Assembly (NCBI RefSeq): GCF_964204645.1
Contig: NC_134026.1
Location: 27,050,650 to 27,114,649 of the forward strand
Source: Tubulanus polymorphus
Lineage: Eukaryota; Nemertea; Palaeonemertea; Tubulaniformes; Tubulanidae
Length of the DNA stretch: 64,000 bases
Direction: 5' to 3'
The notes under the pieces were generated by a model. The model was not told the DNA's origin. It saw only the letters and a list, made by a program, of their open reading frames with translations, and made no database searches. The translations under genes and the position numbers were made by a program. Below are positions 1 to 64,000 of the stretch, in pieces (the first letter of the stretch is position 1; each line of letters starts with the position of its first letter).

Positions 1-3000
1 CTGTTACTATCTACTGAGGTCATATATATAGCAGACGTTGTTGATAGAATGTCAGTGACGTTTGCATCAGTCCATGAAATTTTGAGTAGAATTTCTTGAA
101 TGTGAAATAAATCTAGCTGCACTGATACCATCGAATGACAAAGTACAGTTGTAATGCCCGTTGTAATGCCTTTTCGAGATGCAGCAATGACACTACAAGT
201 GTCATCCACACAGCAAGCGGGTAACACCCCAAATCTCAGCTGGGAAAAACAACAAGTCTTCACTGCACCCTACAGACTGAAGAAAACCACGATAGTGTTA
301 TATCATGACCAAGATGAAGAAATAGACGGATCTTTGTCAATACTCAAGGCTCAACAAATATATCTTTAATAACTAATTCCATGAATTCCGGCTACTGGAA
401 TTTATATCACAGCGTGCGGGCTGGTAATACACAATTTCAAATATTATTACAAATCATAATCATACAAACTAGATGCTTCTTTCCTACCCCCCAGGCACCA
501 ACGATGATACCTCATTTCACCTATGTAAATAGCATTATGTTTATGAAATAAATTAAACATTCGTTTAAATGATTTTTGAGCACCTCGACTAGTTCTTCAC
601 CACCTGGAATAGCTATCATAAATGACTGCAGTCTGGACCCTTTTGTTAGGATAAGATGAAACCAAAACAACAAATTAACTTCTTTAAAATCATAAACCTT
701 CAATTATAGGCCTGAAAACCTTCGTTCGGAGGCCCATTTAAGAAATGAACCAACGCGCATACACGTTCAAAAAGAAAAACAATCTCGAGATGAACTAAGT
801 TCAGTGCAATTCGGGCAATGATATAAAAAAAAGGCGATTGAAAGGATGGAAAAGATTATTATGACTGGCAATTTAAGTCAGTTTTAACATACAGTGGCCA
901 AGTTTCGTTATATGGATGACTGATCAAGACATCCACAGTATGTTTTAAGTTGCGTTGCACGGATTAAGGTTCTACACTAATATTTTCCGGCTCTGTGTGG
1001 GGTTTTGAGTCAGGTATAACTAGAATCATGTCACGGTAGGTGTTACCACACCTTGGCTGTCACTCAACCCAACATGCGTTATATTCCCCCAAACTTGAAA
1101 ATAAGAAGCATATCTTTCAGATTTAAGCACAACGCAGCAGGAATATATAAATGTCGACAATTTTTACATATAATGAGTTGAATTCTGTCAGATTATTAGG
1201 ATTGCTTGAATGTTGAATATAAGTAAATTCAGGCTAGTTCGCGATGGTGTTTAACAAACGATCAATAAAAAAAGTTATCGACCTTTTAGTTAAAGATTGT
1301 ATTTCGTCAGTTGATAAACTGGAACTAGGGAAACCGGGATCTCTCTGGGAATCTCTGACCTCATGATGACCATGAACTGAGAACAGATGGCTCCCCGCGC
1401 AGAGCATAAGAAAATTATGAGTGGAAGTTTCCTCGGGTTTTCTCAGTAGAATCCTCTGCACGCCGACTGTCTCCGGCAATTCTCAGTCTCCAAGGAATAA
1501 TCATAAATCGAGGAACATATACACTAAATAGGATCTGCTGGATTTCTGATCATTTTCACGTCGTCTTTGTTAACCATCAACTAGTCATGATGCCAGGATA
1601 TGGCGTGTAATTATAGCTATTGTGATTCCTCCAGGATCCATCATTATCAAGTCGACAATAGACATCTATTATAGGTGTAAACGATGGGGTGGAGCTATCT
1701 GTGTTGAAGTTTTCGAGAGCGGAATTTAACTTCATTTCGATACATAGAGCGCTCTAAACGCACAACACTAATTCACAAAAGAATAGTCAGGATTGGCAGA
1801 AACCCGACCCTTAACTAAACAGGGTACAGAGATTATATACACAGATATGAAGATGTAACTCTTAAATAGATCGTTTACTTAGCACCTTTGCCCACACAAA
1901 CCAAAGTAAGCAGAAATCGAAGCGAAATCTCTAACCACAATACGTTTAATCTTCAGGCAACAATGAAAAGTCCAAATAGAAACAGGAATATTAAACCGCT
2001 CGAACAATATTTGATTTAGATCTTGGGTAGAGAGTCTAGATAATTAAAAATTAGATAACGCTATCTCAATTAATGTCGACAAATTTGTACTGAAATAAAA
2101 CTGAAGAGTCATTCTACTAAAACAATCGTGGTAGCAGGACAGATAATCCGTAGATCAAATACTAGCTTCAGGCTTCACACACCGCAGTAAGTTCGGAAGA
2201 CGTGCTTTTTTATCACACAACCATATGTTCATCACAATGAGCCCAGTCGAACCGAATGCGCAAAAAATGTGGCACGTTCTATTCAAATATGATTCGCTGT
2301 GACAATGATTTAGCACAGTGACTGCTTGGATAGCCGTAAGCAGAAAACAGTCACAATTGTTATATCCGTGAAATTAATTCGCTCTCAATAAATCAGTGAC
2401 CAGTAAACGATAACATCCTCGGGGATGTGGACAGTTTTATTGAAAAACGGGTTCAAAATCATACTGTATGACTTCGAAATAGACAAACACAAATCTTTAA
2501 GAAAACTGTGAAGAATTGTTGAAGATATTTGTAAATAAAATTCATACTAACGCGCGCTGATTATGACTTATATTTACAAATGACTCGACATCAAATATCA
2601 TGATGTCGAGTCTATGATCTATTTAGATAATCTATCCTCATGCAATGATCCTGATTTGACGCAGATTTATAAACCGAATACGTTAAAACCGATTAAACAC
2701 TTACCGAATATTCTAACGTTGATGATAAAAAATGCGGAGAAAATTCCAATAATTCCCAATAAGTAGATCATGTGAACATAAAGGAGACTGATGCGGAGAA
2801 AATACGTTAATCCGAGTGATCTACTCCTGTCAACCTCTCTCTCACCTACACTATTCTAACTCTTACTCCATACAAAAGGGCTGGCATGTGCCTAAATTCT
2901 CAACGTTGTATTAGTGAACGAACTGATCAATGCATTTGCAGTTTCTTTCGAAAACCTAATTCACTATTCGAACGGTCTATTGTCATTTGAGACCAATTAG

Positions 3001-6000
3001 GAAGCTTCAGAGTGCACAATGCAGATGACGACACGGTGTACCACCTTCATAGAAACATGACGAATCCATCACATCATCATCACAAATGGATTAGTTACAA
3101 TCTATATTATGAATTTAACGCGATGAAAATGTAGCATTTATGTGTCAAAAATGATATACAGGCCTGTAGCGTGAGAAATAAGTGGGCGGGTTCGTTTTTA
3201 GTTTGGCCGGAACTGAACAGGGGTCTGTAGCCCTTTCCAAAGAAAATCTTGAAAATATGATGCTCAGATGCTCGTGCGATTATGCCCAGTGAGCAATTTC
3301 TGTAGATATGACGAAGGTCTAAGCAAATTAACAAATTTGATGTAAATGAATTATGTTGTAATAGTTGTAACGTTTCTACTTAATATTTCCTTTTAGATTA
3401 AAGAAGAGCAGAACGAAATTCCACAGGAGGATGCCAAGCCTGATATGGTTTTCTTCATTCAGACAGAGAGTTCAATCAGTTCAATCTCGACACATTCTAT
3501 TTGTTTTTGAGAGTTAATAATATAATTGCTAGATTTTGATGGTAAGTTTGAAAACACCCACATATATTATATAATTGGCAGTTTTGACACAATTGTAGAG
3601 TAGACACAATGTATTAGTAGGGGAGCATTAAATTACAAACGCCATCGAAATCATTATAATTTCAGCCATAATATAATCTAAATAATCCTGTGAATCTAAG
3701 GAAGTGTCCAGACCACGGTGACTTATCAAACATGTGCGCTGATGGAATGGTTTATTGTCACAGCCGTTGGTGCAGTTTGAACCGAGACAATCAGGGTATA
3801 TGCCAGTCCGATATAATAATGGAGCGTGCATCGTCCTTCATTTTTTTCCATCCTTCATTGATGAAGGTATATACTCGGGCTTTGTCTCAGTGCAACCTGC
3901 GTCTAGGGTGCAGGCGCATCATTATGAATCATAATAGAGAAAAAAGATCAACAACAATACAATATGATTTGACAGACATTCATGTCAGTATATCGATTAG
4001 TAACAGGGCTAACTGTGAGTGAACGTGTGACTAAGTTCTACGCGGCAGGTAGAACTGATGATTAAAATAGCACATGATTGGTACAAATACGCGAAAAATA
4101 TCGATGTCACTGGGTTCAATAAGTCATGCCCGTGAAAACTGGGCATTTGAACTTAAAAAATGTATCCAACTGGTTAACATAAACTAAAGATATTACTGAA
4201 AGCATCGACGTGAAACCGCTTTCTGAAAGTCACAAAGTTTTCAGCAACATTCAATATACTTTTCCCCCCATTTATTTCATTATAAGGGCATGTTGACTCG
4301 GTATATCTAGCGTCTTTCAGAGTGGTAGATTTCACGTGAACAAAGACCTTTTTTCTGTTAGTAATCGAAAGAAAGAATTGTAAATTGATACATACCTATT
4401 CAGCAAAAACCCAACCATTCAGAAAGGCAAATATGAAAAGAAAAAAACAAGAAAATATTGGTTAAATAGTGAATGAAGGATCATATTCAATTGTCGATTT
4501 GGCACACCTGTTTCTGGAAACAATGAGCAGAGTGCAAATAATTCGCATAAAAAAAATGTAAGATGAGTTATCGAGTGAAGTTGATAAATAAAGACTGGTG
4601 AGTTGGGAATGTTAAGATATACGGACACCTGCGCAGAAAACAACAGATTATAAATGAAGAACCACTAGAGGTATCATCTTTTTGACACCAGCGTTTTCCC
4701 TCCAAGCCCTTTTTAATTAGAATCAGAAAATGTATGTGTTCCTTATTATCCATGTATGCTGCTTATACTTTAAAAATAAATCTTTAAAAAAAACTAGCCG
4801 TCAGTTACTGGTAACTTCAGTTATGAGTTTGATAGTGTATCTTGCTATGAACAGCCACCAGATGAACAATAGAGACTAATAAATGATTCCAGTTGAAGTT
4901 TGAATGATCATGGTTAATGAGCTTATGATTATATTTCTGTGATGTGATTACTGTGTAATGATTTGGCTTCAGATCAGCAGACGTGATGCTTCAAACCCGC
5001 ATGATCGCAGTCTCCATCTCCGATCAAATCCTGTTTACAGTCAAGTACCTGAGACAATGTAGCGCTTTGACGGGTTATACAAAAGCAAGCTATTTCGAGT
5101 TGCTCTTGATAAATTAGTTTTAGACCGTTAAGACACTGCTGTCGCTTAGATTTACTGATGTCGCTAAAAAGGCTTCCGTCAAAATTTGAAGAAAATGTCA
5201 TTTTGGCCCAAATTATTTCCTTTGTACGGCAGAAATTTGAATTTTCTTAAATGAATTTTGAATTTAGATAAAATTCAATTGAATGTCGCGATATCTTTTT
5301 AAGATTTGAAGGGCTTCTAATTGAATTCAAGCCGGTGTAATGTTCTACAAAATCCAAATCGCTTTCACTATTCTAGAAGATGATCAAACATACAACAACT
5401 AAATACAACACAAAAATCCAGCATCGGCGATGAGCAGCACTTTCAGTAGAGAAAAATCAAATCATTCCGTGAAATAAAAGTCGAGGGTCTAAATCATGTA
5501 AGAGATTACATGATGCAGATTCGCTATAGATTACAGCAGTTTCTGGTGGGATTACGATTCAGTTTGCAATCAACTCCACCGATCGAAATTGCTCCATTTA
5601 TGAACCAATCAAGAAATAACGCAGAAAAATGGCCTGTGAGTGAGCATTAAATCAAATCAATGTCTTCATACATATCATCGATCAAATATTCAAAGCATGT
5701 TTCAGTTGTTTTTTGACCCTTGTGCTGCGATTTCATTGAAGCTGTGAACACTAATGGTTAATAAATCAACCAAACATACAATTCATCTTAGTTTTGTATT
5801 GATAAATTTTGTAAAAAAAAAAAAACTTTCAAATTTCTCTTACAGATAATCACTACTAAACAGTAGCAATGAATGAATGGATTTCAGATAGCGGAATATG
5901 TATGACATAAGACAAGAGTAATCCTCGATTGAAGTAGAATGATGAGCCTATTGAGACATGTCGGATGATGATGTTGTCAGTAAACCAAGATTCATAATTC

Positions 6001-9000
6001 CATCATATTCAATGGAAACAGTGCGATAATCGCACACATCCTAACAACTATTTCAAACGGACTTCTGACGGCGACAGGAGTATTCGTCATTGCTAAACCT
6101 TTCATCTGATCGACAAATCCACGGAGGGTTTGTTTTAACATCAACCAACCTGACCGGCCTCTCCTCTGTAAGCAATCTACAGGGGGATAGTATTAATTAG
6201 GTGTACTACAACATCGCAATACGACACAAAAACGATACCTAGTTGATTCAAGAAAAAGAGTTATAAGAAAAGCATTGGCGATACTCGACTGGTGATTAGA
6301 GGATGAATATTGGATCACCTTTATAGCAATTTGATTTACTAACAATATTAATTCCATTACCATCAAATCCAGCGTAAACTAGTTATCAAGTTTGTAGGGC
6401 TATTGAAGGGATTATTAAGTGGTAGCTGTTGGCACTGCGGGCTATTCTGATTTGGACCAGTCATATTGCGTCTCAAAGGATAAGCAGTTTTAGCGGTTTA
6501 TTAAAACCTGAGCTGTGATCAGTATTTCTCCATAGAAGCCTCCTCATTTTACAGCCATGAAATACTTTCACTGTGCAAAAAAATACTTTGTTGCTGACTC
6601 GATATTCTTTCCCGCCATGTCTTCAATAGCATCTCAATGAACCTCGGAGACCCACCTTTTGAATTATTACCTGAAGCAAAAAACAGCCAATGATTCATAA
6701 TGGCTTCATAGAAAACTCATATTCTCAAGATGATCAGTCCTTTGAAGATGAAAATCAACATAGCAGTTTGATATGGACTTCCTGCTACCTGCAGCATAGA
6801 GACATGACTCAGCAGCAGGTTGGCCTCACTATCCTTCACATTATTTACACCCCTCATTCGTTTCCTCGTTTATCGAATTTTCTTATCGATGTCTTTTATC
6901 GTAAAAGTCAATTCAATTTTCAGATAGTCAGTTAGGATTCATTCAGACACTGTGTAAAGATTGATAATTGATCCAGGGTTGAGGATGCAACAACTAGAAG
7001 ATTTATTAAGTCAGAATTTCGAAACTATTTTGATGACGTCTGCCCGTTTCAATCAAAATCATTCAGTCTACAACACATATTCCATGTTGCATCCAAGTAA
7101 TGTGTGGTGATTCTAAAGTCATAGACTTTGTAGGACAAAAAGTTTGACAAGCCTCAGGGCTATATGTAATCACTAGAGATGCCAGTCTTTCAATGAAATT
7201 CATTATAATTTGAACCATAAGGTCTCAGATTGCAGGCATTGTAAATCATCATCATTCTCATCATTCTAGCTTCCACTCAAATGTGTGATGTCATCAAAAC
7301 AATAGGTCACTTTATGCAAGACACTACCATGGCATTTATAAGTGCCTTTCATTTGGAAGTTAAACCGACAAGAAAGCTCCCTCTGACTGAATACCAAATC
7401 CATTTTAAGTATTTGCCTGGATTATTTAATGACCATTTACCACAAGCACCTTCACCTGCCATCTCTGGTACTTCTTGAGACATGCTAGATGATGTACTTC
7501 AGTTTCCAATATGTGAGATATTGACACATGTACAATGTAACATATGTGACATATTGAAATATATTCGAAATCCGAATTGTTTGATGATTTCAATCCTGCA
7601 AGCAATTACTATCATCGCGAAATCCACTCAATCGGTGTAATATATTCCCTAGCGTAATATCAGTTCACCTGACTTATATCGAAATCAAGGTAAATGTTAT
7701 CATATTTGCTCTGTCTCAGGAGTAGTGATTTCCAGGTAGCAGCAATTCGTTTTCCGGGTCCGCATAAAACAAGCATCGAAGAAGCATTTAATTGAGGGAT
7801 GACGAGCGATGGTTTGTAGTTTAATTAGCAATCTCAGTAAAATGACAACGTGGAAGAAGCAAATGAGACTAATTCCTCTATTCAGTCGATTCAAATAGTG
7901 CAGTTCATTATTTGTGAAGAAGTCGTTGATAGAATTTAAGATTGTGATATCGAACCTTGAACATTAATAAAAGCACCATATACTGCATACGTACATAGAT
8001 CGGATAGCTTCAATATCTGATGTCAGCGGTAGATAATCAGCTGTGAGAGGCTTAACCATCAAACCATCAGGGTCAGTTTCACTTGTCACAGACAATACCG
8101 TCACAACCTACTGGATGACAGTCTCATTCCGTAATTCAATTTAGAGTAACTAGGGCACAAACTTTAGCAGCTGAAGGCATCCCGTTGCATAACTTAATAA
8201 TCTAATATTGTGTCTGATGATCAAAACAGAGATTCCCCAAGGATCTTGTAATTAGGCAACCATGCTTAATTGTTGTACCTAACCCTGTATAACCCAGTGT
8301 AATTAAATAACGATAGATTAATATAACGTACTGAGGAATAGCAAAGAGCACAGTTTTATATCTCATCCAAATATACACACTCCAATCTAAACGATAGAAA
8401 TTAATATTTAATCAAGAATATTTGAGGTCACGATTTTTCTTTCCGAAATGTTAAAAATTGAAGAAAACAGTGACGTACTCGATAAAGCGAAGTGAGTTTA
8501 ATGGAGATTTATGTCTCATTTCACAGACTGAAAATGATTAAATTTTAACTAGGCAGTCTTCATTCCATCAGTTCGCAGAATATTTGCCTTTGAGGTAACA
8601 ATGAAACAGTGATATGACTGGAATTCGTGTTTATTGGGAGTTTTCTTTTTAATTTTAAAGCGCGTCTCTTATAACCGCCGGAAGTTATATTCCATATTCA
8701 CACAGCTCAAAGTTCTTGTAATCATGAGTACTGTTACGCTGATGATGAAAACCTGGTTAGCTCATAATAGTTATACATGAATATTTGTATGGGTAACCTG
8801 TTATAATCAATCATCTATTATCTCACCTGGCTAAAGTTTACTAATTAACAACTCTCTTGGCTATCACCGTGAACTTTTCACTTCAATTTACCTAAGGCCT
8901 GATGATTGTCGAGCAAGAACTGGTATAGTTCAATAAAAACTGATTTCTGAAGTTGGACATTAACTTTATTACTTTCACAAGTGAATAAGAAATAGCGAAA

Positions 9001-12000
9001 CATTTTTCTGGTTTGAAAGTTTTACGTTAAAATAAGAGGGACGTGGAGACTTTCACATGAATTATGGATTTACACGAGAAGTTATGACCTCAAATAGATT
9101 TTCAAAGTAATTGAATTTTCACACCAATTGAAGATACTGCTGTGCGCATTGACGAAGCCACAATAACTAAGTAAGCTCGGTATTATAAACTGTCATACTT
9201 CGACACGAATATTATCCTAACAGAACACCGTCCTTACAAACAGGTCTTTATTCCAGAAATAAATTGTTATCTTCGGCCATTGAGGCAGAATAATAACGTA
9301 TAATTTCCTACGATCACCCGTCAATTCAACAGGAATTAAAGACTGACACTTCAGAAAGTTGGCGTAGCTTAACAGTGAATCTTGTTCTGACTAGGAACTA
9401 ACTAACGCAATCAGCGGGATTCACTTCAAGCGCTTTGAACAGCAACCTGCGTTATATTTTATGCTTTTAGTCCCCCTTCAGGTGTACAGGTGCTACCCAC
9501 AAAGTTTTGACCTTTTGCCGAGGCAACACTTGCAGAGCTTGCAGAGTATACCAGCGAAAAACACTCTTTCAAACTTGTAAAAAGACAGGTGGTTTGATGA
9601 ATGTAAAATTTCCATTAGTTACCATTAAACTCGAGAACCGAAGTTGCAAAACCTAGAAATACAATTTACCACAAAGCCCCATGAACCTAAAGAACACAAC
9701 ATAATATGATCCGACGGTTTTGAGCAACCTCTTGATGAACCAAGCGTCTTTCATGATAATCTATAAATTTGAGAAATCGTATAATGCGAATCTATAAGAT
9801 ATGAGCTTCCTATATCCACCCATAAAGCAACCATAATACACATTTGTACATCACATAAGACACAATATAAATGGGGAATTTATATCATGTAACTGACATC
9901 CAAATAATTACCGGCTAGGTTGCACTTCATTATAGATTTCATCTTCTCTTGTAACCCAGTCACCCGGGAAGCAATTATCTAGGAATTGACTTCTGTATAT
10001 CTGTTATCTCAGTCCGTGTAAAAATAAGCAAATTTAGTTATGAAACAAAAATACAAGCTGAAAACCCTCGCCATGCAGAATTAACAATCTATAACTTGAT
10101 TAACAAGATATTCGCGCATCAACAGGTCTCTGAATTTCAGGCGTCTACGTTCTCATCTTTTGAGACTGGCATCGCGCTCAGAATCTGCAGTCAATGAATC
10201 AAACTATTCTTTACATAAGCATCTTACGGGACACAGATTCGAGGAATCAATGGTTACAAGATTAGTCAGCGCAGTAACTTAAAAAAACTACACATTTATG
10301 CTTGTTATACAGAACTAACAAACAGTAATTCTATGGTGTCGGATGAATGCGGAGCAATTACACCTTTTTTGTCGTGATTTCATTTATTTGGTTATTAACA
10401 TAAAACCAGATAGGGAACACGACCGAACAATCTACTCGCAATTATCAACTGATGAAACTACATTTTGGTCGGCTATCAGCGGTATATCAGTTGAAGACAA
10501 ATGGAAAGAAAACAACCGCCGCAGCGCTGTTGATTCCCAAAGATGACATTTCGACACATGCTAATACTCGGTGGACACTGATTGTAACGATATAAGCGCT
10601 ACAGTTACTAACACCAGTTGCTGATCACTTTCTGTGTCCAACATCGATATCCATCGATTTTTGTGGTTATTATGTACAGCCAATTTTCTTGCGTGCCATG
10701 TACAAAGACGGGACAAAAATCATTGAATTTATCAGAAAGAAAAGCAATTTAAAGTGTTCAGACTGAGAGAGCTCATGCAGCATAGATATGAGATGCTGAT
10801 GAGATGTATAGTTTAAAGGCAAGCGATGAAGCATAGACAGCTGCTGGTTTGATTGAGTTATGAGCTCAAACTGCAGCAGAAATAGATTAAAATCTATAAA
10901 GATTTAATTAATCTATATTGATTTTGATCATCAATGTTTTGACCTTCCAAAATTTTCATGCTGTCCTATAAAATCATTTGTTGGGGGAAAGTTTGGAATT
11001 ACAACATCAAAATGTCTGGAAGGTGTTTCCTGAGGTTTCACCAGACTGGGACCAAACTATCTTTTGGTCGGAAGCCGTAACATAAACAGTATTGGTTTGT
11101 GGGAATTATTTCACGGAAAACTGAACATCGAAACATATGCAGTAATTATCCTCTGGTTGTAGAGACATGTAACTGCATAGGTCTGCAAATTACAGCTACA
11201 GAGTAGTAGTGAGATCATTAGAGATGTTATGAGCGTCAAACACAAGAAAGTTTTTACATTCTGGTCATTCAACAACTGTTTAAAATGAGTCTCCGGCAAA
11301 ACAACAAAACCATTTTGCAATTTTTGTATTCCTTAATTTCCATATGCCCTCATTCTCTACGCTATTTTTTTCAAAACTGCATAATATCATATGGATGTAT
11401 GATCATTCGATAAGAATGCGGTCCATTGACCAACTAAATTTGGAAGTTGAATGCAGTTCATTAATACTTTCATATTCATTCATTTGTGAAATGCTAGCCA
11501 ACATACTTTTTCATGCTTCAGTTTTTCCTGATAAATAGCCCTGCCCTAGTTGGAATTATTTACCCCTTGCAAATTCTTTAAATTGGAAATGGACCTGATA
11601 AGAAACTCGTAGAATAATTTGTCAACTGATCATCAAGCCTAACATTGTAAGCACAAGAAAAACTTCCATGTGTGAGCCCACACCACAGCTATATATGAGC
11701 TGTTGAATAGCACAAGCCTTTTTATTCAAATTTTTTTAGTATCTGGTTGACTGGCAAATATAGTTTTTCCTAACATAGCATATCACAAAGGAAAAACACC
11801 ACATATTTTTTTAGTTCTTGACCGAAAACAATATTTTGTTTGCGAGCGACTTGTACAAATCACGCATTGCGTTTGTACATTGTGATTAATGAGACATCAT
11901 GCGCAAGTCCAGAGCTCCACACCTATTGGTTCTTTGTGAAGAAAAGAAGGACAAAAATTGATTTTATGGTAAATGGGTGACAATCGTCAAAATTTTTCAA

Positions 12001-15000
12001 GTATCATACGATTTCGCACCATTTCAGAATGTGATCCAGCACTTTGTCGAATACATTGTTCGAAATATGTTTTCATCTACGACTCTTCTGAATTAAAAGC
12101 AAGTCAAGTCAACTCCACTCAACAAAAGTCATCGGAAAACTGTAAATACAATTATTGATCAGAATACAAGTAACCGACATACAATGACAAATGAAAGTGG
12201 GTGCGTAGAGTGCGATTCTCTTAAACTTTACAATGACTCAACCGGTGAGCCATTTCCTACACATTATTACAGATTAAAATCCTACCACTAGGCTAATTAA
12301 CACTTCAAACCTTTATCTGAGTGAGAAAATTCATCATTTTACGAGAGGTTTACTGGATCCTACCAAATCAATATCACTGATAGTATTCATTGATGAGTGT
12401 TAAATTTTCAGATTTTATAATTGCATCGAACTGGTTTCAGAAATCAGGTCTTCCCGATATCTGTGGAGGTTTATTCAGTTATCAATTATTGTTTTTCGGA
12501 AAACAAAGAATAAGAATATCTTGCGCAGATCCAGAATGTCAATGTCTTGGCTGAAGCTATTAAGAAAAACATTGGTTCAGCTAATGAAAATGTTTTTAAT
12601 ATCAGTTTTTCACAATCATAACATTTTTTTGATATACACAACACCTCACAGTGGTAGTTCACCGGTAACGTCTATTTGAAATTAAAGACTCCATCTCCGC
12701 AATGATAAACACAGTACAGTAACCTTGTATAATTCTTTACACAGGAGTCTACATTGTCTACGATGATCGATGATCGATGGCTCAATATATGCACGTGATA
12801 TTTCTATCACACTTTCTAAAATGTCAGAAAATAAATGCTAAAGTATATCGCGGACCGGGGGAAATCAAATACTAGTAGCAACAATTATGATATGCACACG
12901 CGTGTATTTGGCTGCCAATGATAAGAGCGTTTGAGTTCCAGAAGGAATTTGAACATTGATGGACAAAATGACATTCAATTATGTCGTCCCGGTAAATGTC
13001 ATTGTAAAGCCAAATGAGCATCAATCGATAGAAAGGAGGCGAACAGACCTTCGAATGAGATAAACCTTAATGACAATACTGATCAGTTACGCACAGTAAT
13101 CAGTTGTCAATCATCAGTTAAAATTCTGTTTCATGCTTCATCGATGGATATTTCAATACTTGGACAGTAGTATTTCCCACCAGTTGATATCCCGGCAACA
13201 ATGCTCCCACATCGCGGTCTCTATCTCTATTCCATGCATGATTTAGGAACATTTCGATTTCAAGACACTATGGGATATTAATTAAACGCAGTCACTTCTG
13301 CCAATAATCCAATATGGGAATTTCAATGGTACATCAACGAGCTGCAGGCTGTTTAGTTTAGGAAATATTCATTTTTGATACATGATATCATCGATACAAC
13401 ATGGAAGACTCACATTGTGTTGACACAAAGCATCAGATCTCTTTGTCTTTAGATGTGTGTTAGAGATACATCAGTCAATATATTTTTCAGATCAGCTTTA
13501 ATGGTTATCTGACTATGGTTCATTCCAATGAAACTCGTTTCCTTAAGCCATTAACACCAAGAATTTAAAGGTTTTTCTTTCATAACGTGATTATGAGATT
13601 TTTTGCGATGACAGCTTCGCATTCATAAGGCTACTTAAACTGGAAACTTCAGAAACTGATTTTTCACCTACATATTTCCGGCTTGTTGTTGTTCTAGTTG
13701 ATGATGATGGCGCGGACTGAGTTTTTCACGTACAAAGTTTTTCCGCAAGTTCATTTCACTGTAGGGGACTGGAGAGGTATGGAGAGGGAAATGTTTCTAT
13801 CACGGGTTGACAGCTGCCAAAACTGGAGAACAATGAAACTGATCGTAGATTCCTGACATAGAGTACCCGGTATGGGGTTAATGTGGTCAGCAAAGGACAT
13901 CCGCAGAAAAAAAAAACAAAAAGCCGAATATCTGTCGAATAGTGTGAATTCCACATATATGTATTATTATGATTGTAGTGTGTTTTTACCCTTTGTCTGG
14001 AGAGATGCACTGACTGCACTTTATGTCAAAACTCTCAGTGACGACTGCGGATTTTTGGCCTCAGGGAAAATTAATCAGTGAATTATCAACAATAAGTAAT
14101 TTTACTTCAGGCTACGCTAAACATGGTTGGAACTATCTGTACGTTTTTAGAATAAGTATAATATTCTTCCATTAAAGATTTCATTCATATCTTAGCGTTG
14201 AAAATCTAGAAGCTTGTATAAGCTGATTACAATCTGCGTATTATCTTCGGCTAAAGTGTTAGTTAATTGCAGAACTGTAACTGTGAGTAGTGCATGTCAG
14301 TTAACAAGGATTGAAGAAGGTTGCCACCCAATCTGCCTCAAGTTTCATCAATGTTTCTAGATCAGTCTACAAATGCAGATAGGTGCACAACACCACGGTT
14401 TAAATGTTTAGAAGGCTCTATTTAAATGGAATATGAAATGGGAAATATACATAAGTTTAGAAGACAATCTATGAGTGAAAAAAAATCAGTAAATTTTACA
14501 ATGAAAACTCGGCAAAGTTTTCTAGTTAAGTTATACATAGATATACCGAATTAAGTCTGTAGATAGTATTTTATCTCATGCAATCGAATGACACAAGAGA
14601 ACTACAACTTGTATGTAGTATTTGAGAGAATAGTTTCTGTACATGTAACTATACTTCCCAGCATGCATCAAGAATCGTTTGAATGGCGACCATTGTTGCT
14701 TCTGTACTCGATAACACATGGAGCGACGCGTTCGTTCGATATATTCCTCGTACACAACAGACACGGTTAATAATGCCTGATCATTCAGAGAAGAGAAGAA
14801 AAACGCGCAATTCAATATTTCGAACTAAACTAGAAGGGCAGGTTGTATTCTATAAACTGATTATTCTTTTCAAAAAGCTAGGGTTATCCCATACCCTTGA
14901 ATGTAGGCAGACCTAATCAAACTTGCCAAAATAATTTCATCAAAAATTATATCATCTTTATATCATCATTATCATGCATATGCAATACTCAGTATCAATC

Positions 15001-16970
15001 CCAGCTCCAAACCACTTGTTTTTGTTGACAATTTAGTTTCTATACTTTTTACTAGGCCACATTCTCATAGTTCCAAGTTTTTTCTTTCAAGCATTCTATG
15101 GTAGTACTATGAAAACAGAAAAAATATATATGTCGGATGAATTTTTAAGTAAAATGGAAAGCATCCAATCCAGTTTTTTGGGATCCTTATGTATCCATGT
15201 TATTGTGACAAATTCCAGCAATGAACGAATCAGGATTGCATCGCCATCTCCCTAGATAAATTCTGGTAGGCCGACACACCCCTAGGACGTCAGCAATTGG
15301 AATTGTTATTTTCACGGAGCATTAGCAAGTTTTTGAAGAAATAAACATCAAGATTTAGCTTTTACAGCAGTGATTGAAAGCATGCGTTTGTTAAGACATC
15401 TTCATTCCAATAAATGCTGGGATGTTGCGTACAGAATGGAGCCTAGGAACAGCTGCTACTGGGCAACTCCGGTAGATGAAGTAGAAGATGATGTTTTTAC
15501 ATGTTCAGTCTGTCATTCACTTGTAAAGTTGCTACACATCGAGAAACTCACAAACTATAGTAAGTTTCTGCGAGAACAAGCATAGGCAATTAGTCAGAAC
15601 TATTGACCACTGAAGTAGAGATATCAATACACGAGTTACTTAATCAGTTTTATCAGCGGAAACATGTTACTGAAAGTGAAAAATGTCAATCATACTTATT
15701 CCAAAAGTCAAAATTTACAATATTCCTATGAAAGAAAAATTGAATCGTTCGTTCTATACTGGTTGCAGATATTCAACGTACAAACACGTCAGGAAATAGC
15801 CAGTACGAAGCACTCAACTCAGTAGTAGTAACTTGTTGTTTATTTTCCAGCTACTAACTGGACTGCTTTGGTTACAAAATGGAGACTAAAATTGCATCTT
15901 ATTTCTAAACCTTCTGACTTGAGTGTAAACTTGACATGCAGCTCAGAAAGTACTGATAATAAAGCTATAGCTGCATCTCAAAATACCTCAGTTCGATCAG
16001 CATGAATTAAAATTGGATATTTTTCTAATTGATTTTGGAGACTTAAGTGAGAATTGTTTATATCATCAAACAGTGTCTTATTTGTCATAGCCTTTACAAA
16101 TAGATAATAATGTGTTAACAACTCGGGCGGGTCTTGTGAAATACAAATCTCAACATTTCAATTGTTTTTCCAGGAACTAATTCTATTAAAAAATACCCTT
16201 TATCTGGCGAGATATGGATTTAGCAATTAGCAAAAATTCAACAATAACCACTGGCCAAGTTAAACATAATAATCTGTCACATAGAAACACCTTACAGGCC
16301 ACAGGGTGTACACAATCACCCATAATTACTTCACACATATGGTGTCAAAACTACCTTCTTAATGACCAATTAACAATGTGAATTAATTGCAGTTACCTGG
16401 AGAGATATAGCAATAATGTGTATAGATAATTAGGCTTGATTATCACAAGGCATTAGCATGTCAATTTTATGCAAAAATTTATATTAATATATTGCTTTCA
16501 AAACGATTAAGAATTTTTCAGGAACAGCAGCAAGTGGACACTATTCATTGAAATATCTGTTGTCAGATATTGCTCTCAAGTTGATAAATGTTCCATCTAA
16601 AATAATCTGAATTAAGCAGTCTACTGTATTGCATATTTCTCAATATGAAAAAAAAGAAGCTTAGATGATGTTTAGATCGAGGAAAGGTCTGATTGTTAAA
16701 TGCTGATTTTTACTTCATAATTCTAAATTTAAGCCAAGACAAGTTAATCATTCACTTTCCCGCAGCTTTCAAACTTTTCTTGAATTGTAACAATTGAAAT
16801 AAAATCTCAACTAACCTAGTTGTCAACATAATTTAGGTATAAATATATGGTTAAAGTTACTCTAAATGACTACATCATGAAGTAGAGTGATGACAAACAA
16901 TAGCCGGCGGGCAGGTGAACCAAATAATAAGACACATTGTCCCGGGGGCAATAAAACCAAAACAACCTAC
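1..16970. other. gene-poor, AT-rich stretch
   Basis: I see no supportable multi-exon gene here on either strand. Open frames are short (under about 110 codons), lack recognisable domains and are not linked by in-phase splice sites. The stretch has scattered small palindromes, for example the 12-base arms around 2583-2611 (GACTCGACATCA and its complement), and a 13-base A run near 5814. It could be intergenic. It could also be long introns of the minus-strand gene whose possible first exon is at 16,971-17,022, or introns of a plus-strand gene ending near 3.5 kb. Confidence 0.6.
3397..3510 (+). CDS. possible terminal exon of a plus-strand gene
   Basis: A polypyrimidine tract and AG acceptor (TTTCCTTTTAG) precede an open frame of 37 codons that ends in TGA. 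It reads IKEEQNEIPQEDAKPDMVFF and then a serine-rich tail. The phrase PDMVFFIQTESS weakly recalls the DIFFxETS strand of alpha-1,4-galactosyltransferase-like (A4GALT family) proteins, but the frame stops soon after that point, where a real enzyme would continue. No upstream partner exon was found. It may be a fragment of a gene whose start lies left of the window, a pseudogene, or chance. Confidence 0.2.
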   Translation: MKEEQNEIPQEDAKPDMVFFIQTESSISSISTHSICF

Positions 16971-17022
16971 CTTGTAATAAACCACAAAGCAAAATCCACC
17001 AAACTATCATCGCTGCATTCAT
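16971..17022 (-). CDS. candidate first exon encoding a signal peptide
   Basis: An ATG opens a short hydrophobic frame, MNAAMIVWWILLCGLLQ, which runs straight into a strong donor (G|GTAGGT, phase 1). The composition (short polar start, then a W/I/L/C/G-rich core) is that of a secretory signal peptide. The remaining exons would lie at lower coordinates, in the apparently empty 17 kb to the left, and I could not identify any of them. The product is therefore unknown. The exon sits about 1 kb beyond the 3' end of TMEM199 on the same strand and could also be a chance frame. Confidence 0.3.
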
Positions 17023-18052
17023 GTTTCTTGTAATTATCAATTATAAAGTTTTTTCCAACATCGGTATCTCGTTCTTTCAGTCAACTATATCCCTGGGACA
17101 TTCAACTGTAACTTATCCAAAACTCGTCAATTTTCCCTCCGCGAAGGTGCGTCTGCATTGTGGAGCTGATCTCAGCCCAATAACCAGCCATGGATATCCA
17201 CACGAGAAAGTGTGAAATTAATAGGGAGACATCTAGAGACAAAACTGCGAACTACGACTGAATAGCACACACTCACAGTAAGTCAGCAATTGATGATTAA
17301 CTGAGTGGACAATGAATGAAAGGTGGATATACTGATTAATACAATTCCTATAGTCTCCTTTCATTTAAGACAATCAAACATAAAATTAATTTCACGCATA
17401 CAATGAAATGCTTTTTCAGTATTTATTTCATGAATAACAAAACAAAAACAAACATTTAATTCACGATTTGACAATATTTTCTCATCGATAAAATTGTTTT
17501 TGTATGGAAACGCGAAACAACTTAAAAATAGGTATCGCGTAAACTTAAAAAAATTTAGAACTAATTTATTAGTTGTAAAACCCATGTTTGAGGACGAGGT
17601 GTCAGTCTAAATGTATCAACGTCCTCAAATAAGGACTTTGTTCAGTATGCTTTGTGATAAAGATTATGATCTTACTATTGAATAAATAAATAAATGGCAC
17701 TATCCCATAGATTGTTATCCTATCATAAACAGTGATAATGCAACCAAAACTAATTTCAATAATTAGATAATTCACTTGTTTGCTCATGTCAGTCAATCAA
17801 CATTACAGCATTAGATTCATTATTTAGTCATATATATTTAGCTTACGCCGTTATGTCCCTTCCAGTCCTGACGCCACTGCAAAACAGTCTGGAATCATTA
17901 TCCACAAGAAGGTTTCCGATTTTCCATATTTGATGCATTTGCATCCGATGATTGCACAATTTTACTGCTATCTATTAATCCAGATGCACATTATAATCCA
18001 TGGAGATAGTCATCACAATAAGTGTATGTTTATATTAGAGTTTTATCCACTG
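17023..18052. other. intergenic, no gene seen
   Basis: This is the spacer between the TMEM199 stop codon and the candidate signal-peptide exon. It is AT-rich, with short open frames lacking domain features. An AG-preceded stretch near 17,850-17,882 (minus) was tested as a TMEM199 exon and discarded, because the true last exon at 18,053 carries the expected second membrane segment. Confidence 0.5.
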
Positions 18053-19901
18053 CTATAAGTTGTATTTAACTAGGAAATATAGATCCGCAAAAAATACGAC
18101 TGTTCCAAATACCATACCAACGCATAATTGCTAGACAAAAAGAAAACAGAGTATCAGAGTATATTTGATCAGAATAATAGTAGGCTACTCGTTCAGATTG
18201 TGAATACTTTATATATTATAGATCAGTGAATTTAGATTTTTAAGCCAGGGCCCAGTTTCACAAAAAAGTTTAACTCAAATTTTTGGTGTAATTGCCATTG
18301 GTTACTTCATGTTTTCAATGAGGACAACAATTCAAACTAAACCGTTTTAGGCTTAAACTTTTTCGTGAAACTCGGCCCAGGGGACACGCTATGCGTTTAT
18401 CATATACGAATTATATGAATTATGGCAAATTTTGTATCTTTAAGCAGCAAGTGCACTTTCCTGATATAGGTGACTGTTAGACGATTTTATCAGCTATGCT
18501 CTATGAGATTTTGGTTGCAACCAGCATTGACACTAAGGGGAGTTGACAATACACTAATCTGTTATTGACCAAATAGTGTGTCTCTGGCATAAGTGTTTTA
18601 TATCAATGTGTTGATGCGATTTAACTGGTTAAATGTGGTAAAATGTGTTAAATGATACGTTTATATGTGAACATTTTGTGCAAAATTATGTCATCAGATG
18701 TCCAGTGCGCCTAGCCCTTGATTAACAGTCTCCTCTCCACCTCATAGCCTCGCCACTCCAACAAAAACCACTCCAACAAAAACATTTAACAATTGATTAG
18801 GTGCTAAGGAAGTAAAATTTACTTACAATTGGCACATTTGGAAGAACCATTGAATATTCTGTTGCCTTGTAACCAAATGCAAATGCTCCACCGATTGTGA
18901 GAAGAAAGTTGAAAACAGCAATCAACTGAGAATTCATATTTTTTGCTGAAGAACAAAAAATACAACTTGATTATCAAATATTAGTCGAATCAAAATAGCA
19001 AGGTAAGTAATATATATAAAGGAATGAATATTACCATCTTGTCCAAAAGTGTTTTCTTTTTTCTCCAATATCTGAAATGGATAGAAAGTAAAATATCTCA
19101 TGAACTATTAAATGTTGCATTATTCCAGTATATCAGTTATTTGGTTCTTATTTGCACTCACATGATGGCTGACATTTTTTGTCATTTCTTTGTATTCTCT
19201 ATTTGCTTGTTCAGCTTTAAGTCTTTGAATGCGGGCCTCCAATTCAGGATTCTGTGTTTAAAAAACAACATATCAGAAAAACCACAGGGACTAGACACAA
19301 AAGGATTTTGACCCACGTATCCTAGGTACTATAAAAAGTCATTTTATTTACTAGGATACTGGGGTCAAAATCCTTTTGTGTCAAGTCCCTGTGAGAAAAA
19401 CAGAAAAATAAATTTCACTTCTGAAATTTTTTAATCGATATTGATCATTATTCATTCTTTCATTTGAATTCGGGCAGACACTCTGCTTTGACCTACCCGC
19501 GGTGGAAGTTCAAATTTCGGAATTTTTATTTCACAGCCTTCGAGCAATTCATGTAAATAAGGAACTTGTTTATTTTCATCTGCAAGTAAAGATATTAGGT
19601 ATGGGGAAATATGGTACGATGATCAGACCTATGTATAACAATCACAATTTCATTGAATTTGATTGAAAGCATCTACTCTGGCTCGCCTCTGCTCTGCTGC
19701 ATTCGCACCTTGTTTGTGAATACGTTTAATTTCATCTCGAATTTCCACGACTGAATCAAATGATATAGTTTTTTGGTTGGGGTCGGTATAAAGCTTCATT
19801 TTGGCTTTAAATTCTTCGGAGGTACATGATGAATCTATCAAATCTTCAATGATTTTCACGATATTTTTCGATATATAAACCTCTTTCATAGGCGCAGCCA
19901 T
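18053..19901 (-). CDS. TMEM199: TMEM199 / Vma12-type V-ATPase assembly factor
   Basis: Six exons: 19709-19901, 19497-19579, 19162-19251, 19035-19071, 18827-18945 and 18053-18130. All junctions are in phase and give 199 residues (human protein 208). Recognition rests on the order YLHELLEG, then PPRNPELEARI, then REYKEMTKNV, followed by two membrane segments: NFLLTIGGAFAFGYKATEY, and a last-exon segment ending FFADLYFLVKY. The family acts in the ER membrane in assembly of the V0 sector of the vacuolar H+-ATPase, as the counterpart of yeast Vma12. The start was taken at MAAPMKEVY, where GAAGATGG gives good context; an in-frame ATG 12 codons upstream is possible. Introns 2 and 5 contain or flank palindromic repeats. 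The gene is divergent from SFSWAP. Confidence 0.92.
18248..18378. repeat. MITE-like element with GGGCC-AGTTTCAC termini
   Basis: Terminal inverted repeats of about 25 bases bound a 131-bp element. The left end begins GGGCCCAGTTTCACAAAAAA and the right end is TTTTTCGTGAAACTCGGCCC. It lies just 3' of the TMEM199 second membrane exon, in intron 5. A longer relative with similar ends (GGGCCAGTTTCACC ... GTGAAACTGGGACC) is found at 51590-52065. It is presumably a non-autonomous DNA transposon; no flanking target duplication was obvious. Confidence 0.6.
19283..19393. repeat. long near-perfect inverted repeat (hairpin)
   Basis: Two arms of about 43 bases each, starting CACAGGGACTAGACACAAAA and ending in the complement, face each other around a 25-base AT-rich loop. 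The repeat lies in TMEM199 intron 2, so transcripts of that gene would carry a stable foldback. It is probably a MITE or hairpin-type insertion; no coding capacity. Confidence 0.7.
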
Positions 19902-20132
19902 CTTCCAAATGGAACGGATGGCTCCGAGTATAACCAAAGTAGGATATCCAAATGGCTCCAGCAGCCCTTTTTTATATCAGATCAGATGTTATATCTTTAT
20001 TGAAATGTGTCTGTTCCATATCCAATATAGGTATTCCATAGGATAATTTATATTTTACATAAGGATCAATGAATGTCCTAGCTTCCGTTACAGGTCATTT
20101 CCCGGAGCCACCCCTAACAAGCTACTCTAAAA
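19902..20132. promoter_or_regulatory. shared promoter region of TMEM199 and SFSWAP
   Basis: Only 231 bases separate the two divergent start codons, so both 5' UTRs and core promoters must fit here. No TATA box in a convincing position was seen. A bidirectional promoter is inferred from the spacing. Confidence 0.5.
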
Positions 20133-23100
20133 ATGGCGTCCAAAAAGAAGAAGGTACGGAACCCTCACAACCTTCCCGAATTGCGGCGAAATGAGGAGGA
20201 TGATCAGCTTTTAGTGTTTGGATACGCGTGTAAATTATTTCGTGACGATGCCAGGGCAGAAGAAGTCAACTCGGCGAAGACGTTGATACCGTGGATGGGC
20301 GACACACGAGTAATGATTGACAGGTCTGTGAAACCTGCCAGTCCATCTTCACACATCTCGATTTCCGAGTTTTATAAATCAAAGGTTTTAACTTGTGAAA
20401 TGCTTTGCTCTTTTCCTTTAAATATATAAAAGTTCTAGATTAACAGGTAGAGAGGCAGTTGGAATGTGTCTCACTGTCTTCATCGATCGACAGATCAAAT
20501 CATTACAAACTATCAAAAATCTCGAGACGAGCTGTTTTCGCTACTGACACTGAGTGTCTGGATCTAAAACTGTATTATATGTCGGGTTTGTATTTAAGAA
20601 ATGCCATTCTATTGACATTTCTACCATGCCCACAATCGGTCTCGGTGTAACAAGCTGAGAAAGAAGAAATATTTTAATTTTAGTGGAGTATCTCGTTATT
20701 TTGGGGTTGTTTTGTTGTATTTTTGTAAAGGAATTTCCAGAAGCCTCATCTGTTTGACATGATATTTCCTCTACAAGCTTCTTGTCAAAAATGAGGTGGT
20801 TGGACTAACAACTGTATTGACTGAATGACAATGGTTTGTTTTTTAGAGTCTTTTCGTCCTATTGGTGTAAACTAGCCTACGATACCTCTAGCAGAAGAGT
20901 GGAATTTTTACTTGGTGAATCTTTGTTTTCGCAGGTACGATGGCCGCGGACACCTGTACGATCTTACTCCGTTCGATTCTGATAAGGTCAATAAAGATAG
21001 TTCTTATCAACTGTCTGAGGAAGAGAAACGAATTGAAGCGCTTTGCGACGAGGAACGTTACCTAGAGCTTCATACTGATCTCATGGAAAAAGCGGCTTAT
21101 GAAGGTATATATTAAAGTGCTGTAGTCATTTCATAAGAAGTTGAAATAAAAATACGATGTGAAATTTTAACTGGATCGTGAATTCATAACTGATTGCTAA
21201 TTTCATCCTAGTTTTAGTCTCTGATTTAAGTCTTATTTGATTAATATTTTTCAGAGGAAGAACTAAAACGTCTTAATGAAGCTCTGATGGAGGACAACAG
21301 CTACGGGGCTGTGGCATTCAACTATGAGGATACTGAGCTGAACAAAGAACAGAATGAGGAAGAAGAGAAAGAAAGCACTGAAAGCGATTCTGATGAAGAA
21401 AATGAACCGTTTGTTTGTCCACCTACTCTGAAAAATCTACTACCTGAAGACATGTATCAGGTGAGTATCTGACCGTGTAAAATAACTCAATATAATTACA
21501 GCTGTATGAGCCTAATTATAAAATACTGACATTTCCTATTAATTTTCCAGCCTCCTTCGATGAAGATACACGCTATCATTGAAAAGACAGCATCGTTCAT
21601 TGGCACGCATGGACCACAGATGGAGATCATCATAAAGATGAAACAGACAAATAATCCGCTATTTCAATTTTTGGTTTTCGGAAATGCGTTGAATCCTTAC
21701 TATAAATTCCTGGTTTCTCTCATCAAAAAGAAAATGTATGTTCCTATACCAAAAGAAGGCAAGCGAAAGCGAAAAATAAGTTCAGGTAGGTCTGTTTCAA
21801 TGACAGATAATACAATCCGTATATTACAAACAATGTTTTACTTATTCTGAGATATAAATGAATAAGACTGAGTTTTCTCAAAACTCTTTTTCAGCGTCTC
21901 AAGATAGTGAAAGTGGTGATGAAAATGAAGGAAGCTATTTACATCCGAGTTTGTTGGGAAGCAGAACGAAAACTGCAGCACATAATCTCAATGTCCAGGT
22001 TGGTTATGATCTAAGAATAATGTTATCTGTGCTTGAAAATATCGTTTTCGAGAATTTTAAGAAAGAAAATTTATTTCAGAAATACACATTATCATCTGAA
22101 CAAGTAAAAGATACACGATTTGCTAAATTACTCAGTAGAATGAATGAAAATGCTGGACGTGAATCCCCCGGGTAAATTCTCTGAAAAAGCCTCATATGTA
22201 CAACAACTGCGATGTATCATCATTTATACAGTGATTTTGTGTTATTTCTACAGGATCTCGAACAACAATTCAGACAGTAATTCCGGGTATATGACGCCAC
22301 CTATAGTATCATCATCGTCGTCTTATATTGAAAGTACGTCTAGTTATGGACAGCCTCCCCCACCAGGAACTGAAACAACCGTACTTCCTCTAGAACAATG
22401 CCAAGAATACGGGTAAAGTTTGAATGACATTTATTGCGACTTATTAAAATTCTAAGGATTATTGAACTTATTGATTGATACCATTTTGTATTGTAGAGAT
22501 ATAGAAGCATCACTGCCGCCTATAATTCCTCCTACCGATATGATTCCACCACCTCCTGACATGCAGCCTATAATAGACAAAATGGCCGACTATGTTATTC
22601 GAAATGGCATTGAATTCGAAGAGTCGATGCGTCGAAAGAACGACGTCCGTTTTGAGTTTCTCATACCCGGCCATTTCCATCACAGTTATTACTCGTTTAA
22701 AAAACAGATGAAAGAACACGAAGCTCTCAGAGAACGTCTGATTAAAGAGCGCGAGGAAGCTTTACGTAAAGAGATCGCGGAGCGGAAGGAAAGGGATCGT
22801 CTAGCTTTGGTCAAGAGACAAAGAGAAGATGAAATCAGAAGAGTGAAGCAATTAGCGGCGGTAGAAGATGCCGAAAGAGAAGCTCTGATAGCTGCTGGAA
22901 AAGGTAACATCTCTTATTAAGCAGTTGTATTTTAGTTTTGCTTTTCATGATGTGTATATTGTTTGCCCGTTTTGTTACTTCAGCAAGCGTCTCATTTTCC
23001 ATCAAACCCAAAGATACCGAATCTGTTCCTTTGGAGAAGAAACCAGTATTTACCTATGAAACCAGTGATGAAGAAGGTAAATTATCAATTCGCTGTAATA

Positions 23101-25011
23101 TAATATCGTGTGGTATCAATGATATAAACTGCGAAAAAAATGTGAATTTTTAAGGTGAAGGTATTGACAAGCATTTGCCAGAAATGTCGATAACTGAGGA
23201 AATGAAAGTTGAGCCTGTTATTTTACAACAACCCGAATACATTATGTCTGAAACTAGTCAAGATACAGATGCATCGCAAGAAATTCTTGAGAAAAGATAT
23301 GGTAAGTTCTAAGTCCCCTGTCTTTTCTGCATTTCATAGCAAATTCCTCAATTTTGAAATGTAAAGAAATGCATGATTTCTCATAAATCTTAGCTGAAGA
23401 AAAACTGAAGGATAAACTAGCGCTAGCTGCCAGGGAAAAACTAGTTCAGGCGACTAAAGAGAAACAACTTCAAGTGGAAAGAAAACGTAAGGCTGCTCTG
23501 TTCATAAACATGTTGAAGACATCAAACAGTAAAAACGAAAAACCCACAGAAGAAAAATCTGAAGTGGCGGTACCAGATATTTCAAAGGTGGTCGAGAACG
23601 TTGTCAGTTCACTAATCGGTGCATCAAATGAGAATCCCTCATCGAGTCCAATATATACAGAACCGACGACACTGGTTCCACACAATTCACAACTTACACG
23701 GCGATTCAGCGTACCTGAAAATAGATCTTTAACCGGTTATCATCGCAGTCGAACGTCGCGTTCGCCTGAACGCAGTAGAAATTCACGTTCACCAAGAAAA
23801 CGACGTTCAAGAACACCGCCTTCTTCGTATCACGTCTCTTCGTACAGGTAAACTATATACGCTGTCACTATTACAGGGATGAGATGCATGTGAAAAATGT
23901 GAAATCTTTTGTGTGAAAAATGTGAACATTTTCGAAAATATTTGAATTTTTTTTTTGAATATTCTTCGTCAGAAAATATATATTATGTAGTTTTCTTTAT
24001 AGGCTGTATATGTCCTTTTATCTCTGGGCTCTGTTAAGACACTAGCTAGTACATGTACCGGTACATGTTCATAGTCTAGTCTGATTTGTTTACCCTAATT
24101 ACAGGTCATAATTGTAACATTGTCTTTAACATGTTGAACTATGTATAACCTCCTCAAAAATGAAGAAATTTCATTAGTTACATGTTCCTTTTGAAAAGTT
24201 TTCTGTGGAAAATCTGGTATCCTTGGTATCAAGAAATGTGCAAAAAAAGAGGAAAATTGTGAAAAATTTTTCAGAATCTTGTATCTCATCCCTGCTATTT
24301 AATAATACGTTATGTTGCACATATTTTGATTATTGTATTTTTAGATCAAGGTCAAGATCGAAATCTCCACGGGTTTGGCGAAGATCGAAATCTAAAGAGA
24401 AAGGTCGTCTGCCAGCCAGCTACGAATCTCAACGCGGTAAGAGCTCTGCATACGAACGAAAACAAAGATCACGTTCGAGATCAAGAACGCGTAGCCATCA
24501 CTCGAAATCGAAACACAAAACTAAATCACCGTCAAAACGTCATCGATCGAGGTCCAGATCGAGGTCCCGTAAGAGTAAACGGTCGAAATCTCCAACGAGA
24601 AGTAGAAATGGTAGCAGTAAATCTAATAAAAGCGAGAAGTATCGAAAAAATAAATCGACCAATGAGGATACAAGGAATAACATAACCGAAGCTGATTCGG
24701 AGTAAGTTTATCAACAAAGTTTTACCATATTGAAAAACTTACTTCTCAATTAATGTTTCATCTTATTTTATAGTTCTCCCCTACCTAATTTATCTGATGT
24801 AGAAGAACAAAATGATATGGATACTGGTGCAGAGAATAAATTATCTAAAGTAAGTAGGATCGGAATGCTCTGAAACATGATCGTGTCGCATTCATAAGTA
24901 TTATAAGTGTAATTTGTTTTGCAGGAGGAAATCATGAATAAAATGAAAGTATTTCGTGAAAAGGTGCTAAAAGAGGAAGATGATACAAATCATGAAAAGG
25001 ATGGTAGCTGA
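20133..25011 (+). CDS. SFSWAP: SFSWAP, suppressor-of-white-apricot splicing regulator
   Basis: Fourteen exons: 20133-20323, 20935-21104, 21255-21460, 21551-21785, 21895-21998, 22080-22171, 22254-22412, 22497-22903, 22984-23076, 23155-23301, 23394-23847, 24345-24701, 24774-24849 and 24925-25011. All phases agree and give 925 residues (human 951). The N-terminal DRY_EERY domain is clear ([45 protein letters not shown]). Two SURP modules follow: [20 protein letters not shown] with LNPYYKF, then [20 protein letters not shown] with FHHSYYSFK. Charged helical segments lead to an Arg/Ser-rich tail in exons 11-12. The family is a nuclear SR-like alternative-splicing regulator. A polyA signal AATAAA lies near 25064. 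Confidence 0.95.
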
Positions 25012-25687
25012 TACGCTAACTCTTTGTCTCATTTCATCTGTATATAAGCGATTTCCATGTAATAATAAAATGATTTAATATTAAATACTTTATTTTGACT
25101 ATAGTTTTATGAAGATATGCAGGTATCAATCTACTGTCTGGATCTACCCACTGACATAATGGTCAGGCTGTTCCTCCATTCCATAGTTCGTAGCCTTTTT
25201 TGGGGCAGAGAAACCCGAGGAAGGGCAGTTCTATTGGAAATAATTTGATGTATGGCTCTGATGGACAGAAAAACTTATTTTTCCTGTAAGAATATATCAC
25301 TGAATAAACTGGTACTGCTAGAGACCGAGTCTACTGTAGTACAGCAGATTCTAGTTACAAGACCAATAAATTCCGGTTAGGATAATATGGAATATGGAGC
25401 TGGGATAGGTTGTCATCATGATAAATCTAGGCAAGAAAATTTGCATTGGTCTGGGGCTAATGATAATCTGTGGCAATCGACTCAGGGGTAAACAGTCTAC
25501 TCTAGTCTTGATCAGAGACATTGCTCATTTTGCTTTGAAGCAGCATTTCTTGTGGAATAATCCAGAAAATCACCAGTGCAAGAGAAAGGAACAAATGGAA
25601 AAATTAGTTTCTTCTAAAAGAAAGTGTAAATTTAATTGAAAAAAATATATACAAACAATATGTAAGATAAACGGATAGTGAAGCATT
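25012..25687. other. convergent 3' spacer
   Basis: This is the space between the stop codons of SFSWAP and the SPAG5-like gene. It holds the SFSWAP AATAAA (near 25064) and, read on the minus strand, a possible AATAAA near 25077-25082 for the opposing gene. One 73-codon plus frame at 25418-25639 has no recognisable features and is not called. Confidence 0.5.
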
Positions 25688-28600
25688 TCACATTTCATTA
25701 AGTAGTTTCAGCAGCTCATCACACGATTCTATTATGGATTTATTTTTCGCCAGAGTCTGAAATTATAAGAAATTAAAATCAGACATGTCGTGCTCAGTTG
25801 ATGATGATTAAAACCCCAGAATGTGTAGAATCAGTACGATTATGTCCTAAGCATGGGAATATCAATCAATGTATTTACTTGTTTTATTTCAGTGATGTAC
25901 AGATCCAAACGCGAAACTTCTGCTTCTGCCTTTTGCCAGTTTTCTTCTAAGGTTTTCATCTGAAACATACGATTCGAAAAAAAACAGATCTAAACATTAC
26001 TTACTGAAGAACAATTAATTAACATAATCAATCATGAATACCGGTACATACTCTTCTCTGAGCCTTTGTTACAGTTTCCTTGTGCATATCTTCTTGTTCG
26101 TAATATCTTACGCGTGATCGTTTTAGCTGAATACACAAATAAAAGAGTCAATTACCAAACGACTATAAATATACATATCATATCAGCCGGAACTGTCGAC
26201 ATAGGCCATGCTAAGTGCATGTATTGGCTGTCTAATAAGCAAAGTGAAGAGATTTATTGGGACTGTTTCTACATATGCAATGATACAAGCTGAAGCATAG
26301 TCGACTGTACCTCTTTCTTCAGTTGAATTAACTCTACAACATGTGATTCAGGATTTCCATCTTTGGTCGAAGTCACCAAATCATTCAAGGCACTTTCTGC
26401 GAACTCTTTGTCAGCTGCGAGTTGTTTATTTTCTTCAACAAACGATTCTAGGCTTCGACGTAATTTCTGCAGCATGAAACCGATGTGAAGCAAATTATAT
26501 GTGTATTTTGATAACCAATATCAAAATAATACCAGTATGAAAACCTACATTGATAGTAAAGTCCTGTTCAAGAATTGATTCAAGTTTTCCTTGTAGTTCT
26601 TTAATTTTCGATTCAGACTGAGTAAGTAACTGCTTTGATTTTTCATGAGCAGTTTCCGTTTGTAGCAACTGAACGCCCGCGTCAATCGCTGATTTTTCCA
26701 TCATTGATAGCTTATCCTTCAGCTCATTCATGATGTAAGTTTGCTCCTTTTTGTAGGTCTCCAATTCATAAGTAAGCTGATCTCTATATACCGGTACGTG
26801 AATATAAATAAAAAGATAGATATAATATACGGTGTAAATCAAAACAAAATCCGTACAATGAAACAACAAAATAATATCAATGATATTTACCTCTCATTCT
26901 GTAGATAGTGAATGTCCTCCACACGAGCTTTGTCACATTGTTGTATGATAAAGACTAGTGATTTTACCATATTATGGACTTCCTCAACATCATCAGTATA
27001 TTTCAGATCTTGATCTGTATTTTCTGAGTTAGAACTGGGCATTGATCCTTGAACGGGATTAAGAACAGATGATCGCTTCTGGACCACCATGAATGCACTT
27101 TCTCGCTTTGTATTAACTGTTGTTGCTGACGACTGTATTTCATCTAAAATTCTGTGATCATTATTGAATTCTTCCTCTACTAAATCGCTGTCCTCTATTG
27201 ACCCAACTCCACTTATGTTGAATAATGTAGCTTCGGGATCATTATCTTCAGCGAGGACGTGATCATCCGCCGTATGCATTGTATCGATGGAAGTTTCTAA
27301 TGTTTTGAGATCTCGTAAAGAATGCCATTCATCGTTATCAGAACACTGAGATGGCGAGGGATGACAAGTCTGAGCAGTTAAAACAGCCGATACAAATGAT
27401 TTTCCTGTCGACTTAGGTGGAGCTGACACAGTTTCAGAGGGCTCATTCACATGCTGCAAGATGGACATATCCAAGTATCTATCTACTGCTTTTACTTCAA
27501 GTATTAAGATTAAGAAATTATTATACTACGTACAGGTATATATATAAATACTTACTATTTCTACTTGTAATGCATTAGCTTTAATTGAAGCTTTTTCATA
27601 CAGTTGGTTAACATATTGATAAAGGAATGATACATTGACTTTAGTTGTTTCCAGTTCATTCATTGTTTCAGTCAATTTTTCTCTGAAAATTTCATGAAAA
27701 GTAGGACCCATGTGAGCTGCAATGTTTTCATGATTACAATGCGTCATTTTATAAAGCCCAATCATAATCACATACCTAAGATCCTTCACCATATTTTCTA
27801 AATTTGTGCATTCTAATGTCTTGTTAGCGATTATGGCATTGCACCGAGCTAGTTCTAGTTGCGTATTGTTACATCCTCGCTCAACTTCTTGCAATGACTC
27901 TTGTAACATTCGATTTTCTGCATCCAGAAATTCATTGCTTTCCACCATCTGCACTTGATTCCAATTAAACTGAAATGAAATATAATATTCAGCATTCAGC
28001 ATTAACAATTCACTGAAACATGAATGTTATTCTGGTAGAAAACGGTCTTCAACCGACTTGTTGCGCTTGTTTCTTATAACGTTCCAATTCTTCAGACATT
28101 TGTTTATGTGCGACGCGTAACAATTCAGATTCCTCTTTGGCTTGATGGACAAACTCTTCATTCTCCACTTTCTGTTTAGTAAATTCTTTATACTAATTAG
28201 GAGAAATATAAATTGATATATCGACTATTAACTGTAATTAGATGATAAAATCTAACAAGAGGCAAGTGTATTAAAAATGTACTAGTACCTGGGTTTCATA
28301 GTGACCTTGCTGTAATTGAAGTAATTCAGTTTGCTCTTTAATGCGCCGATGTCTTTCATCAAAATCATTCTCAACTTTGTCCTGAAAAATATGTTAACGA
28401 GGCTCTTTTCAATTCAAACAATAGTCCCTATTTATATTCAAGACAAGTCTTTCACAATGGCAAAAATCACTGGTACCTGCAAAATAGAAGCTTTTTCTAT
28501 TGCAGAAGCCAGGTTATTATAAACCCTCAATTCTTCCTCTAGTTCGGCGATCTTTAGCTGAGATTTTTCAAAATGTGGACGATAGTCATTCCTAGCATAT

Positions 28601-30318
28601 TCTTCATGGATTTCGGCCAACTGAAATAATATTTAAGACTTAATATACAAATTAATGATTTATTAATCAGTTTATCTTACCATGAACTGACCTCATCTTT
28701 ATGATTTCTGTACACACGACATAAATCTTCTTCCAGGTTAACGAAATCCTTTTCAAGCTTTTCAATCTTAGCTTCATACTTGCTTTGTTGCGACTGCAAC
28801 TCCTCTTGAGTGATAGATAATTCATTTTGAAGAAATGTTATTTGTTGCTGGTATGAATCAATATCTGACTGCAATGTGCACTGAAAAATCAGCAAAACAG
28901 CTATAAGCAATCATACAAAATCTATCAAGAAAAAGACTCTCTTTGATCCCTACCTTTGTTTTCTCAATTAGACTTTCAGATTGTTTTTGCAAAAATGAAA
29001 GTTTCCGGATTTTTGCTGTATTCTCCTCACGTAGTTGGAAAATCTGCTCATCTTTAAGCACACTATCCCGTTTATGTCTGTCCAGTTCAGAACGCAACAG
29101 TTCATTACTGATTGACAGTGATTCGATGTGTTTTTGAATTTTCATCGGTTCGCCTGACGACAGATCAATCCTGAAAAAAGTAATCGTACACACATAGGCC
29201 TACCTCAATTCATTCTCCCTGATGCGAGAATATTCTATTATTTCTTATTGATTGCCAGCAGGAATAAAAATGACTTACTTGATCATATGAGATACACATG
29301 GAGATGTTCCTACCGCAGAATCTGTGAGAACTGGGACATGCATGCTCGTTTCTTGATTGACCTGAACAACCGGGGATGTTCCATTACAACTGTTTGTCAT
29401 TGTCTCAGCCGATAACCCTCGTCCATTCATCTTAGTCGGTACAAATTTAATCGGGGTAACTACAGTTTCAACGCATGTGATTCCTTGAGAATACAAGTCA
29501 TTCGAGGAGCATTCATCAGGCAAAACAGATGATTCACTACTACATTCATCACTGATCTTTGCACATGTAATTGTTAATTCGCTGAGTGTGTCCTGTATTA
29601 AGCTTGCATCAGCAGAACTGTCAGAGATCTGCTTAGCAGAAATATTCTCAGATTCTTCACTCTGTCCTAACTCTTCGGGACTTGTTGATAATGGTCGCTC
29701 CATTTTCGAAGGAATTTTCGAGTGGATGTGTTTTCTTTTCAGAGGGTCATGTTGTTGATGTGGTTTGTTAGTCACTACACCTATAAATATAAACCAATTA
29801 TTCATCAAATAGTAACATCGACATTTTTAACCGTTCAAAATTTCACTACGATGAATGACTATTTACCGGACTTTGTACAGTCCTTTTGAGTATCTGAATA
29901 TTTTGGTTTGATCCACTGAAAAATTAAGAAAAACTTATCTACAAATTTAGTTCATATAGAGTAGATAATAAACACACTAATTGCCTACCTTGGGCAACTG
30001 AGTTCCAGTTTTCTGTTTAAAACTTGAGGTTTTCTTCAACTTTGACACGACTGGTTGAGATTTGACATTATCATTATTTGATAAAGTACATTTTGTATTT
30101 ACATCGACAAGCGGAATTCGAGGCTTTGAATGTAAATTATGTTTTGCCTTCAACTGAAAAAATAGAATTAGACTTTCTATTCACCTTCCACAATTCAAAT
30201 GCCCCTCATCTTATAACATCTTTTGGTTGTCGACTGACTTTACCTGTAGTGAAATGGGAAGATAACTACTATTCTGATTTTCTTTCTCAATCTCTGACGC
30301 TTTTACACTATCTGACAT
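25688..30318 (-). CDS. SPAG5/astrin-like coiled-coil protein
   Basis: Seventeen exons in phase give 1,022 residues: 30244-30318, 29989-30153, 29867-29915, 29279-29780, 28954-29170, 28692-28880, 28477-28620, 28289-28381, 28058-28192, 27776-27969, 27556-27682, 26891-27453, 26549-26783, 26311-26466, 26052-26126, 25879-25959 and 25688-25756. Residues 1-270 are S/T/K-rich and disordered-looking. About 270-630 is coiled coil, about 630-800 an acidic disordered insert, and about 800 to the end coiled coil again. The last 80 residues (VVELIQLKKELKR, MKTLEENWQKAEAEV, SIIESCDELLKLLN) match the style and order of the astrin C-terminus. Astrin acts at spindle microtubules and kinetochores with a role in anaphase timing. 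The assignment is by eye; a different spindle or centrosome coiled-coil protein is possible. Exon 9 uses an unusual donor (CAA|GTCGGT). Confidence 0.6.
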
Positions 30319-31391
30319 GACTCACTTCATGTATATGATGTATTTTGTGGTTTAAACTTCACCTAAAAATGACAGTCAACCGTTTTGGTAAACGTTTGGA
30401 TACTAATCCTAATCGCTGGATATTTCTTATAGATATACACACACACAGTGACGACACACAGTAGACAGTCACTTAACAGGAATTAATACAGATACAGGAC
30501 TGGGTGAAGTCGATGGATACTGAGGTTAATCGACCATGTCTTGTGTGGCTGGCTGTGATTTATTTCGTCGGAATGGAAACTGAAAATGAATCATATTTTG
30601 CCAAACAAAACAAAAGAAAAACGTCGACGTTAACAACACAACGACGACACGACCGTTTTTCTTTTCTTTCTTTGACTTGTTGGATTGCGACTTTTTGTGA
30701 GGAAATGCGCTCAGGACGTACGTCTGAGTAGTGAAACGTGTTTATAATTTCAGTTCTCTTCTCTATCATATAATCACATCGTACACTCACTTTGCCTGTG
30801 CGTATTATCCATATCGTATGAAACACTTCAAAATACGAGTTTCAAAATTCGCACCTCCATAAATGACTATTGGTGGCGCCACCTTCAAAATGTATCGATA
30901 TTTATCGACCGAAACCAATTCTATTCGGCAATGTAGGCGGGCCGGTGGAAACGTTCGCGAGATCTCAAAGTCCATGAAGGCGGCCAGTTTAAAGAAGACG
31001 TCTCCGAGTGACTTATTGAAATCAATCTGAATTTGTACCCAACTCCTTTTGAGGAAGATCGACAAAAGCCAAATACAGAAAATATATTTAAATGCAAGTG
31101 CTTTATTTACAAGTAATCAATGCTTATTTCATAATAGACGGATTAAATGCTGACACAGACCAGCTGTCCAGCTCAGTAGTTCAGTTGATATGCATATATA
31201 ATCTAAAACTACAGAGTAAAAGTATACTACAGTTATATAATATCTATTTGAAACAAGCTCCAATAAAATTTGTCAATCCAACAGCGGCCTCCATTACACA
31301 ACTGTACTGAGACCAATTTACTACATAAATCTGCAGCGACCAGCACAGGCACAGGTATCACGCACATCACAATATGTCGTTTTTATTCATT
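30319..31391. other. spacer upstream of the SPAG5-like gene and downstream of TCHP
   Basis: This stretch contains the promoter and 5' UTR of the SPAG5-like gene and the 3' UTR of TCHP; a minus-strand AATAAA lies near 31101. A (CA)n-like patch occurs near 30438. No further gene was seen. Confidence 0.5.
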
Positions 31392-34040
31392 CTAATTCCA
31401 GGCCACCCGTCTTGTGGAAATACCAGCAGGTCGAGAATGTCTCTGAAATGGTACCAATTATCATTATAGTTAAGTAATGCTAGCCGCAGTAATGGTAACA
31501 ATGTATGTAAAGAATGAATGTAATAGAAACCTTTGGTTTAAAGCCTTCAAGCTTCATTCTTTCTGTTTCATGACGGAGCAGGTCATCGTAAGCTTCCTCA
31601 GCCTGTTTTTCAGCTTCTAATTCAGCTTCCAGTTTTTGTTTTGCAGATATTTCCTGATCTCGACGTGTTGTTATCTAAAGCAATGAACATAAACATTGCT
31701 CTCAAAATACAATTCGAGTACCTGAAGTATAGCTGCTGGAGGTCTTAAAATTTTCTACAAACCTGTGCTTCAAGGTCTTTCTTAATTTCATCTTTCATAG
31801 CCTCTGCCTTTTCTTGATCTCGTTTAGTAAGTTGATTCGCAATTTCTATTTCTTGAAGTAGCTGTTCACGTCTTTCGATCGATTCCTTCTGCTGTTTTTG
31901 TATCTCTTCCCGTTTCAAATCTATCTGTTCTTGTCGTGCGTCTAATACCTAGAGATTATTTTCATATAGTATGAATTTACAAGTGTCAAAACGATTCATT
32001 GTTTAAAAACAAAAAATTAAAGTATAAGTACTTCTTTCATGAGTTTCTGTCTTGCTTCACGTTCTTTTGTCCATTCTGCTTCCCTCTTACGCCATATTTC
32101 AGCAGCTTCATCTCTGATGTAAAGAAAAAGGTATACCGGTATTCATGAAAACGTTATTCAATCTCATCTCAAAACCACAGCACTAGATTTAAACTTACTG
32201 ATATATCATATCCAGCTCAGCTTCCCGAGCTTTTTCAAGTTTCATTTGATCTTCAATCATTTTTTTCATATACTGAGCATCAGCGATTCTCTTCTCTTTT
32301 CTAGCAGTGACTATTTCTTTTTCTGTCACATCCTCCTCAGCAAGTTTTTCAATGATCTTACGATCTTGTTCCTGTTTTTTATAACATAACATGCCATTAC
32401 TGTTATGCACTTCTCTGCAATTTCTATCTTATATCAATGCACTTACAAGCTCCTCCTGAATTTTCTTTGACTTTCTTCTCATCTGCGCTGTATGTTGCCT
32501 TAACAAAATCCGCCTAAAAGTTTCATCATAATAATCAGGAAATGAGGTCTAATGAATGCCATGACATGGACAGGGTTTACAACATGTTTTTATATACATG
32601 TTTAAAAACAGGCGTACCTCAGTTCATCTTTCTTTCTCTCTTCATCAAGTTTTTTCCTTTCCTCTTCAATTTGATCTAGTTCCCATTGCCTCTTCATCAT
32701 TTCATCTTCCTCTGCCTTCAAAGCTGCAGACTTATGAAAAGTCGCAAATAGTTCAGTAGAAGTTAAAATTATAATTTACTACATTAAGCAACAGCTCATG
32801 TATTTACCTCTTGTTCCCTCTGTTTTAATTCCTCCACTTGTTTTTTCAGGGCTTCTTTTAATTCGTGTTCCTCTTTCGCTTTAGCTGCATTTTTTTCTTT
32901 TTCAGCTTCCAATGCATCCTGAAGGTCTTCTTCCAGCTTTTCAGCGTATTCCTCCCTTTCTATCTTCGCCTTTTCTAGTGCCTTGAGATAATAATTCAAG
33001 TTTGTTAAACAGCCTATCACACGACTATATTCCAACTAGCTTCATTGTTTATACTTGAATATCTAAATTTACCTTATGTCTCTCTTCTTGTTGAGTTTTC
33101 CATTGTTCCATCACATGTCGTTTATGCTGTTCAAATTCCAACTACAAATACAGATTATGTATAAAATGCCATCTTAAAATATCATTACCAGTACTGGTAA
33201 TTGGACTAAAAAAACTGAAAGTGCACTCTCACCTCTCTGATATCTTGATTATTTTGTCTCCAATGGTCATACAATAATTCTTCTGCCAACTGAAATTAAA
33301 TACTTACAAGAATAAAATCAATATACTAAAAAATTGGTTAGCAGTTAATACTCTTATCGTGTATTTAAATCGTACCTGTTGTCTCTTTTCTTCTCGTGCA
33401 CTTTGCAATTCATCTGCTTTTTCTTTCATCTCAGCAAGTTTTTCCAAATCATCTTTTGATTCACCTTTTAATTCAGCCTGAAAGTTATTAATGACAGAAA
33501 TGTATCTAGTGCCACCATTTCCAGTCCAGTCATTCACTGAATTGTTTATTCATCCATGATGATTCTTATCTTTGATTTTAAGCACTGAAATAGAATAGAT
33601 ACCATACCTCAAATCGAAGTCTTTCATCTCCCAGCATTTTAAGAAGTTTTATCTTTCTCTGTTTGAGTTCAATAGCCTTTATTTCTTTCTCATGAATTGA
33701 TTTGTATGCATCCATGCTAAAATGTACAATGGTTGTCAAATATCTGGTTTATCGAAATATTGATCTATGTAGGTCCTGTACAGTGAATACCTTTATTTTT
33801 ACTTGCAGTAGAAAATCATTAACACTTATTGTAATAATAAGTAAATTACCTGTCATTAAATGCTTGGTTTGAAGTCCATACACTCTGTTTAGCTGTAGTG
33901 ATATTGCTCTTGGCAAAATAATTAGCTGTATCTGTCCAAGCCTCACGGAAGTTGTACTGATGATTGCGTCTTCGAACTATTGCAGCTTCAAATGGATTTT
34001 TCTGGGTCGTATAAGACGTTGGCAAATTTGGTAACGCCAT
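31392..34040 (-). CDS. TCHP: trichoplein (keratin filament-binding/centriolar protein)
   Basis: Thirteen exons in phase give 505 residues (human 498): 33850-34040, 33608-33716, 33376-33477, 33233-33289, 33073-33141, 32808-32981, 32618-32730, 32447-32513, 32199-32371, 32032-32113, 31763-31948, 31531-31674 and 31392-31442. The N-terminus MALPNLPTSY, the segment LAEELLYDHWRQNN, the segment IEDQMKLEKAREAELDM and the C-terminal RRVAWN all align with vertebrate trichoplein. Nearly the whole chain is a charged E/K/R/Q coiled coil. In vertebrates the protein sits at centrioles, activates Aurora A to restrain cilium assembly, and binds keratins and ninein. The start was chosen at the second of two adjacent ATGs, as in homologues. 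Confidence 0.93.
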
Positions 34041-34497
34041 CACCTTGGTTTTGGTTTGCCTGGATTATAAAATAGAAAGTAAAATAACTACCTGTCCTTT
34101 GCAGCAGGCTGGTGTTTTACAGCTACTTTTAAACATCGAGGTGCAATCTTTGTGATGTTTGAAAATGCATTTGAAATAAAAACAAAACAGTTTTCCTTTA
34201 GATTGCAGATATCAAGTATGTCCTAGGCCAAACCTACATAATAATATCATTATTTTTTTAAGGATATAGGGCGGCATATTAACACGCGGTTGCTAGAATA
34301 GAATATTGTTGCTCACTGATTCCACTTTGTTTGAAAGGTTAGCTGCAGACGAAACTCAAGTTCTCGCCCTCTCGAATCTATATAACCCATTGCCAATAGG
34401 CCTAACCCTAAAAACTTAGGCCCTTGCTGGCCTTCTTCAAAGGCTTTTATCAAATTAATTTCCCGGTACTCTATCTATCTAAAATAGATAGCAATAA

Positions 34498-34582
34498 CCC
34501 CCGTGAAGCTGGTTCCTTATTCAGCTCCCGATTCAAAAACATTTTGAATCGGGAGCCGAATCGGGAACCGGCTTCACAGGGG
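34498..34582. repeat. hairpin repeat
   Basis: The left arm (CCCGTGAAGCTGGTTCC ... TCCCGATTCAAAA) is mirrored by the right arm (TTTTGAATCGGGA ... GGAACCGGCTTCACAGGGG) with a loop of a few bases. The arms are about 38 bases each with a few mismatches. The repeat is a foldback or MITE-type element about 460 bases upstream of the TCHP start codon. Confidence 0.65.
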
Positions 34583-34626
34583 TATAGCAATAGCCAATAC
34601 TAAAAAAAGCCCGATAAGCAAATTTT

Positions 34627-34674
34627 CCTAGAAATAGTATTTATTGGTTTAAACTAATGAATACTATTTCTAGG
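34627..34674. repeat. short hairpin with 15-base arms
   Basis: CCTAGAAATAGTATT and its exact complement AATACTATTTCTAGG face each other around an 18-base AT-rich loop. Only 45 bases separate it from the preceding hairpin. Its function is unknown. Confidence 0.6.
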
Positions 34675-35499
34675 AATCGAATGCTGTGTTTGTTTGTATT
34701 GTGTAGAAATAGTAGTATAGGAAGTGGCAAAAATAAAATAAATGCATCTGTTTGTTAAATAACATAACTTAACATTTGTTTGTTAAAAAACGGAGGATTG
34801 GCTGGGAAAGGCCCTCTCTCTTTGACTCAGGTCTGCTCTGCTGGCTTAAAAACCAAAACTATTCTATTTCCATTCCAGCTAAATGTCCTTCTCTTAGTCG
34901 ATATTTTTCTGAAATATCAGCAATTAAACGAACCTTTCTATTTCCTGCTTTATTCGAACGATCACAGAAGACTATTTTAAAGGCGTAAGAACGATTATTC
35001 GTGGCACACACGCAATTGGTTATTCAGAAATTCAACTGAGTCAGTGAGTGCCCGTTGAGTCGATGGCGGCCATTTGTAAACAATAGTAGTAAGCATATTT
35101 CACGGAAACTGGACCAGGACTCAGAATACCATTCAAATTCAGTGCTTTATTGAGCGCGCCGTAAACCGCATTACAACAGAAATCCGGATATGTCTCCATT
35201 CGTTGGTGAACTCCTAAATCTGCTTCTGAGCAGATAATTTGTGGGTTTTCTTGGGTTCCTCGTAGTATTGGCATTTGTTTCCAGCCCTCCATTAACCAAA
35301 AAGCTATATTTATTTCTGTTATGTATTACCATGAGTCTATTACGATTTTAACTGTTCTTCTTGTACAAGAGTTCTACTCATCACCAACATAATATCTATT
35401 ATCTTAATGTTAACTGATTTGCTTGTAAACATTCTACTTATTCTCTAATATGACGCTCTCTGGTGTGTCTTTTAACACTCATTGTGTCTAAGTGCTTTT

Positions 35500-35755
35500 G
35501 TAGTTATCATTTGCCTTATCTGTGTATACTAGTTATTCGCTCAAGACAGATACACCACCATATGTTTCCTAGCGTTGGCAGATTTCTTACGAATTTTGTG
35601 GTACCCTGGATCGAATCTGTTGAGTCGTCATTAATAAAATGAGTTTCTACTAAACCGACAATGTCGTGTTTACGCCTTATTTCAAGAACATCTGGTTGAG
35701 CAAGTTTACAAACTCTCGCCATTGTCGATCCTGTTGTGACCAACATCAATATTCC
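35500..35755 (-). mobile_element. LINE endonuclease fragment
   Basis: On the minus strand a frame of about 77 codons reads DVLEIRRKHDIVGLVETH and continues briefly before breaking down. The I-x-G-L-x-E-T-H core is typical of the apurinic/apyrimidinic-type endonuclease at the start of non-LTR retrotransposon ORF2. Reverse transcriptase is not present on this strand, so it is a truncated and decayed copy. Confidence 0.5.
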
Positions 35756-35799
35756 AAAAGGCGATAGAAACCTTATTGGGGAGTATTACTTTCATACAA

Positions 35800-36715
35800 G
35801 ATACTCCAACATGAAACCTGGTACAGGTCACCCAACTGGGCCCACAACTTGAATGCCTGATTGACTATTTCCTTCCTGATACAACTTGGCTCAACTGGGG
35901 TAACATCCGTCGGGGGACTGCAAAAACCCTTCTAAATAAAATGCAGTCAGCTTATGCCCGCTCCTGGCTTGATGAAATCAATGACTTGGTAAAATCCCCG
36001 AAACTCCGAACTTATAAACTCTTCAAACACTCCTTCTTTATGGAAAATTACCTGAAAGTCTCTCCCAACATTCTAGCCCGCAAGTCCCTGACCAAATTAC
36101 GCCTGAGTGCCCACTCTTTAGCTATTGAAACTGGCCGGTACACCCCACCTAAGACCCCTGCCGAGCAGCGTCCTATTTTGTGACCTAAACAAAGTGGAGG
36201 ACGAGGAACACTTTATTATTCACTGCCCCTGTTTCTCCCTTATTGGTAGTTAGTTACCTAATCGTTGGTGGTAAGCTTTTTATAATCGGATGGGCATATC
36301 CGATCGTGAAACTAAACCACAGTCAGGTTACTGACTACCTTATTGGAAGCCCATTTCTATTCAATTACCCAGATCGCCCCTTCGTTTCAGTTACTTGATG
36401 CCCCAGGAAAACTAAAATTTATTTTATCAACAGGGGGTGGGGACACAGAAATCGCTAAGATTACATGCAATTTTTTTTGTGAATGACCTTTTTTACAAAC
36501 GGGCGGACAATCAATAGCAACCGCTTGACTTTTTGTACTGTTCTTGTGGATTATAATTTCGGAATTGTGAATAACATTGTAACTACCTGTTTGTTTCTAT
36601 TGTTCAAATTTGTTTGTTTTTTTTATCTCTGTGTTTTATTTTATTGCCATGTCTGTCTCATGTAATATCTGTAAAAAGGACGCAATACATATTGAATTGA
36701 ATTGAATTGAATTGA
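35800..36715 (+). mobile_element. 3' end of a non-LTR retrotransposon (LINE)
   Basis: From about 35,830 the plus strand encodes the region downstream of the reverse transcriptase seen in many invertebrate LINEs: a basic segment around LRTYKLFKHSFFMENYL, then RKSLTKLRLSAHSLAIETGR. A frameshift follows, then a Cys/His knuckle (DEEHFIIHCPCFS) in another frame. A non-coding tail ends in about four TTGAA units at 36,693-36,714, the usual short tandem tail of such elements. It is 5'-truncated and frameshifted, hence dead. It sits about 70 bases upstream of the GLTP start codon. Confidence 0.75.
36252..36338 (+). repeat. left half of an inverted duplication around GLTP exons 1-2
   Basis: The sequence from GTTACCTAATCGTTGGTGGT to CCACAGTCAGGTTACTGAC recurs in opposite orientation at 37072-37110 plus 37243-37294. 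In that second copy an extra block of about 130 bases separates the two parts. The left copy lies inside the LINE 3' region. Confidence 0.65.
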
Positions 36716-36784
36716 GCAGGAATAGGTCGGTGGTGCACGGATTGCCCATTTTGACGAGATTTTGGACGTTTTTCCAGACGGAAG

Positions 36785-38240
36785 ATGAGTTTTTTTCGTG
36801 GAATAGCGTACCCCAATATCGACGAAGATAATGATATCCCTGTTGTCGAATTTCTCAGTGCGTGCGATGCAATACCGATTGTTTTTGGTACGGTTTTTAT
36901 CCAACGAACACAAAATTACAAAACTAAAAGGGCAACCATCTTGATATAAACTATATCGGATTGAATAACACATGAAGAATTTATTTGGAATTTCAGATAG
37001 TTTGGGTAGATTATTTAAGCCACTTAAATCAGATGTTGCAAATAATATTAATGTAAGTATGCTAGGCCTTAGTCAGTAACCTGACTGTGGTTCAGTTTCA
37101 CGATCGGATATTTCCACAAACCACCTGTGTGTGTCAGTTTGTGAATTAAGCCATTAATTGTGGACTGAAGTCATTAGAAAGTATATTTTGGAAGTGATAT
37201 TTTTTTCAACCGTGTTTTGGCCCTTGTCATCCCTAACGTTGGTATAAGCCCATCCAATTATAAAAAGCTTACCACCAACGATTAGGTAACTATCTAGCTA
37301 GGCCTAAGTACTAATTATTAGCCTACATCAAAATGGAGTTGGTGTACATTTGTTGTTTCCAGGGCTACCTGTAAGATTGTCTGGTAATTCAAATTGTAAT
37401 GGCACTCGGGATATAAATCAATAGTTGCCCTATAAATTTCCTTATATAAACAAAATGGCAGTACTATTGTAAGGCTTATTTGTTTTGATTACTGAATATT
37501 GTATTTTTCATGTAGATTTTGCGGAAAGCAGTCGAAAAGGATTCTGAACAGCTGAAAACAGTGAAATCCTTGCTGGCCAAGGATATCAGAAATAATGCAA
37601 CAAAACAGGATCCATCAGTCACTTTATCATTATGTTGGCTGAATAGGTATGTGCCCTACAAGTTCTGTTTTATCTGAAGTCCAACTACCAGGTAATTCGG
37701 TAACATCAACTCTACATTCAATTTCAGATCATGTATGTATATTTATGTGATGTTGGCACTGTTTGTTGAAAACGAACAAAAAAAACGGAAAAGTCCCCCT
37801 GAAGAAACTTCAACAACCTTTCATGAATTTGCGAGGCAAGCATACGAGCAAACTTTAAAGAAGCATCATGGCACACCTGCAAAATTACTATTCAAAGTCA
37901 GTGAGAATCTAAACAACATTTGGATTTTGAATGAGCATTAATATTATAAGGATGAATTACATACTTCCTTCTATTTTTTAAGGCCATCTCATTTGCTATC
38001 AACCATGATGTCTTTGTGCGAATATTGCTAAATGGTGCAACAGATGAGGTGGTAAGTAAATATGCTAATATTCTAACAGCAATCATCGGTCTACCTTTCC
38101 CTTCAAAGGTTATAGAATTCTATTTTCAGCTATTTCAGGATCTTGAGGTGTATTTGAACTCACTGCGGCCTGTTATAGAAACTATTTGCTCATATTATAG
38201 AGAATTAAATCTGGCTGATGAGCATTTTTCTTTCAAGTAG
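36785..38240 (+). CDS. GLTP: glycolipid transfer protein
   Basis: Six exons: 36785-36887, 36997-37052, 37516-37646, 37728-37896, 37983-38051 and 38130-38240. All are in phase and give 212 residues (human GLTP 209). The fold markers run in order: FLSACDAIPIVFDSLG, FKPLKSDVANNI, LSLCWLNR, and AYEQTLKKHHG. Asp47, Asn51, Trp94 and His144 correspond to the glycan- and acyl-contacting D48, N52, W96 and H140 of human GLTP. The lysine equivalent to K55 appears to be Ile54. The family moves glycosphingolipids between membranes in the cytosol. It resembles GLTP more than the ceramide-1-phosphate carrier CPTP. The last exon has two possible acceptors nine bases apart (38130 or 38139), both in frame. Confidence 0.9.
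37072..37294 (-). repeat. right half of an inverted duplication, in GLTP intron 2
   Basis: Reverse-complement partner of 36252-36338, expanded by an internal block of about 130 bases. Both outer segments are close to identical to the left copy. It is likely a mobile element family with one internally deleted copy, or a local inverted duplication. Confidence 0.6.
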
Positions 38241-39185
38241 AATGTTCTGAATGTTGACATGGATTGCAAGTGTTGAACAATATCATTCATATTTATTGAA
38301 ACATTTCTTGAATGGACCAACTGTCTTCCTTTTAACATATAAGAAAATTCATTGCACTATTTTATATTAAAACAAAAGATTTTCTATTATATATTAAATA
38401 TTTTTGGAATATTTATTTTCTTATTAATCATTGATAATTTCAAGCATATAATAGAAATTATTTTCTTTTTAATGCTCATTTGGCTATACTTAATGGATTT
38501 ACTAACTGGATGTTTTCATAACTGTATTTCACATGTCTTATTTATAGTTGTTAATAAATATTTTTCTATTATTGCTTTATTTTCTCATTATACATTTGCA
38601 CATGATCATAGATTAAATCCTTATTGCATACACGGAAATCAGTGGAGATTTGTTTTGACTGTATGGGTGGGGTAGTTGACATAGAATCAACCCTAGGGTT
38701 AAAGTTAGAACTGGTCTATAAAATAGGCCCTTTAATTTATAAAAATAAATGTAGGTGCTATAATTAGAAATTATCTTATGCTTGTTTTTATGGAGTTATT
38801 TTGTATTTTGCCATATTCGGACAAATATTGCTTTCCACATCCTAAAGGAACGAAGGTATCCAGGAACACCATGTCCATTTGTTTTATACATTGTAACATA
38901 ACAAGGACTGTCAAGACAAAGATGGCCGCCGATGATTGAAAACGTCAAGTTTGATGTACAAAAGGTTCCTTTCTAAAGTATACACGTCACATAATCAACT
39001 ATGAAATGCTCCTAACTATAAACCTTTGGGTTACAGATGTGTCTAGGATGTACATATAAACCAAATATTAAAACAAAATACACTAACACGTACAATACAA
39101 ATTCATATAGAAATATTTATACATGAATACAAGTGGTTAATGAATATATACAAAACTGCCAAAAAATGCTAAAGTCTATTGTAGT
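38241..39185. other. convergent 3' spacer of GLTP and SGF29
   Basis: Very AT-rich. Plus-strand AATAAA signals near 38552 and 38743 can end GLTP transcripts. A 107-codon plus frame at 38352-38675 is a low-complexity I/F/L-rich frame in AT-rich DNA and is not called as a gene. Confidence 0.5.
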
Positions 39186-40799
39186 TCACTTTTTCTTATC
39201 ATCTTTACACATTATTACATATCTTTGAGCAACTTTCAGAGGTGGTGAATATCCATCTGTGTACGATGTATCCTCAAATAATACCAAATAATCATCATGA
39301 GGCTAAAACCAGAACATATACATGTATCGGTAATTTCAAAAATTTTTGGTGATAAACAATCAGAATTTTTTTAATTACCTTTTTAGGTGTCTCGTGTATG
39401 AGAGCTCGATAAAAGCACGTAGTCTGTGGATATAACGCCAAAACCAGCTGTAAAATGAGAAAAGAAAATAGTCAAATCATTTACCGGTATCTAACCTACA
39501 GACATTTGGTAGTCGGCAACGCTTCTTACAGTTGATTTATTGAACAATGCTTCAGGATCGGTCTCTGGATTAGCTTTCCATAAAGGTAGAGGCACAATTC
39601 GTCTTCTACTTAAAACATGTCTCCTTTAAGAATATTGTTAAATACAAATCAACAATTTTGTCATTAAATATCATTTTTCAGACTGTTACTGTAATAGTTT
39701 CACTTACTCTTTTCCTTCTTCTGCATCAATATCATCCACTTCATACTTATTTGTTGATGTGTTGTATGAAACAACTTCAGCCAGAATCCAATTTTCCTCG
39801 CCATCTGAACTACGAACTCGAGCAGCAACTTTATCACCGGGATTTGCAATGTAGTTATTATCAACTTGTATTGCTCCACACAATGCTGGCGGCCTAAAAC
39901 AGACAAGAAATAAACTTTTTTTCACATGACTAAATGTCAGAAACGAATTATGGTCATTACGTACTTTTCGCCTGATTTTCCAATCCAGAGCGGCAATGTG
40001 TTCGCATTTTGTTGCAACATAGACATTAGGACACCTCTTCTCATTATCTGTTTTGGTCGATCTCCGTCCACTAAAAGAAAAATTCGAAAATCAACATTTA
40101 TCCATTAACATAAGTGTCCTTTAAATAATGCAATGTTTTTCGCCCTTACAATCACTTTTGATAGCTTTGATTTCACTGATCATGTCCAAAGCTCTACGTA
40201 ACATTCTGAAATGAAATACAATTATTCTGTTCATTTTAAAATTCAAAACCTCTTTCACAGAAATCAATAATCTAGAATACATACTCGGTCTCACTTTCAG
40301 CATCTTGTAAAGCAGTAGTATACAGTCCTTTTAGTTTAGTTTTGTAGTACGTAGAAACTAGAAGATAGAAGGATTAAAGTCATGACAATTTAGAGAACTT
40401 TAGTCTGAATACCCACTAATCCTGGGTCACCCCTCCGCAGGAACATCAAGGTTTATAGATGCTAGTCTACCGAGCAAGAATCTCTTACTTTTTTGTTCTT
40501 GCTGCATTCGTTCATGTGTTTTCTGAATATTCAACAATGTGTTTTCTCCTCGATCTCGTTCCTCCTAGAAACCATCAAAGCAATTAGTTCAACGTAGACA
40601 ATCCATTCATATTTAGAGGGGAAAAGCCGGCCGGGGTTATCTTTAAAACTTGAAATGGCAAAATTGCATATGGGTGAAATGAATCTGTGAAGGAATGAAT
40701 ATAGGACTTTACTTTAGTTTGGAAAAGAAGCGTTTGTAATTCTTTCAGCAAGTCTTTGATCTTTGCGGAGTCTCCAGTAGCAGCGTTTACAGCAGCCAT
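39186..40799 (-). CDS. SGF29: SGF29, SAGA-associated tandem-Tudor protein
   Basis: Nine exons: 40713-40799, 40489-40564, 40285-40357, 40150-40205, 39965-40070, 39708-39893, 39530-39623, 39379-39447 and 39186-39302. They give 287 residues in phase (human 293). An N-terminal coiled coil (LLKELQTLLFQTK, YYKTKLKGLYTTA) is followed by LPLWIGKSGEKPPALCGAI. The tandem Tudor domain comes next: GDKVAARV, WILAEVVSY, YEVDDID, LYPQTTCFYRALIH, LFEDTSY and VAQRYVI. The acidic VDDID and the aromatic residues of LYPQTTCFY and LFED form the pocket that reads H3K4me2/3 in the human protein. It is a component of the GCN5/PCAF acetyltransferase module of SAGA and ATAC in the nucleus. Confidence 0.95.
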
Positions 40800-41200
40800 T
40801 CTACCTTAACATACAATAATCAATCCTTGTTACTCGAATCATCGAACTATATGCTCAAATCGAACAATAAAAAACAAAAAAGTTTGTCTCTGGCTCATCG
40901 ACCTTGAGAATATCGGAGAATCGTATTTCACGGTTTTGGCTATAATGATGGAGCTTTAGATTGTTTGCCGGTCTCAATTTTCTGTGAAGATTCATGATTT
41001 AAGACTCTTTATCTAGTCTTAAGTTAATAAAACATGTCGCATATATCTTGGAGATATTTGGTACTCCAAGTAGCATCAACGTATATCATCATCTCTCACC
41101 TTGGTGCAGACAGGCAACCAGTCTATGTGAAACCAATTAACAAATTGATACATCGGCATTCAACATTGTAAACTAAGCAATTGTCTGCAATATTTTCAAC

Positions 41201-41290
41201 GCAAAAGGTTGAAAGCCTGTTTTGGTCGATGGCGAGTGACGTCACTAGTACAAATTCCGAGCGGTTCGAATCCCACAATACGCCAAAATC
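41201..41290 (+). repeat. left copy of 44-bp inverted pair, with tRNA-like A and B boxes
   Basis: Bases 41201-41244 match the reverse complement of 52921-52964 at 43 of 44 positions. The segment includes TGACGTCA, a palindromic CRE. TGGCGAGTGAC (41230-41240) fits a pol III A box, and GGTTCGAATCC (41263-41273) is a perfect B box at tRNA-like spacing. GTTTTGG at 41219 can pair with CCAAAAT at 41283. The T stem is broken, so this is not a functional tRNA gene. It is either a tRNA-derived SINE remnant or the left end of a large transposon. Confidence 0.6.
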
Positions 41291-41903
41291 ACTACGGCCG
41301 CTCTGAGCGCACATCGCATTTCAACGTTGCCGTTTAATAATTGTAAAATAACTAATAATAGTTTAAGTTTTATAAGGGTTAGAAGTACATTGTATTTACT
41401 GCTAGTGTATGTATATATCATGTACGGTTGCGAGAAATCCCTGCCCTGGTTAAACAGTAAGTCCACTAAATCTTTAAATTTTAAGTTGTTTAATGAAACT
41501 ATTATTGTTTTAAATTGTTAAAACTGCAAACTATGGTTGTCGAAGATGCACCTTCTTCACATCCTTTGAAATCCTGGATAGCATCGCTGTCGGCAAAGAC
41601 CTTCAGGTCTGTCTTCAACGGCACATCGCTTTGGAACAAGCGACTACTGTGTTATCAAATCTGAACTAGGTAAAAAAATGTTCCCCAAAAATAAAGACAA
41701 GTAAACGGATTAATTTGAGGTTTGAATGTTTTTGTTTATTTGTTGGTTCAAATCGAACCCTCGTCATCCTGATCTCCATAAATCTAAGAAAAGTATTCGC
41801 ACACTTAAAACAATAAAATACGAGCAATAAGCAATAACATCAGACTGGAGTAAGTAACTTTACTTAATTCACAGATACAATCCTACACAAAACAATAGCT
41901 ATT

Positions 41904-42144
41904 CAGTGGCGGATCCACCCCTCTATTTTTACCGATGTAGCCGCAAATCTATGCGTTACTGAGTAAAAACCGAATGAAATCTTTCTATTAAGTAATGCTC
42001 AGAATGCACCTGCTTGCATCTATTTTTCCAAAAAATTTTTAGGAAGGGTCTTCGCGTTATCGGTGCTTGCTCTGGAATGGCTTACAGCCATCTGTTGTTG
42101 CTTTCATTTGCCCCCCCCCCTTCAAAATGCTGGATCCGCCCCTG
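41904..42144. mobile_element. MITE with CAG(T/G)GGCGGATCCA termini
   Basis: The element opens CAGTGGCGGATCCACCCCT and closes with TGGATCCGCCCCTG, the complement of the same motif. The body is 241 bp and non-coding. Such ends are common in non-autonomous DNA transposons of invertebrates. No target duplication was recognised. Confidence 0.65.
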
Positions 42145-42279
42145 AGTGCAGACAAAATGATCGACAAAGACATACAGAACTCTAAAACAACAGTTAACAA
42201 TTTAAGCAACGATAGACAAAACAGATAGCTGATTACTTTACAAACCTGTTGTCAGAACCTTAATTATTTTTACATGTAC

Positions 42280-42830
42280 ATACAGAGGACTGTTAACAAT
42301 TCAACCAATGAAATTGCGATAGAGATACAGAACATACAGCTTTAACAGTAAACAATGCAACCAATGAAATTGCGATAGAGATACAGAACATACAGCTTTA
42401 ACAGTAAACCATGCAACCAATGAATTGCGATTAACTAAGACCTACGAGCAATTATCAAGTTTGATAATTGCTCGTAGCTAAGACATACAGGACAAACAGG
42501 ACTAACTTAATTGCGATAGACATACAGGACATACAGGATTAACAGTAGACAATTCAACCAACGAATTGCGATTAACTAAGACATACAGGACTAAACCACA
42601 GGACATACAGGACTAACAGTAGACAATTCAACAACCAATGAATTGCGATTAACTAAGACATACAGGACATACAGGACTAACTTAATTGCGATAGACATAC
42701 AGGACTAACAGTAAACAATGCAACCAATGAATTGCGATCGCGATCACAAAGACATACAGGACAAACAGGAATAAACCACAGTAAATTGCGATAAAAAAGA
42801 CATACAGGACTAACTGCAGTAAATATATAG
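42280..42830. repeat. tandem repeat field (minisatellite)
   Basis: Variable units built from ACATACAGGACTAACAGTA, AACAATGCAACCAATGAATTGCGAT and AACTAAGAC recur about a dozen times, with shuffled and truncated copies. A nearly perfect palindrome with 17-base arms (CTACGAGCAATTATCAA and complement, 2-base loop) lies at 42442-42477 inside the field. It sits 3' of the giant gene and inside the left copy of the 44-bp pair, as subterminal repeats often do in large DNA transposons. Confidence 0.75.
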
Positions 42831-43592
42831 GGCCTTAGGAATGCAAAATTCATTCATTTTGTCATTTGTAAACATTCCACAACTTATTTCATTATGTCAT
42901 TTCCAGTTTTCAAAGGGAATTTTCTTAACTTCAGATGCCTCGAGGACATAAACATATAGAAAGATCTGTCCCAAAAAAATGTCAAGTGTCTTTCATAGTG
43001 CAATGGGCCCTGGTTTCCACGTTTATATATCACATATAAAATTCTACAGAAACAATCAATGAATAAGTGAAAATTTACGAATAACAAACAAGACATTCAA
43101 GCAGTTGAGTAAGTTAAAATGGGACCAATCTATATATATTATATATGGATTATACAATTTAATCAGGGACAGCCTTGAACCGAGGTTGATGTGTCCATAC
43201 ACTCTCTTCATACACTCTCTGAACATGCATGTATGTATACTGCTGCCAATTGATGATAAGTCAAGGATGTTGAAGTTCTAGACATGGTCAGAATCATCCA
43301 GAGACATCGGCACGCATCACAATAACTGATGATTTTGCAGTAACCTGTAACATAAAAAATCAAGCGGTAATCTATTCACAAAATATATTTTCCTGAAAGA
43401 AAAAACCTGAAATAGAGCACTATAAACACCAGTGCATATACATCGCTTCTTAACCTTATATATAATCGAGTAAATATATAGGTGACTAAGTGACGGTCAT
43501 TATAGGCTTCTACGTTCACCATGGGAAATGAAAATATTTCTAATGTCAGGGATTCATTCGAAACCCGATCAATAATATTCTATACAAACTAT

Positions 43593-46500
43593 TTAGGAAA
43601 TCGGGTCACAATGAAAACAAAACCACCTGATATGTTCAGGAGGAGCCTCATTGATTGGAGCACATTTCCAATGATACCATCTATGGCAATTATCACATTC
43701 AATTGAGAATGTGGACTTTTTCTTAGGATTAGCATTGCATTTTTTGTGGCAGACAGGGCAGGTTTCAGCAACTAACTGAGAAGGGGTTTTTTCAACTTTT
43801 GATGACAAAAGATTATCTAGTTTCAATTTTGCTAGGTTTTGGAGGCCTGCATTTCCAGGTTGATCTATAAGAATTTCTAATTCTTTTTCAGAATTGGAAT
43901 TATTGATTTCTGTAATAGGAGAACTGTTGAGATAATCATCTCTATTATTATAATCGATTACAATAGATTTTTTCTTATGATGATTATGTTCAATACGAAT
44001 GTGCTTTTGAAGGAATGTTTCACTTGCATATGAATTAATAACCCCATCTGCCCAACAAATAGCACATGAGATAGGTTTCAAAGATGAATGAGAAGTGGAT
44101 ATGTGCCTATCTAGTTCCCTGCGACATGAACAAAGATATGGAGGATTTATTTTGTCTTTAATACAAAAGGAACAGACAATACTTTTTTCAAATAAAACAG
44201 ACTTCGAGTCATTTTTAACAACTGGTATTGACTTAATATCTTTTGGTTTGGTATCTTTTGATTTTTTTGGTAAGGATGATTTATTCTGACTTAAAATATC
44301 TGCTGAAAATTCGATATCATTGCCAGGATCTGGATCAGTGGAGTCTATGGTTTCAATTTCTGATATTTTAGCTTTTTTACCTAGTTTGATAGCAGCATTT
44401 TCAACCATAGCAGAAAAGGATACACCTCTGTTAGCAGGTCTAATTATCTTTCGCCCTCCGTGTCTTGCATTCTCAGCATCTTTAGGCATTGTAACCTTAG
44501 GGCAGTAAGGGTCTATCACTTCAAGTTCAGGAAGGTTTATGGCAACCTGATTGTCCTTGATTGGACCCTCAGCACGCCTATGAGCCATATTGTGAGGTTG
44601 TCGTTTGGCAGGTCGTCCGCTTATTAACTTAATTCCACAGTGGCTTTCATTATGTAAAATACTTAGAATGTGCCCTTTCCGAGCAGCATTGATATCATTC
44701 GAGCTAGCAATGTGGGAATGATCTTTTAACTTATCAATGAGGGTAGATGAAACAGAAATATTTTGTCGAGTAAAATTGTAAGTTGGCAGAGGCTCCACAA
44801 TGTGGAATTTATATGCATCAATTAAAGCCTTCGTTGTGGTTATATTGTTTTTTTGGGCAAAACAGGCAAAAAGATGTTTGCAAAAATATGGTTGTCCAAT
44901 CATTATAAAAGCTTCACAAGTACATATACCTAGTTTCAAATTGATTAAATGGCAATTACCATCTACGTATGAAAGACAATTTTCAGGAACGATTGTAATA
45001 ACGTAATTGAATAAGATACGACTGGATATTGAATCTAAATTTCCTATGTACCTTCGGCATTTTTTTGAAATGTCATATGAATGTTCCTCGGATATTGATA
45101 CTTTATCGGGGAATCTTTCTTCTAAAACATCAAGCTGATTGAATGTATATTGAGTATCACCATTGAAAAAATTATCATTATCTTCTAACCTATTTAAGTT
45201 CTTTCGTGAAGAACTCTTCACAACAAACCAATTAGTTTCTTCATCATATTTTAAAATCTCATTATTCTGTAATAAATCAAAGGCTCTTTTGCAACACTTT
45301 TCTATCTTTTCAAGGTGACGTATATTCTTAACTCGTTGGTCAAGTTGCTTAAATTGGAGATTGTTCATATTTGTCGCTTTGATCTCATCATTAAAAACAT
45401 TTTCAAACAGTAATCGTACAAAAGATGATATCAGTTTATTTAGGTGTCCACTTAAGTAGACATCATCTATTTGTTTGAATTTGCGCTCAGTAATATTATC
45501 AGTTAATAGCAAAGGGTTATTTCTGTTAGATTGGTCTGACTGATAAATTGATTCAGCATTGAATGCCCCAGACCAAATTTGGGAATTAAACCAATTCTTC
45601 TTTAGGTAATCAATAAATAATGTTTTTGTATCTTGCGACATAAGGTCTAAAGAAATATCATTCTCAATAAAACTAATAAATGAATTGGCTATATCAGTTC
45701 TAGAGGAAGCATCCCATGATCTCATAATGCATTTGAAACCAGTTTCTAGAGGCTTGCAAAATAAGCGAAGTTCTTGATTTTCATTCATGAAGCGACGAAT
45801 ACACTGCAGGACATGAAAATTACATAGTACTGATTTAAGATTATTGTCAGATGCTCCTTGCTTTAGACTTGCATCTTTATCATGTTGTACAAAAGGACAA
45901 AATCTAGATGTTGATGAACATGGCTTGATTCTGAAAAAACCATTGCCATCATTAAATATATAGAATTCAGATGGATGATTACATTTTTCGTCTTTACATG
46001 GTGTATTGGCTAGAACTAACTGGATGGTAGTTGCATGAGTAGCCCCCCCTTCATCACTACTAATTGATGCAGCAGCAATACGTCCTTCATTTTTGTTGTC
46101 TGCAAAAGTTACAAATGAAGTTTTGAATTTCCACGAATTGAAATCATGTTTCACGTCAATACCAATGACAGATTGTCCAAAGTTGGATAAATGTTCCAGA
46201 GAACGAGGATCAGAGAGAATAATGTGATAATTACGTTTGAGTGTGGCATCCCCTCGTTGAAATAAAAGGACAGATTCATAGTTACCCTCTAATAATTTTT
46301 CAGTATTTCTCCAATCAGAACTTAGAATAGGTATTTCGTCTTGAGATTTCATATGTAATTTTATCGAAGATTTATCAATATATTTCAATCTATTTGAAAT
46401 TTGATCTAGGGTATGGTCATGACCGGCGCCATCATTTACATTTGATACATGAAGGTTATTGTGAGCATTGGTGGCAGAAAGAACCTTCATTGCTGTGGCT

Positions 46501-49500
46501 TTCATCATGACTCTATTTTCATCCCATCTATCTCTAGTAGATAAATTAGGTCGCTTTTTAATTTGTAAAGGAATATTGTCATGATATTGACCATTAAGTG
46601 GTTTGCTGAAGATTCTCCACTTGGATAAATCAGTACTAAATAATACAAGTTTCGTTGCCCAATAACACATAAAATGAGGGTGAATTAATTTTTTTGGCTC
46701 AAACTGCTGCCTTAACTTCACAGGACGATCACGTTTATTCTTCAGCTTATAGTTGTAACAGTTGGAACAAAGTGTTTCACCATCAGCATTTTTCCTCCAT
46801 TTGTTAGACATGGTAATGGAGCAATGAATACATTGTTTATCATTTAAAACAACGTCAATTTGACATGAGGGACAATTAGTGATGTTACTGGACATATTCA
46901 ACTTTGAAAGATAATATCCACATGATGATTTACAAACTGAAGACTTTGACGAACATTTTATGAGCATTTCTGCAGCCACAAATTGAGAAGTATCCTCAAC
47001 AATTGGCTCAATAAATTCAAATTTATTATCTAATCTATGGGTTTGCCAATTCTTTTTTAATGTTAAGGAAGCTTTCATCGTTGTCTGGTTACCAACAAAT
47101 GAAGGCCGCACATTCTTATGCAGACGAACTGTTTTTGTAAAATCAAAAGTGAATCTATCGAAATAATATTTTGTGTCAGCACCAGTCATTACTTCCCCAT
47201 TTTCAACCCATTCATCACTAAGTGGATTCTGGTTGTTGAGGTATTTCTTGATAGTGTCAATGGCTACCTGGTCATTTGTACCTTGGTCTGTACAATGAAA
47301 ACTTTTATACTTCGTCTTACTGCCAGTTGAATGAAAAGCAACTTCAAGATAATGCTTTCCTCTCCTGATGCGATGGGAGATAGTAGTTTTAGAACCATTA
47401 ATATGGGAAGTTAATGGTTCAGCTGAATTTAGAGTTAATGAGGATTGAGGATTCAAAATTGAGGATGTAGATTCAGGTGTAGATTCATTATTCGAAATTG
47501 GTGTAGATTCAGGTGTAGATTTAATAGTCAAAATTGGTGCAGATTCACTATTCGAAATTGGTGTAGATTCATTAGTCAAAATTGGTGCAGATTCACTATT
47601 CGAAATTGGTGTTGATTCAGGTGTTGATTCATTAGTCAAAATTGGTGCAGATTCACTATTTGAAATTGGTGTTGATTCATTAGTCAAAATTGCTGCAGAT
47701 TCATAATTCGAAATTGGTGTAGATTCAAGTGTTGATTCATTATTCAAAATTGGTGTAGATTTAGATTTGGCTGTAGTTAAGACTGATTTGCTTTTTTTAG
47801 GGGCAATATAAGAGTCTGACATCTTTAATTCAGAACTAGCTAGTGTATTATTTGACTCAGTTGATCGTTTATGTCTCTGTCTGCGAGATAATCGTGATAT
47901 CTTAGAGAAAGTAGTACTATTAGCAGTAGGTTGAGATGACTTTGAGAAGAGTTGAGTAATATCAATTAGATGTTTCATAAGCCAATTAATCAATATCAAT
48001 CTAACAAAATCAGAATAGTTAGAAATGTTCTTAAGATAAGATAATTCATTGGGAGATGAAAATACACTTGAAATATCCTTTTCATAATAGGTTGCAATGC
48101 AAGCACCAATTAATGTAGCAGGGCCACAGACAGATGAACATGATTGGAGTGGGTAATAACTAGTACAATTATTACTACATACATGCACTGAATTTTCAGT
48201 AACAAAATGAGGATCATGGAGGTGGATATAAACAGGATCAGGGCAATTCAAACCTTTCAAAACAGATCTTAAATGATTTTTAAATTCCCTTGGACAATCC
48301 CATGCTAGTGTATCAGCATAACACAGTTTGTTACTTTTTGGGTAAAAAACTGCTAGTGCATAATGATTGGCAACAACATGTCCATAAGAATTTAGAAATA
48401 CGAAATCGTTTTGGGTGCCAACATGCAGGAAAAAAATTAGTTTATCACAACTTATGAGTGGATTAGGACCGAATCTTTTATATAAATTTGAAACATATTT
48501 CTTAGCATCAAATGTAAGTGGCATCATAAATGCATGAATATTACAGTACTGTTCATTTATCATAGATGCAAAAGCATTTAACACAGATCCTTCAAACCAT
48601 TTTTGATTAGTCATCGTCTGAAGTTCTGATACAGATACGCTATTATTATTACCAACTGGAAATTGTTGAGAGGGTTTTAAGGAAAAGAGCATATTTGAAA
48701 ATGCTTGAATCTGTTCCCAATCGACTGAATCAGTGGGGCTTAAAGGCTTACTATTTACCCAAAGATTCATGGCAAAAAGATCTTGTTGTTTGGTTTTAGC
48801 ATAATGTAAGAAAAGAAACCTATTAATCTGATCAATAGAATAGCAGCCTGTATCGAGTCTCACATGGATATTAATGGAAGGGTCACGGACAATCCTTGAC
48901 TGCATCTGTGCTTTTATGTCCTCCAACTGATTTTTGTGGGGCATAGTGGGGGCATCATCAGCCAAATGACATGAATTAGACATGTCACAAATTCTGAATG
49001 ACGTGACCTTTGATGGCATAACAGGAGGAATTTTCAAAAACTGATAGTCATTGAGGCACATTTCTGTTGGATTGTAACTAAAATTTCTTCTACATACATG
49101 TTCATCATCAGAATCATTCTCATCACTATCATCAATTATGATTGGTTCGATACCTCCACCACCTGTGATACTTAGCTGTTTTTTGTTTTCCATCCAGCTA
49201 TCTTCCTGCATCTTTAATCTTTCTATCCTTTCTTTCGAACTATCTTCCTGCATCTTTTCTGCTTCCTCTATCGTTCCTTCCGAGAAATTGTCACAAGCCG
49301 CGTCCTTTCCTTCTTCCTCCATTGTCCGCCTGAAATACACATTATCAACTCACTTTTTTTAGACATATGAATAGATAGAGTATGAAATTACCCATATAGG
49401 CCTAACATAAAACATGGGTATCTCTGAGTCATTTGCATTAAGTCATTTAGATTTGTAGGTACTAAATTAATTGAATTATGTTGTACTTACATTTCAGTAT

Positions 49501-52500
49501 GGTTTAAACTAACATGGTCTAGAAGATCTTTCCAATTGGTGAATTCAACTCCGCAAAAACATGTCGAGTCAGCAGGATCCGTCTGTGGATGAATAACCTA
49601 ATGTGGAAGAGCACATTAATCTGTTTTTGCTTCAACATCTAAGCAAAAATAACAAAAATGAACCCGCGTCTCGCAGAAAGGGCATCAAACTTACATGTTC
49701 CACTGACTTCCTTTTTCTGTTAAATCTTTTAGTATTGTGACAACTTCTATTGTAGCATCCCTGAATATGAAAACAAAGCTTTACAGCATAAATCATACCA
49801 ATACCAATGAATTTCTATAATTTCATTTCGAGAAACATATTACTCACGTTCTTAGTCTGATAAAAAGGAGTAAATAATTGAGGCTTTAAACAAATAGCAA
49901 CACCAGCCACATCAATTTTAGTCATGTACTGGAAAAAAAAGACAGATTTGTGCATGCACAGCCTTTAGGTAATTGTGAAATAAAAGTGACCAAACTAATA
50001 TTAAATCATAAGTTCTTGAGATGATATGTACCTGGTCGAATGTGAAAAAGGCTCTTTGATCTTCACAACAGAATTGTTTCCTTGTATGATGCGCAACGTC
50101 AAAACTGCTATACTGGATTGAAGGATACAAAAAACTGTTAAAATATATCTAACTTTATAAAGATAAATCACGTACAAATCACTTAGGAAAACAACTTTAC
50201 CACTATTGTTGAATCATCCCATGCTCTTGCTTGATCATCCTTCAATTTGTTTTTTGCTATCAGCTATCAATATGATTCATTAATTCAATGCAAGGATTTT
50301 GAATAAAGTGGTTTCGTATTCAAGTTATAAAAACTAATTGCAAATCATTCATTTTCTAGGATATCAATGCTAAATGATTACCTTTCGTCGATGGACTGCT
50401 CTACTTCTTTGCATCTTTTCAATCTCATATGGAAAGTATTGAGGGCACCTGATTAAGAATCATTCATTATTTCCAGTACAATCATAAAATTTATGTAGTT
50501 TGCATACCTGGTAATTGGATAAAATAATGCAATTCTACGTACATTTCATCTTCATTTTTCAATAGCAGTAGTTCCATTATCCTGTTATTTATGAACTGAT
50601 TTCCCTTACGGCTGGGGTGTAACAAGTCAGTCCTAGATCACAAAATTTAGAAAAAAACAAGTTAGTTTAAATCGCGAAAAAATGCACATAACCTACTGGG
50701 CTTATTAAGATTAAACGATTACTTACGGTGAAAGGAGATCTCTTGAGAAGTGAAAATCAACGAACTTTACACCAAGTGTAAAGCATTCGCGGTGCAGCAT
50801 TTCATTGTAATGAAATATTTTTGTGTCAGCATCGAAACTTTAAAAAAGAAAGAAATTTAAAAATCATTACATCGATCATAAATATAGTACTTCAAGAAAA
50901 ATCTATTCTTGATACTTACTCATCACATCGAGGAAAAAGAGCTGGTACAATGATGGTCCCAGTACATTTATAGAGCAACAATCGAATTAATTCAACGTGT
51001 CTTCGCAGAACAATCTCAAGCGGGACATCACGCGTCATATTATTTGTTCCAACATGGACGATTAGTTGTTCCACATTCAGCATCTTCACCTTTTTCAATT
51101 CTGTAATATACAACTAATCAGTAACCCAATGAAAATGAACAATATAAATCAGTACTGAACCGAGAAATTACCTTCCATCAATGTTTCAATGGTTCCTCCG
51201 GGGCACACGATCCTTGTCCATTCAAATAAGCCTACACCATCTAGCCCAGCATACTTTAAAATGCTGTCTGCTACGAGACCAATACGCTACAAAAAAGATT
51301 ATTTGTCAGTCTCAGGCCAATATCACAGGGAGGTGTGAGAGAGCACACTGGTTACTGTAAGACCCTACTACATGCAAAAGAAGTGACACATATATGTATA
51401 TCAATGTGATAGAATTGATTGAAAAAATTGTGCATAATAGTAGCTAGTGCCCAAAAATAGAACACAGTGTTATTGAAGTGAAAATTTCTAAAATCCTCTG
51501 AAGCGGTGCTTATTTGGTAGCTACATGGGTATTCTAATTGAATAAGCATAAAGATAAGCGTGCACACACAGTAGCCTATGCATAAACAAGGGCCAGTTTC
51601 ACCTTCACCTAAAAGTCCTGCAGTGTGAAGACTAACTTGTTCACCTAAACCACCTCTACCAGGCTGTGGAAGGCCTAACATCAGGCACTAAATTAAAAGA
51701 TTCCTCTAAATCAAATTATCTATAAACATCCTCTTAATTGCAGGCAGACTGATTCAGGGAGGGGTGCAGCCCAAAATAGGGCATACATATCAGTATCATA
51801 TATAATTAAAAATCAAAAGGGCACCAGATCATCAGAAAACATAATACCTATATTTTGGAAGTAGGCCTACAGAGAACATGTTTTGGAATATAAGCTTTTT
51901 AAAAATACTTGTTGATATTTTTAATTTTTCCTTTAAATTTCATTGCGACTTAAAAGTTTTAAGGGGTGTACACCCCTGTATACTCTCCTGATCTGCCCCT
52001 GAATTGCCACTTAACAAAATTTCTCAGCTTAATTGTTGGCTAACTAGCTCAGTGAAACTGGGACCAGACCTAATGCATACACCCTCAGTGGCCAGGGCCA
52101 GGATTAAACAGTTAGGCTACGTATATAAATAAAGGAATGAAAAGTACTTATCCTGAAATTGGTTAGGCTATCTATCTGCAACAAGAAATACATTTTCATT
52201 GACTCTGAATACAGGGAACTACCATTCTTCTGTTTCGAGGCCTTAAAATTTATTGTTTATTTTTTGTTGCTGGATTTGGAATGGTTGTTGGAATATTTAA
52301 GGCCTAGTAGGTGGTGACTGTGTACGGGCAACATAGGCCTATACCCAGTGGCATGGCAATGGCATGCCACTGGGTACCCACTACTGCACTATAGTATACT
52401 GCCTACGGCTACTGCGACTGGTGGTTCGGTTGGCAGAAATTACTTTTTAACATGGGGGGGGGGGAGGGGGGAAGTAAGCGTGGATGAAGACAAATTAATT

Positions 52501-52801
52501 TAGCCGAGTAAGTAGCAAGCAAGTAAAGTAGTGGCAGTACAGTAGGCCTAGCGACAATGTGAGTGTGGTGGTAACGTGGCCGTGGTGGCAATAACAAGAC
52601 TCCAAAACTGGCAAAAGCCAAAATTAAAAAGCCCTGCCGCCGCGCGGTCGCGACGCCTCGCCTGCACCACCGTGTACGATCCTCGCGGCGTTCACCAGTG
52701 TTACCCAGTGAGTTTTTTATAATCTTGCAATCTACCTCTTTTTTCAAACCAATATTCCCACCAACTGGTCCGGAGACAAGCTTAACACGTTCGGAAAACA
52801 T
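43593..52801 (-). CDS. giant composite transposase gene: SGNH hydrolase, Ulp1 protease, MULE-type core, SWIM and PHD
   Basis: Exons 51172-51286, 50920-51100, 50727-50837, 50543-50632, 50382-50448, 50201-50263, 50032-50112, 49848-49928, 49695-49760, 49491-49597 and 43593-49329 join in phase (2,232 residues). A plausible first exon at 52736-52801 adds MFSERV..KKE. The last exon is 1,912 codons with no stop. In order: SGNH/GDSL fold (VADSIL, VHVGTNNM, DLLH); C2H2-like finger (CFCG..H..H, exon 49491-49597); Ulp1-type protease (His 48363-48365, YAD, Gln, Cys 48126-48128 in VCGPA); S/T/P repeats; GATA-like finger C-X2-C-X17-C-X2-C (from 46832); MULE-type core (GIDVKH, HDKDASL, LCNFHVLQCIR, TERKFK); SWIM CXCX11CXH (from 44924); two C2H2-like fingers (from 44174); PHD finger (from 43760). 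Several modules could be host-captured. It is either a transposon gene or a domesticated derivative. Confidence 0.8.
47445..47775 (-). repeat. in-frame tandem repeat coding an S/T/P/E tract
   Basis: Units of 24 to 48 bases built on ATTGGTGTAGATTCATTAGT and relatives encode repeated ESTPISN and SESAPILTN blocks, roughly eight to ten copies. The tract forms a flexible linker between the Ulp1-like protease and the GATA-like finger. All copies keep the reading frame. Confidence 0.8.
51590..52065. mobile_element. MITE-like element of the GGGCCAGTTTCAC family
   Basis: The left end GGGCCAGTTTCACC and right end GTGAAACTGGGACC are inverted copies and match the ends of the element at 18248-18378. The interior is interrupted by a second element. 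Confidence 0.5.
51752..52003. mobile_element. nested MITE-like element
   Basis: Left end TTCAGGGAGGGGTGCAG and right end GATCTGCCCCTGAA are imperfect inverted repeats. They resemble the CAGGGGCGGATC ends of the element at 41904-42144. It lies within the 51590-52065 element, implying later insertion. Confidence 0.45.
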
Positions 52802-52973
52802 GATTCACAATCTTTTAATCAACAGCCAGCAAGAATACACTTGACAGAAAATTCAAATTCAGCGGTTAACCGTTAAAAGTGAGTTGTTTAGCTGTGGGAG
52901 TAACAAAAAGGCGATCTTGATGACGTCACTAGCCATCGACCAAAACAGGCTTTCAACCTTTTGCATTTTCAAC
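52802..52973. promoter_or_regulatory. head-to-head promoter region with CRE
   Basis: Only 172 bases lie between the proposed start of the giant gene (minus) and the TLCD3 start (plus). The region contains the right copy of the 44-bp pair (52921-52964), including TGACGTCA at 52921-52928, a consensus CREB/ATF site. The repeat ends 9 bases before the TLCD3 ATG, so it must form part of that gene's 5' UTR or promoter. Confidence 0.5.
52921..52964 (-). repeat. right copy of the 44-bp inverted pair
   Basis: Reverse complement of 41201-41244 with one mismatch (T for G inside the A-box-like TGGCTAGTGAC). Going inward, a degenerate B-box-like TTGTTACTCCC follows at the position where the left copy has GGTTCGAATCC, so similarity extends beyond 44 bases. 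It may be a terminal inverted repeat or a SINE copy. Confidence 0.65.
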
Positions 52974-54316
52974 ATGAATTTTGTTGACTTTTTATGTTAT
53001 TTTGCTTTTGGGTCATTGTTTTTTCCATTAATGAATTTGGTAACAACATTTTTAGTCAGGAGGATAGACAATCAAATAGATGAAAGCTCTGTCAGTGATA
53101 TTAGTGTCAAGTAAGTTTCACAAAAAAGGATCCATCAAATCCGGCCATATCCAATCCACTCCATCTCCACTGATGATGTCAATAAAAGTCGTCGATGGTG
53201 ATACAGTTTGACAGAGTTTGCACTTCCAATTTTGAATCAGTATCTAGTATCACCCCACACTATGTAAAAAAATGTCGATAGAAATTGATACGCGTCCTAT
53301 ATTCTAACCGATTGATGAATTGTTTCTATTATTCTCTCAATTTCTTTCAGATTGGTTTCAGCATTTCATGGAATATTGGGCTGCATTATTGGAGTTGCTA
53401 TTATGAGTTCATGTAAAAATGATATCATCCATTCCAGGTAGTGTCTAGTCTAGTGAGAATGGCCACAACATCAATTTGGGGCTTGGCATTTTTTATCCCA
53501 ATCCTCAAAAAGGATGGAGCTCTGAGCCCCTTGATTCAGCCACCCATGGTTAGTAATTCTATAATTTCTAGAAATTGGTTGACAGAAATCTATGCTGCAT
53601 TTGGGTTATCATATATGGTTTATGACGTATTTGCTATGTATGTTACACACATTCTCGACAATCCTCAAATCAAGAAGTGGCAACTGCACAAAAGAATTTA
53701 CCACTACATACATAAAAATAAGCTGATTTTGTTGCATCATACTGGTTTACCATTCATCTATGTTCCAGTCATTTTTGTGAGTAGAAAATCAAGCAATATG
53801 TCTACAATTACCGTACCGGGTATACATATATTTCACTTTACCCAGGATTACAAGATCTTTGATTTTGTCTTAGTATTTCAGAAATGGAAAAGGTGATTTC
53901 TTTATTGGTACTTTCTTCACAATGGAAATGGCTGTTCCGTGTATTTCATTTAGATGGATCATGCTAAGGGTAATTAGATTACCATTCATAGATAAACAAT
54001 TTGATCAATTTTGGTCTAACAATCATATATATGTCATTATATTTTTCAGCTTGGAAGAACAGATGGTTTAGTATATGTCATTAATGGTTTTCTGATGTTA
54101 CTGTTTTTTACTATATCCAGAATATTAATTTTTCCATTTCTCTATTATGTGTACAGTTGTTCAAGCGAAATGACTATACTACAAGTGGTGTTTACCATTC
54201 CAGTCAAGTGTAACATCGGTTGCTTGATTTTGTTAGTTCTGCAGGGATACTGGTGGATCCGCATGGTCTTTGGTTTCTGTAGATTTGCTAAGAAAATTAT
54301 AAATAAAAGGTTATGA
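52974..54316 (+). CDS. TLCD3: TLCD3 (FAM57) TLC-domain protein
   Basis: Five exons: 52974-53110, 53351-53437, 53572-53776, 53874-53969 and 54050-54316. They are in phase and give 263 residues (human TLCD3A 257). The order LVSAFHGILG, then MVYDVFAMY, LLHHTGLPFIYVPV, GDFFIGTFFTMEMAVP and SRILIFPFLYY is that of the TLC (TRAM-LAG1-CLN8) family, FAM57 branch. Five or more membrane helices are apparent, starting with one at residues 5-25. FAM57 proteins are ER/Golgi membrane proteins linked to ceramide synthesis and membrane lipid composition. Exon 4 must begin at 53874 (acceptor TTAG); the next AG downstream breaks the frame. The A or B paralogue cannot be decided from this window. Confidence 0.9.
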
Positions 54317-57300
54317 TGTTAGTTTTCAAGTGCCTGACCAATTCAGTCAAAGAAACATCGAACCCACTAAGTACTGTTTTTCTTTTATTGTGGGTTTATT
54401 CTTAAAGAGGATATGAATTCAGAATGATCCTATCAAATGGCGGTAATATTCATAAAATGAATATGTAGTCATGTTATTCTATGTGTAATTTAATCTCATT
54501 TTACTAGGCTCGAATTTATGGATGATTAATTTCATCCATAACAGATCATGACATGTACAATCAAAGCGACAAATGCTCAACAAATGAAATCAGTATCTAA
54601 TGCATAAAGAATGTGTGAAATTGTTTCTTTCATAACTAAGAGACGACTTAGATTATTTTTGTAGTATATACATGTATCGTAGCTTTGTACCAGTATTTTT
54701 TCCATTTCTTTCTTTTATACCATCTAGAGTACTATAGTTGTGTATTTATCCGTGACAGTTGTAAAATGAAAATATGTGAAATTGAAAGTAAATGCTTGTA
54801 CCGGTATATTTTACTACCGTCCACTGAATTGTTTTCGAAATATTTATGTGGAATCTTTTAATTCATTAAACTATGAATTCTTGAATCTTTTTGTTGGTTA
54901 TTATCTGCATTGGCAAGTTGTACGGTTTCGAAGAATTTTGGAATAGATGGTCATCATCACACTTCTACTCAGTCCTGGATGAAGTGTTGTATCCATGATG
55001 ATCTATGTCGCTCTACTTTTCTAGTGCACCCAACCTGTGCTGTGGTTACGTCTGACACTAAGGTTCTTGGTGAACATCAAAATATGATTTTCTATTGCTT
55101 GGATGGATAAGCTATATATGATGATTGAATGAGAAATACCATCGGAACATAGATATAGGTTTAACAACCAGACATTGATTTCATCCCTCTTATTTACATG
55201 GATTTATTGAGTAATCTATTCCTGGCAAGATAAGCAGCTCATGAGGACATGATAGGTAGCATTCAACCTTAAAGACTAAATAAATGCTTCATATATATCT
55301 CTATATATATATATACATACATACATATATTTCTCCACCTTGATTAATACTTTTTACAGAGGATCGCACTATCTGTACTCAATTCTTTCCACAACCTGTT
55401 CTTTTGTACTAAAAACCTGATTGGCTATAGTTCTGTAAGTACTTATACGAAACTTGTTACTGTTAATTGAATTCTATAGTACCATAAAAGGTCGATGTAC
55501 ATGCATCTAAAAATAGCGTAACAATGATACCCTTTTAGACTGTCCATTCCTGGTTCACTGGAGTAATCTGACCATAAACAAATGCAGGTTGATTCCCATT
55601 TTGTCTTATTTAAAGTTTCCTCAAAATAGCTTAAAAATAGATTTCTAAAAAGCTTTTTCTGGATTAACCAACGAATTTTTAGTATCATTTTCTGGAAAAT
55701 TTTGCAATACAAAAACATAAAGAAAGCAATATTTCAGAGAAATCTATAATGTGCTTAGATTTTAACTACTGGGGTACTATTCCTAGAATGTGGCAATACT
55801 AATGCCATGTCTGGCAATAATTACACCACTTAATATATTAGCCCATTTATACTAGGATAGAGGTACAGGAATTTATAACGATTACTTAAGGTGTACAACT
55901 GTATTTTAAAGGCGCCAAGAATAATGTCAATCAACTCTTTAGCAAAACCAATACAAAAACAAAATGATTTTTTTGTTGACATTCATATTTATTACCATAA
56001 TAACTACATTAAAATCTGTTGTATTTAAACAATGAATTATGTACAATATACAAAATCTCCTCATAATAAACTGAACATTTATTAAATATATACAAACAAT
56101 CATTAGACCACTGCCTGAGGGTTACACTTTCAATCACTGTTCTAAAAGACTTAAACTTGGAACAAAAATGTGTATTCTCATTAATGCTACATGTATGGAA
56201 ATGCTCCCAGAATAGCTACATATTGAAATACAACATGTTAGAATAACAAAATACCAAATACAACGGATCATTCATATTACCTTTGGCAATAACTACAGGA
56301 CAATGTAGGATATCTTTCAAATTCATAGTGAAACATATTCCACACAGTTCACATTAAATCAGTATAGTTGACGATTACACTTTTGTGACGAAAAAATCAC
56401 TCAAAATACATAACTAGAGAAATGAAGAGAAACAAACTTAGAAAATAAAGAAATCTGCTCTCATGCATTGACGTTAGTCATGGAGCAACTCTTGTCAAAA
56501 TCAATTAAATGCTTAACAAATCCTGGTACATTTCATTGTTGAGATAAATTGAAAATAAACAAAGAATAGTACCCTGAAATCACCAAGTGGTCCCTCAGAA
56601 TAAACTATGATAAAATTGGGAATTGGTTAAACATCTATATGAATACAAATGAATCTTTCATTCACTCTTATCAAACTGAACAGTTTCATTACAACCAAAA
56701 GTAACTACTCAAAATAAGCTCCTTTCTATCTATCTACTTACTTAGGAAAACCAATTGACAATATGACACATATTTGTAGAAGTTAATTATATCTCACCAA
56801 ATTCAGATGAAATGATTAAAAAATCTGGGCCCTACCATCTGTATAAGACCCGATCACTGGTAATGGCAGGATTCTTATCAAGTATTTACAAACAATATTT
56901 CATAAACAACAATATTCAATACTTGGCAATATTTCCACCAATACTTAGACAAAGTAGGAAAAACTAAGTCCAAAGGTTACTGAATGCCAATGAACTTTCT
57001 AGACCTATATCCACTACAGACAAAAAAGGAAACCTTCACTATTTTTGTTATCAACATTGGCTCAACTCCATACAGTTTTTTCTATACAAATGTATCACTA
57101 ATTATATCTACATATATTAGACTTATAGATACCAATATCTATTTCAATGCTGCTGTGAACTCTGAATGACAAGTCAAGCCCCAGCTCACCACATGTGTAT
57201 AAAAAAGTTCAAAGACTGCAGGGAGCACCGGATAATAGCTACATTCAAGTACATAAACAAACCATCAAATATTATTGGGAAATACAGCTGGTGCATACCA

Positions 57301-58097
57301 GGGTAGTAATGCAAAATTTCATAATTTTACATGCACTGCAAATGGTAGAATCATTTCCTATGCTTTCTCTGTTAAACAATCAGTAAAACCAAAAACAGCT
57401 GCAGCCCATTAAGTAGAATGCCGGTGCTTATACGCCTACTAATTGAATGACCTCAATGTAACGAAATATGTCATGTGCTTGCTTTTCAAATTTGAGATAA
57501 TTATACGACACAATTACAGAAATCATCCATAAAAGCTTGAAAATTATTGATGTACATTGTACAAAATAAAAAATCCCATGTCCTAGCAATACCAATCAAG
57601 CTCCCTATCTACATTCTCTGTTCCTAAATTATACAAGTTTTTCAAAACCCAACTGAATCCTTCCCTTGCTCACTATAGTTTTGAATAACATGTGAGTCCT
57701 ATATTTCATTTAGGGATGGATGGATGGATGGACGGACACATGATGGTACGTAATCACATCTATTATAATGGATTGCAAGTTGACAGTTTATTGACAACCT
57801 GCATTGAAAGCAAGATATAATAAAGAGTATAATGAATGAAGTCTTAATAGAGCACCAGTTTAACCGCACAATCATCACGTCTGCCTTCCCCTCCTCCCCA
57901 AGCCCCAGTATTAAGAATGGTACCATGTGAAAATGAGTCTAGTATGAATATCATTGATTCAAGAAACATTAAGATATCGAAAGTTGAAACTATATGATCG
58001 AAACTGTTTGGTTTTACCAGTGTACTCAAACTAAACAACTATTTTACAATCATGGATGAGTAAATTCTTAGAAATTCAAAATCAGATTCTCAAAAAA
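54317..58097. other. convergent spacer between TLCD3 and IP6K
   Basis: No gene is seen in 3.8 kb. It contains a possible ATTAAA for TLCD3 near 54865, a TA/CATA microsatellite at about 55295-55331, and a GGAT/GGAC microsatellite at 57716-57736. The left part is TLCD3 3' UTR and the right part IP6K 3' UTR. Open frames are short and AT-driven. Confidence 0.5.
57716..57736. repeat. (GGAT)n microsatellite
   Basis: Four to five GGAT/GGAC units in a row, probably in the 3' UTR of IP6K. Confidence 0.8.
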
Positions 58098-59784
58098 TCA
58101 CAGATCTGATGACATAGCTGCCTGTTTAATTTCAAGAAAGGTTTTTATCAGATTTTCTAACCCGAAGAGGTAGCCAGTATCGGGGCCTGTGTGAGTTACT
58201 TTATCTGAAGGAAAACCCTGAAATGTTGTATGTGCGAAGTCAATCATTCGCACGTCGACTTTCGTACCCCAGTTATTGTCATCTTTGTTTTCACGAAGAT
58301 GATCCCTACTTCGGGAACGTTCCGGACTGCTATGCGCGCTTGTATCACTTTTACGATCAGAACTCCGAGGTCGATGAAGTCTATCCGATTCATCACTATT
58401 AGGACTGTTTGCCGAACTACTTTTACGATTCGAAACGCCAGAATTTTCTTTCCCGTTGTTTGACGACGGTTTCCGACAATTTTCTATTCGCCGGTCGCGA
58501 CCATCGTACATTATCAAAAGTGAACTGGAATAAAATCTATATGTGTTCTGTTTGGACAACAACGAATGCATTTGTTTCAGTTTTTCAACTATAAGCTCGA
58601 TCACATCTAATCTCATTTTACATCCATTGTGGAAAAACATAGTCAATGACTCAAGAAATCCTTGTTCAGTCAATCTTCGCCCGTAGTACTTATTTTTGCA
58701 CACATAATTCCCCGAGTTCAGTTGATAAACCTAGAAAAAAGGAGAAATCAAAAACAATGAAGCCGAAGATAATAACTACTCAAACAGATGATTCAAAAAG
58801 GGTTGAAAACATGGCGACTTCACATACCTGCATGCCACACACTCTAACTCCTAAAGTTCTAGATGTAGTTGTTGCGCAACGCTGTATTTTTGTTTGACGC
58901 TTTGATTCGGAATCATCATCCCCGTGTTGTCTCGTTCCCATTTTCAGGTCCAAAATACAAGGAAATTGTAAATGGGATACAACATTCTCCAATAAAATGA
59001 ATTCTTATCAATTTAGTTAAAGATAGATACTCGGTAATACGAAATTACATAAAATCAAAAGTGAAAGTTATTTATTTAAAAGAAAAGGATACTCTGAGAG
59101 CCAGTCGCCAAACAACCTTTCTGCAGTCTTTCAATGTGTTTTTTATGAGACCTGATGCTCCATGGATTCTGACTGTGCACAACTTGTTTGTCTTTGCCTT
59201 CATTTTCATGGTCCAAGCATTCGAAGGATAACGAATGAGAAAAAGCTGGTTTCCTAAAATGATAAGACAATCGCTATTCTAAACCCGACATTCTTCAAGT
59301 CATCTCATCGATTAGTGCCAAAAACTCTTACCCTTTGTTATCTCTACCATCTAATTTTCGAGGCTGAATTACGTCCTCCCCATCCGACTCAGAATTTCCA
59401 CATTCTCCACTCGACCCCGGTGAATTTCCTCGCAAATTCGACAATGAGCGATTTTTACGTTTTGGAACGAGCCCACTCGGATAACCAATCAACGAAATAT
59501 CTCCATCAATGTCTTCAACCACTACATCGACAACACCTACAAATGAACACATATTTTCAAAATAAAAACTGGCACATTCTGATTTAACTTTTAAGTCAGT
59601 CAATAGCTCTACCTCTATATTCCGGGGTAAATTCCATCAAACATTCAGGCATTGTCTGGTAGTACAGATGTTCGCGTGGCACCAATGGTTTACAAACTGT
59701 CGTTGAATCATATTTAAACATATAATTTGTCCCGCCCACTTGATGAACAAAGGGTACTAAATTCACTGGTTCACATTCTTCCAT
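58098..59784 (-). CDS. IP6K: inositol hexakisphosphate kinase
   Basis: Five exons: 59613-59784, 59332-59536, 59093-59253, 58828-59003 and 58098-58730. All are in phase and give 448 residues (human IP6K1 441). The N-terminus ([24 protein letters not shown]) and [11 protein letters not shown] precede the kinase signature [16 protein letters not shown], the P-x3-D-x-K-x-G inositol-phosphate motif. [35 protein letters not shown] and the metal-binding [13 protein letters not shown] follow, with FGLENLI near the end. The enzyme phosphorylates IP6 to the pyrophosphate 5-IP7 using ATP. A Ser/Arg/Asp-rich insert of about 75 residues separates the SSLL and IDF motifs, as in other family members. The paralogue number cannot be assigned. 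Confidence 0.95.
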
Positions 59785-62700
59785 TACTGCACAAGCATCC
59801 GAGAAAAACTGTCTTCTGACTGGCCTTCCAAAACTGTGTCACTGAAAAATTTATATCAAAAGCAGGCTAAAGCAAGACAAGACTAACAGGCAGGGGGCCT
59901 ATTTATTGCTATAAATGGTGAATTATTGGCAACTTTCCTTCAACTATTGCAGTCGAGCTTAAAATAAACATAATGGCTATATCTAAGTCGGCGTGAAAGA
60001 TCAGGTGAAGGGCCGCACTATAGAGGCCAAGCCCAAGGGAGTTATTGATTGAAATTTGTAGTGTATCAGCTATTGCTTAAACAAAACCATGCAAATCTTG
60101 GGAAATATAGCACTACTCATAGTGTAACTCCTTTAGGTCAAAACAAGTCTATGAAAGATAATAGACTATTGTTAAAAATCAATCATAAATCAATTTAATT
60201 CAAAAGAAATCATCCTCAGACATTTTATGACATTGTTTTACTCTAATTACACATGTCTTACCGATTAAAAACATATAAGTTCTTCACATATATCGTAACT
60301 CCAGATAATTGTGTTTCCTAGAAACCTTTTACTGGTGTAATTTATTAACTAAAAGATATTATGGTAAGATTTCACAGCAGTGTTCTAGCGATATTTACTT
60401 CGTCGATTCTGATGTAAAGCCTGTGATGTACAGGTCGCAGAGGAGTTCGGCGCCGCCGTCAACTGTCAGTCAAGTCCAACTATTTACCGACCAAGAACCG
60501 ACCGAGAAAAAATTATGCGAAGCAGGTCCTCTAGCGGGCGGGCCGGCGGCGGACTAGGACCCAATGTGTTGATACCTCACTCATCAAATATATTGAAAAT
60601 ATCATCATAATTTCATACCCATTATTTTATATGTTTTGTTGATACTTTGTTACCAGCACACGAAATAATTGTCAGTAAAAAGATCGAAAATTGATAGATT
60701 TTGTTCATACGGTGTGAAATGTAGGACCGGCCTTCACCATAATGGGATTATTTCAAGCCACAAACGATTATCTCGAAACTTGTAAAAAAGCTATCCCATT
60801 TAGAAAGCTGTCATTTTAAAATGAAATCGGACCACATATTCCAACTTATTAACGGTGTGGCCGCTCAGTTCGGATCTTCAAGACTCACACACGGCCGATT
60901 GTCCAAATTCTTTAACTAGAACGCGTGTACTGCTTACTACAGTCCGAGCTTCCACGGTTATCCTAAATTGCCACTCCTGACCTCAAACGAAAATGAACTG
61001 ACAATAAACCAGTGTTCATCTGAATGTATTTCTCGATTTATTTGCTGCTTGACTAAAAACAAATTTTGACTAGAAGATGTATACATGTGCGTCAGTAATA
61101 AAGATGAATTAATCCCTCTAAAAACTCACATTACACATCAATTAATGCAGTATCTATTATAATCATTCTCATTACATTTAAACACACAACAGCAACTTGA
61201 CAGTAAATTCAAAATATATAGCCTGTGTTTTCTTCAATATGAAATTTGAATTTACAGACATTTCAAGCTGGGAAAAAGATATTAAGTGCACCACTTAACA
61301 AGTTTATTCCAGTTATGCTAAATTGCAGACCCCATAAATCGCTAGTGCCAAAGATTTAATGAGAAACAGATTATCAAATTGTTAGGTAATTTCTGTTGTG
61401 TTAGAATAAAGAATTACTCTTTCTAAAGCTTGATTATTTTGCTCTCAATTATCATAATAAATAAATATATTTTTCGTATACAACGAATGCAATACGTATT
61501 ATTAATACATTGTTCTGTAATCAAAACCAATAAGAATATACCGGTACTTATAATTTATTTATGTATATAGAATAAATTATTGAATAAGAAATACTTTTTG
61601 ATTAACAAAGAAAATAATCAAATACATCGATCTGGAACAGCGCAGTCATAGCATACCATCCCTGATGGTCGTTTTAGGAAAAGATAAACACAAGCAAAAT
61701 TGGTCAAATTTTGTTATCAAAAACATCTCAGAACCTCTAACACCTGGTAGGAATTTACAGACTAGGGCCATTTAGCTTTAAAATTTGAGAAACCAACGAT
61801 TTAACAGAATTTGCTTTGAGCAATTGAGCCCAGCAGACTATCAATATGTGATCTTATTGGTACGTATCATTGATTTAACAGTTTTCATAAAAAAATACCA
61901 GAATGATTCTTGGTAATGATGAATCCGATCACTAAATGCATATTCATTTCCTCAACAAAATTGTCTGGGCATTCACCCATAAACTTATTTACAATACAAA
62001 ATTATTAATACAACATAACTATATCTGGGTTATGCGTTTTTCACACAAATCGTAACATTCCTTAATATTCCAGAGATTCCATTTTCAAAGAACCATCCCA
62101 CTAGAATAAAGGTATCAACCTTACGATGTCATTGTATTGTTCACAGTTAAGCAAGTAATAGAGTAGACCAACTACCTTCATACCTTCCATATATTTATCA
62201 CTTTCAATGTTGCGAGCCACGACTTGCAGGCTTCAATTACAACATGCAGTATTGTTGTTAGTTAGAAGGTGGCAGCAGAGTGATCAAATAACTGGAGTCT
62301 GACAACAATCATATTATGTGGAGGTAGACTTTACTGTAAGGTGACTAGTACAGAAATAGGGCAGTCATATGACAGCACAGTGGACTAGATATATACATAG
62401 GTTCTCAAAATAATGTTAATTCAAAATGATGATTCTTCTCTCAAATATCAATATCAACAGAATACAATAAAATGTGAATTACACATAAAATCTTCATACA
62501 AATTCTATAACCCAATGAAACAAACTGATATGTTCTTCAGTTCTCTGTTAAATAACTCATATGTTATAATTTTGAACTACTTGAGTCAACAATGTTTCCA
62601 GTTATATGAGCATTTATTTTACTGATTTGTATTCTCTTAATCTCAGAACATCATATGATTACATGTAATTCAGGTGACTGATGCATCTGTGTCATGAATT

Positions 62701-63099
62701 TCTGCTCAAATTCGAAAAAAAAAATTAAACATTGTAGTTCATTTCACTAAGCCCATAGTAGTCTTATCATTCATTCATAGTTCCAATCACTAAAGCTGTT
62801 AAGATTAGCTTTAAGACATGTTGTCAAACATAAATAACCTGTACATTTATGTCATGTAGAATGTTTTTAAAACATTCAATCAGCTATCAATTATGGAATG
62901 AGACAGCTCAGCAAGTCAATATTCATTGCATCCGTATTGGCCCACACATAATAAAAATATTGGAATGTACTATCCAAAATGAGAGCCTTCAATCCAAAGA
63001 CCTCATGATCACAACATAGCATAATTGATCCCAATCCATGTTAGCAATGATGAGACTGCTTCTATATCATTTATAAAACCAACACCTCGATTCGCCAGA
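59785..63099. other. spacer upstream of IP6K
   Basis: It contains the IP6K 5' region on the left and the 3' UTR of the next minus-strand gene on the right. A GC- and CpG-rich patch at about 60,420-60,560 stands out from the AT-rich surroundings. It may be the IP6K promoter and a non-coding first exon, though it also holds an 82-codon plus frame without domain features. The rest is AT-rich and appears empty. Confidence 0.5.
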
Positions 63100-64000
63100 T
63101 CAGTTTTGTTGTAAGAGTAATTGTTCCAGTTCATCTGCTGAACGATAAAGGAATGCCGCCGATTCTCTGTATCCAGCTATCAGTTGTTTTATTGTGGCCA
63201 CTTCTTGTGGATTAAGCGTATTCTTTCCTGAACCAGCGCCTTTTTTGACAGTCAAGTCTGCAGGTCCTAAAAAGTAACATGTAGTTAGTTTGCGATATCA
63301 AAATGGCGAGTTCAGTTCAGAATTAAGGTATTAGTGGATAGGACACCATTATATATCTTACCGTTTGGCACCTGACTTGTCAAAGCACTTTGTTGCAATA
63401 GTGGATGATTGTGAGCTGGATGTTGAAAAGCTGGAAATCCAGGCCGGAATAATCCATTACCATTTGCGAATGTAAAAGCTTGCGCAAGTTCATGAGGGGG
63501 ACGAAATGCAGTGGGCGGAGCGTGTCGTGCAAATTCAGATGTAGTCTGTTTTTCAGCTGCCGGTTGAACTGTAGTTTGTGATGTCTGCTGTGATGTTGAT
63601 GTGTTGAGATTTTGTTGCGTTGATGCAGATGCTGGTGAAGATGGAGGAAGAGCATGGGTCTGGAAAATAGATCATATTCAATATTTGGATCAGACATATC
63701 AGAAAATATTCCATAAAGATGATTAGCACTACTACTGGGGAAACGTAAAATATAGGTTTAAGCCCATTAAAAATTTCTAAACACTTGGACCATAGTATGA
63801 AACATGATTGCAGCAAATATGGAAGGATCATTAGTAGTCAAGATCTAAAAGAAACATTCACCACTTGACAGCATCACACCACTAGATCATTTATTCATGC
63901 TGAAGATCTATTTAAAACATGCATAAACCAGTATACCTGTTCCTGTGCCCCAGCCACCAGAGAGGGAGGTTTTCGTGTAACTGAGTCTACACTTACGGCT
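63100..64000 (-). CDS. 3' end of an unidentified P/Q/S/T-rich protein gene (continues beyond window)
   Basis: Three exons in phase: 63937-64000 (open to the window edge), 63362-63659 and 63100-63266 with stop TGA. The reading goes from [13 protein letters not shown] through a P/S/Q/T-rich low-complexity region ([33 protein letters not shown]) to a compact C-terminus. That C-terminus is predicted to be helical: [21 protein letters not shown], then [16 protein letters not shown]. The tail looks conserved and folded. The rest resembles the disordered part of a nuclear regulator. I do not recognise the family and assign no function. Confidence 0.75.

Follow-up and report, generated by a model that had tools for sequence, protein, structure and literature searches.

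The analysed window, a 64,000-nucleotide stretch of the Tubulanus polymorphus genome, contains a complete transposon of 11,764 bp at positions 41201-52964, which encloses a minus-strand gene at 52801-43593. The features are given below in window coordinates, in the direction of the gene.

52965-52973, no strand: target-site duplication, right copy, identical to the left copy
52921-52964, no strand: terminal inverted repeat (TIR) on the gene's 5' side
52736-52801, minus: exon 1, first 22 residues
50543-51286, minus: exons 2-5 (51286-51172, 51100-50920, 50837-50727, 50632-50543), SGNH hydrolase
50382-50448, minus: exon 6 of the gene model
50201-50263, minus: exon 7 of the gene model
50032-50112, minus: exon 8 of the gene model
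49848-49928, minus: exon 9, with the methionine where NCBI isoform X2 begins
49695-49760, minus: exon 10, present in the NCBI model P0001
49491-49597, minus: exon 11, C2H2-like motif C-x-C...H-x4-H
43593-49329, minus: exon 12, 5,737 nt
47949-48734, minus: Ulp1-type cysteine protease (H329, D346, Q402, C408; fold)
47476-47761, minus: in-frame tandem repeats with 24/108-bp units, S/T/P/E-rich linker (TRF and translation)
46704-46835, minus: GATA-type zinc finger
45486-46157, minus: RNase H-type DDE core, D1065-E1288 with D1157 and C1176-x2-H1179
44874-44924, minus: SWIM-type C-x-C-x(11)-C-x-H (C1476, C1478, C1490, H1492)
43608-43760, minus: PHD finger, TAF3-like (residues 1864-1914 of the stop-to-stop frame)
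42289-42823, no strand: minisatellite (TRF), between the stop codon and the 3' TIR
41201-41244, no strand: TIR on the gene's 3' side, 44 bp
41192-41200, no strand: target-site duplication, left copy, ATTTTCAAC, identical to 52965-52973

The ends of the element were recognized as a 47-nt inverted repeat with copies 11.7 kb apart, which was resolved as 44-bp TIRs. The TIR at 41201-41244 is identical to the reverse complement of that at 52921-52964 in 43 of 44 positions, and the element is bounded on both sides by the perfect 9-bp target-site duplication. The minisatellite, positioned at 1089-1623 when counted from the element start, varies in unit number among copies: its motif GACATACAG was detected 11 to 29 times per copy in 12 copies and 0 times in the 52,210 bp of the window outside the element.

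The gene model consists of 12 exons which join in phase, have GT-AG sites throughout and encode 2,254 aa. The preliminary description had counted eleven exons, a number corrected here, and its long stop-free last exon was recovered as exon 12, which has no internal stop. Exon 12 encodes the Ulp1 part, S/T-rich repeats, a GATA-like finger, the DDE core, the SWIM motif, C-terminal zinc-finger-like motifs and the PHD finger. The tandem-repeat linker separates Ulp1 from the DNA-binding part. The C2H2-like motif of exon 11, for which no match was obtained in Pfam, is retained in a diverged locus of the same genome (L063, 55.6%). Among database proteins, LOC141914437 isoform X2 of T. polymorphus (1,995 aa) came closest; it corresponds to residues 260-2254 of the window model and differs from it in three residues, the same three in which copies L066 and L067 differ.

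Two diverged loci were compared with the window. L063 (C7:9.33 Mb) has the equivalents of exon 1, the SGNH exons and exon 11, followed by an Ulp1 exon, and its GT-AG sites, assigned by eye, lie at equivalent positions for exons 1-5, 11 and 12; the stretch covered stops short of where the transposase core would start. The start of the Ulp1-side exon is present twice in L063 (1-693 and 1204-2331), with a cysteine-rich repeat in each. At the second locus, L061/L062 (C6:15.72 Mb), the transposase is 47% identical to that of the window, and four exons upstream of the transposase in L062, in phase by eye, give an SGNH protein other than the window's (32.7% over 55 pairs). A 173-aa open frame adjoins the diverged copy at L061 740-1261, and it may represent a GIY-YIG (Penelope-type) end. 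In two database searches 10 related proteins were obtained: the host's own, two of Patella caerulea, one of Oratosquilla oratoria and six more. The related proteins of the limpet and the mantis shrimp suggest that the lineage may be wider. The relatives P0007 and P0008 carry another N-terminal extension with repeated PVPAPRK motifs, and since these extensions differ, the N-terminal module may be swapped between lineages.

LOC141914437 isoform X2, the only NCBI model seen, has its start at the methionine of exon 9 and excludes the SGNH part, so that the SGNH may be optional or a separate product. According to such an explanation, one locus would give two products by an alternative promoter, splicing or start: an SGNH protein from exons 1 to about 8 and a transposase from exon 9. 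A methionine at the corresponding position of L063 speaks for it, and the esterase LINEs, which keep the esterase in a separate ORF1, offer a precedent by analogy only. Against it, all exons from 1 to 12 join in phase with GT-AG sites and much of the exon layout is repeated in L063. Two products are considered rather unlikely.

The active site of Ulp1 (C48) proteases has the order His-Asp-Gln-Cys. The corresponding residues H329, D346, Q402 and C408 were invariant in all eight aligned proteins, the window's included, and the Ulp1 fold was recovered for the window protein by fold comparison. Pfam Peptidase_C48 gave no match with the window protein, whole or in pieces, or, at E 1, with any of the eight proteins of alignment A1. 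Since the Pfam profile was silent, the Ulp1 part was filed as a diverged C48 member by its fold and residues. Among plants, MULEs with Ulp1 are exemplified by Kaonashi.

The core of MULE transposases contains a DDE triad with C-x2-H between the second D and E. Both the triad and the C-x2-H were invariant in the eight aligned proteins including the window's; in the relative P0009, which is not part of the alignment, the second catalytic D is gone. Pfam MULE (PF10551) did not match at E 1 in any of the eight alignment A1 proteins or in pieces of the window protein, and ZSWIM1-3_RNaseH-like matched four of the eight A1 proteins with a best E of 0.031. The best fold match of the core was the ISCth4 transposase (6xgx), which we take to belong to the IS256 family; ISCth4 is a bacterial enzyme, and the likeness is weak and comes from a low-confidence structure model of the core, insufficient to establish the fold. 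The SWIM residues C1476, C1478, C1490 and H1492 were also invariant in 8/8 aligned proteins. With Pfam SWIM nothing was found in the single window protein, while the relative P0010 remained below the cut-off (17.1 vs 19.6 bits) and one A1 member was detected at E 0.14. The identities of the DDE core and SWIM are supported by invariant motifs and the weak ISCth4 fold match. The preliminary description would have taken a failure of profile searches to detect the MULE or Ulp1 domains as a refutation: Pfam missed both on the window protein, but Ulp1 was found through its fold, and the core through motifs together with the weak fold match.

The GATA-type finger matched a GATA-1 chain in the profile comparison with E 3.9e-13, and it was below the cut-off in Pfam. 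The PHD finger reached 24.1 bits in Pfam against 24, and E 3e-9 with the PHD of TAF3. The SGNH exons scored 36.7 bits with Pfam Lipase_GDSL_2 (cut-off 32.9), and the SGNH proteins of L062 and L063 also passed with 38.4 and 37.4 bits, respectively. Profile or fold matches support the identities of SGNH, Ulp1, GATA and PHD. The profile, fold and motif results are best read, as initially proposed, as a composite gene for a MULE-type transposase that also has SGNH, Ulp1, GATA-like, SWIM and PHD parts.

SGNH hydrolases are characterized by Ser, Gly, Asn and His blocks. In the translation these read ADS, PGG, GTNN and DLLHPS, block I being ADS and not GDS. The nearest solved structures were the OSK domain of Oskar (E 0.008) and 4c1b, 'ORF1-encoded protein' (E 0.043), which we assume to be of the esterase-type LINE ORF1 kind; both matches were weak. 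In view of the weak match to OSK, the SGNH may be inactive and have a binding role like that of the Oskar domain. Among long database proteins, P0001 was the sole match of the window's N-terminal region, through the exon 9-11 part. In the literature library searched, largely at the level of titles and abstracts, an SGNH domain was not found in any DNA transposon.

The SGNH exons sit between the TIRs, and their DNA (748 bp) was found in full length in at least 22 places at ≥93%, with 719 bp of it in another one. Between L063 and the window, the SGNH is 59.6% identical (106/178 aligned pairs) and the Ulp1 side 34.1% (94/276), hence the SGNH is better conserved than the Ulp1 side. To judge by these sequences, the SGNH module belongs to the element and is old. 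An explanation of SGNH and Ulp1 as captured host pieces, functionless passengers of a transposase independent of both, would agree with the tendency of MULEs to pick up host gene fragments, as described in PMC6446971. It is nevertheless very improbable given the recurrence and identity of the SGNH in L063, the different SGNH in the equivalent place of L062, the retained SGNH serine, GTNN and D-x-x-H motifs and the invariant Ulp1 residues.

Copies of the element were searched for in its own genome (267.8 Mb, 77 contigs), and the copy counts are lower bounds. The left end, taken as the first 120 bp, was found in at least 32 places at ≥96%, in 27 of them identical across all 120 bp. The right end was found in at least 29 places at ≥97% over the full or almost full 264 bp. 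The duplication was tested for 26 of the 32 left ends; those outside the count were the C13 copy (contig edge), C6:13252076, C9:7283865, C3:15190240, C4:9905862 and C1:18917779. A perfect 9-bp duplication was present in 19 of the 25 other insertions (20/26 with the window's), and the perfectly duplicated insertions had the same terminal bases, starting exactly with GCAAAAGG and finishing with CCTTTTGC. The duplications were imperfect at C4:18603162 (2 mismatches), C2:12921929 (3 mismatches) and C1:1591498 (out of register by one base). The insertions at C1:25465981, C1:25277910 and C4:12474101, with a truncated or displaced end, had no perfect duplication.

The last-exon frame was full-length without stops in at least seven places including the window, i.e. 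the frame was kept in 7/7, and the spliced gene was intact in all seven full-length copies (window, L064-L069). All 12 exons with zero stops were read in the window copy and L065, L066, L067, L068 and L069; in L064, exons 2-12 were read and exon 1 was covered via the identical right end. Across 9.37 kb of DNA, L065-L068 shared 99.78-99.98% identity with the window. An eighth copy, L070, lacks part of exon 12. The remaining copies are shorter, the smallest measuring about 2.1 kb as judged from the spacing of paired ends, and shorter copies with the same ends are what would be expected of deletion derivatives. L069 and L070 have approximately 550 additional bases at one shared position of intron 1, so that two length variants exist, theirs and that of the window-type copy. 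In the copy at C2:19705419-19722669, the stretch from exon 2 to the right end is about 5.5 kb longer than that of the window, as if another sequence had been inserted into its intron 1.

Judging by the near-identical copies, exact ends, 9-bp duplications and 7/7 intact frames, the element is a recently active Mutator-type (MULE) transposon. The recent activity proposed in the preliminary description was thereby corroborated, and its suggested search for other copies was productive. The twelve exons, the length of the intact frame and the presence of relatives in other phyla would also fit a domesticated host gene, but the TIRs, the target duplications, the seven intact near-identical copies and the shorter copies sharing their ends reduce the probability of domestication almost to nil. 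At the window locus it was ruled out by the ends, duplications and copies.

Mutator-like elements have target duplications of 8-11 bp according to PMC6446971, and the element was placed among them due to its 9-bp duplication, TIRs, DDE core and SWIM motif. Within this superfamily, the Rehavkus group is set apart in PMC6446971 by a PHD finger and a minisatellite ahead of the 3' TIR, and Table 1 of that source gives it a 9-bp duplication; its TIRs are described there as 26-400 bp long. The window element shares with Rehavkus, as described there, the PHD finger, the 9-bp duplication, one ORF, a TIR within 26-400 bp and the minisatellite ahead of the 3' TIR. In contrast, SGNH, Ulp1 and GATA, all three of which the window element has, go unmentioned in the corresponding parts of PMC6446971, which names insects/arthropods and annelids only as Rehavkus hosts so far, while the window element is nemertean. 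The element appears to be most like Rehavkus, and the label "Rehavkus-like" is based on the PHD finger, the 9-bp duplication and the minisatellite before the 3' TIR, i.e. on described traits and not on transposase sequence.

Mutator transposons of hydra, lancelet and plants with Ulp1 are reported in PMC2836005, in which a figure legend refers to alignments of Ulp1 and PHD from Ginger1 and Mutator transposases. These Mutators combine a MULE-type transposase with Ulp1 as the window element does; SGNH and GATA go unmentioned in the corresponding parts of PMC2836005. MULE with Ulp1 (and PHD) is thus already known, and as Ulp1 and PHD of Mutator/Ginger1 transposases were previously described there, the SGNH and GATA parts are the new portion. 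The preliminary description, which knew of no element combining these modules in this order, is corrected in that Ulp1 in animal Mutators and the Ulp1/PHD alignments had been published. Esterase or PHD domains occur in LINE ORF1 proteins, the esterase-type ORF1 in CR1 and L2 LINEs (PMC4120745). A transposon-borne SGNH-type esterase is shared by these LINEs and the window element, and PHD is also frequent in LINE ORF1 proteins, but the CR1/L2 elements are retrotransposons with the esterase in a separate ORF, whereas in the window element it lies in the same gene model as the DDE transposase.

Assignment to another superfamily with similar domains, e.g. Zisupton/KDZ or Ginger1, is very improbable. 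Ginger1 transposases bear Ulp1 and one family also PHD (PMC2836005), and Zisupton (KDZ) is, like the window element, a eukaryotic cut-and-paste transposon with terminal repeats. The CxxH and SWIM motifs and the weak best fold match to ISCth4 argue against such an assignment. Zisupton has an 8-bp target duplication (PMC12730594), and the Zisupton/KDZ identity was dropped because the duplications of the window element are 9 bp. Taken together, the sequence evidence makes it highly probable that the element is an autonomous, recently mobile cut-and-paste Mutator (MULE) transposon, Rehavkus-like, with a single 12-exon SGNH-to-PHD gene model.

In the proposed mechanism, the DDE core would cut at the 44-bp ends and insert the element with a 9-nt stagger, while the SWIM, GATA-like and C2H2-like fingers would bind the element ends and the PHD finger would dock on histone tails. 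At the insertion complex, the Ulp1 part may strip SUMO, or a like tag, from the transposase or from host factors. The SGNH part could be a genuine esterase or else a binding module like that of Oskar, serving the transport, assembly or protection of the complex. It may tentatively be proposed, as a possibility that we do not favour, that an animal DNA transposon lineage carries an ester- or lipid-acting SGNH inside the transposase polyprotein and requires it for transposition, in parallel to the LINE ORF1 esterase. If this were true, two unrelated kinds of mobile elements would share a kind of enzyme, with PHD readers used in each lineage. Ester or lipid chemistry would enter DNA transposition, to our knowledge as the first case, and the parallel with the esterase-bearing LINEs would be testable. 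Such a combination of parts in one gene could illustrate the way in which mobile elements borrow chemistry from their host. The intact near-identical copies and exact ends provide a ready laboratory system for studying why transposons bear SUMO-type proteases, esterases and chromatin readers.

The flanks of the 26 insertions were CpG- and GC-rich in comparison with the rest of the window and with 28.5 kb from other loci; none of 5,000 resamples reached the GC or CpG value. A second background consisted of 16 stretches of 2 kb across the genome and was used with 23 sites, the three insertions with a truncated or displaced end (C1:25465981, C1:25277910, C4:12474101) being left out. Against this genome-wide background, the CpG of the 23 sites was not special (1,098/10,000 resamples reached the value) and the GC was weakly elevated (113/10,000). 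The same sites still stood out against the window background (0 and 1 of 10,000 resamples), which indicates that the window makes an unsuitable background. Next to the insertions, open frames were not commoner than in controls (9/23 vs 46%). A preference for CpG- or GC-rich sites was rejected since the CpG signal was gone and the GC signal weak with the genome-wide background, and no PHD-directed insertion is claimed.

The insertion in the window (40799 / 52974) lies between the likely start codon of an SGF29-like gene and an ATG-opening plus-strand frame. The SGF29-like gene is on the minus strand, with Pfam SGF29_Tudor in 39707-40090 and a first exon assigned by eye, and the plus-strand frame begins directly past the right target duplication. 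With the element removed, the SGF29-like start and the plus-strand ATG would be about 400 bp apart.
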